This document shows positions 1 to 64,000 of a stretch of 64,000 nucleotides of DNA, one piece after another. The translations under genes were made by a program, and so were the position numbers. Positions within the stretch are counted from its first letter, which is position 1, and every line of letters starts with the position of its first letter. Source of the DNA: Roseococcus microcysteis (GTDB lineage: Bacteria; Pseudomonadota; Alphaproteobacteria; Acetobacterales; Acetobacteraceae); contig NZ_CP061718.1 of assembly GCF_014764365.1 (NCBI RefSeq), positions 1,240,001 to 1,304,000 on the forward strand, given 5' to 3'. The notes beneath the pieces are model-generated. The model was not told the DNA's origin and made no database searches. It saw nothing but the letters and a program-made list of their open reading frames with translations.

Positions 1-153
1 GAGAACTTCAACCCGGGCTACCTGATGCGCGGCATGCACCTGCTGCCCAAGCGCGGCGACAAGCCCGAATGGCAGCACAACCAGGACTATTGGCGCGAGA
101 AGGACGAGTTCCCGGCCATTGACCTGAAGGACGCGGCCTTCGTCTATAGGTGA
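1..153 (+). CDS. Flavin-containing monooxygenase, C-terminal fragment
   Basis: Only the last 50 codons lie in the window; the gene is cut by the left edge and ends with TGA at 151-153. The visible tail carries a NPGYLMRGMHLLPKRG stretch followed by an aromatic and charged end. This resembles the conserved C-terminus of bacterial Baeyer-Villiger type flavin monooxygenases (a GYxxRxxxxLPKxG motif followed by WxxxQ/NxY). Such enzymes insert oxygen into ketones or related substrates using FAD and NADPH. The cofactor-binding motifs are outside the window, so the family call rests on the tail alone and the substrate cannot be guessed. The stop codon overlaps the start of the following amidase gene (GTGATG), suggesting co-transcription. 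Confidence 0.6.
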   Translation, partial: ENFNPGYLMRGMHLLPKRGDKPEWQHNQDYWREKDEFPAIDLKDAAFVYR

Positions 154-821
154 TGCTCTCCGTCACCGACCGCCCCTCGCCCAACCATGACCCGCGGCCC
201 GAGGGGGCGGCGGTGGACATGCTGATCCTGCACTACACCGGCATGAGGTCGGGCGCGGAGGCGCTGGCGCGGCTGCGCGACCCGGAGGCCGGCGTGTCCT
301 CGCATTACCTGGTGGAGGAGGATGGGCGCATCTTCCGCCTGGTGGAGGAAGGGCGCCGCGCGCGCCATGCCGGCGTCTCGCATTGGGGCGGGCGGAGCGC
401 GTTGAACGCGGTCTCCATCGGCATCGAGATCGTGAATCCCGGCCATGAATGGGGCTACCGCCCCTTCCCCGCCTTGCAGATGGCGGCGGTGGCGGAACTC
501 TGCCTCGACATACTGGCCCGCCACCCCATCCCGGCCCGCCATGTGCTGGCCCATAGCGACGTGGCGCCCGACCGCAAGGAGGATCCGGGCGAGCTGTTCG
601 ACTGGCCGGGGCTGGCGAAATGCGGCGTCGGACTATGGCCGGAGCGGGACGCCGAACCCGATGCCGATGCGCTGACCCTGCTCGGCCGCATCGGCTATCG
701 CACCGACCTGCCCCTGCCCGTGCTGGTCACCGCCTTCCAGCGGCATTGGCGGCCGGAGCGCGTGGATGGCATCGCGGATGCGGTGACGCTGGCGCGGATG
801 GCGGCCGTGGCCGGGGCGTGA
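153..821 (+). CDS. N-acetylmuramoyl-L-alanine amidase, AmiD-like (amidase_2 family)
   Basis: The 222-residue protein matches zinc amidases that cut the bond between muramic acid and the stem peptide of peptidoglycan fragments. His27 (in LHYTG), His134 (in LAHSDVAPDRKEDPG) and Asp144 fall where the AmiD/AmpD zinc ligands are expected, with the typical 10-residue gap between the last two. A SSHYLVEEDGRIF segment and SIGIEIVNPG are further family hallmarks. The C-terminal 50 residues resemble the helical peptidoglycan-binding domain of AmiD. No clear signal peptide is seen, so a cytoplasmic, AmpD-like wall-recycling role is as likely as a periplasmic one. A GTG one codon upstream (150) could also start it. 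The stop overlaps the next gene by four bases. Confidence 0.85.
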   Translation: MLSVTDRPSPNHDPRPEGAAVDMLILHYTGMRSGAEALARLRDPEAGVSSHYLVEEDGRIFRLVEEGRRARHAGVSHWGGRSALNAVSIGIEIVNPGHEWGYRPFPALQMAAVAELCLDILARHPIPARHVLAHSDVAPDRKEDPGELFDWPGLAKCGVGLWPERDAEPDADALTLLGRIGYRTDLPLPVLVTAFQRHWRPERVDGIADAVTLARMAAVAGA

Positions 822-1330
822 CGCCCGAGGCGCTGGCCCGCCGCGTGGCGGCGCATCCCCGCATGGCGCATCTGCTGCGGGTCGCGGCCCTCCACGGCCC
901 GCCCGCGGGCTGGCTCGGCGCGGGTTTCCTGCGCAATGCCGCCTGGGACTGGCTACATGGGCGTGAGCCCGACCCGGATGCAGCCGATCTCGACCTCGTC
1001 TTCCACGCGCCCGGCCTCGATGCCGCGCCCTTCGCGTCGCGCCTTCACGCGGCGGAGCCCGCGGCGCGCTGGGAGGTGGTGAACCAGGCCGGGCTGATGC
1101 CGGCCGATGACCTGGCGGGCGCCATGGCCCTCTGGCCCGAGACCGCGACGGCGGTGGCCGCGCGCTGGGAGGACGGGCGGGTGGCGCTGCTGGCGCCGCA
1201 TGGCTGGGAAGACCTGTTCGCGCTGCGCCTGCGCCCCACACCTGCCTTCGCGGAACGGCGCGCGGCGGTGGAGGCGCGCGCGGCCGCGCGCGGCTGGTTC
1301 GCGCGCTGGCCCCGGCTGCGCTGGGCATGA
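818..1330 (+). CDS. Nucleotidyltransferase family protein (DUF925 / NTP_transf_6)
   Basis: This is a 170-residue protein starting at a GTG that overlaps the amidase stop (GTGA). It has the layout of the DUF925 family: GAGFLRNAAWDWLHG near the N-terminus, then a DLDLVFHAP acidic strand, VVNQAGLMP, a WPETATAVAARW segment and a terminal EDLFALRLRPTP motif. The GAGFLRN and DLDLVF pair resembles the nucleotidyltransferase fold (G-S/A-x-R/N and DxD), but no substrate is established for the family. Here it appears translationally coupled to the amidase, a pairing that gives no clear functional hint. I infer a soluble cytoplasmic protein. Confidence 0.8.
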   Translation: MTPEALARRVAAHPRMAHLLRVAALHGPPAGWLGAGFLRNAAWDWLHGREPDPDAADLDLVFHAPGLDAAPFASRLHAAEPAARWEVVNQAGLMPADDLAGAMALWPETATAVAARWEDGRVALLAPHGWEDLFALRLRPTPAFAERRAAVEARAAARGWFARWPRLRWA

Positions 1331-1382
1331 TCCACGTAGCCCAGGCTTGACCCACCCCTTCCCCGGGCGCAACAGAAGCGCG

Positions 1383-1772
1383 GTGCCGGGGGGCCGGGCG
1401 ACCGCTGGCGGGTGAGAGATCGCGCGCTGGAGGAAAGTCCGGGCTCCACGGAAAGACGGTGCCGGCTAACGGCCGGCGGGGGCGCGAGCCCTCAGGGAAA
1501 GTGCCACAGAGAACAGACCGCCACGCCCGAGCAATCCGGCGCGGCAAGGGTGAAACGGTGGGGCAAGAGCCCACCGCGCTTCCAGCAATGGCGGCGGCAC
1601 GGCAAACCCCACCGGGAGCAAGGCCGAATAGGGAGGGCCGCGGTAACGCAGGGGTTTTCCGCCCCGCCCTCCGGGTTGGCCGCGCGAAGCGGGTGGTGAC
1701 ACCCGCTCCAGAGGAATGGTCGCACAGGCGCGCAAGCGCTGGACAGAACCCGGCTTACAGGCCCTCCGGCAC
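1383..1772 (+). ncRNA. rnpB: RNase P RNA, bacterial type A
   Basis: The catalytic RNA of RNase P, which removes tRNA 5' leaders. The universally conserved GAGGAAAGTCCGGGCTCC block lies near 1430-1447. It is followed by AGTGCCACAGA and AACAGACCGC (about 1500-1525), GCAAGGGTGAAACGGTG (about 1543), AGAGGAATGG (about 1711) and GGACAGAACCCGGCTTACAG (1741-1760). The ends were set by pairing the P1 helix: GTGCCGG...GGCC at 1383-1395 with GGCCCTCCGGCAC at 1760-1772. Length is about 390 nt, normal for alphaproteobacteria. No transcription start was mapped, so ends may be off by a few bases. Confidence 0.95.
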
Positions 1773-2131
1773 CACAACACCCTCTCCCTGAGCCGAGTGT
1801 GGCCGCACAGCCACACCCCCACGCGAAACCTACAGCGGGGCACAACCGTATTGTCACGCCCAAGCTCAACTCACTGATTTGTGAGGATTTTTGTTTATCC
1901 CCACCCATAGCCGCCCCATAATATCCCTTGATTAGGGGCATCCACCCAGATAGAACACACCCAGCCCAGACGGGGTGAGCAAGCTCGGGGGGCGAGCCAT
2001 CACCGAAAGGGTTTGGTCGGGCGAGCCGGCGGGGTCGGGGGGCCTCGTCGGCCGCTGTTCCTCCCCGGAGCCGGGGCGGGGCGGCGACGCCGAACCCCCC
2101 AGGGCGCAACGGGGGGTCACCGACGGTCGCG
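1773..2131 (+). other. rnpB-mraZ intergenic region and long mraZ leader
   Basis: About 360 bases without a gene. Just after rnpB is a 7-bp hairpin (1797-1803 with 1810-1816) that may help end or process rnpB. A weaker stem, CTCAC (1870-1874) with GTGAG (1881-1885), is followed by GATTTTTGTTT and is the best terminator candidate. A promoter candidate follows at 1928-1956 and then a GC-rich leader of roughly 170 nt. In the leader, ACCCCCC (2094-2100) pairs perfectly with GGGGGGT (2111-2117), ending 14 nt before the mraZ start codon, where it could affect ribosome access. A short open frame over 1975-2346 is not considered a gene. Confidence 0.5.
1928..1956 (+). promoter_or_regulatory. Candidate sigma70-type promoter of the mraZ/dcw cluster
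   Basis: TTGATT at 1928-1933 and TAGAAC at 1951-1956 are separated by 17 bases and each match four of six consensus positions. A cluster of CCCA (TGGG on the minus strand) boxes overlaps it; their 3' A's are at 1903, 1907, 1918, 1948, 1963 and 1968. MraZ is known in other bacteria to bind repeated TGGG boxes at its own promoter. The spacing here (4, 11, 30, 15 and 5) is not the regular 10 bp described in E. coli, so the operator idea is only a suggestion. Confidence 0.35.
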
Positions 2132-2563
2132 ATGGTCGAATTCGTCGGATCCCTCGATGGCACGCTGGACAAGAAGGGGCGCTGCTCCGTTCCCGCCACG
2201 TTCCGCAGCCAGCTCAACAACCAGCCTCTCTATCTCCGGCCTTCCGTGCGCGGCACCTTCCTCGAAGCCTGGCCCTCCATGGATTTCGCGGCCACCGATG
2301 CGCCGCGCCTCGGTCCGCTCGACATCCCGAGCGAGGAGGAGGATGACCGCCTCTACGCCCTCATCGCCGTGGTCGTGCCCGTCCAGCCGGACGCGGAAGG
2401 GCGCATCATCGTCCCGCCGCACCTGATCCGTCACGCGGAACTCGGCAACGAATTGTATTTCGTGGGCCGCCGCAGCTTCTTCGAGATCTGGTCGCGCCAG
2501 GCCTTCGAGGCGCGCCTGGCCCGCGCGCTGGCCGCCACCCGCCCGATCCCGAGGGCGTCATGA
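2132..2563 (+). CDS. mraZ: Transcriptional regulator MraZ
   Basis: A 143-residue protein with the two SpoVT-AbrB-like halves of MraZ. The first is [16 protein letters not shown] at residues ~10-25. The second is [13 protein letters not shown], followed by [14 protein letters not shown] near residues 110-122. MraZ is a ring-forming DNA-binding regulator of the division and cell-wall cluster that it heads, and its position directly before rsmH is the canonical arrangement. Length is typical. The ATG is preceded by a GC-rich hairpin rather than a clear Shine-Dalgarno sequence. The stop codon overlaps the rsmH start (ATGA), the first in a long chain of such couplings. Confidence 0.95.
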
Positions 2564-3501
2564 CGCATATCCCCGTCATGCTCGACGAAGTCCTGCGCAC
2601 GCTGGCCCCCCGCGCCGGCGAGGTGATCCTGGACGGCACCTTCGGCGGCGGCGGCTATGCATCGGCTTTCCTCGACGCCGCCCCCTGCACCCTCTGGGCC
2701 ATGGACCGCGACCCCGACGCCATCGCGCGCGGCGCCGCCCTCGCCGCGCGGCATCCCGGGCGGCTGCACCTCATCGAGGGCCGATTCGGCGACATGGTGG
2801 CGCATCTCGCCGCGCGTGGTGTCACGGCGCTCGATGGCGTGGTGCTCGATCTCGGCGTCTCCTCCTTCCAGCTCGACACGCCCGATCGCGGATTCTCCTT
2901 CCGCGCGGACGGGCCGCTCGACATGCGCATGGGCCGCGACGGGCCTTCCGCCGCCGACCTCGTGAACACGCTGGAGGAGCGCGAGCTGGCCGAGCTGATC
3001 TGGGAATTCGGCGAGGAACGCCATTCGCGCCGCGTGGCCCGCGCCATCATCCGCGCGCGCGGCGAAGCCCCCTTCACCACCACCGCGCAGCTCGCCGAAG
3101 TGATCCGCCGCGCCGTCCCGCGCGACCCCTCGGGCCTCGATGGCGCGACGCGCAGCTTCCAGGCGCTGCGCATTCGCGTGAATGACGAGCTGGGGGAGGT
3201 CACGCGCGGGCTGGAAGCTGCGATGAGTCTGCTTTCACCCGGTGGGCGAATCGTTGTGGTGTCTTTTCACTCGCTGGAAGATCGCATCGTGAAGCGCGCC
3301 TTCCAGAAAGCCTCTGGCCGCATGCCCGCCGCCTCCCGCCATGATCCGGGCGCGCTGATCGCCGCGCCCGCGCCCACCGGCTTCGAGCTGCTGACGCCGC
3401 GCTCGCTCCGTCCTTCCGCCGCCGAGATCGCCGCCAACCCACGTTCCCGCAGCGCGCATCTGCGCGCGCTGCGCCGCAAGCCCGAGGCCGTGCCATGCTG
3501 A
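2560..3501 (+). CDS. rsmH: 16S rRNA (cytosine(1402)-N(4))-methyltransferase RsmH
   Basis: A 313-residue S-adenosylmethionine-dependent enzyme that methylates N4 of C1402 in 16S rRNA. The N-terminal [10 protein letters not shown] and the SAM-binding [17 protein letters not shown] are hallmark segments. Further family motifs are [10 protein letters not shown] (near 107), [15 protein letters not shown], the [15 protein letters not shown] helix and [13 protein letters not shown] near residue 235. Length is normal. It starts within the mraZ stop and its own stop lies inside the ftsL start region (7-bp overlap), so it is translated as part of the cluster message. Confidence 0.97.
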
Positions 3502-4376
3502 TCCGACCCCTCGCCTTCCTGGGCTGCCTCGCCTTCCTGGGCACGGGCTTCCACGTCTATTCCATCAAGGCCGAGGTGGACGCGGTGGAGGCGGAGCTGC
3601 GCCGCACCTTACAGGCGACCGAGGCCGAGCGCGTGCAGACGCGCACCCTCTCCGCCGAATGGGCGCGGCTGACCGACCAGGACCGGCTGCAGGCGCTGGC
3701 CTCGGCGCACCTGCCGGACCTGGTGCCCACCACGCCGCAGCAATTCCTCCGCGTGGCCGATGCCGGGCGGCGCCTGCCCGCGCCCACGGATTTCGCCGGC
3801 GGCCCCAGCGCCTTCCGCACGCGCACCGATGTGGCGGCCGCGCCGGGCGAGGTGCTGGTCTTCTCCGCGCGCACGATGTTTGCGGATGCGCGGCCTGCCG
3901 CGACGCTGGCCGATGCGCGGCCCGCCGCGACGTTGGCTGACGCGCGGCCCGCCGCGACCTTGGCCGACGCGCGGCCCGCCGCGACAGTCGCGGAGGCGCG
4001 GCCCGTCTCCGATGCGCCGGCGCCGGCCGCGGTGGCACCGGTCGCGGCGGCGGTGGCGCCCGTGGCAGCACCCGTCCCCGCGCCGCAGGCCGTGGCGGTG
4101 GCCGCGCCCGTCGCCCCCCGCGCCACCCCCGTGGCCGCACGCGCCCCCGAGCCTCGCCGTGCGCCGGAACCCCGCCCCGCCCCGCGCCTGGCCGAGGCCC
4201 CGGTTCGCCCGGCCCCGCCCCCGCGTGAAGTCGCCGCCGCACGCCCCGCCGCCGACCCCGCGCTGCGCACGGCCATGCATGTCCGCGCCGCGCCCATGGC
4301 GCCGCCCATGCCGCAGGCGGGCTCCATGCTCGGCGGCGGCATCTCCCTGCCGCCCCCCGTGCCCTTCGGCCGATGA
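3495..4376 (+). CDS. ftsL: Cell division protein FtsL with long Ala/Pro-rich C-terminal extension
   Basis: The first 100 residues fit FtsL, the small bitopic division protein that pairs with FtsB and FtsQ. There is one N-terminal membrane segment (about residues 3-22), then a coiled-coil-like stretch (residues ~27-60), then [14 protein letters not shown], a conserved FtsL end motif. FtsL proteins are usually 100-150 residues; this one is 293. The extra part is low-complexity Ala/Pro/Arg sequence and contains a 9-residue repeat (see 3882-4013). I infer a disordered periplasmic tail. Assignment relies on the N-terminus plus the position between rsmH and ftsI. The stop overlaps an ATG (ATGA) at 4373 that may be the true ftsI start. 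Confidence 0.85.
3882..4013 (+). repeat. 27-bp tandem repeat inside ftsL (ADARPAATL units)
   Basis: Four 27-bp units start at 3882, 3909, 3936 and 3963, and a degenerate fifth starts at 3990. They encode ADARPAATL three times, then ADARPAATV and finally AEARPVSD. Units differ by only a few, mostly synonymous, bases, which suggests recent slippage-type amplification. The repeat stays in frame and lies at FtsL residues ~130-173, in the unstructured extension. Unit number is likely to vary between strains. Confidence 0.9.
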
Positions 4377-4485
4377 ACCTGCCCCCGCGCCCCCGCCGCT
4401 GCCCCCCGAGGCCTCGCCCGTCCGGCCGCAGCCGCGCGCCGCGCTGCGCCGCCCCGCCCCGCGCCAGCCCGACCACCACCGCCAG

Positions 4486-6288
4486 ATGCGCGCGCGGCTG
4501 GGCTTCGCCACCTTCGGCTTCGCGGTGCTGTTCGGCGCGGTCGCGGTCACGCTGGCGGACCGCACGGTGATCAACCCGGCTTCCTCGGCCATCGCGCAGC
4601 CCCGCCCCCTTCCGCGCGCCGAGCCGCCGGTGACGCGCGCCGAGATCGTGGACCGCAACAACGAGGTGCTGGCGGTCACGGTGCGCGGCCGCGCCCTCTA
4701 CGCGCGCCCCGCCCATATCCAGGACCCCGAGGCGGTGGCGGCGCTGCTGCACCCCATCCTGCCGCATCTGGACCGCGAACGGCTGGTGGCGCGCCTCTCG
4801 CCGCCCTACGTCTTCGCCTACATTGATCGCTTCATCACGCCCCGCCAGGAAGAGGCGATCAACGCGCTCGGCATCGTCGGCCTGAACTTCGAGACGGCGG
4901 AGCGCCGCACCTACCCCCGTGGCCGCGACGCCGCCCATGTGCTGGGCCTGGTGGATGTGGACAACCAAGGCCTCTTCGGCGCCGAGCGCTGGTTCGATGA
5001 GCGGCTGCGCGTGGACCGCAACGCGCTGCGCCTCTCGCTCGACATCCGGGTGCAGCGCGAGCTGCGCGAGACGCTGGCCCACACCGTCGAACGCTTCAGC
5101 GGCATCGGCGGTGTCGCCATGCTGATGGACGTGAACACGGGCGAGATGCTGGGCATGGCCTCCCTGCCCGATTTCAGCGGCGCGGACCCCGCGGGCTCGC
5201 CCGCCGGCAACCGCTTCCACCGCGCGGTGGAGGGCGTCTATGAGCCCGGCTCCACCATGAAGCTGCTGACGGCGGCCATGGCGCTGGAACTGGGCACGGT
5301 GCAGATGCATTCGGGCTTCGACGCCTCGCGCCCCATCCGCTTCGGCCGGCACAGCATCAGCGATTTCCGGGGCAAGAACCGCTGGCTCGCCCTGCCCGAG
5401 ATCATCGCCTATTCGTCCAACATCGCCTCCGCGCACATGGCGATGACGGTGGGCACGGCGCGGCACCGGGAATTCCTGGCGCGCTTCGGCATCGCGCGCC
5501 ACCAGCGCCTGGGCATCGAGCTGCCGGAATCGGCGGCCATCCTGCTGCCCGGCGAGCGCGACTGGCGCGACATCCACACCATGACCATCGGCTTCGGCCA
5601 TGGCGTGTCCATCACGCCGCTGCACGTCATCAACGCCGCCGCCACGCTGGCCAATGGCGGGCTGTTCCGCACGCCCACCATCCTGGCCCAGCCGGACGGG
5701 GCGGAGCGCGAGGGCACGCGCGTGATCAGCGAGCGCACCTCGCACCAGATGCGCCGGCTGATGCGCATCGCGGTGACGGAGGGCTCGGCCCGCGGCGCCA
5801 ATGCGCCCGGCTATTTCGTGGGCGGCAAGACGGGCACGGCGCTGAAGCCCAACCCCGGCGGGCGCGGCTATTCGACCGACCGGCGCGTCTCCGCCTTCGT
5901 GGGCGTCTTCCCGATGCACGCGCCGCGCTATGCCGTCTATCTCATGGTGGATGAGCCGCGGCCGCGCGCGGACACCGGCCCCTTCGCGACCGCGGGCGTG
6001 GTCGCGGCGCCGGCGGCCGGCCGCGTGATCCAGCGCGTGGCGCCCATCCTGGGCCTGGTGCCCGAGACGGAGCGTGTGGCCGAGATCGAGCAGGCGCTGC
6101 ATGTGCCGCTGCAGCCGGCCCGCCCGCGGGCCGCGCCCGCCGCGCCCTCGGTCGCGGCGCCGCGCCCCTCCGCCACGCGCCCCGCCCCCGCCATCGCGCC
6201 CACCTTGCCCGAGGTGGCGCCCATCCGCCGCACCGGCTTGCCCGGGGGCGCCATCCAGACGGCCGAGGGCCGCCATGCTTCTCCATGA
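4486..6288 (+). CDS. ftsI: Septal peptidoglycan transpeptidase FtsI (PBP3)
   Basis: A class B penicillin-binding protein that cross-links septal peptidoglycan. From the ATG at 4486 it has 600 residues: a membrane anchor at ~5-25, a PBP-dimer domain, then the transpeptidase with the active-site motif S256-T-M-K259, S310-S-N312 and K448-T-G. A Pro/Ala-rich tail follows the domain. The start is uncertain. The open frame extends upstream with no ATG/GTG except deep inside ftsL. The ATG at 4373 that overlaps the ftsL stop (ATGA) is one frame off; adding one base to a C run at 4382-4407 would join it and give MNLPPAPPPLPPEAS before the anchor. I suspect a missing C. Confidence 0.93.
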   Translation: MRARLGFATFGFAVLFGAVAVTLADRTVINPASSAIAQPRPLPRAEPPVTRAEIVDRNNEVLAVTVRGRALYARPAHIQDPEAVAALLHPILPHLDRERLVARLSPPYVFAYIDRFITPRQEEAINALGIVGLNFETAERRTYPRGRDAAHVLGLVDVDNQGLFGAERWFDERLRVDRNALRLSLDIRVQRELRETLAHTVERFSGIGGVAMLMDVNTGEMLGMASLPDFSGADPAGSPAGNRFHRAVEGVYEPGSTMKLLTAAMALELGTVQMHSGFDASRPIRFGRHSISDFRGKNRWLALPEIIAYSSNIASAHMAMTVGTARHREFLARFGIARHQRLGIELPESAAILLPGERDWRDIHTMTIGFGHGVSITPLHVINAAATLANGGLFRTPTILAQPDGAEREGTRVISERTSHQMRRLMRIAVTEGSARGANAPGYFVGGKTGTALKPNPGGRGYSTDRRVSAFVGVFPMHAPRYAVYLMVDEPRPRADTGPFATAGVVAAPAAGRVIQRVAPILGLVPETERVAEIEQALHVPLQPARPRAAPAAPSVAAPRPSATRPAPAIAPTLPEVAPIRRTGLPGGAIQTAEGRHASP

Positions 6289-7735
6289 CCTGCTGGCCCG
6301 CGCGGGTCTGACCGCCGAAGGTCCTGACGCCGAGATCACGGGACTGACGGCCGACAGCCGCGCGGTGAGGCCGGGCTTCCTCTTCGCCGCCCTGCCCGGC
6401 CTGCGCGCCGATGGCGCGCGCTTCATCGCCGATGCGCGCGCGCGCGGCGCGGTGGCCGTGCTGGCGGGGGCCGGCGTGGCGGGTGAACCGAGCCTCGCCT
6501 GGATCACGGCGGCCGACCCGCGCCTGGCATTGGCCCGCCTCGCCGCCGCCTTCCATGGCGCGCAGCCCGCGCATGTGGTCGCCGTCACGGGCACCAATGG
6601 CAAGACCAGCACGGTGGAGTTCACCCGGCAGTTGCTGGCGGCCGAGGGGATGGCCGCGGCCTCGCTCGGCACGCTCGGCCTGCGGGCACCCGGATTGCCG
6701 GAGGAGGAGAGCCTCACCACGCCCGACCCCGTGGCGCTGCACGCCACGCTGGCGCGGCTGCACGGGGCGGGGGTGACGCATCTCGCCATGGAGGCGAGCT
6801 CGCACGGGCTGGACCAGCGGCGGCTGGACGGGGTGCGGCTGGCGGCGGCGGGCTTCACCAACCTGACGCGCGACCATCTGGATTATCACGGCGGCATGGC
6901 CGCATACCGCGCGGCCAAGCTGCGGCTGTTCGACACGCTGCTGCCCGCCGGCGCGCCCGCCGTGCTGCACATGGGCATGGAGGCGGAGACGCTGGAGGCG
7001 CTGCGCCGCGTCATCGCGACGCGCGGGCTGCGCGGCATCGCGGTGGGCGAGGATGCGGGCGAGGTCGCCCTGCTCTCCCACACGCCGCTGCCGCGCGGGC
7101 AGCGTCTCAGCCTCGATCTCGCGGGCGTGCGGGGCGAGGTGGAGATTCCCCTGCCCGGCCGTTTCCAGGCCGACAACCTGCTGGTGGCGCTGGGGCTGGC
7201 GCTCGGCCTCGGCGTCGCGCCCGCCGCGCTGCTGGCCGCGCTGCCCGCCCTCTCCGGCGTGCGGGGGCGGATGGAGCTGGCCGCCACCCTGCCGAATGGC
7301 GCCGCCATCTATGTGGACTACGCCCATACGCCCGATGCGCTGGCGCGGCTGCTGGCGGCGCTCCGGCCCCATGTCGCGCCGGGGGCGCGGCTGCATGTGC
7401 TGTTCGGCGCCGGCGGCGACCGCGACCCGGGCAAGCGGCCCCTGATGGGCGCGGCCGCCGCCCAGGGCGCCGACAGGGTGTGGGTGACGGATGACAACCC
7501 GCGCTCCGAGGACCCCGCCGCCATCCGCGCCGCCGTGCGCCAGGGCGCGCCGGGGGCGGTGGATGCGGGGGGACGCGAGGACGCCATCGGGGCGGCGCTG
7601 GCGGCGCTCGGCCCCGGCGACGTGCTGGCCGTGGCCGGCAAGGGGCATGAGCGGGGGCAGAGCATCGCGGGCGTGACCCACCCCTTCGACGATGTGGAGG
7701 TGGTGCGCCGCCTCGCGGGACGGGTGGCGGCATGA
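6275..7735 (+). CDS. murE: UDP-N-acetylmuramoyl-L-alanyl-D-glutamate--2,6-diaminopimelate ligase
   Basis: This 486-residue ATP-dependent Mur ligase adds the third stem-peptide residue in the cytoplasm. The ATP loop GTNGKTS is near residue 108, and GVTHLAMEASSHGL and YAHTPDAL are central Mur-ligase motifs. D407-N-P-R410 is the DNPR signature that selects meso-diaminopimelate rather than lysine, as expected for a Gram-negative wall. A C-terminal GKGHERGQ segment is also present. It starts 14 bases inside ftsI and its stop overlaps murF (ATGA). The chosen ATG gives the usual N-terminal MLLHDLLARAG start and normal length. Confidence 0.97.
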   Translation: MLLHDLLARAGLTAEGPDAEITGLTADSRAVRPGFLFAALPGLRADGARFIADARARGAVAVLAGAGVAGEPSLAWITAADPRLALARLAAAFHGAQPAHVVAVTGTNGKTSTVEFTRQLLAAEGMAAASLGTLGLRAPGLPEEESLTTPDPVALHATLARLHGAGVTHLAMEASSHGLDQRRLDGVRLAAAGFTNLTRDHLDYHGGMAAYRAAKLRLFDTLLPAGAPAVLHMGMEAETLEALRRVIATRGLRGIAVGEDAGEVALLSHTPLPRGQRLSLDLAGVRGEVEIPLPGRFQADNLLVALGLALGLGVAPAALLAALPALSGVRGRMELAATLPNGAAIYVDYAHTPDALARLLAALRPHVAPGARLHVLFGAGGDRDPGKRPLMGAAAAQGADRVWVTDDNPRSEDPAAIRAAVRQGAPGAVDAGGREDAIGAALAALGPGDVLAVAGKGHERGQSIAGVTHPFDDVEVVRRLAGRVAA

Positions 7736-9096
7736 GCGCGCTCTGGACCGCCGGGGAACTCCGCGCGGCCACGGGCGGCGCCTGCGGCGATGAGCTGGCC
7801 GTGACCGGCATCACCATTGACACCCGCGCGACCGGGGCGGGCGACCTCTTCGTGGCGCTGCGGGCCGCGCGCGACGGGCATGACTTCGTGGCCGAGGCCT
7901 TCCTGCGCGGCGCCGCCGCCATGGTGGACCGCGACATGTCGGGCGGCCCCACCCTGCGCGTGGCCGACACGCTGGCCGGGCTGACGGCGCTGGGCGCGGC
8001 CGGCCGGGCGCGGAGTGCCGCGCGCGTGATCGCCGTGACAGGCTCGGTCGGCAAGACCACCACCAAGGACATGCTGGCGCGGGCCTGCGCGGGGCTCGGC
8101 CCCACCCATGCCGCGGCGGCCAGCCACAACAACCATTGGGGCGTGCCGCTGACCCTGGCCCGCCTGCCGCGCGACGCGGAATGGGCCGTCATCGAGATCG
8201 GCATGAACAACCCGGGCGAGATCGCGCCGCTGGCCCGCCTCGCCACGCCGCATGTGGCCGTCATCACCACCATCGGCACGGCGCATATCGGCAATATGGG
8301 CAGCGTGGAGGCCATCGCGGATGAGAAGGCCGCAATCATGGCAGGCCTCGGCGCGGGGGGGATCGCGGTGCTGCCGCAGGACAGCCCGCACTTCCCCCGC
8401 CTCGCCGCCCACGCCGCCGCGTTCGGCGCGCGGGTCATCGGCTTCGGCGAGGGGCCGGAATGCGCCGCCCGCCTGCTCGCCTTCCGGGGCGAGGCCATGG
8501 GCAGCGTCTCCGAATGCGACCTGCTGGGCCGGCATGTGGAAATCCGCCTCGCCCAGCCGGGCCGGCACATGGCGCTGAACGCGCTGGCGGCGCTGACGGC
8601 CATCCAGGCGGCGGGCGGCGATGCCGGGCTGGCCGCGGCCGCGCTGGACGGTTTCGGCGCCGCGGCCGGGCGGGGGGCCATGCGCCGCATCGCCACGCCG
8701 GATGGCGGCACGGCCCTGCTGCTGGACGAGAGCTACAACGCCTCCGACACCGCCGTGCGCGCGGCGCTTGCGGTGCTGGCCGGGCAGAAGGCCCGCCGGC
8801 GCATCGCCGTGCTGGGCGACATGCTGGAAATGGGCGAATTCGGCCCGGACCTGCATGCCGGGCTGGCCAGCGATGCGGCGGACGCGGCCGAGCTGGTGTT
8901 TGCCTGCGGGCCCCTGATGGGGCATCTCTTCGCCGCCCTGCCCCCCGCCCGCCGGGGGGCGCATATGCCGGACGCGGCCAGCCTCGCCCCCGTGGTGGCG
9001 GCGGCGCTGCGCGAGGGCGATGCGGTGCTGGTGAAAGGTTCCCTCGGCATGCGGATGGCCGAGATCATCCGCGCCCTGACCGAGAGGACTGCCTGA
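7732..9096 (+). CDS. murF: UDP-N-acetylmuramoyl-tripeptide--D-alanyl-D-alanine ligase
   Basis: A 454-residue Mur ligase that joins D-Ala-D-Ala to the UDP-MurNAc-tripeptide. The ATP-binding [13 protein letters not shown] is near residues 103-115; [12 protein letters not shown] and [18 protein letters not shown] are typical of MurF, as is [13 protein letters not shown] near residue 360. It follows murE with a 4-bp ATGA overlap and itself ends in an overlap with mraY, so it is part of the same polycistronic message. Length and motif order are normal, with no sign of disruption. Confidence 0.97.
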
Positions 9097-10184
9097 TGCT
9101 GCCCATTTTGCTCGCCCCGCTCGCGGACGAGTTCATCATGTTCAACCTGGTGCGCTACCTGACCTTCCGCGCGGGGGCGGCCTGCATGACGGCGCTGGTG
9201 CTCTGCCTCGCCTTCGGCAAGCCCATCATCGCCTGGCTGCGGACCTTCCAGCCGGCGGGCCAGCCCATCCGCGAGGACGGGCCGCAAAGCCACCTGCTGA
9301 CCAAGAAGGGCACGCCCACCATGGGCGGGGTGCTGATCCTCTTCTCGCTCACCATCGCGGTGCTGCTCTGGGCCGATCTGCGCAACGGCTTCGTCTGGCC
9401 GGTGCTGCTGGTGACGCTGGGCTATGGCGCGCTGGGCTTCGCCGATGACTGGATGAAGGTGACCAAGCGCAACACCAAGGGCGTGTCGGGGCGGATGAAG
9501 CTGCTGGTGCAGGGCGGCATCGCGCTGGCGGCGGCCATCTGGATGAGCCTGCTGCTGCCGCCCGGCCTGTCCAGCAACATGGCGGTGCCCTTCTTCAAGG
9601 ACATCCTGATCCCGCTGGGCATCCTCTTCCCGCTGATCGCGGCCTTCGTGATGGTGGGCGCGTCGAACGCCGTGAACCTGACGGATGGGCTGGACGGGCT
9701 GGCCATCGTGCCGGTGATGATCGCGGCGGCGGTCTTCGCGCTGATCGCCTATCTCGTCGGCAACCGCATCTTCGCGGACTACCTGCAGCTGCATGGCGTG
9801 CCCGGCGCGGGGGAGCTCGCGGTGTTCTGCTCGGCGCTGATCGGCGCCTCGCTGGGCTTCCTGTGGTTCAACGCGCCGCCGGCGGCGGTGTTCATGGGCG
9901 ATACGGGCTCGCTGGCGCTGGGTGGCGCGCTGGGCTCCATCGCGGTCGCCACCAAGCACGAGATGGTGCTGGCCATCGTGGGCGGGCTGTTCGTGGTGGA
10001 GACGCTCTCCGTCATCATCCAGGTGTTCTGGTTCAAGCGGACGGGGCGGCGCGTCTTCCTGATGGCGCCGCTGCACCACCATTTCGAGAAGAAGGGCTGG
10101 GCCGAACCGACCATCGTGATCCGCTTCTGGATCATCGCGATGGTGCTGGGGCTGATCGGCCTCTCCACGCTGAAGATCCGCTGA
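9096..10184 (+). CDS. mraY: Phospho-N-acetylmuramoyl-pentapeptide-transferase
   Basis: MraY moves phospho-MurNAc-pentapeptide onto undecaprenyl phosphate to form lipid I at the inner membrane. The 362-residue sequence is highly hydrophobic with about ten predicted membrane spans. It carries the family motifs KKGTPTMGG near residue 70, [10 protein letters not shown] (the catalytic DD), [13 protein letters not shown] near residue 190, [12 protein letters not shown] and the His-rich [12 protein letters not shown] near residue 325. It starts inside the murF stop (TGATG) and ends overlapping murD. Confidence 0.98.
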
Positions 10185-11536
10185 TGGCCCCCTTCGCCCC
10201 CTTCGCCGGGATGCGCGTCGCGGTGGTGGGGCTCGGCCGCGCCGGGCTGCCGGCCGCGCGGCGCCTGGCCGAATGGGGGGCGGAGGTGACGGCCTGGGAT
10301 GACCGCGAGGGGGCGCGGGCGGAGGCCGCTTCGGCCGGGCTGCGCGTGGCGGATCCGGCCGCGGGCTTCGATTTCGACGCGCTGCTGCTCTCGCCCGGCA
10401 TCCCGCACAGCCTGCCCGCGCCGCACCCGGCGGCGGCGGCGGCGCGGGCGGCGGGCAAGCCCGTGCTGAGCGATGTGGAGTTCCTGCATCGCGCCGTGCG
10501 CGCCAGCGGTTCGCGCGCGCGCTTCGCGGGCATCACGGGCACCAATGGCAAGAGCACGACGACGGCGCTGCTGGGCCACCTGCTGGCGCGGGCCGGCGTG
10601 CCCTGCGCGGTGGGCGGCAATCTGGGCCCCGCGGCGCTGGACATGCCGCTGCTGGGCGATGACGGCGTGTATGTGCTGGAGATGTCCTCCTACATGCTGG
10701 AGCGAATCGCGACACTTCGATTCAACTGCGCCGCGATGCTGAACCTCAGCCCCGACCATCTGGACCGGCATGGCGACATGGCGGGCTACCTCGCCGCCAA
10801 GGCGCGCATCTTCGCGCGGCAGGAGGCGGGGGATGTGGCGGTGCTGGGCCAGGGCGATGCGCCCACGCGCGGGCTCGCTGCGGGCCTGGCCGCGCGGGTG
10901 GTGCCGCTGGCCGAGGGCGGCGTGTGGTGGGAGGGCCACCTGCTGCGCGATGCGCGCGGCGAGATCGCGGACCTCGCCGCCTGCCCCACCCTGCCCGGCG
11001 CGCACAACGCGCAGAACGCGGCCGCCGCCTGCGCCATGGCCATGGCGTTGGGCGTGGACCGCGCCACGCTGGCCGATGGGCTTTCCACCTATCCCGGCCT
11101 GCCCCACCGGCAGGAGGTGGTGCGGCGCATCGGCCCCGTCGCCTTCGTGAATGACAGCAAGGCCACCAATGCCGACAGCACGGCCTGGGCGCTCTCCTCC
11201 TATCCGCGCGTGGTCTGGATCGCGGGCGGGATGGGCAAGGCGGGCGGGATCGAGCCCCTCGCCCCCTTCTTCGACCGCGTGGCCGAGGCCTTCCTGATCG
11301 GCCGCGACGCCGCCGAATTCGCCACGACCCTCGCCGCCCATGGGGTGAAGCACCGGCTCTGCGGCACGCTGGAGGCGGCGGTGCCTCTGGCCGCGCAGGC
11401 CGCCATGTCGGGTGCGGCGGAGGTGGTGCTGCTCTCGCCCGCCGCCGCCTCCTGGGACCAGTTCACGGGCTTCGACGCGCGGGGCGATGCCTTCCGCGCC
11501 CTGGTCGCCGCCCTGCCACAAGGAATGCCCGCATGA
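10184..11536 (+). CDS. murD: UDP-N-acetylmuramoylalanine--D-glutamate ligase
   Basis: A 450-residue cytoplasmic Mur ligase adding D-glutamate to UDP-MurNAc-L-Ala. The N-terminus has a Rossmann-type VAVVGLGRAGLPAARRL. The ATP loop is AGITGTNGKSTTTALLG near residue 120. VLEMSSYMLE, NLSPDHLDRHG and FVNDSKATNADS are further hallmark motifs in the expected order, and a C-terminal LLSPAAASWDQF closes the domain as in other MurD proteins. The ATG overlaps the mraY stop by one base and the stop overlaps ftsW (ATGA). Confidence 0.97.
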   Translation: MAPFAPFAGMRVAVVGLGRAGLPAARRLAEWGAEVTAWDDREGARAEAASAGLRVADPAAGFDFDALLLSPGIPHSLPAPHPAAAAARAAGKPVLSDVEFLHRAVRASGSRARFAGITGTNGKSTTTALLGHLLARAGVPCAVGGNLGPAALDMPLLGDDGVYVLEMSSYMLERIATLRFNCAAMLNLSPDHLDRHGDMAGYLAAKARIFARQEAGDVAVLGQGDAPTRGLAAGLAARVVPLAEGGVWWEGHLLRDARGEIADLAACPTLPGAHNAQNAAAACAMAMALGVDRATLADGLSTYPGLPHRQEVVRRIGPVAFVNDSKATNADSTAWALSSYPRVVWIAGGMGKAGGIEPLAPFFDRVAEAFLIGRDAAEFATTLAAHGVKHRLCGTLEAAVPLAAQAAMSGAAEVVLLSPAAASWDQFTGFDARGDAFRALVAALPQGMPA

Positions 11537-12696
11537 GCTTCGTCCGCGTGGACCATTCGACGGTGGGGCGCTGGTGGGCCAGCCTGGACCGCTGGACACT
11601 CGCCGCGCTGCTGGCGCTGGTGGGCATCGGCTATGTGATGATGCTCTCGGCCTCGCCGGCGGTGGCCGAGCGGATCGGCGCCTCCTCCCGCCACATGTTC
11701 CTCACGCGGCAGGTGGTCTATTCGCTGATCGCCGTCATCGTGATGGTGGGCGTCTCCATGCTGCCGGTGAAATGGGTGCTGCGCGCGGCCATGCTGGGGG
11801 CGCTGGGGGCGCTGGCGCTGACGGCGGCGACCCTGGTCATCGGCACCGAGATCAAGGGCGCGCGGCGCTGGATCTCCTTCCCCGGTGGCTCCTTGCAACC
11901 TTCGGAATTCCTGAAGCCGTGCCTCGCGGTCGCGGTGGCTTGGCTTTTGGCGGAAGGAAAGCGCGAGGGGCGTTTCCCTGGCCTGCTCATCGCCATCGCG
12001 CTGATCGGCGGCGTGGCCTGGCTGATGAAGCAGCAGCCCGATATCGGCATGCTGGCGGTCATCGTGGCGGTGTTCCTGGCGCAGGTCTTCGTCTCGGGCA
12101 TCAACCTGATGTGGGTGGTGGCCGGCGCGGGCGCGGTGGTGGGGATGGCGGTGCTGGCCTTCACGCTGCATGGCCATGTGCGCTCCCGCGTGCAGCGCTT
12201 CCTCAACCCGGAATCGGGCGACAATTTCCAGATCCGCATGTCGCTGGAGGCCTTCGGCAATGGCGGCATGTTCGGCCGCGGGCCGGGCGAGGGAAGGGTG
12301 AAGGACGTGCTGCCCGACGCCCATGCGGATTTCGTCTTCCCCGTGGCGGCGGAGGAATTCGGCCTCATCACCTGCCTGCTCATTCTCGGCCTGTTCGCCT
12401 TCATCGTGCTGCGCGGGCTGTGGCGGCTGATGGAGGAGCGGGACGTCTTCGTGAGCCTGGCGGCCACCGGCCTGCTGGTGCAGTTCGGGCTGCAGGCCTT
12501 CATCAACATGGGAAGCTCGCTGCACCTGATTCCGACCAAGGGGATGACCTTGCCCTTCGTGAGCTATGGCGGTTCCTCGGTGGTGGCGCTGGCGCTGGGC
12601 ATGGGCTTCCTGCTGGCGCTGACGCGACGGCGCCCCGCGCGGGGCGAGGAAGCCAACCCCTTCACGGCGGGGCTGCGCGCCCCCTTCCCCACGTGA
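11533..12696 (+). CDS. ftsW: Septal peptidoglycan glycosyltransferase FtsW
   Basis: A 387-residue SEDS-family membrane protein that polymerises lipid II at the septum with FtsI. It has about ten membrane spans. The family features include KGARRWISFPGGSLQPSEF at ~112-131, a central MKQQPDIGMLAV segment, FGRGPGEGRVKDVLPDAHADF and FVSYGGSSVVA near the C-terminus. Position between murD and murG distinguishes it from RodA. It starts at an ATGA overlap with murD and is followed by murG with two bases between stop and ATG. Confidence 0.96.
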   Translation: MSFVRVDHSTVGRWWASLDRWTLAALLALVGIGYVMMLSASPAVAERIGASSRHMFLTRQVVYSLIAVIVMVGVSMLPVKWVLRAAMLGALGALALTAATLVIGTEIKGARRWISFPGGSLQPSEFLKPCLAVAVAWLLAEGKREGRFPGLLIAIALIGGVAWLMKQQPDIGMLAVIVAVFLAQVFVSGINLMWVVAGAGAVVGMAVLAFTLHGHVRSRVQRFLNPESGDNFQIRMSLEAFGNGGMFGRGPGEGRVKDVLPDAHADFVFPVAAEEFGLITCLLILGLFAFIVLRGLWRLMEERDVFVSLAATGLLVQFGLQAFINMGSSLHLIPTKGMTLPFVSYGGSSVVALALGMGFLLALTRRRPARGEEANPFTAGLRAPFPT

Positions 12697-12698
12697 TC

Positions 12699-13829
12699 AT
12701 GCGCGGGCCCGCCATCCGCCCCATCGCCATCGCCGCCGGCGGCACGGGGGGGCATCTGTTCCCGGCCGAGGCGCTGGCCGCGGAACTCATGGCGCGCGGG
12801 CAGCGGGTGGTGCTGTTCACCGATGCGCGCTCGGCCGCCTTCGACAGCCCGGCCTTCGCGGCCGCCGAGCGCTTCGTGCTGAAGGGCGCGGGCATCGCGG
12901 GGCGGGGTGTCGTGAAGGGGCTGCGCGGCGCGGCCCAGCTCGCCGCCGGCACGTGGACGGCGCGGCGGCTGTTGAAGGAACTGGACGCGGCGGCGGTGGT
13001 GGGCTTTGGCGGCTATCCCTCCATCCCGCCCGCGCTGGCCGCGCTGACGCTGGGCCGGCGCCGCCCCGCGGTGGTGCTGCACGAGCAGAATGCGGTGCTG
13101 GGCCGCGCCAACCGGGCATTGGCGAAGCGGGCGGACCTGCTGGCGCTGGCCTATGCGCGCACGGCGCGCGTGCCGGCGGGGGCGCGCACGCGACATGTGG
13201 GCAACCCGGTGCGGCCGGCGCTCGCGGCGCTGGTGGGCCAGCCCTACCCGCCTACGACGGGCGCGCTGCGGCTGCTGGTGATCGGCGGTTCGCTGGGGGC
13301 GCGGGTGTTCTCGGACCTGATCCCGCCCGCCATCGCCGCCCTGCCGGATTCGCTGCGGGCGCGGCTGCTGGTGGCGCAGCAGGTGCGGGTGGAGGACCAG
13401 GAGCGCGTGCGCGCGGCCTATGCCGATACGGGCATTCCGGTGGAGCTCTCGCCCTTCTTCCCCGACATCGCGGTGCGGCTTTCGGGGGCGCATCTCGTCA
13501 TCGCGCGGGCCGGCGCCTCCACGGTGGCGGAACTGGCCTGCGCGGGGCGGCCTTCGCTGTTGATTCCGCTGCCCTCGGCCATTGACGACCACCAGCGGGC
13601 CAATGCGGCCGCGCTGGCCGAAAGCGGGGCCGCGCAGGTGCTGCCCCAGGCCGGGCTGACACCGGAGGTTCTGGGGGCCGCGCTGGCGGCCTGGCTCGAC
13701 GCGCCGGAAAGGCTTGCCGAAGCGGCCCGACATGCGGCAAGCCTCGCCCGACCCCAGGCGGCGCGGGAATTGGCCGACGCCGTGCTCGACTGCGCCGCGC
13801 GCACCACCTCTGTCCAGGAGCCCCGCTGA
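12699..13829 (+). CDS. murG: UDP-N-acetylglucosamine--N-acetylmuramyl-(pentapeptide) pyrophosphoryl-undecaprenol N-acetylglucosamine transferase
   Basis: MurG adds GlcNAc to lipid I to make lipid II on the inner face of the membrane. The 376-residue protein shows the GT-B fold signatures: the N-terminal [16 protein letters not shown] loop, [15 protein letters not shown] near residue 105, [12 protein letters not shown], a second glycine loop [13 protein letters not shown], and the UDP-GlcNAc-binding region [20 protein letters not shown] followed by [12 protein letters not shown] at 12693 that overlaps the ftsW stop would give two more residues and is an equally valid start. The stop overlaps murC by one base. 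Confidence 0.96.
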
Positions 13830-15271
13830 TGCGCGCGCTGCCACTTTCCATCGGGACCATCCACTTCGTGGGCATCGGCGGCATCGGCATGTCCGGCATT
13901 GCCGAGGTGCTGCACAATCTCGGCTATTCGGTGCAGGGCAGCGACATCGCGGAGGGCTACAACGTGGCCCGCCTGCGTGAGGCCGGCATTCCCGTCACCG
14001 TGGGCCATGCGGCGGAAAACCTGGGCGCGGCGCAGGTCATCGTCGTCTCCACCGCCGTGAAGCGCGACAACCCGGAGGTCCAGGCCGCGCGCGCGCGCCT
14101 GCTGCCGGTGGTGCGGCGTGCCGAGATGCTGGCGGAGCTGATGCGCCTCAAATGGGGCATCGCCATCGGCGGCACCCATGGCAAGACGACGACGACGAGC
14201 CTCGTTGCCGCCGTGCTGGAGGCCGCCCGCCTCGACCCCACCGTGATCAATGGCGGCATCATCAACGCTTATGGCACCAACACCCGCATGGGCACGGGCG
14301 AATGGATGGTGGTCGAGGCCGATGAGAGCGATGGCAGCTTCCTGCGCCTGCCCTCCACCGTCGCCATCGTCACCAACATGGATGCCGAGCACCTGGACCA
14401 CTGGGGCACGGAGGAGGCGATGCGCGAGGGCTACGCGCAATTCGTCGGCAACATCCCCTTCTATGGCTTCGCGGTGCTCTGCGTGGACCATCCGGCGGTG
14501 CAGGCGATGATCCCGCGCCTCGATCGGCGCCTCGTCACCTATGGCTTCTCGCCCCAGGCCGATGTGCGGGCGGAGAAGCTGCTGACCGACCGCATGGGCG
14601 CCACCTTCGAGGTGAGCGTGCAGGACCGCGTGAGCAAGCGCGTCCGCACCATGAAGCCCTTCCGCCTGCCCATGCTGGGGCAGCACAACGTCCAGAACGC
14701 GCTGGCCGCCATCGCGGTCGGCGTCGAGATGGACGTGCCGGAGAACGTGATCCGCGAGGCGCTGGCCGGCTTCAAGGGCGTGAAGCGCCGCTTCACCCGC
14801 GTGGGCGAGACGGGCGGTGTCACCATCATCGACGACTACGGCCACCACCCGGTCGAGATCGCGGCCGTGCTGAAGGCCGCCCGCCAGGCGGGGGCGCGGG
14901 ACGTCATCGCGGTGGTGCAGCCGCACCGTTATTCGCGCCTGCGGCAGCTCTTCACCGAATTCTGCACCTGCATGAACGACGCCGGCACGGTGATCGTGGC
15001 CGATGTCTATGCCGCCGGCGAGGCGCCGATCGAGGGGATGGACAAGGACGGGCTGGTGGACGGGCTGCGCGCGCGCGGCCATCGCAGCGTGGTGCCCCTG
15101 CCCTCGCCCGACCATCTGCCGGAGATGATCCACGCCATCGCCCGCCCGGGCGATTATGTGGTGTGCCTGGGTGCGGGCAGCATCACCAACTGGGCCCATG
15201 CGCTGCCGCGGCAGCTGGGCGAGTTGCAGGCCAAGGCCGGTGCGCGTGTCGCGCCGCTGCGCCGTGCTTGA
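13829..15271 (+). CDS. murC: UDP-N-acetylmuramate--L-alanine ligase
   Basis: The first Mur ligase of stem-peptide synthesis, 480 residues. It has an N-terminal [17 protein letters not shown] Rossmann motif and the ATP loop [20 protein letters not shown] near residue 112. Further motifs are [24 protein letters not shown], a central [14 protein letters not shown] and [20 protein letters not shown] and [13 protein letters not shown] end the protein as in other MurC sequences. It is coupled to murG by a one-base overlap. Its end overlaps a possible GTG start of murB. Confidence 0.97.
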
Positions 15272-15275
15272 CGCC

Positions 15276-16148
15276 ATGCCTGCCCTGCGCGGCCGCCTCG
15301 ACTTCGACGCGCCGCTGGCCCCCTTCACCTGGTTCCGCGTGGGCGGGCCGGCGGAGCGGCTGGCGCGCCCGGCCGATGCCGAGGATCTGCTGGCGCTGCT
15401 GGCCGAGGAGGCGGGGCCGGTGACGGTGCTGGGGGCGGCCTCCAACCTCATCATCCGCGATGGCGGCATCCGTGGCCTGGTGCTGCGCCTGCCGGCGCGG
15501 GGTTTCGGCGCGGTGCAGGTCGAGGCCGATGGCGTGGTGGCGGGCGCCGCCGCGCTGGATGCCACCATCGCCGAACACGCGGCGGCTTCGGGGCTGTCGG
15601 GGCTGGAATTCCTTTGCGGCATTCCGGGCAGCCTGGGCGGCGCGGTGGCGATGAATGCCGGCGCCTATGGGCGCGAAATGCGCGACGTTTTGGATTGGGC
15701 CGAGATCGCGACGCCGAAGGGCATGGTGCGGCTGGATGCGGCGGGGCTGCGCCTCGCCTACCGGCACGCGGAACTGCCCGCGCGCGGCGTGGTGGTGCGC
15801 GCCCGGCTGCGCGCCGAACCCGGCGATGCCGCCGCCATCGCGGCCCGCATGGCCGAAATCCGCGCGGCGCGCGAGGCGACGCAGCCCGTGCGCGCCCGCA
15901 CCGGCGGCAGCACCTTCCGCAACCCCGAAGGCCACAAGGCCTGGGCCCTGATTGACGCGGCCGGTTGCCGGGGAATGCGGCTGGGTGCGGCGCAGGTCAG
16001 CGAGAAGCATTGCAACTTCCTGCTCAACACCGGCGGCGCCACGGCGGCCGAGCTGGAGGCGCTGGGCGAAGAGGTGCGCGCACGGGTGCTGGCGCATTCG
16101 GGGGTCCGCCTCGAATGGGAAATCAAGCGCATTGGAGAGGCGGCATGA
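15276..16148 (+). CDS. murB: UDP-N-acetylenolpyruvoylglucosamine reductase
   Basis: MurB is an FAD enzyme that reduces UDP-GlcNAc-enolpyruvate to UDP-MurNAc. The 290-residue protein carries a FTWFRVGGPAERL start, the FAD-binding LGAASNLIIRDGGIRG near residues 53-68, and GLEFLCGIPGSLGGAVAMNAG with the catalytic region. It also has GGSTFRNPEG (with the active-site Ser) and a terminal EVRARVLAHSGVRLEWEIKR. The ATG at 15276 was chosen. A GTG at 15264 inside murC would add four residues (VLDA) and would keep the overlapping style of the cluster. Confidence 0.96.
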   Translation: MPALRGRLDFDAPLAPFTWFRVGGPAERLARPADAEDLLALLAEEAGPVTVLGAASNLIIRDGGIRGLVLRLPARGFGAVQVEADGVVAGAAALDATIAEHAAASGLSGLEFLCGIPGSLGGAVAMNAGAYGREMRDVLDWAEIATPKGMVRLDAAGLRLAYRHAELPARGVVVRARLRAEPGDAAAIAARMAEIRAAREATQPVRARTGGSTFRNPEGHKAWALIDAAGCRGMRLGAAQVSEKHCNFLLNTGGATAAELEALGEEVRARVLAHSGVRLEWEIKRIGEAA

Positions 16149-17068
16149 GTGCGACGGTGGCCGTCCTCCATGGCGGTGTTTCGGCCGAGCGCGAGGTGAG
16201 CCTCGCCACGGGCCGCCAGGTGATCCCCGCCCTTGAGGCGGCGGGCTTCACCGTCCTGCCCATCGAGGTGACGGAAGATCTCGGCGCCCTCATCGCCACG
16301 CTGCGCGCGGCGCGGCCGGACGCGGTGTTCAACGCGCTGCATGGCCGCTTCGGCGAGGATGGCTGCATCCAGGGTGTGCTGGACTGGCTGGGCCTGCCCT
16401 ACACGCATTCGGGCGTGCGCGCCTCCTCCGTCGCCATGGACAAGGGCGCGGCCAAGGCGGTGTTCCAGGCGCATGGCCTGCCCGTGGCCCAGCATCGCAT
16501 CGTGACGCCCGAGGAGCTGGAGCAGGAGGACCCCCTGCCCCGCCCCTATGTGGTGAAGCCGGTGGATGAGGGCAGCTCAGTTGGTGTGACCATCCTGCGC
16601 ACGGGCGACAACCGCCGCGCGGAGGTGGCGCGGTCCTGGCGCTTCGGCGCGCGCATCATGGCGGAAAGCTACGTGCCCGGCCGCGAGATCACGGTGGCCA
16701 TCATGGGCGACCGGCCGCTCGGCGTCACGGAGATCGCGACCGGCCACGCCTTCTACGACTACGAGGCCAAGTATGCGGAGGGCGGCAGCCGCCACCTCCT
16801 GCCCGCGCCCATCCACGCCGATGTGGCGGCGGAGGCGATGCGCGTGGCGCTCGCCGCGCACCAGGCGCTGGGCTGCCGCGGCGTCTCCCGCGCGGATTTC
16901 CGCTATGACGACACGGCGGGCGAGCCCGGGCGCCTCGTGCTGCTGGAGGTGAACACCCAGCCCGGCATGACGCCCACCTCGCTGCTGCCCGAACAGGCGG
17001 CGCATCAGGGCATTCCCTTCCCCGAGCTCTGCGCCTGGATGGTGCGGGAGGCGCGGCATGGCGCGTGA
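16145..17068 (+). CDS. ddl: D-alanine--D-alanine ligase
   Basis: A 307-residue ATP-grasp ligase making the D-Ala-D-Ala dipeptide used by MurF. It has VLHGGVSAEREVSLATG at the N-terminus (residues 7-23), a FNALHGRFGEDGCIQGVL segment, TPEEL and PYVVKPVDEGSSVGV, an ATP-grasp loop. A metal-binding end LLEVNTQPGMTPTSLLPEQA is also present. Its place between murB and ftsQ is the usual one (ddlB type). The ATG overlaps the murB stop (ATGA), and its 3' end overlaps ftsQ by 11 bp. Confidence 0.97.
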   Translation: MSATVAVLHGGVSAEREVSLATGRQVIPALEAAGFTVLPIEVTEDLGALIATLRAARPDAVFNALHGRFGEDGCIQGVLDWLGLPYTHSGVRASSVAMDKGAAKAVFQAHGLPVAQHRIVTPEELEQEDPLPRPYVVKPVDEGSSVGVTILRTGDNRRAEVARSWRFGARIMAESYVPGREITVAIMGDRPLGVTEIATGHAFYDYEAKYAEGGSRHLLPAPIHADVAAEAMRVALAAHQALGCRGVSRADFRYDDTAGEPGRLVLLEVNTQPGMTPTSLLPEQAAHQGIPFPELCAWMVREARHGA

Positions 17069-17948
17069 GCCGCGCAAGAAGGTCGCCGTCCGGTCGCGCG
17101 CCGCCGCACCCCCGCCGCGCCGGCCCTCCGCGGCCGCGCTGTGGTTCCGCCGGCAGCGGCGCATCCTGCGCGGCATGGGCGTGGGCCTGCTGGGGCTGGG
17201 CGCGCTGGCGGGCGTGGTTTGGGGTGTGGCGCGGATGGACCCCGAAGCGCGGGCGCGGGATGCGGCGCTGGCGCTGGTGAATCTGGGGCGCGACCATGGC
17301 CTCGTCGTGCAGGAAATCCGCGTCGAGGGGCGGGAATTCACCCCGCGCGAGGCGCTGCTGACCGCCATCGGCACCGTGCCGGGCGATGCCATCCTGGATT
17401 TCGACCCCGACGCCGCGCGCGCGCGACTGATGGAGATCGCCTGGGTGCGCGGCGCGCATGTGGAACGCCGCCTGCCCGGCACCATCCTGGTGCGGCTGGA
17501 GGAACGCCAGGCCTTCGCCATCTGGCAGCAGGACGGGCGCTATTCCGTCATTGACCGCAGCGGCAACGAGATGGCGAGCGAGCGTTTCGAGGCCTTCGGC
17601 CCCCTGCCCTTCGTGGTGGGCGCCGGCGCCAACACCGCCGCCGCCTCCATCGTGGACGTGCTGCGCCGCCACCCCGCCATCGCCGACCGGGTGGAGGCCG
17701 CGGTGCGCGTTTCCGAACGGCGCTGGAATCTCCGCCTGCACAATGGCGCCGACGTGCTGCTGCCCGAAGGCCATGAGGAAGCGGCGGTGGAGCGCCTGGC
17801 CGCGCTGCACGCGCAGGACCGGCTGCTCGACCGGCCGCTCGCCGTGGTGGACATGCGCCTGCCCGACCGCCTGGTGCTCCGCATGCCGCCCGAGGCCCCC
17901 GCCACGCCGCCCGCCACCCCCGCGCAAGCCCGGAGACAACGTGGATGA
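17058..17948 (+). CDS. ftsQ: Cell division protein FtsQ
   Basis: A 296-residue bitopic divisome protein. It has a basic cytoplasmic N-terminus rich in Arg/Lys/Pro (1-36), one membrane segment at ~38-58, then a POTRA domain starting near VVQEIRVEGREFTPREALL at residue ~80. The FtsQ-type segment VRGAHVERRLPGTILVRLEERQAFAIWQ follows near residue 130, with YSVIDRSGNE shortly after. The end is Pro/Ala-rich. FtsQ connects early divisome proteins with FtsL and FtsB. Start overlaps ddl; stop overlaps ftsA (ATGA). Confidence 0.95.
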   Translation: MAREPRKKVAVRSRAAAPPPRRPSAAALWFRRQRRILRGMGVGLLGLGALAGVVWGVARMDPEARARDAALALVNLGRDHGLVVQEIRVEGREFTPREALLTAIGTVPGDAILDFDPDAARARLMEIAWVRGAHVERRLPGTILVRLEERQAFAIWQQDGRYSVIDRSGNEMASERFEAFGPLPFVVGAGANTAAASIVDVLRRHPAIADRVEAAVRVSERRWNLRLHNGADVLLPEGHEEAAVERLAALHAQDRLLDRPLAVVDMRLPDRLVLRMPPEAPATPPATPAQARRQRG

Positions 17949-19246
17949 ACGAGATCATTCGCCACGCCGCCGCCGACACCCCGCCCGCGCGCGGCCTGCG
18001 CCTGGGCCGTGCCAAGGCCGGCACCTTCGGCGTGCTGGACATCGGCACCACCAAGATCGTCTGCATCATCGCGCGCATCGAGAGCGACGGCACGCCGCGC
18101 GCGCTGGGCTTCGGCTGGCAGAAGGCGCGCGGCATCAAGGCGGGTTCCGTCGTGGACATGGAGGAGGCGGAGCGCAGCATCCGCGCCGCCGTGGCCGGCG
18201 CCGAGCAGATGGCCGATACGCGGCTGCAGGGCGTCATCGTCAACCTCTCCTGCGGGCAGCCGGGCGGGCGCATCCATCACATCGACTGGCCCATCGGCGG
18301 CCGGGCGGTCACGGAGGCCGATCTGCGCTCCATCCTGCAGGAAGGCGTGCGCCGCACCCATGCCGATGGGCGCGAGGTGGTGCACTGCTTCCCCGCGGGC
18401 TTCCTGGTGGACGAGACGGGCGGCGTGGAAGACCCGCGCGCCATGGTCTGCGAACGGCTCCAGGCGCGGCTGCATGTGGTGGATGCCGCGAGCCACGCGC
18501 TGTTCAATTTGGGCCAGACGCTGCACCGCTGCGAGCTGGAGGCGGAGGAGATGATCGCCTCGCCCTTCGCGGCCGGGCTTGCGACGCTGGTGGATGATGA
18601 GCGCGAGCTGGGCGCCATCTGCGTGGACATGGGCGGCGGCACCACCAGCCTCGCCTGCTTCGCCGAGGGGCGGCTGCTGCACACGGCGCAGCTTCCGGTG
18701 GGCGGGTGGCAGGTGACGAATGATCTGGCGCGCGTGCTGTCCACCCCCATCAGCCACGCGGAACGGCTGAAGACCATGCATGGCAGCGTCCTCGAATCCG
18801 ACGAGGACCGGGGCGAGTTGCTGCCCGTGCCCATGGTGGGCGAGGAGGAGGACCAGATCGCGCGCATCCCGCGCGAGATGATCGTGAAGATCATGCGCCC
18901 GCGCCTGGAGGAATCCTTTGAATTGCTGCGCGACCGGCTGGAGGCCTCGGGCCTGCCCATGGAGATGCGCCGCCGCGTGGTGCTGACGGGTGGTGCGTCA
19001 CAGGTGATCGGCGTGCGCGAACTCGCCGCCCGTGTGCTGGGCAAGCCCGTGACGGTGCGCCTCGGCCGCCCGCGAATCGTGCGCGGCCTGCCGGAGACGG
19101 CGGCGGGGCCGGCCTTCGCCAGCTGCATCGGTCTGCTGGCCTGGGCCGCGGGCGAGGGGCGCCCGCTGCTCGACATCACGCCGGGTCCGGCGGCGCCGAA
19201 GGGCGTGGTGGCGCGTGCCTTCGCCTGGTTGCGCGAAAGATTGTAG
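17945..19246 (+). CDS. ftsA: Cell division protein FtsA
   Basis: A 433-residue actin-like ATPase that tethers FtsZ filaments to the membrane. The phosphate-1 loop [17 protein letters not shown] is near residues 27-43, followed by the 1C insertion region with [10 protein letters not shown]. The second phosphate loop is [15 protein letters not shown] near residue 225. [26 protein letters not shown] is the adenosine motif. The C-terminus ([13 protein letters not shown]) is an amphipathic helix expected to bind the membrane. It begins at an ATGA overlap with ftsQ, and its stop is followed by a 112-bp gap before ftsZ. Confidence 0.97.
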
Positions 19247-19252
19247 AAAAGC

Positions 19253-19337
19253 GAATCCACGGCCTGTGGATTATGTGGAACACGGGGATGAGTGCGGCGG
19301 GAGGGGGAGACGCGACTCGCCGCACGCGTCTAGACTC
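19253..19337 (+). promoter_or_regulatory. ftsZ upstream region with three GANTC sites and a palindrome
   Basis: The ftsA-ftsZ gap contains GANTC at 19253-19257 (GAATC), 19314-19318 (GACTC) and 19333-19337 (GACTC). It also contains a perfect inverted repeat, AATCCAC (19254-19260) with GTGGATT (19266-19272), that overlaps the first site. GANTC is the methylation target of CcrM in alphaproteobacteria, and in Caulobacter CcrM methylation supports ftsZ transcription. I see no convincing -35/-10 pair, so the promoter itself is inferred from the gap, the sites and the good ribosome-binding site (GGGGAGGAG at 19340-19348). Confidence 0.5.
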
Positions 19338-19358
19338 GAGGGGAGGAGATCCGAGGCC

Positions 19359-20861
19359 ATGACGTTGAACCTGACTCTGCCAGTGACGCAGCACACCGAT
19401 TTCTCGCCCCGGATCGCCGTGATCGGCATCGGCGGCGGCGGCACCAATGCCGTGAACAACATGATCAACCTGGGCCTCGAGGGGGTTGATTTCATCGTCG
19501 CCAACACCGACGCGCAGTCGCTGGTGAACAGCCGCGCGGAGCGCCGCGTGCAGCTCGGCCCGCACCTGACGCAGGGGCTGGGCGCGGGCGCGAAGCCCGA
19601 GATCGGCCGCGCCGCCGCCGAGGAGGCGATGGACGAGCTGGCCCGCCACCTCGAGGGCTGCCACATGGTCTTCGTCACCGCCGGCATGGGCGGTGGCACG
19701 GGCACGGGGGCCGCGCCCGTCGTGGCGCGCATGGCGCGCGAGCGCGGCATCCTGACCGTGGGCGTGGTGACGCGGCCCTTCGACTTCGAAGGGCCCAAGC
19801 GCAAGCGCGCCGCCGACCAGGGCCTCGATGAGCTGCAGCAATTCGTGGACACGCTGATCGTGGTGCCCAACCAGAACCTGTTCAGGCTGGCCAATGAGCG
19901 CACGACCTTCCAGGACGCCTTCCGCATGGCGGACAACGTCCTCTACATGGGCGTGCGCGGCGTGACGGACCTGATGGTGGCGCCGGGCCTCGTGAACCTC
20001 GACTTCGCCGACATCCGCACCGTCATGGCCGAGATGGGCAAGGCGATGATGGGCACGGGCGAGGCCGAGGGCGAGGACCGCGCGGTGAAGGCCGCCGAGG
20101 CCGCCATCAGCAACCCGCTGCTGGAGGACACCTCTATGCGCGGCGCGCGCGGCGTGCTGATCAACATCACGGGCGGCCTCGACATGACGCTGTTCGAGGT
20201 GGATGAGGCGGCCACGCGCATCCGCCGCGAGGTGGATGAGGATGCGAACATCATCTTCGGCTCCTCGGTGGATGAGACGATGAACGGGCGCGTGCGCGTC
20301 TCGGTCGTCGCCACCGGCATTGACGTGGCGAGCGCCGCTTCGACCGGCGCGCCGCGCCTGGCCGTCGTCACCCCCGCCGCCGCGCCGGTCGAGGCGCCGG
20401 CGCCGCGCGCGGCCCAGGGCCCCTTCGGCGCCCCCGTCCCGCCCCAGCCCACCCGCCGGCCGGTGCAGGCCACGGGTGCCGGGCTGCTGCGCCAGGCGGC
20501 CGCGCCGGCGGTGGCTGTGACACCCGTCCCGGCCGCGCAGGAGGAGGAGATGCCGGCCCCGCAGCCCGTGCCCACCCCTGCCCCGCAGATGGCCCCACCC
20601 GTCATGGCGGCGCCCGCGCAGATGGAAGGCCCGGCGCCGCAGCATGGCGGCGAATCGGGTTGGCGCAGCCTGTTCCGCAACGCGACGGGCGCCATCCGCC
20701 AGCCGCGCGCGCCGGAAGCCCCCGCGCCACGCCGCGCGGAGCCGGGCCTGGGCCTGCCCCAGCCGGCGCCGCAGCGCGCCGCGCCGCAAGCGGCCGCGCC
20801 CACGGGTCCGGATGAGAAGAACCTCGACATCCCGACCTTCCTGCGCCGCATGAGCAACTGA
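19359..20861 (+). CDS. ftsZ: Cell division GTPase FtsZ
   Basis: The tubulin-like GTPase that forms the division ring; 500 residues here. The N-terminal [18 protein letters not shown] and the tubulin signature [19 protein letters not shown] (about residues 109-127) bind [14 protein letters not shown] supplies the catalytic T7 loop. After the conserved core (to ~residue 325) comes a Pro/Ala/Gln-rich linker of about 150 residues. The C-terminal peptide [12 protein letters not shown] is the binding site for FtsA and other partners. The ATG at 19359 sits eleven bases after a GGGGAGGAG ribosome-binding site. A hairpin terminator follows. Confidence 0.98.
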
Positions 20862-20887
20862 TCCGGCACAATTTTGCTTGTGATGAA

Positions 20888-20916
20888 CCCCGCGGCTGAA
20901 AGGCCGCGGGGTTTTT
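20888..20916 (+). terminator. Rho-independent terminator after ftsZ
   Basis: CCCCGCGGC (20888-20896) pairs perfectly with GCCGCGGGG (20903-20911) around a TGAAAG loop and is followed by TTTTT. It lies 26 bases after the ftsZ stop and closes the division cluster, separating it from lpxC. Confidence 0.93.
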
Positions 20917-21271
20917 CATGTCCAGGCCAAGCAAACCGCACCGCAAGACTTTGCCGCGATGCGGTGAAGCGCATGCATGAACTGCCGTCCATGCAAATAT
21001 GGCGAGAAAAGGGCGCGCTCTTTCAGGGTTTTAGCAGGAAACATCGGGAAACAACGCTTGACTGGCCTGCGCGGCCCAGCCCTGGCATGCAGGCTGTCGA
21101 AACCTTGCCGCGCGGCCTGATTGTGGCCGCAAGGATTGGGCAGGGTCCGGTGCCTCCTCCTCCGGGCGGGGGCGCGGTTCAGGGGAGGACCGCGATCCGG
21201 AACGCCGCGCCACTGGCGCGGGCTTTGTGTGTCACGGGCGGTTTGGCCCAGCTTTGGGGATTTTGCTCAGC
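20917..21271 (+). other. ftsZ-lpxC intergenic region with a structured lpxC leader
   Basis: About 355 bases without a convincing gene. The clearest structure is a hairpin: CCTTGC (21103-21108) plus GGCC (21114-21117) pair with GGCC (21125-21128) and GCAAGG (21129-21134), leaving a 5-nt CGCGC bulge and a 7-nt loop. It sits about 140 nt before lpxC. CTTGAC at 21056-21061 resembles an alphaproteobacterial -35 element but has no matching -10, so the lpxC promoter is not placed. I see no RNA gene I can name. Confidence 0.35.
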
Positions 21272-22213
21272 ATGGATGGATTCGCGCAGCTTCCGGGTGG
21301 TCGCCGCCGTCGCCTCGCGCAGGGGATTTCCTGCCGCGGCGTGGGCCTCCACAGCGGGTTGACGCTGACGCTCTCCCTCCTGCCCGCCCCCAGCGGCGCC
21401 GGCATCAGCTTCCGTCGCACCGACCTCGGCGTCACCATCCCCGCCCGCGCCGACCATGTGGTGGACACGCGGCTCTGCACCGCCATCGGGCTGGAGGGCC
21501 AGCCGGAAGCCCGCGTGGGCACCATCGAGCATGTGATGGCCGCCCTCGCCGCCGCCGGCATTGATGACGCGCTGGTCGAGGTGGACGGGCCGGAGGTGCC
21601 CATCCTCGACGGCTCCGCCGAGCCCTTCATCTTCCTCATCAACTGCGCCGGCGCGGCCGAGCAATATGGCCAGCGGCATTCGCTCCAGGTGCTCAAGACC
21701 GTGCGCGTCGAGGATGAGGCGGGCGCCTGGGCCGAGCTGTCGCCGCTCGATGACTTCGCCTTCGAGGCCGAGCTGGAAATCGCCTTCCCCGGCACCGCCA
21801 TCGGCACCCAGTCACTGGGCCTGCGCGTCTCCACGGCCAGCTTCCGCGCGGAACTGGCCAATGCCCGCACCTTCACCCTGGCCGAGGATGTGGCGCGGCT
21901 GCGCGCCGCCGGCCTCGCGCGCGGCGGCAGCCTCGCCAATGCCGTGGTGGTGGACGGGCCGCTGGTGGTGAATCCGGGCGGGCTGCGCAGCCCCGATGAA
22001 TTCGTGCGCCACAAGCTGCTGGACGTGGTGGGAGACCTGGCGCTGGCCGGCCACCCCATCGCGGGGCGCTTCCGCGGCGCGCGCTCGGGCCATGCGCTGA
22101 ACAACCGCCTGGTGCGCGCCCTGCTGGCGGACCCCACGGCCACGCGCCTCGTCACCGGCCATGCGCTGGAGGCGGTGGAAGCCCCCGCCCTGCTCGCCGC
22201 CACCGCGGCCTGA
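21272..22213 (+). CDS. lpxC: UDP-3-O-acyl-N-acetylglucosamine deacetylase
   Basis: LpxC is the zinc deacetylase that commits the cell to lipid A synthesis; 313 residues here. It has a GVGLHSGLTLTLSLLPA N-terminal segment and DTRLCTAIG. The first zinc ligand is in GTIEHVMAALAAAGIDD, a substrate region is EVPILDGSAEPF, and the second zinc site is FVRHKLLDVVGDLAL with the HxxxD spacing. GARSGHALNNRLV carries the catalytic His. The ATG at 21272 was preferred over an upstream GTG-type extension because homologues begin shortly before the catalytic domain. Being next to ftsZ is typical of many proteobacteria. Confidence 0.96.
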   Translation: MDGFAQLPGGRRRRLAQGISCRGVGLHSGLTLTLSLLPAPSGAGISFRRTDLGVTIPARADHVVDTRLCTAIGLEGQPEARVGTIEHVMAALAAAGIDDALVEVDGPEVPILDGSAEPFIFLINCAGAAEQYGQRHSLQVLKTVRVEDEAGAWAELSPLDDFAFEAELEIAFPGTAIGTQSLGLRVSTASFRAELANARTFTLAEDVARLRAAGLARGGSLANAVVVDGPLVVNPGGLRSPDEFVRHKLLDVVGDLALAGHPIAGRFRGARSGHALNNRLVRALLADPTATRLVTGHALEAVEAPALLAATAA

Positions 22214-22292
22214 TTTCCCGCTTCCTGGCCCCCCTTGCCGGCGTTCGGCGGGCGCGTGGTATAAGCCCGCCATCCGGAGTAGAACGCCCCTT

Positions 22293-23144
22293 ATGCGCAA
22301 GACCCTTCCACGCCTCGCCCTCCTGTGCAGCCTCCTGCCGCTCGCGGCCTGCGGGGGCGCGACGGGCTGGGACGGGCGCCTGGGCTCCCTGTTCGACAGC
22401 AGCCCCACCGCCGCCCTCCAGGACCGCTCGCCCGAGGCGCTCTACGCCGCCGGCATCCAGGCCCTGCAGGAGCAACGCTACGCCCAGGCCGGCCAGATCT
22501 TCGACGCGCTGGAACGCGAGCATCCCTTCTCCACCTGGGCCACCAACGCGAAGCTGATGTCGGCCTATGCCGACTACATGCGCAACCGCTACACCGAGGC
22601 CATCGGCACGCTGGACCGCTTCATCCAGCTGCACCCGGCGCACCGCGACATCGCCTATGCGCACTACCTGCGCGCGCTCTCGCTCTATGAGCAGATCAAC
22701 GACGCGCAGCGCGACCAGCGCTCGACCGAGCTCGCCATGGCCGCCCTTCAGGATGTGGTGAACCGCTTCCCCGAGACGGCCTATGCCCGCGACGCCCGCC
22801 TCAAGATGGATTTGGCGCGCGACCACCTGGCGGGGCGCGAGATGAACATCGGCCGCTTCTACCAGCGCCAGCGCCTGCTCAACGCCGCCATCGGCCGCTA
22901 TCGCCGCGTGGTGGAGCAATACCAGACCACCAACCACGTGCCCGAGGCGCTGCACCGGCTGACGGAGATCTACCTCTCCCTCGGCCTGCGCGAGGAGGCG
23001 GCGCGCACCGCCTCCGTGCTGGGCCACAACTTCCCGGGCAGCCCCTGGTACCAGGACAGCTACGCGCTGCTGACGCCGGGGGCCGCGCCGTCGGACGCCG
23101 CGCGGCCGGGGCTGCTGCGGCGGGCCTGGGGCAACATCTTCTAG
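22293..23144 (+). CDS. bamD: Outer membrane assembly lipoprotein BamD
   Basis: A 283-residue lipoprotein of the BAM complex that inserts beta-barrel proteins into the outer membrane. A short signal peptide ends in the lipobox LPLAAC (Cys20), so the mature protein should be lipid-anchored. It then shows TPR-like helical repeats with the BamD/YfiO motifs: LYAAGIQALQEQRYAQAGQIFDAL, EHPFSTWATNAKLMSAYADY and FIQLHPAHRDIAYAHYLRAL. A further repeat segment is DVVNRFPETAYARDAR. Length is normal. It lies 79 bp after lpxC and 7 bp before recN. Confidence 0.95.
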   Translation: MRKTLPRLALLCSLLPLAACGGATGWDGRLGSLFDSSPTAALQDRSPEALYAAGIQALQEQRYAQAGQIFDALEREHPFSTWATNAKLMSAYADYMRNRYTEAIGTLDRFIQLHPAHRDIAYAHYLRALSLYEQINDAQRDQRSTELAMAALQDVVNRFPETAYARDARLKMDLARDHLAGREMNIGRFYQRQRLLNAAIGRYRRVVEQYQTTNHVPEALHRLTEIYLSLGLREEAARTASVLGHNFPGSPWYQDSYALLTPGAAPSDAARPGLLRRAWGNIF

Positions 23145-23151
23145 CCATATC

Positions 23152-26942
<3,791 letters not shown>

Positions 26943-28712
26943 TCACAGCGGCGCGCATTCCCGTTCCAGCCACCCCCGCGTCGCCGCATCCAGCCCAGGC
27001 CCCACCTCGCGCAGCACGCGCGCATGGTAGGCATCCACCCATTCCCGCTCGAAGCGCGTTAGCGCCGCCACATCCAGCAGGGCGCGGCAATAGGGCGCGA
27101 GCGTCAGCGTCTCGAACTCCAGGAAGGGGCGGGCCTGGTCGGGCTGGGGCTCGGCGGGGCGGGCCAGCAGCAGGTTCTCGATGCGGATGCCGTAATGGCC
27201 TGGCAAATAATAGCCGGGCTCATTGGACAGGATCATGCCCGGGCGGAGGGGCACCACCTTGGCCGCGCGGCTGAAGGCGGCCGGGCCCTCATGCACCGAC
27301 AGGAAGCTGCCCACGCCATGCCCGGTGCCGTGGTCGTAGTCGAGGCCCATATCCCAGAGCGGCCGGCGTGCGATGGCATCCAAATGCGGCCCCGCCACCC
27401 CTTCCGGAAAGCGCAGCGTGCCCAGCGCGATATGCCCGCGCAGCACCGCCGTGTAGCGCGCGCGCAGCGCGGCCGGCGCGGGGTCGGGCCCGGTCCAGAG
27501 GGTGCGGGTGATGTCGGTGGTGCCGTCCGGGAACTGCGCGCCGCTGTCAATCAGGTAGCACTCGTTGGGGCGGATGGGACGGTCGGTGTCGGGCGTCACG
27601 CGGTAATGGACGATGGCGCCATTCTCGCCGGCGCCGGAGATGGCGGGGAAGCTCTCGGCCACGAAGCCCGGCAGCAGGCGGCGCTGGTCGAGCAGATGGG
27701 CGGCGGCGGACATCTCGGTCAGGCCGCCGCGTGGCGCATGCTCCGCGAACCAGGCCAGGAAGCGGGCCACGGCGCCGGCATCGCGGAGCTGCGCGGCGCG
27801 GGCGCCTTCCTGCTCCACGGGGTTCTTCATGGCGCGGGGCAGGCGGCAAGGGTCCTCGCCCGTGGTCACCTTGGCGCCGGCCTCGCGCAGGGTGGCGGCG
27901 AACCAGGCGGGGGTGGCCTCGGGGTCGAGGCGCACGGTGCGGCCGGACAGGGCGCGCAGCGCGCCGGGCAGCGCGGTGCGGGGCGAAATGCTGACGGCAT
28001 TGCCCAGATGGGCGCGCGTCGCTTCCGGCACGCGCTCGGGCGCGTTCAGGAACAGCGCCACCGAGGCATCCTCGTGCAGCACCGCGAAGGCCAGCGGCAG
28101 CGGCGTGTGGGCCAGGTCCGCGCCGCGGATGTTCAGCAGCCAGGCGACGGAATGGGCATCGGCCAGCACGCAGGCCTGTTCGCCGGCCGCGCGCAGGGCG
28201 GCCGCCGCGGCCTCGCGCTTGGCCGCGCCCGTGACCCCGGCCTGGGCCAGGGCGTGGGGCAGCACGGGGGTGGCGGGCGGCGCGGGCCGGTCGGTCCAGA
28301 GCGCATCAATGGGGTTGGGTGAGAGGGGCACCAGCGTCACGCCCGCGAAACGCTGCAGCGCGGCCTCGCTGTGCAACCACGGGTCGTAGCCGATGGCCAG
28401 GCCCTGGGCGTGCTCGCGCAGCCATTCGGCCGGCGGCTCCTCGGTGATGTGGCGGCGTTCCCACAGTGCGGGATCGGTCTCGGCGGCAAGCTGGGTGGTG
28501 TAGCGGCCATCGGTGAACACCGCGGCGCGGCCGGGCAGCACCACGGCCATGCCCGCGCTGCCGGTGAAGCCGGTCAGCCAGGCCAGGCGTTCGCCGGCCT
28601 TGGGGACGTATTCCCCCAGATGCTCGTCGCCGCGCGGGACGAGGAAGCCCGAAACACCCTGGGCGGCCAAGGCCTCGCGCAGCGCGGCCAGGCGGTGCAA
28701 CTTTTCGTTCAT
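26943..28712 (-). CDS. pepP: Xaa-Pro aminopeptidase, M24B family
   Basis: A 589-residue metallopeptidase that removes N-terminal residues preceding proline. It has two creatinase-like N-terminal domains and then the pita-bread M24 domain. The metal ligands appear as YLIDSGAQFPDGTTDITRT (two Asp), HGTGHGVG (His), LSNEPGYYLPGHYGIRIEN (Glu) and the last Glu before TLTLAPY. Length matches the long three-domain form found in many alphaproteobacteria and eukaryotes. The ATG at 28712 was chosen; the frame runs 12 codons further upstream. It is convergent with ligA. Confidence 0.92.
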   Translation of the reverse strand: MNEKLHRLAALREALAAQGVSGFLVPRGDEHLGEYVPKAGERLAWLTGFTGSAGMAVVLPGRAAVFTDGRYTTQLAAETDPALWERRHITEEPPAEWLREHAQGLAIGYDPWLHSEAALQRFAGVTLVPLSPNPIDALWTDRPAPPATPVLPHALAQAGVTGAAKREAAAAALRAAGEQACVLADAHSVAWLLNIRGADLAHTPLPLAFAVLHEDASVALFLNAPERVPEATRAHLGNAVSISPRTALPGALRALSGRTVRLDPEATPAWFAATLREAGAKVTTGEDPCRLPRAMKNPVEQEGARAAQLRDAGAVARFLAWFAEHAPRGGLTEMSAAAHLLDQRRLLPGFVAESFPAISGAGENGAIVHYRVTPDTDRPIRPNECYLIDSGAQFPDGTTDITRTLWTGPDPAPAALRARYTAVLRGHIALGTLRFPEGVAGPHLDAIARRPLWDMGLDYDHGTGHGVGSFLSVHEGPAAFSRAAKVVPLRPGMILSNEPGYYLPGHYGIRIENLLLARPAEPQPDQARPFLEFETLTLAPYCRALLDVAALTRFEREWVDAYHARVLREVGPGLDAATRGWLERECAPL

Positions 28713-28727
28713 TTCTGCCTCAGTTCC

Positions 28728-28758
28728 GTCATAATGACATAAGTCCACAGGATGTCAT
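28728..28758. promoter_or_regulatory. Candidate operator: three ATGAC/GTCAT half-sites
   Basis: GTCAT-A-ATGAC (28728-28738) forms a short palindrome, and ATGACAT (28734-28740) is repeated inverted as ATGTCAT (28752-28758). The cluster lies 15-46 bases upstream of the pepP start and about 130 bp upstream of the DUF1127 gene. It is in an AT-richer patch, which fits a regulator binding site for one or both divergent genes. No protein can be named. Confidence 0.35.
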
Positions 28759-28886
28759 GCGTTCAGCGCATGTGTGCAGTCGCAGCATAGCGCAACCAGA
28801 AGACGCAAAACCCCCCTATATCCTCCCCCACGAGAGCGGCGCCGCCGCCTTCAGAACCCGGGCGATGACCGCCCACAGATATTCGG

Positions 28887-29231
28887 ATGGACCACATGGA
28901 CTCCCGCATCACCCCGGCCGAAGCCGCGATGCTGATGCCTTACCCGCACCTCGACCGCCTGAACGCGGCCGAGCGCGCCGAGGTGCTGACCGCCCGCGCC
29001 CGCGCCCTGCGCGCCAGCGTCATCCTGGCAGCCATCACCGGCGCCTTCCAGGCCCTGGGCCGTGGCTTCGCCGCGATGCAGCGCCGCAACCGCACCGCCG
29101 AGGAGCTGAGCCAGCTCAGCGACCGCGCCCTGGCCGATATCGGGGTGATGCGCGGCAATATTCACGAGATCGCCGCCCGTCCCTTCCCGCAGGCGGCGAA
29201 TGATGTGGCCGGGACCCGCCACGCGGCCTGA
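28887..29231 (+). CDS. DUF1127 domain-containing protein
   Basis: A 114-residue protein with the DUF1127 motif (NRTAEELSQLSDRALADIGV, roughly residues 71-90), a short Arg-rich helical domain very common in alphaproteobacteria. Small DUF1127 proteins have been linked to RNA binding, phosphate and carbon metabolism in other genera. This longer version has an N-terminal helical extension with a possible amphipathic helix at ~45-60. An internal ATG three codons downstream is an alternative start. The gene is monocistronic: it has its own upstream region (after the operator-like repeats) and a strong terminator directly behind it. Confidence 0.85.
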   Translation: MDHMDSRITPAEAAMLMPYPHLDRLNAAERAEVLTARARALRASVILAAITGAFQALGRGFAAMQRRNRTAEELSQLSDRALADIGVMRGNIHEIAARPFPQAANDVAGTRHAA

Positions 29232-29255
29232 ACGGGCCCACTGGTCGCTTCCGCC

Positions 29256-29295
29256 CCGCGCCGGGTGCATAACTGCCCCGGCGCGGTTCTTTCTT
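29256..29295 (+). terminator. Rho-independent terminator after the DUF1127 gene
   Basis: CCGCGCCGGG (29256-29265) pairs perfectly over 10 bp with CCCGGCGCGG (29277-29286), with an 11-nt loop. The T-rich tail TTCTTTCTT follows. It ends the DUF1127 message and shields the following MFS gene. Confidence 0.88.
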
Positions 29296-29329
29296 GTGCA
29301 AGGCTGACGCTTCGCCTCAGCTTTCGCTT

Positions 29330-30549
29330 ATGCAAAACGCCCCCGCCCGATCGGCCAAGACCATCCTCTGGGTGGCCATCATCGGGGCGGCGGCCACCTC
29401 CTCCCTCGCCATGGGCATCCGGCAGACCTATGGTTTGCTGCTGCTGCCCATGTCCGCCGAGCACGCCGTGGCCCCTTGGGCCTTCGGCCTCGCGGTCGCG
29501 CTGCACAACCTGACCTGGGGCCTGGCCCAGCCCGTCTCGGGCAGCATGGCCGACAAATATGGCTCCGGCCGGGTCATGGCGGTGGGCGGCGTCTTCTACC
29601 TGATCGGCTGCGGGCTGCCCGCGCTCTTCCCCACCAATGCGATGGTGCTGCTGGGCATCGGGCTCTTCTCGGGCTTCGGCGTGGCCTGCGCGGGGACGGG
29701 GCTGGCCCTGGCCGCCATCGGGCGCCTCGCGCCCCCGAGAAGCGGGGCGAGTATATTGGCATCGCCAGCGCCGGCGGCTCGCTCGGGCAGGCGGCCATGG
29801 TGCCCATCACCTTCGGCGCCATCGGCTGGCTGGGTTCGGCGGGCGCGCTGGCCATGCTGGCGGTGACCGCGCTGCTGATCATTCCCATCGCCCGCAACAT
29901 CGAATGGCGGCCCGCCCCGCGTGTGGGCGCGCCGGCCGCGGGGCTGATGGGGCTGCCGGCGCTGGCGAAGCGCGCGCTGGCCGACCGCGACTTCGCCCTG
30001 CTGACGGGCGGCTTCTTCGCCTGCGGCTTCCAGTTGGCCTTCCTGACCACGCATTTGCCCTCGCACATCGCGCTCTGTGGCCTGGCGCCCAGCCTGGGGA
30101 TGACGGCGCTGATGCTGATCGGGCTGTTCAACATCCCGGGTTCCTGGTTCTGCGGCTGGCTCTCCTCGCGCATCAAGCCCGAGACGGGGCTGGGCTGGAT
30201 CTACCTGGTGCGGACAGTGGCCATCGCGCTCTTCGCGGTGGCGACGCCCACCGAATGGGGCACCATGGTCTTCGCCGCCGTGATGGGCTTCGTCTGGCTG
30301 GGGACGGTGCCGCTGACCTCGGCCGCCATCGCGCGGCGCTTCGGGGTGGGGGATCTGGGGGCGCTCTATGGCGTGTGCTTCTTCAGCCACCAGATCGGCG
30401 GCTTCCTGGGCGCGGGGGCGGGGGCGCTGCTGCTGGGCGTCACCGGCAATTACGACGCCTTCTGGCCGGTGATGATCGTGGTGGGGCTGACGGCCAGCGT
30501 GCTGAACTGGATGACGAAGCCGCCGGGCGCGCGCGCCCTGCCCGCCTGA
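29330..30549 (+). CDS. MFS transporter (reading frame interrupted by a 1-nt shift)
   Basis: A major facilitator carrier of about 406 residues with 12 hydrophobic segments. The N-terminal half (from ATG 29330) reads through AGTGLALAAIGRLAP. Then the frame is lost at a five-C run (29732-29736) and continues one frame over with PEKRGEYIGIASAGGSLGQ to a TGA at 30547-30549. Adding one C restores a perfect join (GRLAPPEKRGEYIG). Family traits include GIRQTYGLLLLP, SGSMADKYGSGRVM and the conserved RFGVGDLGALYGVCFFSHQIGGFLGA near the end, as in oxalate/formate and monocarboxylate-type MFS proteins. Because other genes here lose one base in the same way, I think this is a sequence error and the gene is intact. 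Confidence 0.8.
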
Positions 30550-30552
30550 CGG

Positions 30553-30588
30553 CACGCCCTGCCCATCGCCTGGGCAGAACGGGGCGTG
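30553..30588 (+). other. Stem-loop after the MFS gene
   Basis: CACGCCC (30553-30559) pairs with GGGCGTG (30582-30588) and the adjoining TGCCCA (30560-30565) pairs with TGGGCA (30571-30576), with a 5-nt bulge on one side. It starts three bases after the stop codon and lacks a T tract, so it could be a transcript-end stabiliser or a weak terminator. Confidence 0.45.
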
Positions 30589-30675
30589 GGTGGGGGCTTC
30601 TACGGGAGTTTACGGGGTGTGCGGGGGGCGTCCGCGGTGGTCCGCTGCGGCCAACCCCGTCCAGAGGACCGTCCC

Positions 30676-31641
30676 ATGAACCGCCGCAGCCTGCTGCTTG
30701 CCACCCCTGCCCTGGCGATGCCCGCCATCGCGCGCGCCCAGGGCGGTTTTCCTGACCGGCCCATCCGCGTCATCATCGGCTACCCGGCCGGCGGCGGCAC
30801 CGATGTGGTGGGCCGCCCCATCATGACGCGCCTCTCCGAGCATCTGGGCGTGCCTGTCGTGGTCGAGAACCGCGCCGGCGCCAATGGCAACATCGCCATG
30901 GAGCACATGACGCGCGTGGAGCCGGACGGATACACGCTGTTCATGGGCGATGCGGGCAATCTCGGCATCACCCACGCGCTCTACCCCAGCCTGCCCTTCG
31001 ACACGCAGCGGGACTTCGTGGGCGTGGCGCAGCTCACCGCCGGGCCGGTCGTGCTGGTCATCGGCGGCGGCGTGCCGGCGCGGGACCTGGCCGAATGGAC
31101 CGCCCTGCTGAAGTCGCGGCCCGAGGCCTTCAACTTCGGCTCGGCCGGGGTGGGGTCGGGGCCGCATCTCTTCTACGAAAGCTGGCGGCGCGCGGCCGGC
31201 GTCTCCATGACGCATGTGCCCTATCGCGGCACCGGGCCCGCCCTGGTCGGGCTGCTGGCGGGCGATGTGCACATGATGATCGGCAATTACGGCGTCTTCC
31301 GCGGGGCGCATGAGGCGGGGCGGGTGAAGGTGTTGGCCATCTCCACCCCCGCGCGCCATCCGAACCTGCCCGACATCCCCACGGTGCGCGAGGCCGGGAC
31401 GGATTGGGGCGTGATCGGCTTCAACGGCATCATCGCCCCGCGCCGCATCGCGCCCGAGCGGCGGCAGCGGCTGGAGGATGGGTTCCGCCACGTCATGTCC
31501 CAGCCCGAGATGCGTGAGCAGATGCACGGCTTCGGCTCGCTGGTGGATTTCGCGCCGGGCGCCGATCTCGACCGCCGCATGGCCGCCGAGCGCGAAAGCT
31601 GGACGCGCCTGGTGCGCGAGGCGAACATCCAACCCGAATAA
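30676..31641 (+). CDS. Bug/TctC-family tripartite tricarboxylate transporter substrate-binding protein
   Basis: A 321-residue periplasmic binding protein. The N-terminus MNRRSLLLATPALAMPAIARAQ is a signal peptide, possibly Tat-type (double Arg). The mature protein begins FPDRPIRVIIGYPAGGGTDVVGRP, the Bug-family hallmark. The ligand-loop segment VVENRAGANGNIAMEHM and YRGTGPALVGLLAGDVHMMI follow. Such proteins bind carboxylates or aromatic acids and either feed a TctAB permease or act as sensors. No permease genes adjoin it; the closest partner is the amidohydrolase 15 bp downstream, so both likely serve one substrate. The ATG was chosen at the signal peptide. Confidence 0.9.
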   Translation: MNRRSLLLATPALAMPAIARAQGGFPDRPIRVIIGYPAGGGTDVVGRPIMTRLSEHLGVPVVVENRAGANGNIAMEHMTRVEPDGYTLFMGDAGNLGITHALYPSLPFDTQRDFVGVAQLTAGPVVLVIGGGVPARDLAEWTALLKSRPEAFNFGSAGVGSGPHLFYESWRRAAGVSMTHVPYRGTGPALVGLLAGDVHMMIGNYGVFRGAHEAGRVKVLAISTPARHPNLPDIPTVREAGTDWGVIGFNGIIAPRRIAPERRQRLEDGFRHVMSQPEMREQMHGFGSLVDFAPGADLDRRMAAERESWTRLVREANIQPE

Positions 31642-31656
31642 AGGGAGGGCGCGCGC

Positions 31657-33099
31657 ATGACGCGGCTGATCACCAACGCCACCATCGTCACCGGCGATGA
31701 CGCGAACACCATCTGGCATGGCGGCGCCATCGCCATCGAGGGCAGGCGCATCGCGGGGCTGGGGCCCGCGGCGGAAATGGCGGCGCGCTTCCCGGATGCC
31801 GAGGTGCTGAATGCGCGCGGCCGCGCCGTCTTCCCCGGCTTCGCCAACATCCACACGCATCTCGTGATGACCATGGCGCGCGGGGTCTTCGAGGATCTCT
31901 CGCCGCCGCACCAACCGCCTTTCGATGGCGGGCTCTCGCCCATCCCGCTCCCGCCGATGACGGCGCATGAGCAGAAGGTGATGTGCCAGCTGGGCGCGCT
32001 GGAGGCCATCCGCTCCGGCACCACGGCGGTGCTGGAGGATGCGGCGGGCATCGAGGGCTATGCCCAGGCCATGCTCGACACCGGACTGCGGATGCTGCTG
32101 GCCGAGCGCGCCTGGGACCGTGCGGGGGCCTCCATCGGCGATCCTTCGGAGTTCCGGCGCGACCCGGCGCTGGGCGCGCGCGGCGTGCAGCGCATCCGCG
32201 ACCTGCACGCGAAATGGCATGGCGCGGGGGATGGGCGGATCACGGTGGGCGTCTCGGCCTGGGCGCCCGATGTGTGCTCGGCGGAGTTGCTGCGCGAGCT
32301 GCGGGCGCTGCAGCAGGAGCTGAACACGGTCTGCACCATTCACCTCAACCAGATCTGGGGCGAGGTCGCGGCCATCAAGGCACACCACAACATGCTGCCC
32401 AGCGAGTTCCTGGACAGCATCGGCTTCATCCATGACCGGATGATCGGGGCGCATTGCCGCTGCATGGCGCCCTTCGAGGAGAAGGTGCTGGGGAAACACC
32501 GCGCGCATGTCGCCTTCAACTCCGCCATCGCGGCGCGGCGGGGGCTTTCGCCGCGCGTGTGCGAGATGGAAGAGGCCGGCTGCAACATCGCCATGGGCAC
32601 GGACAACATGGCCGAGGACATGGTGGAGGTGATGCGCACCGGCCTCTTCATGGAGCGCGTGCGCCGCCAGGATGGCCGCAACCCCACGCCCGAGGAGGCG
32701 CTGCGCTGGGCCACGCGCAATGGCTACAAGGCCATGGGCATCGCGGGCGGCGGTTGGCTGGCGGAGGGGAACCTCGCGGACCTCATCATGATCCGGGTGG
32801 ACCGGGCACATCTGGCGCCCTTCCTGCGGCCCGTGGCGGCCTTCGTGCACCAGGGCCAGGCGAGCGACGTCTCGGACGTGATGGTGGATGGCGAATGGGT
32901 GATGCGCGACGGGGTGGTGCTGACCATGGACGAGGCGGCGATCGTGGCGGAGGCGGAGGAGATCGCCTCGCGCGCCTGGGCCCGGCTCTTTGCGGAGAAC
33001 CCGGGGATCGAGATCCCCGAGGGGTTCCGGCCGCTGCCGGCCCATGTGGCCGATGGCGCGACGCGCGTCGCCATGCAGCCGGTGTCGAAGAGCGGGTGA
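31657..33099 (+). CDS. Amidohydrolase family protein (TrzA/AtzA-like deaminase or hydrolase)
   Basis: A 480-residue metal-dependent hydrolase of the amidohydrolase superfamily. His66 and His68 (NIHTHL), His229 (TIHLNQ), His266 (GAHCRC) and Asp316 (MGTDNMAED) occupy the metal and catalytic positions of the single-metal subtype. GNLADLIMIRVDRAHLAPF near residue 371 is the typical C-terminal beta-sandwich return. Relatives deaminate or dechlorinate guanine, cytosine, adenosine or triazines. The exact substrate cannot be read from sequence. It is 15 bp behind a Bug-type binding protein, suggesting catabolism of an imported compound. It converges with adhC. Confidence 0.85.
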   Translation: MTRLITNATIVTGDDANTIWHGGAIAIEGRRIAGLGPAAEMAARFPDAEVLNARGRAVFPGFANIHTHLVMTMARGVFEDLSPPHQPPFDGGLSPIPLPPMTAHEQKVMCQLGALEAIRSGTTAVLEDAAGIEGYAQAMLDTGLRMLLAERAWDRAGASIGDPSEFRRDPALGARGVQRIRDLHAKWHGAGDGRITVGVSAWAPDVCSAELLRELRALQQELNTVCTIHLNQIWGEVAAIKAHHNMLPSEFLDSIGFIHDRMIGAHCRCMAPFEEKVLGKHRAHVAFNSAIAARRGLSPRVCEMEEAGCNIAMGTDNMAEDMVEVMRTGLFMERVRRQDGRNPTPEEALRWATRNGYKAMGIAGGGWLAEGNLADLIMIRVDRAHLAPFLRPVAAFVHQGQASDVSDVMVDGEWVMRDGVVLTMDEAAIVAEAEEIASRAWARLFAENPGIEIPEGFRPLPAHVADGATRVAMQPVSKSG

Positions 33100-33118
33100 A
33101 CCCGCCCTTCGTGGTGCC

Positions 33119-34255
<1,137 letters not shown>

Positions 34256-34287
34256 GGGGCGTCTCCTTCGCGAATCACCGGCGCAAC

Positions 34288-35472
34288 TTAGCCAGCCGCG
34301 CGCCCCCGGTCCAACAGCGCCATCACGAAGCCCAGCAGCGCCAGCAGCCCCACCACGGCCAGCATCCACAGCGCGGGCGTGTAGCTGTCGCTCCATTGCC
34401 AGGCCAGGGCCACGACCAGCGGGGCGAAGGCGCGCATGGGGGCGCTGGCCATGGCGAGCGCGCCGGTGACGGCGCCATAGCCCTCGCGCCCCAGGATTTC
34501 GGCCGGCGCCCCGGCGCGCACGATGGACATGAGGCCATCGGCCACCGCCCAGCCCATGGTGAAGATCAGGATCCAGCCGAAGGTGGACGGCACCAGCGCC
34601 AGCCAGACCATGGCGAGCGGCATCAGCACCGTGCAGATCAGCCCCACCACGGCGATGCGCGCGCGCGGACCCAGCGCGAAAAGGCAGGCCCGCGCCGCCA
34701 CCTGGAAGGGCCCGTGCAGGGCCGCGAGCCACAGCACGCTGACCTCGTCCAGCCCGCGTTCGCGCAGCAGCGGCACGAGATGCGCGGCCAGCCCCACCCC
34801 CACGAAGGAATGCGCGGACAGCACGAGTGCCAGGCCCCAGAAGGCCGGGCGGCGCAGCGCGGCCGCGAGGCTGAAGGGCGCCGCGCCGGCCCGTGGCGGG
34901 GGCGGCCGCGCATCCTGGAACTGCCACAGCGCCAGCAGCCCCGCGCAGCACTGGATGCCCGCCAGCACCCAGAGCGCGCCGCGCCAGCCGAAGGACTGGA
35001 TCAGCATCTCGGCCAGCGGGATGAAGATGGTGGCGGTGAAGCCCGTGATGAAGGTGATGCCGGTGATGACGCGCATGGGCTGCTTGGCCAGCGACACCAC
35101 CACCGCCATGGCCGGCGACCACAGCGCCGTCGCGTGCACAAGCCCCATGGCGAACCAGACGAGGTAGAAGGCCCAGAGGCTCTCCACCAGCGCCCAGGCC
35201 ACCAGCACCAAGGCGCCCGCGATGCCGCCCAGGCCCAGCGGCAGCCGCCCCCCGTTGCGGTCCACGAAGCGGCCCACATGCACGGCGGCCAGGCCCGAGA
35301 GCAGCAGCCCCAGCGTCAGCGCCCCGCTGATGGAGGCGCGCGCCCAGCCGAGGTCGCGCTCCATGGGCTCGATGAACAGGGTGAAGGGCACGAAGAGCGT
35401 GCCCCAGCCCAGCACCTGGTTGATCGCGATGCCGAAGATCAGCGCGCGGTCGCTGGTGCGCGAGAGGGGCAT
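34288..35472 (-). CDS. MFS transporter
   Basis: A 394-residue carrier with about 12 hydrophobic segments. The N-terminal half has GIAINQVLGWGTLFVPF, and the A-motif region is HVGRFVDRNGGRLPLGLG. The loop between the two halves (residues ~186-198) is short and Pro/Arg-rich. The family is close to the monocarboxylate/oxalate-type MFS proteins of alphaproteobacteria; the substrate is unknown. It sits between the C39-like gene and adhC on the minus strand, 9 bp from the former, and may be the distal part of the opp transcript. Confidence 0.85.
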   Translation of the reverse strand: MPLSRTSDRALIFGIAINQVLGWGTLFVPFTLFIEPMERDLGWARASISGALTLGLLLSGLAAVHVGRFVDRNGGRLPLGLGGIAGALVLVAWALVESLWAFYLVWFAMGLVHATALWSPAMAVVVSLAKQPMRVITGITFITGFTATIFIPLAEMLIQSFGWRGALWVLAGIQCCAGLLALWQFQDARPPPPRAGAAPFSLAAALRRPAFWGLALVLSAHSFVGVGLAAHLVPLLRERGLDEVSVLWLAALHGPFQVAARACLFALGPRARIAVVGLICTVLMPLAMVWLALVPSTFGWILIFTMGWAVADGLMSIVRAGAPAEILGREGYGAVTGALAMASAPMRAFAPLVVALAWQWSDSYTPALWMLAVVGLLALLGFVMALLDRGRAAG

Positions 35473-35481
35473 GGGGCCTTT

Positions 35482-36066
35482 CTACGGCCCGATCAGGATG
35501 CCGCGGTCCGCATGGTAGCGTTGGAAATCCTCGGCGCGAAGCCGGGCGTCGCGCCGCGTCGCCTCGTCATGGCCGGAGGGGTTGTGGAAGCGCCACCGCC
35601 CTTCCCCATCGGTGCCGAAGACCAGCACCAGGTGGCCGCCGCGCCGGGGCGGCGCCACCTCCGGCGTGCGGATCGTGGCGTGGACGGAGGCGATGTAGAG
35701 CTGGCCGGGGGCGAGCGCCGGCATGGGCTCGTCCAGCACGATGCGCGCCGGAATGCCGCGCGCGTGCAGCCAGGCGACGGCGCCGGCGTAGATCAGGCCG
35801 CGGATTTCGCCATCCGGTTCCTCGACATAGCCGCCGAGCGCCTGCACGGCGCGGCGCAGGTCATGGATGCGGTGTGCCTCGCCCCGCGCGGCCATGGCCA
35901 TGCGCAGGCAGGCCATGCCGCAGAGGTGGTGCGCCCAGCGGGCATATTCCGCGGGGCTTTCCGCGCCCGAATCGCGCCAGAGCGGGTCCGTCGCCGCGTC
36001 CCGCCCGGCGAGGAATTCGGGAACCAGCGCGGCTGATTCCCATTGGGCGAAATAGGGCGGGATCAC
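35482..36066 (-). CDS. C39-like (papain-fold) cysteine peptidase family protein
   Basis: A 194-residue protein starting with GTG inside the oppF stop codon (GTGA). It resembles the peptidase_C39_2 group: PYFAQWESAALVP at the N-terminus, a candidate catalytic Cys in WAHHLCGMACLRMAM (residues ~44-58), His in GGHLVLVFG and Asn/Asp in FHNPSGHDE. This is the Cys-His-Asn order of papain-like folds. No signal peptide or membrane segment is visible, so it is likely cytoplasmic. Being tightly coupled to a dipeptide importer suggests processing of an imported peptide, which is an inference. Confidence 0.65.
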   Translation of the reverse strand: MIPPYFAQWESAALVPEFLAGRDAATDPLWRDSGAESPAEYARWAHHLCGMACLRMAMAARGEAHRIHDLRRAVQALGGYVEEPDGEIRGLIYAGAVAWLHARGIPARIVLDEPMPALAPGQLYIASVHATIRTPEVAPPRRGGHLVLVFGTDGEGRWRFHNPSGHDEATRRDARLRAEDFQRYHADRGILIGP

Positions 36067-37067
36067 CCGTTCAGATGGCAGGCGGAGAAGTGGCCCGGGG
36101 CAATCTCGCGCAGCTTCGGCACCTCCTGGCTGCAGCGCGGCATGGCGTGCGGGCAGCGGGGGTGGAAGTGGCAGCCGGTGGGCGGGTTCAGCGGCGAGGG
36201 GATTTCCCCCTTCACCGTGGTGAAGGCCCGCTTGCGCGCCTCGATCCGCGGCACCGAGGCCAGCAGCGACACGGTGTAGGGGTGGTTCGCGCGGGCGAAG
36301 ATTTCCTCGGCCGGCGCCTGCTCCACCACCCGGCCCAGATACATGATGACCACGCGGTCGCTGAGATGCTCCACCACGCTGAGGTCATGGCTGATGAAGA
36401 GGTAGGTGAGATCCAGCTCCTGCCGCAGCTTCATGAACAGGTTCAGGATCTGCGCCTGGATGGAGACGTCCAGCGCCGCCACCGCCTCGTCGCAAACGAT
36501 GAATTCGGGCTTCACGGCGAGCGCGCGCGCGATGCCGATGCGCTGGCGCTGCCCGCCGGAGAACTGGTGCGGGTAGCGGCGCTTGAAGGCGGGGTCGAGG
36601 CCCGCGCGGCGCATCTGCTCCTCCACATAGGGGCCGAAGCCGGCGCGGGTGGTCATGCCATGCACCAGCGGCGCCTCGCCCACGATGTCCTCCACCCGCA
36701 TGCGCGGGTTCAGCGAGGCATAGGGGTCCTGGAAGATCATCTGCGCGCGCAGCCGGGCCTCGCGTGAGGCGGGGCCGTCCAGCTTCGTCACATCCTTGCC
36801 GCGCCAGAGCACCTGGCCGTTCGAGGGCGGCATGATGCCGGCGGCGATGCGGCCCAGCGTGGACTTGCCGCAGCCGCTCTCGCCCACCAGCCCCACCACC
36901 TCACCCTTGCGGATGCCGAGGGTGACGTCGTCCACGGCGTGCACCACCTCCTCGCGCAGGGGCGCGCCGAGGAAGCGGGCAATCTTGCCGGCGAAGTCGA
37001 GCTTCTTCTCGAAGCGGCGCGAGACGCCGCGCAGCTCCAGCAGGGGGGTTTGGGTCGTGGCGCTCAT
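36063..37067 (-). CDS. oppF: Dipeptide/oligopeptide ABC transporter ATP-binding protein (OppF type)
   Basis: A 334-residue ATPase of the peptide/nickel importer class. Walker A is GESGCGKSTLGR near residue 60, the Q-loop is MIFQDPYASLNPRM, the signature is FSGGQRQRIGIARAL, and Walker B is EFIVCDEAVAALDVS with LFISHDLSVVEHLS after it. The C-terminal oligopeptide domain with CHFHPRCPHAMPRC (a Cys cluster) is typical of OppD/OppF. It pairs with the upstream OppD; its start overlaps the oppD stop and its stop overlaps the C39-like gene. Confidence 0.93.
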   Translation of the reverse strand: MSATTQTPLLELRGVSRRFEKKLDFAGKIARFLGAPLREEVVHAVDDVTLGIRKGEVVGLVGESGCGKSTLGRIAAGIMPPSNGQVLWRGKDVTKLDGPASREARLRAQMIFQDPYASLNPRMRVEDIVGEAPLVHGMTTRAGFGPYVEEQMRRAGLDPAFKRRYPHQFSGGQRQRIGIARALAVKPEFIVCDEAVAALDVSIQAQILNLFMKLRQELDLTYLFISHDLSVVEHLSDRVVIMYLGRVVEQAPAEEIFARANHPYTVSLLASVPRIEARKRAFTTVKGEIPSPLNPPTGCHFHPRCPHAMPRCSQEVPKLREIAPGHFSACHLNG

Positions 37068-38041
37068 GCCTCCGCCCCTTCCAGATGCGGGTGGAAACAG
37101 CGGGCGCGGCGGCCCGGGCGCAGCTTGAACAGCTCCGGCACGGCGAGGCAGGCCTCGTCCGCGCGCGGGCAGCGGCTGCGGAAGGCGCAGCCGGCCGGCA
37201 GCTTGAGCAGGGAGGGCGTCATGCCCGGGATTTGCCGCAGCGGCTCGCCCCGGCGGTTACGGCTGGGGACGGAGCCGATGAGGCCCACCGTGTAGGGGTG
37301 GAAGGGCACGTCGAGCACCGCGCTCACCTCGCCGCTTTCCACGATGCGGCCGGCATACATGACGGCGATTTCGTCCGCGAGGCCGGCGACCACCGAGAGG
37401 TCATGCGTGATCCAGATCAGGCTCGTGCCCGTGGTGGCGGCGAGCTTCTGCACCTCGGCCAGGATCTGGCCCTGGATGGTGACGTCCAGCGCCGTGGTGG
37501 GCTCGTCCGCGATGATGAGCTCGGGCCGGTGCAGCAGGGCGATGGCGATGGCGACGCGCTGGCGCATGCCGCCCGAGAATTGGTGCGGGTAGGATTTCAG
37601 CCGCTCCTCCGGCGAGGGGATGCCGACCATGCCCAGCGCGTCGCGCGAGCGCTGGCGGGCCTCCTCGCGGCTGACCTTCTCATGCGCCAGGACCGTCTCG
37701 ATCATCTGCGTGTCCACCCGGAGCACCGGGTTCAGCGTCATCATCGGGTCCTGGAAGATCATGGCGATGCGGTTGCCGCGCAGGTGGCGGAGTTCCTCCT
37801 CGCTGGCGGTGGCGAGGTTGCGGCCGTGGAAGAGGATCTCGCCCTCCACCACGCGCCCCGGCGGGTCCACGAGGCCGATGATGGAGAAGCCGGTCACGGT
37901 CTTGCCCGAGCCGGATTCACCGACCAGCCCCAGCACCTGGCCACGGCCCACGGTGAAGCTGACGCCGTCCACGGCCTTGACCACGCCCGCGCGCGTGAAG
38001 AAATGCGTGCGGAGGTTCCGCACTTCCAAGGTGGTGCTCAT
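37064..38041 (-). CDS. oppD: Dipeptide/oligopeptide ABC transporter ATP-binding protein (OppD type)
   Basis: A 325-residue ATPase with Walker [15 protein letters not shown] near residue 40, Q-loop [14 protein letters not shown], signature [15 protein letters not shown] and Walker [16 protein letters not shown], followed by [15 protein letters not shown]. The C-terminal domain carries the peptide-importer motif with a Cys cluster ([14 protein letters not shown]). The ATG follows the oppC stop by one base, and its 3' end overlaps oppF. It supplies energy for the OppBC channel. Confidence 0.93.
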
Positions 38042-38042
38042 C

Positions 38043-38954
38043 TTACTTCTTCAGCCTCGGGTTCAGAACATCCCGGAGGTGATCGCCCATCAGGTTGATG
38101 GACACGATCGTGATCAGCAGCGCGATGCCCGGGTAGAAGCTGATCCAGTAATTGCCGCTCAGCATGTATTCGAACCCGTTGGCGATGAGCAGGCCGAGCG
38201 AGGGCTCGGTGATGGGCACGCCGAGGCCGAGGAAGGACAAGGTCGCCTCCAGCGCGATGGCGCGCGCGATCTGAATGGTGCCGATGACGATCAGCGGCGG
38301 CAGGCAGTTCGGGAACAGATGCCGGAACAGGATGCGCCGCGTGGGCAGCACGAGGCATTGCGCGGCCTCGATGTATTCGCGCCGGCGTTCCACCAGGGCC
38401 GAGCCGCGCACCGTCCGCGCGTAATAGGCCCATTCCACGATGACCAGCGCGATGACGACGTTCAGCACGCCCTTGCCCAGGAAGGCCAGGATCATCAGCG
38501 CGGCCAGGATGGTGGGGAAGGACAGCTGCAAATCCACCAGACGCATGATGAAGCTGTCGGTCCGCCCGCCCGCATAGGCCGCCAGCAGCCCGAGCGAGGC
38601 GCCCACCAGGCAGGCGATGATGGCCGAGCCGATGCCCACGATCAGCGAGATGCGCAGCCCGTAGATGATGCCCGAAAGCATGTCCCGCCCCTGGTCATCG
38701 GTGCCGAGCCAGTGGGTGATGCCCGTGCCGCCGACCTCGCCGGGCGGCAGGCGCCCGTCCATGATGTCGAGCTGCGCGAGGTCATAGGGGTTCTGCGGCG
38801 CGATCCAGGGCGCGAAGATGGCCAGCAGGGCGATGGTCACGAAGACCAGCAGCCCGCCGACGGCCACCTTGTTGGCCGCGAATTCGGAGACGAAGCGGCG
38901 GAAGGGGGTCTCTTCCTTCGCCGCGACGGGGGCCGATGCGGTGGTGTCGCTCAT
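38043..38954 (-). CDS. oppC: Dipeptide ABC transporter permease (OppC/DppC type)
   Basis: A 303-residue inner-membrane permease with an N-terminal OppC_N segment (FRRFVSEFAANKVAVGGLLVF) and six predicted spans. It has the HWLGTDDQGRDMLSGIIYG motif typical of DppC/OppC, then LVDLQLSFPTILAALMI, and the EAA-loop EAAQCLVLPTRRILFRHLFP that docks with the ATPases. It begins at an ATGA overlap with oppB. The order A-B-C-D-F is the standard one. Confidence 0.94.
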   Translation of the reverse strand: MSDTTASAPVAAKEETPFRRFVSEFAANKVAVGGLLVFVTIALLAIFAPWIAPQNPYDLAQLDIMDGRLPPGEVGGTGITHWLGTDDQGRDMLSGIIYGLRISLIVGIGSAIIACLVGASLGLLAAYAGGRTDSFIMRLVDLQLSFPTILAALMILAFLGKGVLNVVIALVIVEWAYYARTVRGSALVERRREYIEAAQCLVLPTRRILFRHLFPNCLPPLIVIGTIQIARAIALEATLSFLGLGVPITEPSLGLLIANGFEYMLSGNYWISFYPGIALLITIVSINLMGDHLRDVLNPRLKK

Positions 38955-39925
38955 GCCTTGGACTCCAGCCGCACCCGGGGGTCCAGCACCGAATAGAGGA
39001 TGTCCACGATCAGATTGATGGTGATGAACATGAGCACGATGACCATGAGGTAGGCGACGATCACGGGCCTATCGAGCACGTTGATGCTGTCGATGATGAG
39101 CTTGCCCATGCCCGGCCAGGCGAAGACCGTCTCCGTCACCACCGAGAAGGCGATGGTGGAACCCAGCTCCAGCCCCACCACCGTCACGACCGGGATCAGG
39201 ATGTTCTTGAACACATGCACGAAGGTGACGCGCGTGGGCGAGAGCCCCTTGGCGCGGGCGAACTTCACATAATCCATCAGCATCGCCTCCCGCACGCCCG
39301 AGCGCGTGAGGCGGATGACGAGGCTGATCTTGAACAAGGCGAGGTTGAAGGCCGGCATGGCCAGATGCGCCCAGCCATTGGCCGTCAGGAAGGACCAGTG
39401 CAGGCCCAGGATCTGCACCGTCTCGCCCCGGCCCGAACTGGGCAGCCAGCCCAGCTGCACGGCGAAGACCATGATGAGCATGAGCCCCACCCAGAAGGTG
39501 GGCAGCGAGAAGCCCAGGATGCTGCCCGCCATGATGACGCGCGAGCCGATGCTCTCCGGCTTCAGCCCCGCATAGAGACCCAGCGGCAGGCCGATCAGCA
39601 CCGAGAGGAACATGGCCCCGAAGGCCAGCTCCAGCGTCGCCGGCATGCGGTTGAGGATGAGCTGCAAGGCAGGTTCGTTGAACACGAAGCTGCGCCCCAG
39701 ATCCCCCCGCAGCGCGTTCTGCAGGAAGACCAGGTATTGCTGCCACAGCGGCAGGTCGAGCCCGAGGGCGGCGATGGCGCGCTCACGCTCCATCTGGTCG
39801 GCGTCGGGCGAGATCAGGATCTCGACCGGGTCGCCGATGGCATAGACGCCCACGAAGACGATGACGCTCATGGCCAGAAGGACCATGAGCGACTGGAGAA
39901 TCCGCCGCAGCAGGTAGACGGTCAT
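38951..39925 (-). CDS. oppB: Dipeptide ABC transporter permease (OppB/DppB type)
   Basis: A 324-residue permease: YLLRRILQSLMVLLAMSVIVF at the N-terminus is the classic DppB start, and about six spans follow. The ATPase-docking loop is YVKFARAKGLSPTRVTFVHV near residue 220, and VTETVFAWPGMGKLIIDSI is typical of the family. Start overlaps the oppA stop and the end overlaps oppC. It forms the channel together with OppC. Confidence 0.94.
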   Translation of the reverse strand: MTVYLLRRILQSLMVLLAMSVIVFVGVYAIGDPVEILISPDADQMERERAIAALGLDLPLWQQYLVFLQNALRGDLGRSFVFNEPALQLILNRMPATLELAFGAMFLSVLIGLPLGLYAGLKPESIGSRVIMAGSILGFSLPTFWVGLMLIMVFAVQLGWLPSSGRGETVQILGLHWSFLTANGWAHLAMPAFNLALFKISLVIRLTRSGVREAMLMDYVKFARAKGLSPTRVTFVHVFKNILIPVVTVVGLELGSTIAFSVVTETVFAWPGMGKLIIDSINVLDRPVIVAYLMVIVLMFITINLIVDILYSVLDPRVRLESKA

Positions 39926-41511
39926 CAGCGGGGCCGGACGTCCTGGGCGCGCGTCAGCTCATCGGCGCGGGCCTCGTGCTGCAGCGTGTTCCGCATGGCC
40001 CAGATGTTGGTCTGGATGTGCAGCGGGATGATGCCGACATCCTCGAGCGCGATGCGCTGCGCTTCCTGCAGGATGGCCTCGCGGCGGGCGTCGTCCAGCT
40101 CGACCAGCGCGGCCTCCAGGCGGCTGTCCACCTCGGGGTTGCTGTAGCGGCCGCGGTTGGAGGCGCCCCAGCCGCGGTCGCGGTTGGCGGTGGCCAGGAT
40201 GTTGCGGACGGGGTGCGAACCCTCGGGGTTGGAGCCCCAGCCGATCAGGAAGGCCGAGAATTCCTGGCGCCCGGCGCGGCCCACGAAGGTGGTCCAGGGC
40301 TGCGCCTCGACCGTGGTGCGCACGCCGATGCGCGTCCACATCTGGCCCACCGCCTGCACGATGCGCCCATCATTGGGGTAGCGGTTGTTGGGGCCGTGCA
40401 GGGTGATGCGGAAGCCCTCGGGGAAGCCCGCCTCGGCCAGCAGGGCACGGGCGCGCGCGGCGTCCGGCGCCGGCGGCGCGAAGTTCGGGATGTGCGAGAA
40501 GACGCCCGGCGGCAGGAACTGCGCGGACGGCGTGGCCGAGCCTTCCATCACGCGGTTCGCGATGGCCGGGCGGTCAATGGCGATGGAGAGCGCCTGGCGC
40601 ACCCGCAGGTCGCGCAGCGGGTTGCGCGCGATGGGCTGGCCGTTGTTGTCGGTGATGAAGGGCGAAGCATCCTCGCGCATGTGATCCAGGCCGAGGAAGA
40701 TCAGCCGCAGCCCCACCTTCTCGCTGACCGCGAGGCGGCGGTCGCCGCGCACGCGCGCGAGGTCGGGCGTGGGCACCTGGTCGATGAAGTCCACATCGCC
40801 CGAGAGCAGCGCCGCCGTGCGCGCGCCGCCATTGGTGATCATGCGGTAGTTCACCGTGGCCCAGGCGGGGCGGGTGCCGAAATAGCTGTCATTGCGGGCG
40901 AATTCGATGCGGTCGCCCATGGTGTGGCTGACGACGCGGAAGGGCCCGGTGCCGATCGCGGCCTGGCCGCTGTTGAACTGCTCCGTGGTCGCGTTCTCGT
41001 GCGTCTCGCGGTCCAGGATGAAGATGTTCGTCAGATCCTGCGGCAGCAGGGGCGAGGGGTTCTGCGTGGTGATGCGCAGCGTGTGGCTGTCCACCACCTC
41101 CACATTCGTGATCGGCCGGACGAAGGCCGCGAAGGAGGAGGGGCTGTTCGGCACGTTGGGCACGCGCTGGAAGGTGAAGGCCACGTCTTCCGCGGTGAAG
41201 GGGTTGCCGTTGTGGAAGGTGACGCCGCGGCGCAGGCGGAATTCCCACACATTGGGCTCGACCGCGCGCCAGCTTTCCGCGAGGCCGGGCTGCATCCGCG
41301 CATCGCCATCGGTGTTGATCAGCCGGTCGAAGATCATGCCGGCGGCGGCGTTGTTGGGGGAGAGCTGGTGGTAATGCGGGTCGAGCGAGGTGACCGGGGC
41401 CCCCACCGCCATGTTCAGGTTCTGCGCCTGCGCCCCATGGGCCGCCAACGCCATCGCGGCGCCCATGACGGCGCCGGCGGCCAGCTTGCGGCCGCGCGTG
41501 TTGATTGCCAT
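39925..41511 (-). CDS. oppA: Periplasmic peptide-binding protein of the opp/dpp ABC importer
   Basis: A 528-residue SBP_bac_5 family protein. A signal peptide (MAINTRGRKLAAGAVMGAAM...AHGAQAQ) precedes the mature start NLNMAVGAPVTSLDPHYH. The family signature LAESWRAVEPNVWEFRLRRG and the FHNGNPFTAEDVAFTFQR motif are both present. These proteins bind di- or oligopeptides, or in some cases opines or glutathione; which ligand is not clear. The ATG at 41511 was chosen for its signal peptide rather than an upstream in-frame codon. First gene of the minus-strand operon; its promoter must lie in the 137-bp gap shared with mrcA. Confidence 0.93.
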   Translation of the reverse strand: MAINTRGRKLAAGAVMGAAMALAAHGAQAQNLNMAVGAPVTSLDPHYHQLSPNNAAAGMIFDRLINTDGDARMQPGLAESWRAVEPNVWEFRLRRGVTFHNGNPFTAEDVAFTFQRVPNVPNSPSSFAAFVRPITNVEVVDSHTLRITTQNPSPLLPQDLTNIFILDRETHENATTEQFNSGQAAIGTGPFRVVSHTMGDRIEFARNDSYFGTRPAWATVNYRMITNGGARTAALLSGDVDFIDQVPTPDLARVRGDRRLAVSEKVGLRLIFLGLDHMREDASPFITDNNGQPIARNPLRDLRVRQALSIAIDRPAIANRVMEGSATPSAQFLPPGVFSHIPNFAPPAPDAARARALLAEAGFPEGFRITLHGPNNRYPNDGRIVQAVGQMWTRIGVRTTVEAQPWTTFVGRAGRQEFSAFLIGWGSNPEGSHPVRNILATANRDRGWGASNRGRYSNPEVDSRLEAALVELDDARREAILQEAQRIALEDVGIIPLHIQTNIWAMRNTLQHEARADELTRAQDVRPR

Positions 41512-41611
41512 TTGCTCTTCCCCACTCAGGTCCAAGCCCGAGGGCTTAGCAGCATCCGCGCGGGGCTGGCCAGACTCGTTTCGCCATATTTCGGCCTCAT
41601 AGCCGCCCGCC

Positions 41612-41649
41612 GCTGCAACCAAAGGCCTCCCATGCTATATAGGGTGTCA
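41612..41649 (+). promoter_or_regulatory. Possible promoter of mrcA close to its start codon
   Basis: TATATA at 41636-41641 ends only seven bases before the mrcA ATG (41649). If used as a -10 element, transcription would begin at or next to the start codon, giving a leaderless or near-leaderless mRNA. The -35 region (around 41612-41618, CTGCAA) is poor. No Shine-Dalgarno sequence precedes the ATG, which is consistent with this. The same gap must also hold the oppA promoter on the other strand. Confidence 0.3.
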
Positions 41650-44242
41650 TGACCGATAACGTTACGCCCCCGCCCCGGCTCACGGTGGAGTCCCGCCCGG
41701 CCGCCGGCCGCGCGCGCACGCCCAAGGCGGCGGCCAAGGCCGCGCCCAAGGCCAGGCCGCGCCGCCGCTTCCAACTCTTCGGCGGGGTGCTGCGGACGCT
41801 GTTCATCGTGGCCGTGGCCGGCACACTGGCGGGCGGTGTGGCGGCCTATGGCGTGTATCGCCAGGTCGAGGCGGACCTGCCCGACTACCGCTGGCTGGCC
41901 GACTACTCCCCCCCGCAGATGAGCCGCATCTACGCCTCCGACAGCCGCCTGATGGCGGAGCTGGCGGCGGAGCGGCGGGTCTTCGTGCCCATCGAGGCGA
42001 TTCCCCGGCAGCTCCAGCAGGCCTTCATCTCGGCCGAGGACCAGAATTTCGAGACGCATTTCGGCGTGGACCCCACGGCGGTGGCGCGCGCGGTGGTCAC
42101 CAATGTGGAGAACTACCTGGGCGGGCGGCGCATGCTGGGCGCCTCCACCATCACGCAGCAGGTCGCAAAGAACATGCTGGTGGGGGCGGACCGCACCCTG
42201 CTGCGCAAGGTGCGCGAGGCGCTGCTGGCCATCCGGCTGGAGAACGCGCTGCCCAAGTCGCGCATCCTGGAGATCTACCTCAACGAGATCTTCCTGGGCG
42301 CCCAGGCCTATGGCGTGGCCGCCGCCGCCCAGGCCTATTTCGACAAGGCGCTGGACGATCTGACGCTGAGCGAGATGGCCTTCCTGGCCGCCCTGCCCAA
42401 GGCGCCCAACAACTACAACCCGCTGCGCTTCCCCGAGCAGGCGCGCATCCGCCGCGATTGGGTGCTGGGCCGCATGCTGGCCGATGGCGCCATCACGCAG
42501 GAGCAGCACGACGCCGCCCGCGCCGAGCCCATCCAGGTCCGCCCCACCCGCCGGCCGGAGGTGGTGCCCGTGGGCCAGCACTTCACCGAGGAGGTGCGGC
42601 GCGAGCTGCTGAGCCGCTTCGGCGCCGACCGCACCCAGGGCGGCGGCCTCGTCGTCCGCACCAGCCTCGATCCCGAATTGCAGGCCGCGACGGAAACCGC
42701 GCTGCGCACCCATCTGCTGGATTACGACCGCAGGCGCGGCGGCTGGCGCGGGCCGGTGACCAACATCGCCCATGGCCCGACCGAATGGCTGCCCGCGCTG
42801 GAGGCGACCCCCCGCCCCCCGGCATGGACCGCGCCTGGCGCCACGCCGTGGTGCTGGAGGTGGCCGAGCGCGAGGCGCGCCTCGGCTGGTTCGAACGCGC
42901 CCAGCCCCGCGCCCCGGCCGAGCCCCGCACGGGCCGGCTGTTCCTCGACGAACTCTCCTGGGCGCGGCCGGTCATCGCGGGCACGGGCGGGCAGCCGCCG
43001 CGCCTCGGCCCCGCGCCGCGCCGCATGTCGGACGTGCTGAACCCCGGCGATGTGGTGATGGTGGAGCTGGAGGAGGCGCGCCCCGCCCAGGGCCGCACCC
43101 CTGCCCGGCCCGAGCGCCTCGGCCTGCGCCAGGCACCGGAGGTGGAGGGCGCCGTCGTGGCGCTCGACCCCAACACCGGCCGCGTGCTGGCCATGGCGGG
43201 CGGCTGGTCCTTCGAGCGTTCCTGGTTCAACCGCGCCACCCAGGCGATGCGCCAGCCCGGCTCCTCCTTCAAGCCCTTCGTCTTCCTGCCGGCGCTGGAG
43301 GCGGGCATCCCGCCCAACCAGCGCTACCTCGACGCCGAGATCGAGGTGCCTACCGGTGCCGGCGTGTGGCGGCCCGGCAACGCCGATGGCCGCGTGATGG
43401 GCTACATGTCCATGCGCCGCGCGCTGGAGCTCAGCCGCAACCTCGCCACCGTGCGCGTGGCGCAGGAGGTGGGGATCGACCGCGTGGCCGAGGTGGCGAA
43501 CCGCTTCGGCGTGATCGAGAACATGCCGCACTTCCTGGCCATGAGCCTGGGCGCCGGCGAGACCACCGTGCTGCGCCAGGCCGCCGCTTACGCCAGCTTC
43601 GTCAATGGCGGCCGGCGCGTGGAGCCGAGCTTCATCGACAGCGTGCAGGATGCGCGCGGCCGCGTGCTCTGGCGCACCCAGGCGCGCGAATGCGTGGGCT
43701 GCGAGGCCGGGCCCGAGGCCGGCCCGCCGCAGCTTTCCGACAACCGCCGCGCCATCGTGGACCCCATCGCGGCCTATCAGATCACCTCCATCCTGCAGGG
43801 TGCCGTGCAGCGCGGCACGGGCGGGCGGGCGGCGACGGGGCTGAACCGGCCCATCGCCGGCAAGACCGGCACCACCAATGATTTCCAGGACGCGTGGTTC
43901 GTGGGCTACACGCCCGACATCGTGATCGCGGTCTGGGTCGGCTATGACGAGCCGCGCACGCTGCGCCGCGCGGGTGAGCCGGGCAATGATGTGGGCGGCG
44001 GGCGCCTCGCCGCCCCCATCTTCCGCGATGTGCTGGCCGCGGCCCTGGGCGACAGCCCGCCCGTGCCCTTCCGCGCGCCGCCGGGTGTCGCGCTGGTGCG
44101 GCTGCAGCACGACACGGGCCAGACCATCCTGGAGGCCTTCCGCCCCGGCACCGAGAACGCGGCGCGCGACCCGACCGAGGTCTCGGGCATCGGCGCGGGT
44201 GCGGCGGAGCGCGTGGACAGCGGGCTGGGCGGGCTGTATTGA
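41649..44242 (+). CDS. mrcA: Penicillin-binding protein 1A, bifunctional (frame interrupted by a 1-nt shift)
   Basis: A class A PBP of about 864 residues that both polymerises and cross-links peptidoglycan. Membrane anchor at ~44-68. Glycosyltransferase (GT51) motifs are AEDQNFETHFGVD, GASTITQQVAKNML, LENALPKSRILEIYLNEIFLG. Transpeptidase motifs lie in the second part: SSFKPF, SRNLATVRV (SxN) and KTGTTND. Around 42808-42820 two adjacent six-C runs occur, and the frame shifts by one base exactly there; adding one C gives ATPPPPGMDRAWRHAVVLEV and restores a continuous protein. I regard the break as a sequence error. It precedes prfB by 6 bp. Confidence 0.9.
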
Positions 44243-44248
44243 ACCGCC

Positions 44249-45380
44249 ATGCGCGCTGATGCCACACAATTGCACGAGCAGATCACGGCCTCCGTGTCCC
44301 TGCTGAGGAGGCATCTTTGACTGGGATGCCGCAACCGCCCGCCTCGCCGAGCTGAACGCCCGGGCCGAGGACCCCGACCTCTGGAACAAGCCCGACGCCG
44401 CGCAGGCCGTGATGCGCGAGCGTGGGCGCCTCGCTGAACAGGTGGAAGGCGTCCAGCGCCTCGAACAATCCGTCAGCGACGCGATGGAGCTGATCGAGAT
44501 GGCCGAGGCGGAGAATGACACCGCCACCGCCGACGCGCTGGTCGAGGACCTCAAGGGCTTCGCCGCCGAGGCGAAGCGCCGCGAGATCGAGAGCCTGCTC
44601 TCGGGCGAGGCCGACCAGAACGACTGCTATGTCGAGGTGAATGCCGGCGCCGGCGGCACCGAGGCGCAGGACTGGGCCGAGATGCTCATGCGCATGTACA
44701 TGCGCTGGGCCGAGGCGCGCGGCTACAAGGTGACCATCACCGAGCAGTCCGAGGGCGAGCAGGCCGGCATCAAGTCGGTCACGCTGCAGGTCACGGGCCC
44801 CAACGCCTATGGCTGGATGAAGACCGAGACGGGGGTGCATCGCCTGGTGCGCATCTCGCCCTTCGACGCGGCGGCGCGACGCCAGACCAGCTTCGCGAGC
44901 GTCTATGTCTACCCGGTGGTGGACGACAAGATCGAGATCGAGATCAACCCCGCCGACATCAAGACCGACACCTTCCGCGCCTCCGGCGCGGGCGGGCAGC
45001 ATGTGAACAAGACGGACAGCGGCGTGCGCTTCACCCATATCCCGACCGGGATCGTGGCGGCCTCGACGCAGGACCGCAGCCAGCACAAGAACCGCGTCAT
45101 CGCCATGAACATGCTGAAGGCGCGGCTCTACGAGCTGGAGCTGAAGAAGCGCGAGGCCATCAGCGACGCGGCCGAGGCCAGCAAGACCGACATCGGCTGG
45201 GGCCACCAGATCCGCAGCTATGTGCTGCAGCCCTATCAGATGGTGAAGGACCTGCGCACCGGCGTGGAGAAGGGCAACCCCGACGCCGTGCTGGATGGCG
45301 AGCTGGACGAGTTCATGGCCGCCGCGCTCGCGCAGCGCGTGGGGGCCACGCGCAGCGAGGCGAGCGCCAATTCACAATGA
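44249..45380 (+). CDS. prfB: Peptide chain release factor 2 (programmed +1 frameshift)
   Basis: RF2 ends translation at UGA and UAA. The reading frame starts at ATG 44249, runs 23 codons to CTT followed by an in-frame TGA (44318-44320), and continues in the +1 frame from GAC (44319), giving about 376 residues. The rest is unmistakable: the RISPF segment contains the SPF stop-recognition tripeptide and [19 protein letters not shown] holds the GGQ catalytic loop. The in-frame stop is the known autoregulatory site of prfB genes rather than a defect. Gene order mrcA-prfB is frequent in alphaproteobacteria. Its stop overlaps the phosphatase gene (ATGA). Confidence 0.97.
44306..44321 (+). promoter_or_regulatory. 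RF2 programmed frameshift site
   Basis: An internal Shine-Dalgarno-like AGGAGG (44306-44311) lies three bases upstream of the slippery CTT-TGA-C (44315-44321). This is the arrangement known from E. coli prfB: when RF2 is scarce, the ribosome pauses at UGA and shifts +1 on CUU. Here the spacing between AGGAGG and CTT is exactly three nucleotides, as in the classic site. Confidence 0.96.
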
Positions 45381-46084
45381 AATGGCTGCGCGCACCCGCC
45401 CGCCTGGCTGACGGGCTGCGCGTCTATGCCATCGGCGACGTGCATGGCTGCGTGGAGAAGCTGCGCGCCCTGCACGCCGCCATCCGCGACGACCTGAAGG
45501 CCCATCCGACGCGCGGCGCCACGGTGATCCACCTGGGCGACTACATTGACCGCGGGCCGGACAGCGCGGGCGTGATCGAGGCGGCGATGGGCTTCGACGC
45601 CTGCCCCGTGGTGAACCTGATGGGCAACCATGAGGCGACGCTGCTCGCGGCCCTCGACGGCGACGCGCCCGCCGCGACCGACTGGATCTATTATGGCGGG
45701 CGGGAAGCGCTGACCTCCTGGGGAATGCCGCCCCACGCCCCGCGCGAGACATGGGCCACGGGCATTCCCGCCGCGCACATCGCCTTCCTGCGCGGCCTGG
45801 CGCTGCGGCACCGCATCGGGCCCTATTTCTTCGTCCATGCCGGCATCCGGCCCGGCGTGGCGCTGGAGGAGCAGGCGGCGGACGACCTGCTCCGCATCCG
45901 CGGCGCCTTCCTCAACAGCGAGGCCGAGCACGGCGCGATCATCGTGCATGGCCACACCCCCGTGCGCGAGCGCGAGGCCGACCTGCGCGAGAACCGCATC
46001 AACCTCGACACCGGCGCGGTCTTCGGCGGCCCCCTCACCTGCGGGGTGTTCGAGGAGGACCGGGTGGGGCTGCTCACCGCCTGA
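45377..46084 (+). CDS. Metallophosphoesterase, PP2A/PrpA-like serine/threonine protein phosphatase
   Basis: A 235-residue calcineurin-like phosphoesterase. The metal-site motifs are complete and ordered: GDVHG (~20-24), [10 protein letters not shown] (~54-63), GNHE (~85-88), a C-terminal VHAGIRPG and HGHTPV. They match the bacterial PrpA/PrpB and lambda-phosphatase group, which dephosphorylates phosphoproteins or dinucleoside polyphosphates. The length is typical. Cytoplasmic, with no membrane segment. It overlaps the prfB stop (ATGA), so is translated with it. A repeat block follows ten bases after its stop. Confidence 0.9.
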
Positions 46085-46093
46085 GTTTTCGCG

Positions 46094-46238
46094 CGGCCGA
46101 TTCACCGCCTCGGCTGCGCCTCGCCGGATCGGACGCGGGTCCAGCGGCCGATTCACCGCCTCGGCTGCGCCTCGCCGGATCGGACGCGGGTCCAGCGGCC
46201 GATTCACCGCCTCGGCTGCGCCTCGCCGGATCGGACGC
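46094..46238. repeat. 51-bp tandem repeat, three copies, between convergent genes
   Basis: Two identical 51-bp units (46094-46144 and 46145-46195) and a third of 43 bp (46196-46238) start with CGGCCGATTCACC. The third is cut exactly at the stop codon of the acyl-CoA synthetase gene on the minus strand. Each unit holds an imperfect palindrome: CCGAT near the start pairs with ATCGG near the end, and CGGC with GCCG inside. This resembles dispersed palindromic intergenic elements and might act as a bidirectional terminator between the two convergent genes. No spacers vary, so it is not a CRISPR. Confidence 0.9.
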
Positions 46239-47851
46239 TAGATGCCCTGCCGCAGCACATGCTTCTGGATCTTGCCCGTGCTGGTCTTGGGCAGTTCCTG
46301 GAACACCACGCGCTTGGGCACCTTGAAGCCGGGCAGGATGGTGCGGCAATGGGCCATGAGGTCGGCCTCGCTCGCCTCCAGGCCGGGCTTGAGTTCCACG
46401 AAGGCGCAGGGGACCTCGCCCCATTTCTCGTCAGGCTGGGCCACCACAGCCGCGACCGCCACGGCGGGGTGTTTGTAGAGCGCGTCCTCCACCTCGATGC
46501 TGCTGATGTTCTCGCCGCCCGAGATGATGATGTCCTTCGACCGGTCGCGCAGCTGGATGTAGCCGTCCGGGTACTTCACCGCGAGATCGCCCGAGTGGAA
46601 CCAGCCGCCGGCGAAGGCCTTGGCGGTGGCGTCAGGCTCCTTCAGATAGCCCTTCATCACGACATTGCCGCGGAACATCACCTCGCCCATCGTCGCGCCA
46701 TCGGCGGGCACGGGGGTCATGGTGGCGGGGTCCATCACCTCCAGCCCCTCCAGCGGCACATAGCGCACGCCCTGGCGGGCCATGAGCTTCGCCTGGTCGG
46801 GCGGGGGCAGCGCATCCCATTCGGCGTGCCATTCATTGGTGACGGCGGGGCCATAGACTTCGGTCAGCCCATAGACGTGCAGCACGCCGAAGCCGGCCTG
46901 CTTCATGGCCGCCAGCACCGCCTCGGGCGGGGGGGCGCCGGCGACGACGAAGGTGACGGGGCCGGGCAGGTGCTTGCGTTCCTTCTCGGGCGTCTGGAGC
47001 AGGGTGCTCATCACGATGGGCGCGCCGCACATATGCGTGACGCCCTCGCCCGCGATCAGTGACCACATCATGGGCCCGCGCACGGCGCGCAGGCAGACAT
47101 GGGTGCCGGCCATGGCGGTGATGGTCCAGGGGAAGCACCAGCCATTGCAGTGGAACATGGGCAGCGTCCAGAGATAGACCGGGTGCCGCGCCATCCCCGC
47201 CGCCAGCACATTGCCCACCGCCAGAAGATGCGCGCCGCGGTGGTGATAGACCACGCCCTTGGGCTTGCCCGTCGTGCCACTGGTGTAGTTCAGCGCGATG
47301 GCGTCCCATTCGTCGCGCGGCAGGGGCCAGGCGAAGTGCGGATCGCCCTGGCGGAGAAAGGCCTCGTAATCAAGCGCGCCGAGGGTTTCGTGGCTGGGCG
47401 CCTCGCGGTCATCCACCTCGATGAGGGTGGGCTTCGCATCGCATTGCGCCAGCGCGGCCCGCACCACCGGCACCCATTCGCGGTCCAGGATGAGGGCGCG
47501 CGCCTCGCCATGGTCCAGGATGTAGGCGATGGTGGCGGCGTCGAGGCGCGTGTTGATGGTGTTCAGCACGCAGCCCGCCATGGCCACGCCGAAATGCGCC
47601 TCGACCATCTCGGGGATGTTCGGCAGCAGCACCGCCACCGTGTCGCCGCGCCCGAGGCCGAGCTTCGTCAGCGCATGGGCCAGGCGCACGCAGCGTTCGC
47701 GCAGCTCGCGATAGGTCCGGCGCGTGCCGCCATAGGCAACGGCCACATGCTCGGGGAAGGTCGCGGCCGTGCGCTCCAGGAAGAGCAGCGGCGTCAGCGG
47801 CTGGTGGTTGGCGTCCTGGCGCGGAAGGGCGTCGTAGTCGGCGGCGGCCAT
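46238..47851 (-). CDS. Acyl-CoA synthetase (AMP-binding), medium/long-chain fatty acid type
   Basis: A 537-residue adenylate-forming ligase that activates a carboxylic acid to its CoA thioester. The ATP motif ALNYTSGTTGKPKGVVYHH is near residue 175, HVYGLTEVYGPA is the A5 motif, FHSGDLAVKYPDGYIQLRDR is A7, and KTSTGKIQKHVLR holds the catalytic Lys of A10. The sequence is closest to the acyl-CoA synthetases related to DmdB / 3-methylmercaptopropionyl-CoA ligases and FadD-like enzymes. Chosen start ATG 47851 gives a MAAADYDALPRQDANHQPL opening. It is two bases from the upstream ech stop and is followed by the 51-bp repeats. Confidence 0.88.
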   Translation of the reverse strand: MAAADYDALPRQDANHQPLTPLLFLERTAATFPEHVAVAYGGTRRTYRELRERCVRLAHALTKLGLGRGDTVAVLLPNIPEMVEAHFGVAMAGCVLNTINTRLDAATIAYILDHGEARALILDREWVPVVRAALAQCDAKPTLIEVDDREAPSHETLGALDYEAFLRQGDPHFAWPLPRDEWDAIALNYTSGTTGKPKGVVYHHRGAHLLAVGNVLAAGMARHPVYLWTLPMFHCNGWCFPWTITAMAGTHVCLRAVRGPMMWSLIAGEGVTHMCGAPIVMSTLLQTPEKERKHLPGPVTFVVAGAPPPEAVLAAMKQAGFGVLHVYGLTEVYGPAVTNEWHAEWDALPPPDQAKLMARQGVRYVPLEGLEVMDPATMTPVPADGATMGEVMFRGNVVMKGYLKEPDATAKAFAGGWFHSGDLAVKYPDGYIQLRDRSKDIIISGGENISSIEVEDALYKHPAVAVAAVVAQPDEKWGEVPCAFVELKPGLEASEADLMAHCRTILPGFKVPKRVVFQELPKTSTGKIQKHVLRQGI

Positions 47852-47853
47852 GC

Positions 47854-48624
47854 TCAGCGATCCTGCCATGTGGGTTTGCGCTTTTCGAGGAAGGCGCCGA
47901 TGCCCTCGGCGGCGTCGGCGGCCAGCATGTTCTCGACCATCACCTGCGAGGCGGTGGCGTAGGCCTCCTCCAGCGCGCGGCCTTCCTGGGCGAGGAAGCC
48001 GCGCTTGCCCATGCGGATGGTGCGTGCGGAGCGCGCGGCCACCTGCGCGGCGAGGTCGAGCGCGGCACCCCGCGCATCCTCGGCCACGCGGTTGATGAGG
48101 CCGAGCGCCCGCGCCTCCTCCGCCCCCACCATGCGGCCGGTCATCAGCATCTCCATCGCCGCCTTGCGCGGCACGGCGCGCGACAGCGCCACGGCGGGCG
48201 TCGAGCAGAAGAGGCCGATATCCACGCCCGGCGTGCAGAAGCGCGCGGCGGGCGTGGCGACGGCCATGTCGCAGCTCGCGACCAGCTGGCAGCCAGCGGC
48301 GGTGGCGATGCCCTCCACGGCGGCGATGACGGGAACGGGGTGATGCACCACCTGGCGCATGACCTGGGAACAGAGCGCCATGGTGCGGGCGAAGAATTCC
48401 TGCCCGCCATCGGCGGCACCGCGCGCGGCGGTCAGCTCGCGCAGATCATGGCCGGCGCAGAAGGCGGGGCCATTGGCAGCCAGCACCACGCAGCGCGCGC
48501 CCTCGGCCTCGCGCAGCGCGGCCTCCAGGGCTTCGAGCATGGCGAGGGAGAGGGCGTTGCGCGCGGCCGGGCGGTCCAGCACCAGCAGCGCCACGCCGTC
48601 ATTGCGGCGTTCGGTGGTGATCAT
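47854..48624 (-). CDS. Enoyl-CoA hydratase/isomerase family protein
   Basis: A 256-residue crotonase-fold protein. The oxyanion hole region is AFCAGHDLREL near residues 55-65, and a second conserved segment is AVEGIATAAGCQLVASCDMAVAT (near 104-126). The C-terminal helices include a KRGFLAQEGRALEEAYATAS stretch. The oxyanion loop does not by itself identify hydratase versus isomerase, so the exact reaction is unknown. Translation is coupled to the prpE stop (ATGA) upstream and leads into the acyl-CoA synthetase gene, forming a three-gene acyl-CoA operon. Confidence 0.87.
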   Translation of the reverse strand: MITTERRNDGVALLVLDRPAARNALSLAMLEALEAALREAEGARCVVLAANGPAFCAGHDLRELTAARGAADGGQEFFARTMALCSQVMRQVVHHPVPVIAAVEGIATAAGCQLVASCDMAVATPAARFCTPGVDIGLFCSTPAVALSRAVPRKAAMEMLMTGRMVGAEEARALGLINRVAEDARGAALDLAAQVAARSARTIRMGKRGFLAQEGRALEEAYATASQVMVENMLAADAAEGIGAFLEKRKPTWQDR

Positions 48625-50498
48625 CGCGCCAGCACCTCCTGGATTTCCTGCAGGATCACGGGGTCATCAATGGTGGGCGGCACGGTGAAGGGCTGCCCGT
48701 CGGCGATCTTGCGGATGGTCGCGCGCAGGATCTTGCCCGAGCGCGTCTTGGGCAGGCGCGGCACCACGCGGGCGTCACGGAAGGCGGCGACGGGGCCGAT
48801 GCGCTCGCGCACCAGGGAGACGAGTTCGCGCGCCACCTCGGCCTCCTCGCGCGCGGCGCCGGATTTCAGCACGACGAGGCCCACGGGCACCTGGCCCTTC
48901 AGCCCATCGGCGGCGCCCACCACGGCGCATTCGGCGACATCGGGGTGGCTGGCCAGCACCTCCTCCATCGCGCCCGTGGAGAGGCGGTGGCCGGCCACGT
49001 TGATGATGTCGTCGGTGCGGCCCATGACCCAGACGAAGCCCTCCGCATCCACCATCCCGGCGTCGGAGGTGTCGTAGAAGCCGGGGAAGGTGGAGAGATA
49101 GGCCTCGCGGTAGCGCGCCTCGGCGTTCCAGAGCGTGGGCGCGCAGCCGGGCGGCAGGGGCAGCTTGACCACCAGGGCGCCCTCGGCGCCCGGCGCCACC
49201 TGCTGGCCCTGCGCGTCCAGCGCCCGCACCTCGAAGCCCGGAGTGGGCTTGCCGCCCGAACCGGGGCGCGGTTCGAACAACCCGAATTCCCGAAACCCCG
49301 CGGTGATGGGCCAGCCCGTCTCGGTCTGCCACCAATGGTCCACCACGGGCTTGCCGAGCTTGGCCGCCGCCCATTCCGCCGTGGGCGGGTCGCAGCGCTC
49401 GCCGGCGAGATAGAGCGCCTCCAATCGCGACAGGTCGTGGCGGGCCAGGTGCTCGCCCTCCGGGTCCTCCTTCTTGATGGCACGGATGGCGGTGGGCGCG
49501 GTGAAGAGCAGCTTCACCCCGTGCTGGGCGCAGACGCGCCAGAAGGTGCCGGGGTCGGGCGTGCCCACGGGCTTTCCTTCGAACAGCACCGAAGTGCAGC
49601 CCGCCAGAAGCGGCGCATAGACGATGTAGGAATGCCCCACGACCCAGCCCACATCGGACGCCGCCCAGAACACGTCGCCCGGCGCCATGCCATAGATCAT
49701 GGACATGGAGCGGTGCAGCGCCACCGCATGGCCCCCGTTGTCGCGCACGATGCCCTTGGGCTTCCCCGTCGTGCCGCTGGTGTAGAGGATATAGAGCGGG
49801 TCCGTCGCCGCCACCTCCACACAGGGGTGGGGGGTGCCGGCTGCTTCCTCCGCCGCGTAGTCGAAGTCGCGGCCGGGGGTGAGGTCGGCGCGCAGCTGCT
49901 CGCGTTGCAGCACCAGGCAGAAATCGGGCTTGTGCGCGGCCATGCCGATGGCGGCGTCCAGCAGCGGTTTGTAGGCGATCACGCGCCCCGGTTCGAGCCC
50001 GCAGCTCGCCGAGATCACGGCACGCGGCGTGGCGTCGGTGATGCGCGTGGCCAGTTCCGCCGCCGCGAAGCCGCCGAACACCACGGAATGGATGGCGCCC
50101 AGCCGCGCGCAGGCCAGCATGGCGATGGCGGCCTCGGGCACCATGGGCATGTAGATCAGCACGCGGTCACCGTGCCGCACGCCGCGCGCGGCCAAGGCCC
50201 CCGCCAGCCGCGCCACGCGGGATTGCAGGGTGGCGTAGCTGATATGCTCGACCCGCCCTGTCATGGGGCTGTCGTAGAGCAGCGCCGTCTGCGCCCCACG
50301 CCCCGCCGCCACATGCCGGTCCACCGCGTTGTGACAGGTGTTGAGCCGCCCCTCGGGGAACCAGCGGCCATAGAGCCCCTGCCCCGCGTCGAAGGCGCGC
50401 GGCGGCGGCACCGACCAGTCGAGGCCGGCGGCCGCCTCCAGCCACCACGCCTCCGGGTCCGCCCGCCATGCGGCATAGGCCGCGTCATAGCCGGACAT
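48621..50498 (-). CDS. prpE: Propionyl-CoA synthetase (acetyl-CoA synthetase family)
   Basis: A 625-residue AMP-forming CoA ligase. It opens with an ACAS_N domain (YDAAYAAWRADPEAWW), then SVVFGGFAAAELATRI, and the P-loop-like TSGTTGKPKGIVRDNGGHAVAL. A WWQTETGWPI motif is typical of acetyl/propionyl-CoA synthetases, and the C-terminal domain ends with the catalytic Lys in PKTRSGKILRATIRKIADG. PrpE is favoured over AcsA by its length and the NGGHAVAL segment. A GGAGGGAAGAAC ribosome site precedes the ATG. It heads the minus-strand operon and is divergent from the DMT transporter. Confidence 0.9.
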   Translation of the reverse strand: MSGYDAAYAAWRADPEAWWLEAAAGLDWSVPPPRAFDAGQGLYGRWFPEGRLNTCHNAVDRHVAAGRGAQTALLYDSPMTGRVEHISYATLQSRVARLAGALAARGVRHGDRVLIYMPMVPEAAIAMLACARLGAIHSVVFGGFAAAELATRITDATPRAVISASCGLEPGRVIAYKPLLDAAIGMAAHKPDFCLVLQREQLRADLTPGRDFDYAAEEAAGTPHPCVEVAATDPLYILYTSGTTGKPKGIVRDNGGHAVALHRSMSMIYGMAPGDVFWAASDVGWVVGHSYIVYAPLLAGCTSVLFEGKPVGTPDPGTFWRVCAQHGVKLLFTAPTAIRAIKKEDPEGEHLARHDLSRLEALYLAGERCDPPTAEWAAAKLGKPVVDHWWQTETGWPITAGFREFGLFEPRPGSGGKPTPGFEVRALDAQGQQVAPGAEGALVVKLPLPPGCAPTLWNAEARYREAYLSTFPGFYDTSDAGMVDAEGFVWVMGRTDDIINVAGHRLSTGAMEEVLASHPDVAECAVVGAADGLKGQVPVGLVVLKSGAAREEAEVARELVSLVRERIGPVAAFRDARVVPRLPKTRSGKILRATIRKIADGQPFTVPPTIDDPVILQEIQEVLAR

Positions 50499-50585
50499 GT
50501 TCTTCCCTCCCGCCCTGTGCCGGGCGCGGGACAGGGTGGCGTTCCGCGTGTTGCTTCGCAAGCGCCGCGACAGCACCATGGCCCG

Positions 50586-51455
50586 ATGCGCTTCGCCTCC
50601 CTGCCCGGCAATTTGCGCGGCGCGATTTTGATGTCGCTGGGCGCCGTGCTCTTCGCCGTGGAGGTGCTGTTCATCCGCTGGATGAACGACCGCGGCATTC
50701 CCACCACCACCCAGGTCTTCGCGCGGTCCATGGGGCAATTGCTCTGGGTGCTGCCGCTGATCCTGGGGGCGGGGCTCGTGGTGTTCCGCACGCGAAGGCT
50801 CGGGCTGCACCTGTTCCGGGGGCTGGCTTCGGCGCTGACCTGGGGGCTGTATTTCCTCAGCTTCGCCTTCCTCGACCTCGCCACCGCCACGGTGCTGTCC
50901 TTCACCAATGTGATGTTCACGACGCTGCTGGCGGGGCCCGTGTTGCGGGAGCGCGTGGACGCGGCGCGCTGGGCCGGCACGCTGCTGGGGCTGCTGGGGG
51001 TGGCCGTCATGCTGCGGCCGGGCACGGACATTCCCATGCTGGGGGCGCTGACGGCGCTGGGGGCGGCGCTGGCCTGGTGCGGCATCACGCTGTCCTCACG
51101 CGCGCTGTCGCGCACCGAATCCACCCAGACGGTGGTGGCCTGGGTGGGGATCGTGACCAGCCTTTGCACCCTGCCCTTCTTCCTCTGGGGCTGGACGCCC
51201 ATCGGGCTCGGCGATGGCGTGATCCTGCTGGTCTTCGCCCTGTTCACGCCCGGCATCATCTGGTTCGTGACCGAGGCGCTGCGCGCGGGCGAGGCGAGCG
51301 CGGTGGCACCCTTCCAGTATCTGCGCCTGGTCGTGATCATGGGGTTCGGCTGGGTGCTCTTCGCCGAGGTGCCGGATGGCTGGACCCTGCTGGGCGCGGC
51401 CGTGATCCTGTCGGGCGCCGTGATCATCACAATCCGGGAGGCGCGGCGGGCATGA
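50586..51455 (+). CDS. DMT-superfamily (EamA) transporter
   Basis: A 289-residue membrane protein with ten predicted spans arranged as two EamA halves. The first half starts AILMSLGAVLFAVEVLFIRWM and the second has LTALGAALAWCGITL. FTNVMFTTLLAGPVLRERVD is a typical domain end. Such proteins export amino acids, nucleosides or other small molecules; no substrate can be assigned. The ATG at 50586 lies 87 bp from the divergent prpE start. The 3' end overlaps the lactate permease homologue (ATGA), so they share a transcript. Confidence 0.85.
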   Translation: MRFASLPGNLRGAILMSLGAVLFAVEVLFIRWMNDRGIPTTTQVFARSMGQLLWVLPLILGAGLVVFRTRRLGLHLFRGLASALTWGLYFLSFAFLDLATATVLSFTNVMFTTLLAGPVLRERVDAARWAGTLLGLLGVAVMLRPGTDIPMLGALTALGAALAWCGITLSSRALSRTESTQTVVAWVGIVTSLCTLPFFLWGWTPIGLGDGVILLVFALFTPGIIWFVTEALRAGEASAVAPFQYLRLVVIMGFGWVLFAEVPDGWTLLGAAVILSGAVIITIREARRA

Positions 51456-52843
51456 CGCTTCTGCTCCAGGCCGCGCCGCTGCTGGCGTTGCTCGCTTTGC
51501 TGGGCAGCGGGCGCGCGGGGCCGCTGCCGGCCTGCGGGGTGGCGCTGGCGCTGGCCCTGCCCGCCATCGCGGCCAGCCTGCCCGAGGGCGCGACGCTGGC
51601 GGGTTTCCTGCCTGCCGAGACGCTCCGCGCGCTGTGGCTCGCCTTGCAGGTGGTCGCCATCATCACGGGCGGGCTTCTGTTCCAGGCGGCGGTGGCGCGC
51701 GATGCCGACACGGCGCCACGCCTGCCCACCCCCGCGCGCATCTTCGCCGCCACCCTGCCGCTGGGCTGTTTCCTCGAAAGCGTCACGGGCTTCGCCATCG
51801 GCGGCATCTTCGCGCTGGCCGCGCTGCGCGCCATGGGCATCGGCGGCGCGGTGGCGGTGGCGCTGTCGGTGCAGGCGCTGGTGCTGGTGCCCTGGGGCGG
51901 GCTTGGCCCCGGCACGCTGCTGGGCGCCACCATGACGGGGCTGCCGCCGCATGAGGTGGCGCGCATCTCCGCCATTCCGACGGCGCTGTGGATGCCCTGC
52001 CTCGCCCCCTTGCTCTGGGCCTTGCAGGCGCGGGCCGGCGTGGTGGTGCCCGCGCGCGAGAAGGCCATGCAGGCGCTGATGCTGGCGGTGCTGGGCGGGC
52101 TGATGCTGGGGCTGCACTGGGTGCTGCCCTTCGAGGTGATCGGCGTGGTCGCCACGGGCATCGTGCTGCTCTGGGCGCTGTGGCGGGCGGACCCGCCGCG
52201 CGACCCCGTGGCCGCGCTGCGCACGGCGGGGCCCTACCTGGTGCTGGCGGCGGCGCTGCTGGCGTCCCGCGCCATTCCGGGCGCGCCCGCCTGGCAGCCC
52301 TTCGCGGAGCTGCCCGCCTTCCCGCTGACCCATGTGGGGCTGGTGCTCTGGGCCGTGGCCCTGCCCATGCTGGCGCTGCGGCCGCGGCCGGTGTCAGCCT
52401 TCGCGGGGGCGCTGCGCCGCTCGGGGCGGCCCATCGCGGTGCTGCTGCTCTATGTGCTGCTGGGGCGGTGGCTTGCGGGCGGCGGCGTGGCGGCGGGGCT
52501 GGCCGAGGCCATGGCGGCGGCGGCGGGCGGCACGGCCATGTTCCTCGTGGCGCCGCTCGGCCTGCTGGCGGGCTTCGTCACGGGTAGCAACGTGGGTGGC
52601 AATGCCGCGCTGATGCCGGTGCAGCAGGCGCTGGGCGCGACACTCGGCCTGCCGCCCCTGTTGGCGCCCGGGGTGCAGAACTTCGCCAGTGGCGCGGGGG
52701 CGGGAATGAGCATCGCCGTCGTCGCCATGCTCTGCGCCATCGCCGGCGGCGGCACGCGGCCCACGCAGGTGTGGCGCCTCGTCTGGCCCTCGATGCTGAT
52801 GGTGCTGGCCCTTGGCACCGCGACCCTCTGGGGGTTGAGCTAG
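51452..52843 (+). CDS. L-lactate permease family protein (LctP/LldP-like)
   Basis: A 463-residue membrane protein with about 12-13 hydrophobic segments. It has hallmarks of the lactate permease family: a conserved CFLESVTGFAIGGIFALAALRA (written in parts, near residue 105) and VLVPWGGLGPGTLLGA. A C-terminal GFVTGSNVGGNAALMPVQ follows, including an Asn-Val-Gly stretch, then GVQNFASGAGAGMSI. The family takes up lactate or glycolate with protons. It is shorter than the ~550-residue E. coli LldP, so substrate might differ. It is coupled to the EamA gene and 4 bp before the glycosylase. Confidence 0.8.
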   Translation: MTLLLQAAPLLALLALLGSGRAGPLPACGVALALALPAIAASLPEGATLAGFLPAETLRALWLALQVVAIITGGLLFQAAVARDADTAPRLPTPARIFAATLPLGCFLESVTGFAIGGIFALAALRAMGIGGAVAVALSVQALVLVPWGGLGPGTLLGATMTGLPPHEVARISAIPTALWMPCLAPLLWALQARAGVVVPAREKAMQALMLAVLGGLMLGLHWVLPFEVIGVVATGIVLLWALWRADPPRDPVAALRTAGPYLVLAAALLASRAIPGAPAWQPFAELPAFPLTHVGLVLWAVALPMLALRPRPVSAFAGALRRSGRPIAVLLLYVLLGRWLAGGGVAAGLAEAMAAAAGGTAMFLVAPLGLLAGFVTGSNVGGNAALMPVQQALGATLGLPPLLAPGVQNFASGAGAGMSIAVVAMLCAIAGGGTRPTQVWRLVWPSMLMVLALGTATLWGLS

Positions 52844-52847
52844 GCCC

Positions 52848-53483
52848 ATGCATGACTGGTCCATCGCCGAACGCAAGCTGCTGCGGGTGCCCGCCCTGCG
52901 CCCCCTGGTGAAGCGCATCGGCCCCTGCGCGCTGACGCCGCTGACCCGCCCGCCTTATGAGGCGCTGGTGCGGGCCATCGCGCACCAGCAGGTGCATGGG
53001 CGCGCGGCCGAGGCCATGCTGAACCGCCTCATCGCCCTGCACCCCGGCGAGGGCTTCCCCCCGCCCGATTTCGTGCTGGCCCTGCCGCTTGAAGCGCTGC
53101 GCGGCTGCGGCTTCTCCGGCAGCAAATGCGCCGCCATCCAGGACATCGCGGCCAAGAGCGTCTCGGGCCAGGTGCCGGCGCTGGACGAGGCGCTCTCCCT
53201 GCCCGACGAGGCGCTGGTGGAACGCCTGCTGCCCCTGCGCGGCGTGGGGCGCTGGACGGTGGAGATGCTGCTGATCTTCACCCTCGGCCGGCCCGATGTC
53301 TGGCCGGTGGATGATTTCGGCGTGCGCGAGGGCTGGCGGCTGGTGACGGGCGCCGAGGCGCAGCTCAAGCCCCGCGCCCTGATGGAGCTGGGCGCCCCCT
53401 TCCGCCCCTGGCGCAGCGTCGCCGCCTGGTATCTCTGGCGCGCGGCCGATGAAGGGAAGAAGGTGAAGCCGCTGGCCGTCTAA
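52848..53483 (+). CDS. DNA-3-methyladenine glycosylase II (AlkA-like)
   Basis: A 211-residue base-excision repair enzyme of the HhH-GPD superfamily. The helix-hairpin-helix is LLPLRGVGRWTVEMLLIFTLG near residues 128-147, followed by DVWPVDDFGVREG in which Asp156 matches the catalytic Asp of AlkA. RAIAHQQVHGRAAEAM is the conserved helix found near the start of the catalytic core. It lacks the N-terminal TBP-like domain of E. coli AlkA, as is common for short bacterial versions. It ends overlapping the stop codon of the convergent TusA-like gene. Confidence 0.92.
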   Translation: MHDWSIAERKLLRVPALRPLVKRIGPCALTPLTRPPYEALVRAIAHQQVHGRAAEAMLNRLIALHPGEGFPPPDFVLALPLEALRGCGFSGSKCAAIQDIAAKSVSGQVPALDEALSLPDEALVERLLPLRGVGRWTVEMLLIFTLGRPDVWPVDDFGVREGWRLVTGAEAQLKPRALMELGAPFRPWRSVAAWYLWRAADEGKKVKPLAV

Positions 53484-53752
53484 TTCTTGCGGACCACCAT
53501 CCGGCCGCGGAAAGCCTCCGATTCGTCGAATTCCAGTGCCAGCACGTCATGCCCCAGTTCCCGCGCGCTGCGGGGCAGGTTCTCGGCCGGTTCACGCCCC
53601 GCGAATCGGACTTCGAGCACCTGTCCCACCGCCATCCGATCCAGACGCAGTCGGGTCCGGACAAAGGTCATGGGGCAACGATCGGCCGTGACGTCAAGAC
53701 TTTCATGAATTTCGGCCAAATCCGTATTTTTTTGCCCATCATTGCTTGCCAT
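53480..53752 (-). CDS. TusA-family sulfurtransferase-like protein
   Basis: A 90-residue protein with the TusA/SirA fold. The CPM motif is at residues 26-28 ([17 protein letters not shown]), in the expected first loop and helix, followed by a [19 protein letters not shown] strand. Cys26 would carry persulfide sulfur. These proteins relay sulfur for tRNA thiolation or other pathways, but many stand-alone copies have unknown roles. It is divergent from mucR with only 70 bp between starts, and its stop overlaps that of the convergent DNA glycosylase. Confidence 0.88.
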
Positions 53753-53822
53753 AAGTGATGTCCCTGCTTGTCCAGGAGCGGAAAACCTCTATATCTCGAC
53801 GCAGTCAGAGGGTTATTCCGCC

Positions 53823-54254
53823 ATGGTTGAAAATGTTCAATCCGCCGACCTGTTGGGTTTGACGGCTGAAATTGTATCCGCGCATGTGTCCAACAATCCC
53901 GTTCCGGTGGCCGAATTGCCGGGTCTGATTGTGGAAGTTCACAAGACCTTGGCGTCTCTTGGCACCAGCGCGCCTCCCGTGGAAATGGAGAAGAAGGCGC
54001 CGGCCGTTCCCGTGAAGAAGTCCATCACGCCGGACTATCTGATCTGCCTCGAGGACGGCAAGAAGCTGAAGATGCTCAAGCGCCACCTGCAGACCTCCTA
54101 CAATCTCTCGCCGGAACAGTACCGCGAGAAGTGGGGCCTGCCGCCGGACTACCCGATGGTCGCGCCGAACTACGCGCGCCACCGTTCCTCGCTGGCCAAG
54201 AAGATCGGCCTTGGAACGCAGTCGCGCAAGGGCGAGGCGTCTGCTAAGGCCTGA
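53823..54254 (+). CDS. MucR/Ros-family transcriptional regulator
   Basis: A 143-residue regulator of the MucR/Ros family, alphaproteobacterial H-NS-like or zinc-finger DNA-binding proteins. The N-terminal part ([24 protein letters not shown], written in parts) is the oligomerisation region. The DNA-binding half holds [18 protein letters not shown] with Cys75 and His88, then [24 protein letters not shown]. The second Cys of a classic Ros finger is replaced (Asp78) and the last His is not obvious, so zinc binding is doubtful, as in related MucR/Ml proteins. An AT-rich upstream patch (53700-53820) fits autoregulation. The frame extends upstream, but MVENVQ is the standard start. Confidence 0.93.
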
Positions 54255-54295
54255 GGCTTCCGCAACGACAGGAGCCTCCGGCCATCAACGCCGAC

Positions 54296-54742
54296 ATGTC
54301 CCGGATCGAGCGCATGTGCGTCGAGCGCGGCCTGAAGATGACAGGCCAGCGCAGGTTGATCGCGCGCGTGCTCTCGGAAAGCGAAGACCACCCCGACGTC
54401 GAGGAGCTGTACCGCCGTGCGGTGGCCCTCGATGCCCGGGTCTCCGTCGCCACCGTCTATCGCACCGTCCGGCTGCTTGAGGAAAAGGGCATCCTGGAAC
54501 GCCGCGATTTCGGCGGCGGCCGCGCCCGCTATGACCCCGCCGACCGCGGGCACCACCACCACCTGATCGACGTGGACACGGGCAACGTCATCGAGTTCGC
54601 CGATGCCGAGCACGACGCCGTGGCACGCGCCATCGCGACCCGGCTGGGCTTCGAGCTGGTGCAGATGCGCCTCGAAATCTTCGGCCGGCGCCTGCCCGCG
54701 CCGCCGCCCGCCACACCCTCCCGCCCAAGGCGCCGCACATGA
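54296..54742 (+). CDS. Fur-family metal-dependent regulator (Fur/Mur type)
   Basis: A 148-residue Fur-family repressor. The winged helix is GLKMTGQRRLIARVL and VSVATVYRTVRLLEEKGIL. The metal site is GHHHHLIDVDTGNVIEF (His86-89, Glu100), and the structural CXXC zinc motif is absent. This pattern is close to alphaproteobacterial Mur/Fur (manganese- or iron-responsive) proteins, in which the Fur-type regulator usually senses manganese while Irr and RirA handle iron. Which metal it reads cannot be settled here. It is 41 bp after mucR and overlaps olsB (ATGA), making an operon likely. Confidence 0.88.
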   Translation: MSRIERMCVERGLKMTGQRRLIARVLSESEDHPDVEELYRRAVALDARVSVATVYRTVRLLEEKGILERRDFGGGRARYDPADRGHHHHLIDVDTGNVIEFADAEHDAVARAIATRLGFELVQMRLEIFGRRLPAPPPATPSRPRRRT

Positions 54743-55557
54743 TGGCCGAACCCATCGGGCAGGAGTTCCATTTCGAGGAGCTGCGCTCCGGCCATCTCGG
54801 CGTGCGCGTGGCCTCCAGGGAATGGGAAATCCGCGCCGCCCAGGCGCTGCGCTTCCGCGTCTTCTATGACGAGATGGGGGCCCAGGCCGATGCGGCGACG
54901 CAGGCGAGCGGCCTCGACGCCGATGCCTATGACGCCGTGGCCGACCACCTTCTGGTGGTGGACCATGACCGCGGCGAGGGCCCCGAAAGCGTGGTCGGCA
55001 CCTATCGCCTCATCCGCCGCGCCGCCGCCGGGCGAATCGGGCGCTTCTACTCGGCCGATGAATACGACATTTCGCGGCTGGAGGCCTTTCCGGGCGAGGT
55101 GCTGGAGCTCGGCCGGTCCTGCACGGATGTGGCCTATCGCACGCGCGGCACGCTGCAACTGCTCTGGGGCGGCATCGCGGCCTATGTCTTCCGCCACCGG
55201 ATCACGCTGATGTTCGGCTGCGCGAGCCTGCCCGGCGTGGAGCTCGACGCGAATGCGGAGCGTCTTTCCTACCTAGCGCATCACCACATGGCGCCCGAGA
55301 ACCTCCGCGCCCGCGCCCTGCCCCAGCGCTACATCCCCATGGAGCAGCTTCCCCAGGGCAGCTACGATGCCAAGCGCGCGCTGATGGACCTGCCGCCGCT
55401 CATCAAGGGTTATCTGCGCCTGGGCGGCTTCGTGGGCGACGGCGCGGTGCTGGACCACCAGTTCAACACCACCGATGTCTGCGTGGTGGTGAAGACCGAC
55501 CAGGTCACGGACAAGTATTTCAAGCATTACGAGCGCCAGTCCGGCCCGCGCGGCTGA
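54739..55557 (+). CDS. olsB: L-ornithine N(alpha)-acyltransferase (OlsB, GNAT family)
   Basis: A 272-residue hemolysin-like GNAT enzyme that transfers a 3-hydroxyacyl group from acyl carrier protein to ornithine, the first step of ornithine lipid synthesis. Motifs are ASREWEIRAAQALRFRVFYDE, VADHLLVVDHD, VVGTYRLIRRAAAG, an ELGRSCTDVAYRTRGTLQLL block and LMFGCASLPGVELDAN. The usual partner olsA is not adjacent. A second ATG three bases downstream is also possible. It is coupled to the Fur-type gene upstream and is 44 bp before the export operon, and the window also contains an ornithine decarboxylase 3.3 kb away. Confidence 0.82.
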   Translation: MMAEPIGQEFHFEELRSGHLGVRVASREWEIRAAQALRFRVFYDEMGAQADAATQASGLDADAYDAVADHLLVVDHDRGEGPESVVGTYRLIRRAAAGRIGRFYSADEYDISRLEAFPGEVLELGRSCTDVAYRTRGTLQLLWGGIAAYVFRHRITLMFGCASLPGVELDANAERLSYLAHHHMAPENLRARALPQRYIPMEQLPQGSYDAKRALMDLPPLIKGYLRLGGFVGDGAVLDHQFNTTDVCVVVKTDQVTDKYFKHYERQSGPRG

Positions 55558-55601
55558 GACAACGTCTGGCGGCCCGCGTGCCGCGTGTTAACCTCCCGCT
55601 T

Positions 55602-56627
55602 ATGTTCCGTCGTCGCCTTCTCCTGCCGGCCCTGCTGCTCCTCGCGGCGGGCGGGGCCTGGGCCTGGTTCGGCGCGCCGCCCCGCCTGGCAATGGCCCCC
55701 GTCACCACCGGGCCGGCGCTGGAGGCGGTCTATGCCACCGGTTCCGTCGAGCCGGTGCAGATGGCCCGCGTGGGGCCCGCCACGCGCGGCCGCCTGACCG
55801 CCCTGCTGGTGGATGAGGGCCAGCGCGTCACCGAGGGCCAGCCCATGGCGCGGCTCGATGACCGCCAGACCCGCGCTTTGGCCGAGGAGGCCGAGGCCCG
55901 CGCCCGCTTCGCCCAGGACGACCTGGCCCGCACCCGCGCCCTCGTCACCCGCGACATCGCCGCCCGCGCCACGCTGGACCGCGCCGAGCGCGATGCCGAG
56001 GCCGCCCGCGCCACCGCCGAGGCCGCGCGCCAGCGCCTGGACGACCATGTGGTGCGGGCGCCGGCCGGCGGCGTGGTGCTGCGCCGCGATGGCGAGGTGG
56101 GCGAGGTGGTGGACACCCCCACCACCCTCTTCTGGATCGGCGAAATCCGCCCCCTGCGCGTCACCGCCGAGGTGGATGAGGAGGACATCGCCCGCGTCAT
56201 GATCGGCCAGCCCGCCTTGCTGCGTGCCGATGCCTTCCCGGGCCGGGTGCTGCGGGGCGAGGTCGCGCAGATCACCCCGCGCGGCGACACGACGCGCAAG
56301 GCCTATCGCGTGCGCCTGGCTTTGTCCGAGGACACGCCGCTGATGGTGGGCATGACGGTGGAGGCCAACATCGTGCTGCGCGAGGCGAGCGACGCCCTGC
56401 TGGTACCCCCCGCCGCCGTGGCGCTGGACCCCGACAGCCCGCCCGGCCGCACAAGGCGCGGCCATGTCTGGCTGGTGCGCGAGGGGCGGCTGGAGCGCCG
56501 CGCCGTGCTGCTGGGCGTGCAGGGCGCGCGGGCGGTGGAGGTGCTGGAAGGCCTCGCCCGGGGTGATTCGGTGGTGGCGGAGGCGAGGCCCTCCTTCCGC
56601 GAGGGCCAGCGGGTCCGGGCGCCGTGA
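55602..56627 (+). CDS. HlyD/MacA-type membrane fusion (periplasmic adaptor) protein
   Basis: A 341-residue adaptor of an ABC export system. It has an N-terminal signal-anchor (MFRRRLLLPALLLLAAGGAWAW), then a barrel-sandwich half YATGSVEPVQMARVGPA with the GRLTALLVDEGQRVTEGQP lipoyl motif. A coiled-coil helical hairpin (residues ~75-145) and the returning DHVVRAPAGGVVLRRDGE half-lipoyl follow. It would bridge the inner-membrane transporter to an outer-membrane channel that is not in the window. A GTG at 55578 gives eight extra residues; the ATG at 55602 was preferred. It overlaps the permease gene (GTGA). Confidence 0.87.
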   Translation: MFRRRLLLPALLLLAAGGAWAWFGAPPRLAMAPVTTGPALEAVYATGSVEPVQMARVGPATRGRLTALLVDEGQRVTEGQPMARLDDRQTRALAEEAEARARFAQDDLARTRALVTRDIAARATLDRAERDAEAARATAEAARQRLDDHVVRAPAGGVVLRRDGEVGEVVDTPTTLFWIGEIRPLRVTAEVDEEDIARVMIGQPALLRADAFPGRVLRGEVAQITPRGDTTRKAYRVRLALSEDTPLMVGMTVEANIVLREASDALLVPPAAVALDPDSPPGRTRRGHVWLVREGRLERRAVLLGVQGARAVEVLEGLARGDSVVAEARPSFREGQRVRAP

Positions 56628-57868
56628 ACCTCATCCTGGACCTGGCGCGCGGCATGCTGCGGCGGCGGCGCAGGCAGACGCTGGTCTCGGTCATGGGGGT
56701 CGCGCTGGGGGTCGCCTTCTTCATCGCGATCGCGGGGATGATGCGCGGCTTCCAGACCTATTTCGTGGCCCAGATCATCGACGTGGCGCCGCACATCACC
56801 ATCAAGGACGAAACGCGCGCGCCGCCGGTGCAGGCGGCCATGCTGGCCTCGCCCGAGGGGGCCGTCTCGGTGCGGGGGGTGCGGCCGCAGGACAGCATCC
56901 GCGGCATCCGCGCCGCGGGTGAGAAGCTGGCCATGCTGGAAGCCATGCCCGGCGTGGCCGCCGCCCCTGTGCTGGGGGGCCAGGCGCTGCTGCGCTATGG
57001 CGCGCGCGACGTCTCGGCCACGCTGCTGGGCGTGGACCCGGAACGGCACCGCCGCGTCTCCAACATCGAGAAGGACATGTTCGCGGGGCGGCTCGAGGAT
57101 CTGCGCGCCACGGCGAACGGCATCATCATCGGCGAGGCGCTGGCGCAGCGGCTGGGGGTGGGGATGGGCGACACCATCTCGGCCATCTCGCCTGCCGGGG
57201 TGGTGCTGTCCATGCGGGTGGCGGGGCTGTTCCGCACCGGCATCCAGAATGTGGACCAGGGCCAGGGCTTCGTGCTGCTGACGGTGCAGCAGGTGCTGCA
57301 GAACCGGCCCAACACGGTGAACCAGATCCTCGTGCGGCTGGCGGACGTGACCCAGGCCGAACCCCTGGCACGCCGCATCGAGGCGCGCTTCGGCAACCGC
57401 ACCGAAAGCTGGGAGGAGCAGAACCGGAACATCCTGACCGTCTTCGTGATCCAGAACGCCATCATGTATTCGGTGACGGGGGCCATCCTGCTGGTCGCCG
57501 CCTTTGGCATCTACAACATCATCTCGACCGTGGTGTTCGAGAAGACGCGCGACATCGCCATCCTGAAATCCCTCGGCTTCGCGGAGGGCGACATCCAGCG
57601 GCTGTTTCTCGTGCAGGGGCTGGTGGTGGGGGTGCTGGGGGCGGTGCTGGGCTGTGCCCTGGGGGCCGCCATGATCGAGGGGCTGGCCCAGGTGCGCTTC
57701 GGCGTGGACACGCCGGCCGGGCAGGACCGCTTCGTGCTGTCGCGCGACTGGCGCATCTACGTGATCGCCTCGGGCTTCGCCATCGCCTCCTCGGCGGTGG
57801 CGGCGCTGGTGCCGGCGCGGCGGGCCTCGCGGCTCGACCCCGTGCAGGTGGTGCGGGGGGCGGCGTGA
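56624..57868 (+). CDS. ABC transporter permease, MacB/DevC-like (FtsX family)
   Basis: A 414-residue permease with GTG start. The N-terminal span (RQTLVSVMGVALGVAFFIAIAGM) is followed by a MacB-type periplasmic core (residues ~40-240), with the motif VSATLLGVDPERHRR, then three more spans with the FtsX signature (YSVTGAILLVAAFGIYNIIS, then IAILKSLGFAEGDIQRLFL). The ending VPARRASRLDPVQVVRGAA is a canonical FtsX/MacB C-terminus. It works with the adaptor and the ATPase. It resembles both MacB and DevC-type (glycolipid) exporters. Confidence 0.9.
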   Translation: MNLILDLARGMLRRRRRQTLVSVMGVALGVAFFIAIAGMMRGFQTYFVAQIIDVAPHITIKDETRAPPVQAAMLASPEGAVSVRGVRPQDSIRGIRAAGEKLAMLEAMPGVAAAPVLGGQALLRYGARDVSATLLGVDPERHRRVSNIEKDMFAGRLEDLRATANGIIIGEALAQRLGVGMGDTISAISPAGVVLSMRVAGLFRTGIQNVDQGQGFVLLTVQQVLQNRPNTVNQILVRLADVTQAEPLARRIEARFGNRTESWEEQNRNILTVFVIQNAIMYSVTGAILLVAAFGIYNIISTVVFEKTRDIAILKSLGFAEGDIQRLFLVQGLVVGVLGAVLGCALGAAMIEGLAQVRFGVDTPAGQDRFVLSRDWRIYVIASGFAIASSAVAALVPARRASRLDPVQVVRGAA

Positions 57869-58548
57869 CCGTGCTGCTGGAGGCGCGGGGCATGACGCGC
57901 CGCCTGGCCGCCGAGGGCGTCACGCTGGTGCGCGACGTGAACCTCAGCTTCGGCCATGGGGAGTTCGTGGCCATCACGGGGCCGTCAGGCTCGGGCAAGT
58001 CCTCGCTGCTGTATCTGCTGGGGCTGCTCGACCGGCCGACCGAGGGCCAGGTGCTGCTGGAGGGCCAGGACACGGTGGGCCTCGCGCCGCCGGCCATGGC
58101 CGCGCTGCGGCTCAGGCATCTGGGCTTCGTCTTCCAGTTCCATTTCCTGCTGCCGGAATTCACCGCGCTGGAGAACGTGCTGATCCCCATCCGCAAGCTG
58201 GGGGCGCTGGAGGGCGAGGCGGCGCGGGTCTCCGCGATGGCGCTGCTGGAGGGGCTGGGGTTGGCGCCGGCCGCGGCCAAACTGCCGGAACAGCTTTCGG
58301 GCGGCATGCGCCAGCGCGTGGCCATCGCCCGCGCCCTGGCGAACAACCCCGTGCTGGTGCTGGCGGACGAACCCACGGGCAACCTGGACACGAAGAACGC
58401 CGCCGCCGTCTTCGACATCTTCGAGCGGATGACCCAGGCGGAAGGCCGCACCGTGCTGGTCGTGACCCATGACCCGGACCTGGCCGCGCGGGCCACGCGG
58501 CGGGTGCATCTGGTGGATGGGGCGGTGGTGTCCGACACGCGGCGCTGA
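57865..58548 (+). CDS. ABC transporter ATP-binding protein (MacB/LolD/DevA-like)
   Basis: A 227-residue ATPase with Walker A GPSGSGKSSLLYLLGLLDRP near residues 40-59, Q-loop FVFQFHFLLPEFTALENV, signature [15 protein letters not shown], Walker B VLVLADEPTGNLD and a switch His in VVTHDPDLAAR. It belongs to the LolD/MacB/DevA subfamily that works with FtsX-like permeases, often on hydrophobic or lipid-linked substrates. Its GTG start overlaps the permease stop (GTGA). The order adaptor-permease-ATPase is that of dev-type operons rather than macAB (fused). Confidence 0.93.
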   Translation: MTVLLEARGMTRRLAAEGVTLVRDVNLSFGHGEFVAITGPSGSGKSSLLYLLGLLDRPTEGQVLLEGQDTVGLAPPAMAALRLRHLGFVFQFHFLLPEFTALENVLIPIRKLGALEGEAARVSAMALLEGLGLAPAAAKLPEQLSGGMRQRVAIARALANNPVLVLADEPTGNLDTKNAAAVFDIFERMTQAEGRTVLVVTHDPDLAARATRRVHLVDGAVVSDTRR

Positions 58549-58896
58549 ATGGGCCGTTAAATCCTTATGCGCACAGCGGGAAACAGCCCTGCGCGCGGGG
58601 CGGAATCGGCCCGATAACCCTTGCATGGGGACGAATCAGGGCGTATGTCCCCCCTTACAAGACGCAGTACGCACGTGCCTCTGGCCCCAGGCCCACGGAG
58701 CTGAGCCAAAGTTAAGGCTTGCCACCGCGGCGCAAGGTTTACGCAACGACGTCAAGCGTTCTGGCAACCCCGTGTGTTGCCCCTGATGGGGGCCGCGCAT
58801 GGTTTTCTTCTGGTCGCTGGTTCGTTCGACCGTTTCGTCAATCTGGGGCGGCCCCTGGGATGGGGGCGTTCCACATATGTAGTGGAGGATGGTGCG
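58549..58896 (+). promoter_or_regulatory. Structured leader of the ornithine decarboxylase gene (speF-type candidate)
   Basis: A 348-base gap with no large gene, but organised. GCCCC (58779-58783) pairs with GGGGC (58789-58793), directly upstream of a 27-codon ORF (58799-58882). A near-identical GCCCC (58851-58855) and GGGGC (58863-58867) pair lies inside that ORF, so the first and second arms can swap. An alternative helix, GGGG (58845-58848) with CCCC (58852-58855), competes with the second. A cis-regulatory RNA called speF has been described before ornithine decarboxylase genes in alphaproteobacteria; this region is a candidate. A weaker hairpin (58569-58594) lies just after the ABC operon. 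No promoter is confidently placed. Confidence 0.55.
58799..58882 (+). CDS. Short upstream ORF (27 codons) in the ornithine decarboxylase leader
   Basis: ATG at 58799 opens a 27-codon frame ending in TAG (58880-58882), 14 bases before the decarboxylase ATG. The peptide begins MVFFWSLVRSTVSSIWGG and ends in a Gly/Pro/Trp-rich tail with final HM; three Trp and two Phe occur in 27 residues. A GGGGG run lies 6-10 bases before the start, a possible ribosome site inside a hairpin. It is in a different frame from the decarboxylase. No homologue can be named here. By analogy with the enteric SpeFL arrest peptide, which senses ornithine, it may control translation of the next gene; this is inference. 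Confidence 0.5.
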   Translation: MVFFWSLVRSTVSSIWGGPWDGGVPHM

Positions 58897-60027
58897 ATGA
58901 CCCCCAAGGTCGCTCGCTATCTCGCGGACACGCAACCGGCCACGCCGTGCCTCGTGCTCGACGTGGACCGCGTGGAAGACAATTTCCGCCGGCTTCAGGC
59001 GGCGCTTCCGCTCGCGCGCATCTATTATGCCGTGAAGGCGAACCCGGCCGCGCCCATCCTGGAGCGCCTGGTGGGGCTCGGCTCCTTCTTCGACGCCGCC
59101 TCCTTCCAGGAGGTGACCATGTGCCTCGACGCCGGCTCCGCTCCCGGTGCGATCAGCTATGGCAACACCATCAAGAAGGAGCGCGACATCGCGGCCGCCT
59201 ATGCGGCGGGCGTGCGGATGTTCGCCTTCGACAGCGAGGCGGAGCTGGAGAAGCTCGCCCGTTCGGCCCCCGGTGCGCGCGTCTATTGCCGCATCCTGGT
59301 CGGCAATGACGGCGCCGAATGGCCGCTCAGCCGGAAGTTCGGCTGCGAGGTCGAGATGGCGCGCGCGCTGATGATCCGCGCCGGTGAGCTGGGCCTCGAC
59401 GCCTTCGGCCTGTCCTTCCATGTGGGCAGCCAGCAGACCCAGACCGCGGCCTATGAAGCGGCCATCGCCAAGGTCGCCATGCTCTTCACCGACCTCGAGG
59501 AGGCCGGCGTGAAGGTGCGCATGGTGAACCTCGGCGGCGGCTACCCGGTGCGCTACAAGGCGGAAGTGCCCGAGATCGACGATTTCGGCGCGGCCATCAT
59601 GGGCGCCATGGTCAAGCATTTCGGCAACTCCCTGCCCGAGATCGTGATCGAGCCGGGCCGCTTCCTGGTGGCCGATGCGGGCGTCGTGCAGTCCGAGGTG
59701 GTGCTGGTCTCGCGCAAGGGCGCGGAAGACCCGGTGCGCTGGGTCTATCTCGACATCGGCCGCTTCGGCGGCCTGGCCGAGACCGAGGGCGAGGCCATCA
59801 AATACGCCTTCCGCACGCCGCATGACGGCGCGTCGGAGGGGCCGGTGACCATCGCGGGGCCCACCTGCGACAGCACGGACACGCTCTACGAGAAGAGCAA
59901 CTACCGGCTGCCCATGGCCCTGCGAGACGGTGACAAGGTGGAGATGCTGGCGACCGGCGCCTACGTCACCACCTATGCCAGCCAGAGGTTCAACGGCTTC
60001 ACGCCGCTGGCCGAGCACTACATCTGA
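58897..60027 (+). CDS. Ornithine (or lysine/ornithine) decarboxylase, type III PLP-dependent
   Basis: A 376-residue fold-III decarboxylase that makes putrescine from ornithine (some members also use lysine or other basic acids). PLP-binding Lys48 lies in YYAVKANP; GNTIKKERDI is typical of this clade. FHVGSQQ holds His175 over the ring, EPGR (252-255) binds the phosphate, and GPTCDSTDTLYE supplies the catalytic Cys324 and Asp325. Start at 58897 follows a GGAGG site at 58883-58887, right after the upstream ORF stop. An earlier in-frame ATG at 58774 would read through the leader and was not used. A hairpin follows the gene. Confidence 0.9.
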   Translation: MTPKVARYLADTQPATPCLVLDVDRVEDNFRRLQAALPLARIYYAVKANPAAPILERLVGLGSFFDAASFQEVTMCLDAGSAPGAISYGNTIKKERDIAAAYAAGVRMFAFDSEAELEKLARSAPGARVYCRILVGNDGAEWPLSRKFGCEVEMARALMIRAGELGLDAFGLSFHVGSQQTQTAAYEAAIAKVAMLFTDLEEAGVKVRMVNLGGGYPVRYKAEVPEIDDFGAAIMGAMVKHFGNSLPEIVIEPGRFLVADAGVVQSEVVLVSRKGAEDPVRWVYLDIGRFGGLAETEGEAIKYAFRTPHDGASEGPVTIAGPTCDSTDTLYEKSNYRLPMALRDGDKVEMLATGAYVTTYASQRFNGFTPLAEHYI

Positions 60028-60049
60028 CCCACAGGGTCTGAGCCGCATG

Positions 60050-60078
60050 GGGGGAGGCGCATCGCGCCTCCCCCGTTT
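60050..60078 (+). terminator. Terminator hairpin after ornithine decarboxylase
   Basis: GGGGGAGGCGC (60050-60060) pairs perfectly over 11 bp with GCGCCTCCCCC (60064-60074) around a three-base ATC loop. Only a short GTTT follows instead of a long T tract, so termination may be less than complete, but the stem is very stable. Confidence 0.75.
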
Positions 60079-60115
60079 CGCTTGCCGGGCCCCTGCGGCG
60101 GAGTGACGCTGCGGC

Positions 60116-60864
60116 ATGCCGGATTCAGACGCGCTTCCCCTCGCCGCCGCCTTCTTCCTGATCGCGCTGGTCTATGCCTCGGTCGGCCAGGCCGGGGCCA
60201 CGGGCTATGTCGCGCTCATGGCCTGGCTGGGCTTCGCGCCGTTGGCCATGAAGACCACGGCGCTGGCGCTGAACCTGCTGGTCGCGGCCATCGGCACGGC
60301 GCTGTTCCTGCGCGCGGGGCGGCTCTCCTGGCGCCATGTCTGGCCCTATGCGGCGCTGGGCTTTCCCTTCTCGCTGCTGGGGGGCGCGGTGCAATTGCCG
60401 CCCGGCCTGTATTTCCCCGTGGTGGGCCTGGTGCTGCTGGCCGCGGCGGCGCAGATGGCGCGGTCCGCGCTGCGGCGCCCTGCGTCGGCCGAGGCGGCGC
60501 CACGCCACCCGCCCTTCCTCGCCGCACTCGCCACCGGCGCGGTGATCGGCTTCGTCTCGGGGACGACGGGCACCGGCGGCGGCGTCTTCCTCGCCCCCGT
60601 GATCCTCGCGATGAACTGGGCCACGGCGCGCCAGACCGCGGCCCTGACGGCGGTCTACAACCTCATGAATTCCGGCGCCGCGCTGCTGGGCGCCTTCGCC
60701 TGGTGGGGCGAGATGCCCCCTGCCCTGCCGCTCTGGCTGGTCGCGGTCGCGCTGGGGGTGTGGCGGGGGCCGTGCTGGGCAGCCGCTATCTGCCCGAGCG
60801 GGGGCTGCGCATCGTCCTGGCGCTGATCCTGCTGGTCTCGGGCGTGCGGCTGGTGATCGGCTAG
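60116..60864 (+). CDS. TSUP-family (TauE/SafE) permease (frame interrupted by a 1-nt shift)
   Basis: A sulfite-exporter-type membrane protein of about 249 residues with roughly eight spans. LYASVGQAGATGYVALM-like sequence at the start and GAVIGFVSGTTGTGGGVFLAP near residue 143 are the two repeat motifs of this family. The frame that starts at ATG 60116 stops being meaningful at a five-G run (60754-60758), and the tail (GAVLGSRYLPERGLRIVLA) continues one frame over to a TAG at 60862. One extra G restores VALGGVAGAVLGSRYLPERG. I think this is a base missing from the assembly. Substrates of this family include sulfite, sulfonates and other organic anions; none is assigned here. Confidence 0.82.
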
Positions 60865-60865
60865 C

Positions 60866-61453
60866 TCAGCCCTCGCGCCCCAGCGCGTCCAGCGCCGCGC
60901 CGAAGCCGCGCAGGCTCATGGTCAGGTGGATTTCCCGCCCGGCGCTGTCGCGGAAGGTGACGCGCCCCGGCGCATCGCCGCGCGCGCGCAGGCGGCGGAG
61001 CGCGGCGTCATTGGGCAGCTCGGCCTCGGCGAAGCAGCCGCCGCGCGCCACCGAGCACAGCCTGAAGGGCAGGCTCAGCGCCTCGCCCGCCGCGGCGGCG
61101 GGGTCGGCCTGGAGGCGCGCGGCCTCCTCCACCCGCGCCTCGATGGGCACTTGCAGGATGACGCGCATGGGCTCGGCCCGGGCGGTGCGGCCCATCACCA
61201 TCTGCGCGACAGGCTGGTTGCGGGCATCGGTGAAGGTGAGCGCGATCTCGCACAGGCGCTGGGCGGGCTGGCCGGCGGGGCGGGTGGTTTCGCAGCGCAG
61301 CGTCCAGTCGCCATAGGCGGCGGAGGTGCGGTCGGGCGCCGCGGGCGGGGCGGCCGGGGGCGCCGCGGGCGCGGGCGCGGCCTGGCGGGATTGCGCCAGT
61401 GCCGCCATGGGCGCCGCCAGCAGGGCGAGGGTGAGCAGCAGCTTGGCCTTCAT
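60866..61453 (-). CDS. Invasion-associated locus B (IalB) family protein
   Basis: A 195-residue secreted protein. A signal peptide (about residues 1-20, ending near ALAQ) is followed by a Pro/Ala linker and the IalB domain, which starts YGDWTLRCETTRPAGQPAQRL and has two Cys pairs (Cys54 and Cys68; CSVARGGC later). IalB-type proteins are periplasmic or surface-exposed in many alphaproteobacteria, where the name from Bartonella does not imply pathogenicity. Function here is unknown. It lies 29 bp downstream of tctA on the same strand and may share its transcript. Confidence 0.87.
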   Translation of the reverse strand: MKAKLLLTLALLAAPMAALAQSRQAAPAPAAPPAAPPAAPDRTSAAYGDWTLRCETTRPAGQPAQRLCEIALTFTDARNQPVAQMVMGRTARAEPMRVILQVPIEARVEEAARLQADPAAAAGEALSLPFRLCSVARGGCFAEAELPNDAALRRLRARGDAPGRVTFRDSAGREIHLTMSLRGFGAALDALGREG

Positions 61454-61482
61454 GAAGCCTCCTGGTCAGGTTCGCCCCATGG

Positions 61483-63456
61483 TCAGCGCAAAGGCCAGGG
61501 CAGGTCTACATGGGCTTGGAGCACACCGCCCGGAAACAGCAGGTTAAGGGAGGAGGCCAGCACCAGCAGGAAGGTGCAGGCCGCGGCCGTCAGCACCAGC
61601 ACCTGCCACCAGGGGCAGCGCGCCACCACGCGCAGGAAGGCCAGGAAGAACAGCACCAGCGCCGCGAAGAAGCCGATGAGCCCGGTCAACGCCACGATGC
61701 CCAGGAACCAGCCCAGGAAGGGCCATGGGCCGTAATCCTTGGCCTCAGCCTCGGTGTCGAAATTAGCGCTGCCCGCCGCCACCGCCCCGCGCGACTGCCA
61801 GAACAGCACCCACAGCGCGCAGGCCCCGCCCACGCAGGCCACCGCCACGGGGAACATCAGGGCGAGGTAGGAGTTCTTCATCCCCTCCGCGAAGGTGAAG
61901 ACGAACAGCCCCAGCACCACCGCGGCAAAGGCGAGTTGCGGCCACATGCGGGAGGCGCGGCTGTCCTCGGCCGCGCCCTCGGTGTTGATGGCGCCCGAAC
62001 CGCTGCTCTTGCGCAGACCCGCCCAGAGCGAGAGCAGCGTGAGGGCGAGGATGACCAGCACCAGCGGCCGCGTCAGGAAGTCCCAGCCCGAGAACTGCAC
62101 CGCCTGGTAGAGATAGCGCTCCGCCCCCAAGGACAGCACGAAGCCGATGAGGAAGGCCGGGCGCGACCAGCCGAAGCGGCGCATGAAGACGCCGAGCACG
62201 CCGACGGCCACCAGCGCCAGCAGGTCGTAGTAGCTGCGCGTCGCCTGGAAGGCCGCGAAGCACAGCACCATCACCATGAAGGGCGCGATGAGCGTGTAGC
62301 GCACGAGCGTCAGCTTCGCGATGCCGGGGGCGAGGGCGATGCACAGCGCCGTGCCCAGCAGGTTCGCGATCGCGAGCGACCAGATGATGGTGTAGGTGAT
62401 GTTGAGGTCGCGCTCGGCCATGGAGGGGCCCGGCTGCAGCCCCAGCAGGATCATCCCCGCCAGGAAGATCGCCATGGAGCCCGAGCCCGGGATGCCGAAG
62501 AGCAGCGTGGGCAGCAGCGCGCCGCCCTGCACCGCGTTGTTGGCCGATTCCGGGGCGATGACACCGCGGATCTCGCCCTTGCCGTATTGGCTGCGGTCCT
62601 TCGAGGTCTGCATGGCGTGGCTGTAGGCGATCCAGTCCACCACGCTGCCGCCGATGCCGGGGATGGCGCCGATCAGCGCGCCGATGCCGGAGCAGCGCAG
62701 CACCAGGCCCGGGTTGCGGATCACGTCGCGCACGCCCTGGAACCAGCCGCGCCCGAGGCTCTGCCCCTGCTTCGCGATGGCGCCGCCGCCGCGCAGCAGG
62801 TCGAACATCTCGGGCAGGGCGAAGATGCCCAGGCCCACGATGACGAGCGGCAGGCCATCGCTGAGATAGAGCGTGTCGAAATCCATCCGGTATTCGCCGG
62901 TGGCGGGGGCGGCGCCGATCATGCCGAAGGCGAGGCCGAGGCAGGCCGCCGCCACGCCCTTGGCGAGGTTCCCGCCCGAGAGCGCCGCCACGGTGGATAG
63001 TCCGAACAGCGTCAGCATGAACAATTCGGCCGAGCCGAAGGCCAGGATGATGGGCCGCGCCGCCAGCACCGCCGCCGTCAGCACCACGGCGCCGAACATC
63101 CCCCCCAGCATGGAGGCGAAGAAGGCGGCCGCCAGCGCGCGCGCCGCCTCGCCCTGGCGGGCCAGGGGGAAGCCGTCCAGCACCGTGGCCTGTGACGCGG
63201 AGGAGCCGGGAATGCCCATCAGGATGGAGGAGAAGGTGTCGGCCGTCGGCACCACCGCCACCAGGCCGATCAGCATGGCCAGCGCCGAGGTCTGGTCCAT
63301 GCCGTAGATGAAGGGCAGCAGCAGCGACAGGCCGGCGATGCCCCCCAGCCCCGGCAGCACGCCGATGACGAGGCCCACCGTCACCCCCACCATCATGAAG
63401 GTCATGTGCTTGAGGGTGAGCAGGTCGAGCAACGTGCTCAGCAGCAGGTCCAGCAT
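61483..63456 (-). CDS. tctA: Tripartite tricarboxylate transporter permease, TctA fused to a TctB-like tail
   Basis: A 657-residue inner-membrane protein. The first ~490 residues are a complete TctA: GVLPGLGGIAGLSLLLPF near residue 33, then GIPGSSASQATVLDGFPLARQ near residue 80. A second half-repeat is GAIPGIGGSVVDWIAYSHA, followed by LLFGIPGSGSMAIFLAGM. TctA alone is about 500 residues. The extra C-terminal ~150 residues contain four hydrophobic segments and resemble the small TctB subunit, so this looks like a TctA-TctB fusion. No separate tctB is seen between tctA and the tctC-like gene upstream. Confidence 0.88.
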   Translation of the reverse strand: MLDLLLSTLLDLLTLKHMTFMMVGVTVGLVIGVLPGLGGIAGLSLLLPFIYGMDQTSALAMLIGLVAVVPTADTFSSILMGIPGSSASQATVLDGFPLARQGEAARALAAAFFASMLGGMFGAVVLTAAVLAARPIILAFGSAELFMLTLFGLSTVAALSGGNLAKGVAAACLGLAFGMIGAAPATGEYRMDFDTLYLSDGLPLVIVGLGIFALPEMFDLLRGGGAIAKQGQSLGRGWFQGVRDVIRNPGLVLRCSGIGALIGAIPGIGGSVVDWIAYSHAMQTSKDRSQYGKGEIRGVIAPESANNAVQGGALLPTLLFGIPGSGSMAIFLAGMILLGLQPGPSMAERDLNITYTIIWSLAIANLLGTALCIALAPGIAKLTLVRYTLIAPFMVMVLCFAAFQATRSYYDLLALVAVGVLGVFMRRFGWSRPAFLIGFVLSLGAERYLYQAVQFSGWDFLTRPLVLVILALTLLSLWAGLRKSSGSGAINTEGAAEDSRASRMWPQLAFAAVVLGLFVFTFAEGMKNSYLALMFPVAVACVGGACALWVLFWQSRGAVAAGSANFDTEAEAKDYGPWPFLGWFLGIVALTGLIGFFAALVLFFLAFLRVVARCPWWQVLVLTAAACTFLLVLASSLNLLFPGGVLQAHVDLPWPLR

Positions 63457-63484
63457 GATGGGGCTTTCGGTGGCGGGGGCGGTG

Positions 63485-64000
63485 TCAGAAGCGCACGTTG
63501 TGGTGGGTGGTCAGGAAGTTCCGCGCCCATTCCCGCGCCTCGGGCGAGATGGTGGTGGCGTGGCGGTAGAGGCTTTCCGCCGCATCGCCCACCGCCTGCG
63601 GATAGACGCCGAGCACGGTCTCGCCGCGCGCCTTGAGTTCGGGGTCGGCCACCATGTCCTCGAAGGCGCGCCGGTAGGCGGCGATGATGGGGGCGGGGGT
63701 GGATTTCAGCAGCACGGCCGGCTTCTGCCCCGCGAAGGCCGCGATGGAGGCGGCGCGATAGGCCTCATAGGCCTGGCCCTCCGGCGCGCGGTTGTGCATG
63801 CGCTGGTAGACTTCCTCGAAGGTCGGAATGTCGGGGAAGGAGGGGTCGCGCTGGATGTTGCCCTGCGCGTCCGGCAGCCCGTAGGAAAACAGCGGCACGC
63901 CCTGCCCCGCCTGCACCAGCGGCACCACCTGGCTGAGATAGGCGGGCGTGGTCTGGTGGTCGATGGAGCCGTCGCCGCGCTCGACCGCGATGCGCGCCTC
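63485..64000 (-). CDS. Bug/TctC-family substrate-binding protein, C-terminal fragment
   Basis: The reading frame is open to the right edge of the window, so the N-terminus is missing; 171 residues are visible. The segment DPSFPDIPTFEEVYQRM and the C-terminal run (AAYRRAFEDMVADPELKARG) match the later half of Bug/TctC binding proteins. A GTG inside the frame (63928) is not the start. It is 28 bp upstream of tctA on the same strand, the standard tctC-tctB-tctA arrangement with tctB fused to tctA here. It should deliver a carboxylate to that permease. Confidence 0.8.
   Translation of the reverse strand, partial: EARIAVERGDGSIDHQTTPAYLSQVVPLVQAGQGVPLFSYGLPDAQGNIQRDPSFPDIPTFEEVYQRMHNRAPEGQAYEAYRAASIAAFAGQKPAVLLKSTPAPIIAAYRRAFEDMVADPELKARGETVLGVYPQAVGDAAESLYRHATTISPEAREWARNFLTTHHNVRF

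Follow-up and report, generated by a model that had tools for sequence, protein, structure and literature searches.

A conserved three-strand leader RNA of an Acetobacteraceae ornithine decarboxylase gene, a probable branch of a wider alphaproteobacterial element including ar45 and speF

The decarboxylase gene and its leader

The window (the whole stretch of 64,000 nucleotides analysed here, from Roseococcus microcysteis) carries on its forward strand a gene for a 376-residue PLP-dependent decarboxylase with the Pfam domains PF02784 and PF00278. The closest solved chains bear the name lysine/ornithine decarboxylase (5gjm, E 2.6e-60), and seven NCBIfam models match the protein, every one below its cut-off. 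By identity of this ornithine decarboxylase (ODC), the nearest relatives are Roseococcus thiosulfatophilus (locus L001, 99%) and L067 (98%). The gene begins with GUGCGAUGACC, in which the start codon is ATG. Its frame stays open in the 5' direction as far as a GTG at 58774 (58774-60027, +), so automatic annotation could add a false 41-residue extension across the RNA element described below. Upstream of the decarboxylase, at 56624-58548 (+), lie genes which by eye resemble an ABC-type export permease and its ATPase. The sole Rfam match in the whole window is the bacterial RNase P class A RNA at 1386-1773 (+; 261.7 bits).

A scan of species genomes yielded 74 loci coding for decarboxylase relatives, of which one partial match (L074) was excluded. 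Among the remaining 73 and the window, the core block upstream of the decarboxylase was present in 60 and absent in 14. The window's family corresponds to family f1 of our genome set and is named Acetobacteraceae here because the named relatives from the species-genome scan belong there. Of the leaders tested in it, 76 came from searches with the RNA model and 38 from the retrieval of ODC relatives; an ODC homologue follows in every case (114/114). The labels "ar45/speF-type" and "general" are our own names for members outside this family. The features of the leader in the window are as follows:

58621-58649, +: predicted sigma-70-like promoter, with -35 TTGCAT (58621-58626), 17-nt spacer and -10 TATGTC (58644-58649)
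58660-58688, +: strand A, AGACGCAGUACGCACGUGCCUCUGGCCC, 5' arm of an ar45-like hairpin (putative state 1)
58689-58735, +: variable insert between A and B, from alignments of relatives
58736-58769, +: strand B, GGUUUACGCAACGACGUCAAGCGUUCUGGCAACC, putative partner of A (state 1) or C (state 2), from alignments, folds and the models R1 and R3
58770-58802, +: variable hairpin capping the B:C stem, absent from L047, L050 and L057; it holds the hairpin 58779-58793 and the ATG (58799-58801) of the upstream ORF
58799-58882, +: upstream ORF of 27 codons, not conserved and judged to be a chance ORF
58812-58844, +: strand C, GGUCGCUGGUUCGUUCGACCGUUUCGUCAAUCU, 3' arm of the bulged B:C stem (putative state 2)
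58845-58872, +: P3, a GC-rich hairpin after C with outer pairs GGGGCG...CGUUCC, which includes the hairpin 58851-58867
58870-58889, +: small hairpin UCCAC/GUGGA in the fold of the window, overlapping the Shine-Dalgarno sequence GGAGGA (58884-58889)
58897-60027, +: ornithine decarboxylase-like gene

From the predicted promoter, transcription would begin near 58655-58660, and strand A would sit at that start. Upstream of strand A, the most frequent bases at -15 to -10 read TATATG (each found in 48 to 67 of 111 leaders) and those at -38 to -33 read TTTGCC (each in 42 to 82 of 111).

Conserved strands and an unconserved upstream ORF

Judged by comparison of the leaders, the conserved feature is the set of RNA strands A, B and C, with no conserved peptide. 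Strand A follows one pattern in 112 of 114 leaders, the exceptions being one cut by a contig end (L011) and one that deviates (L163), and has CGCACGUGCC in common with ar45/speF leaders. The distance from the GUGCC of A to B ranges from 14 to 81 nt (112 leaders). Downstream, the ODC start lies 41-69 nt past C in 107 leaders, with the ATG 50-66 nt after C in 99 of them. P3 recurs with altered sequence in relatives (by eye), and it forms when a leader is folded without strand A (L105, state 2). In the minimum fold of the window's whole leader, the partner of GGGG is instead the A-B insert, and of P3 just the inner hairpin forms. In 67 of 109 leaders the Shine-Dalgarno sequence is partly paired, with most of it on a 3' arm; by eye, its hairpin is clear in Roseomonas-like relatives and weak or absent in others.

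A sequence-only reading of this DNA had inferred that a W/F-rich peptide, encoded by the upstream ORF, is the sensor. The ORF does exist at 58799-58882, and its stop lies 14 nt upstream of the ODC ATG at 58897. However, the position of its ATG is occupied by ACG in both L001 and L067, and among 120 distinct leaders an ATG in this frame within 75 nt was found in just one, the window's own copy. When any of ATG, GTG and TTG was allowed, 29 of the 120 had one, while 11 contained an in-frame stop one codon into the core (10 TAG, 1 TGA). For the distance to the stop, 114 leaders give 39, 41 and 44 different values, one number per frame, so that it is conserved in none of the three; one-base deletions in Roseomonas-like relatives shift the frame of the ORF. 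From these comparisons we conclude that the presence of the ORF does not appear to exceed chance and, since its ATG, reading frame and stop distance are all unconserved, that the peptide is not under selection. Enteric speFL senses via a peptide. A conserved short ORF with conserved start and length, as in a speFL-like leader, was not found in these sets of 120 and 114 leaders, and the proposed peptide sensor is thus not borne out (ATG in 1/120, in-frame stop in 11/120). That reading had also called for conservation of the ORF to be weighed against that of the helices: the ORF proved unconserved in related leaders, and helices proved conserved, but other ones, between strands A, B and C.

The GC hairpins at 58779-58793 and 58851-58867 and the G-run at 58845-58848 are present as that reading described them, yet the two hairpins do not behave as the interchangeable pair it took them for. 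The first is the variable tip of a larger stem and is missing, for example, in L047, L050 and L057; the second forms the inside of P3, a hairpin found again, with altered sequence, in those relatives inspected by eye. Their likeness as near copies showed no apparent retention in relatives (by eye). The real signal lies partly beyond the stretch considered in that reading and begins at 58660. Two pairings of the G-run were tried as candidates and set aside. As for CCCC (58768-58771) with GGGG (58845-58848), a switch of this kind is attractive in single relatives, but GGGG has its partner within P3 in the folds inspected by eye. As for GGGG with codons 2-4 of the ODC gene, the pairing is not retained in relatives (by eye).

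Pairing of strand B with C and with A

In RNAfold predictions for single leaders, B and C pair as one long stem with fixed internal loops, and RNAalifold on 57 aligned leaders also gives this stem. Within the window's family no covariation of B:C was found (RNAalifold term 0.02, no double changes in the 57 sequences), because the strands hardly vary there. Roseomonas-like relatives have one-base deletions in a U-run of C; these can be aligned to a position that B:C leaves unpaired, although MAFFT sets some of them beside it. The model R1, built on B:C, matches 260 of 299 genomes of the window's family and gives a single match in the window's own genome; of the weaker matches 30 were refetched, and 20 others were taken as stretches. 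An alignment of 72 sense R1 hits (69 distinct; 8 antisense rows dropped) was fitted to the model and thus favours it; in it, the 18 core pairs of B:C are standard in 1285 of 1296 cells, including 30 that changed yet stayed paired, the rest being 10 gaps and 1 mismatch, and the nine outer and tip pairs are standard in 491 of 648 cells. The B:C stem is more stable than its shuffles (mean z -2.5 for the first 20 of 62 compact members). When arms were swapped between leaders, the native combination was better in 26/36, 18/30 and 41/65 cases, with pairing little weakened, and for the clamp in 20/36, 25/30 and 33/65. Whole-leader folds were modestly better than shuffles in the window (z -1.54) and no better in L047 (z +0.44). 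R1 matched none of 11 speF loci and none of 14 further ODC leaders at E up to 0.01. On this evidence from aligned and folded sequences, B:C is a conserved bulged stem in the window's family.

The A:B hairpin has a frequent form in genomes of the class, which reads GACGC..CGCACGUGCC..GGCC-loop-GGUU..GCAACGACG..GCGUC-CUUUUU and looks like an intrinsic terminator. A run of four or more U follows B in 26 of 35 distinct general leaders and 33 of 37 of the ar45/speF type, against 1 of 114 in the window's family. In the window, GCGUUCUGGC follows B and no terminator U-run stands directly after A:B; to judge from these counts, the U-run has been lost in its family. The pattern CGCACGTGCC-N12-42-GCAACGACG occurred in 34 of 279 class genomes, compared with 1 for the backward-read control. 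In 928 kb of DNA there were 193 copies of CGCACGUGCC, 213 of GCAACGACG and 190 places with both within 300 nt, counts that express co-occurrence and not rarity, because most of this DNA had been fetched for holding such leaders. The arm pair was also present in 7 of 14 decarboxylase leaders without the family core, three of these seven being from Magnetospirillum.

A second model, R3, was built from 47 sequences (alignment A4), leaving out the window and the ar45 loci. Members of A4 had been chosen by exact match of both arms, hence the inner helix is invariant in it. Five cells of A4 carry double changes, a number reached by none of 500 shuffles; two of the five covariation measures were reached by 256 and 44 of the 500. 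In the window's own genome, R3 matched only 58661-58767 (58.1 bits, E 2.8e-11), and it matched 49 of 279 class genomes, which are alphaproteobacterial. At genome scale it found 4 of 11 ar45 places (G264, G028, G225 and G121; E 1e-4 to 6e-3), R3 E-values being approximate throughout owing to a short calibration. A search of smaller scope recovered 11 of 13 ar45/speF-type loci, with L083 and L085 missed, and every one of the 73 other sources.

Covariation of A:B was then assessed on 84 R3 hits (83 distinct rows), in an alignment fitted to R3 in which related members are counted several times. Of 1189 cells, 95.0% pair, compared with 91.2% in shuffles. Changes on both sides affect 8 pairs, against a mean of 3.0 after shuffling, and 34 cells, against 5.0. 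For each of the five measures the real value was out of reach of all 500 shuffles; once A:B is slid, 19 to 55% of cells pair. Within the inner helix, G-C is replaced by A-U in L302, L311, L312, L318 and L319 and by G-U in L183, L308, L314, L315 and L320, while U-A has become C-G in L317. Taken by itself, A:B shows no excess stability over shuffles in the window's family (mean z +1.0, 20 members), and its duplex is predicted at -14.3 kcal/mol versus -13.5 with A shuffled. A duplex of A with C, as a possible third state, gives -16.3 versus -13.5 kcal/mol and is suggestive. The A:B state in the window is thus proposed on the basis of homology, of covariation in the wider set and of a conservation of A that B:C does not need.

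In the ar45/speF-type leaders, too, the folds show a second stem. Loci with speF were fetched from 9 of 289 class genomes above cut-off, and in all four loci scanned RF02347 ar45 lies directly 5' of speF; in L075-L085 and L185-L224 the two look like one unit. The ODC proteins of the ar45/speF-type loci L232, L233 and L244 are 56-58% identical to that of the window. In these folds, part of speF pairs with the 3' arm of ar45 and the U-run behind it, and this pairing makes up the long stem of speF. Four bases around the end of GCAACGACG change together with their partners: GGUG/CACC in 16/16, GUAG with CUAC or CUAU in 15/15, GGAC/GUCU in 2/2 and GAAC/GUUU in 1/1, while GGAG (1) and GGUC (2) match their partners at three of four bases. 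A sliding 4-mer control (native 34/37, swapped 435/878) was not strict enough, since it permitted sliding as well as G-U pairs; the claim therefore rests on the four-base pairs listed. From this we infer that ar45 would be a terminator and speF its antiterminator, and that the ar45 small RNA reported in Sinorhizobium and Bartonella would be the prematurely ended leader, a view not voiced in the passages on ar45 and speF consulted here.

Proposed switch, rival readings and known systems

The genes behind the element are mostly polyamine-related. Besides the window, there are 83 R3 members: 58 stand before an ODC homologue, 17 before a second, L226-like PLP decarboxylase, two before a homospermidine synthase (L245, L256) and two before neither (L302, L313), and four have too little sequence. 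A polyamine-type gene thus follows in 77 of the 79 with enough sequence, although some of these members entered the set as ODC relatives. Among solved structures, the L245 protein is matched by homospermidine synthases (E 4e-141); NCBIfam assigns it no family.

Several observations accompany this survey. The element was seen before homospermidine synthase in L245/L268 and L256 and before the second PLP decarboxylase in L226, L238, L257 and L303, and in L313 a glutamine-amidotransferase-like frame (named by eye) comes next. Several genomes carry two or three copies of the element, and G226 holds both an ar45/speF locus (L079) and a general-type element (L246). In the general members L225-L267, strand C mostly contains a Shine-Dalgarno-like stretch and an AUG about 47-91 nt after the start of GCAACGACG. 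The ORFs behind this AUG vary in sequence and length; in L257 the decarboxylase itself seems to start there.

We propose that A and B would pair first as the RNA emerges, and that C would then compete for B. Since both pairings need B, A:B and B:C would exclude each other, with A:B as the OFF state (state 1) and B:C as the ON state (state 2). In most other members, A:B with its U-run would stop transcription, while B:C would let it continue. In the window's family the strands have been kept and the U-run is gone, hence the output would probably be how easily ribosomes reach the start site close by. When A or B was left out of the fold, the predicted unpaired fraction of the Shine-Dalgarno sequence changed little, from 0.24 to 0.29; it was more open in state 2 in 23 of 107 leaders and in state 1 in 1 of 107. 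On these predictions, a shift to translational control in the window's family is plausible but weakly supported. The candidate signal is most likely a metabolite of the polyamine pathway, acting directly or through a protein, given the genes behind the element.

The best reading of the locus, in our opinion, is a family-wide structured RNA without an Rfam match that forms a divergent branch of the orphan ar45/speF system. Stated as a regulator, it would be a cis-acting leader RNA of the ODC gene and the Acetobacteraceae branch of a wider alphaproteobacterial element including ar45 and speF, with a two-state switch as the presumed mode of action; we put the probability of this at roughly three in four. 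The control by translation or attenuation that the sequence-only reading had suggested would thus persist as cis-regulation of ODC through alternative RNA structures, freed of the peptide and of the two hairpins as a pair.

Four rival explanations were weighed. In the window's family the leader might have a single state, the B:C stem, and lack the A:B alternative; it would then bind a protein or act as a stability element. B:C is indeed the stable fold there, A:B is weak and the U-run is lost (1/114), but strand A keeps one pattern in 112/114 leaders although B:C makes no use of it, and A:B covaries across the wider set including the window; we therefore regard this alternative as unlikely. 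A chance still smaller by far attaches to translation of the 27-codon ORF, with the peptide or its ribosome sensing ornithine or polyamines as in enteric speFL. The ORF is really present in the window, and many other alphaproteobacterial members have a Shine-Dalgarno sequence and AUG in strand C, where short ORFs may matter. Against this stand the single in-frame ATG among 120 leaders, the 11 leaders with an in-frame stop in the core, the 39, 41 and 44 different stop distances over the three frames (114 leaders) and the frame-shifting one-base deletions of Roseomonas-like relatives.

Another possibility, which we consider very improbable, is that the 5' part acts mainly in trans as an ar45-like small RNA, its leader position being secondary. 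It could draw on the descriptions of ar45 as a separate transcript in Bartonella (PMC7717549) and as a candidate sRNA in Sinorhizobium (PMC2573895). However, premature termination at A:B would yield an identical short RNA, 77 of 79 R3 members with enough sequence (part of them fetched as ODC relatives) precede a polyamine-type gene, and the U-run is missing from the form found in the family of the window. Finally, the conserved blocks might be DNA operator sites just 3' of the promoter, as could be suggested by CACGTG, a palindrome that most members carry close to the predicted start of transcription. Changes at paired positions preserve the pairing even within the CACGTG block, and ar45 and speF RNAs have been reported in cells (PMC7717549), so that we give this idea hardly any credence.

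Beyond the preferred reading of a cis-acting leader RNA lies a broader and more tentative proposal, to which we would grant somewhat less than an even chance: ODC, the second PLP decarboxylase and homospermidine synthase would all be controlled by a single switch RNA of ancient origin in the Alphaproteobacteria, a candidate riboswitch of the polyamine pathway. The ar45 "sRNA" would be its prematurely terminated product and speF its antiterminator half, and the window's branch would have dropped the terminator and act on translation. Since 2005 speF has counted as an orphan leader, and a possible role of ar45 as a trans-acting sRNA has been under discussion. Should the two prove to be parts of a single attenuator that spans many alphaproteobacterial families and also stands before homospermidine synthase, the question of sensing could be addressed with full-length A-to-C RNAs, including compact forms. 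Further polyamines would then be worth asking about, for example homospermidine, which is absent from the six compounds named in the 2005 passage on speF (PMC1273637). Among the matches listed in a search of the main texts of open-licence literature, there was nothing on an Acetobacteraceae ODC leader, nor on ar45 and speF as one attenuator.

Several known systems resemble the window's leader in part. The odc1 motif (uORF-25-1) is also an alphaproteobacterial ODC leader for which translational control is proposed, but as described (PMC8632094) it features a pair of UUG starts spaced two nucleotides apart and an 11-residue uORF that is conserved, whereas the window has an ATG start and no conserved uORF. 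None of its marks (UUG as main start, a second UUG two nucleotides 5', the 11-residue uORF) was found in the window. Enteric speF/speFL (PMC6386406) shares with the window an inducible ornithine decarboxylase under leader control; the window's leader is without a conserved peptide. The spermidine riboswitch, a SAM-I variant (PMC10853860), likewise represents RNA control of polyamine genes, and no Rfam match to the window's leader was obtained at E up to 5.

The closest counterparts are speF and ar45, whose published examples come from Agrobacterium, Sinorhizobium and Bartonella (PMC1273637, PMC2573895, PMC7717549). At the gathering score, cmscan matched neither speF (RF00518) nor ar45 (RF02347) in the window, and 58400-59000 had no match at E up to 5 among 4227 Rfam families. 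In the window's own genome, speF was found in 0/1, with control genomes likewise without a match, and ar45 was absent at E 0.01; ar45 was also absent from L047, L050, L057, L013, L036, L020 and L001 at E up to 2. Twenty loci with the A:B hairpin gave no relevant Rfam match at E up to 0.5. The link to the speF motif drawn by the sequence-only reading therefore fails in the direct search of the leader and holds indirectly, through R3, which was built without ar45 loci and joins ar45 with the window. The speF leader (Corbino et al. 2005; PMC1273637), the Agrobacterium RNA of which bound none of six tested metabolites according to the passage on it, resembles the window's leader as a homologous ODC leader with a long bulged stem behind a first stem; it differs in the sequence of the second domain, R1 misses the 11 speF loci, and Rfam gives no match. 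The alphaproteobacterial sRNA ar45 (smrC45) closes with GCCC/GGGC and as a rule continues into a U-run (33/37), whereas the window has no U-run and runs into strand C. Common to ar45 and the window are the CGCACGUGCC arm, the GCAACGACG arm, the same internal loops and a position upstream of ornithine decarboxylase. The window's leader is thus tied to ar45 by a homologous A:B hairpin with these two arms, recognised through R3, and to speF by its place directly upstream of an ODC homologue.
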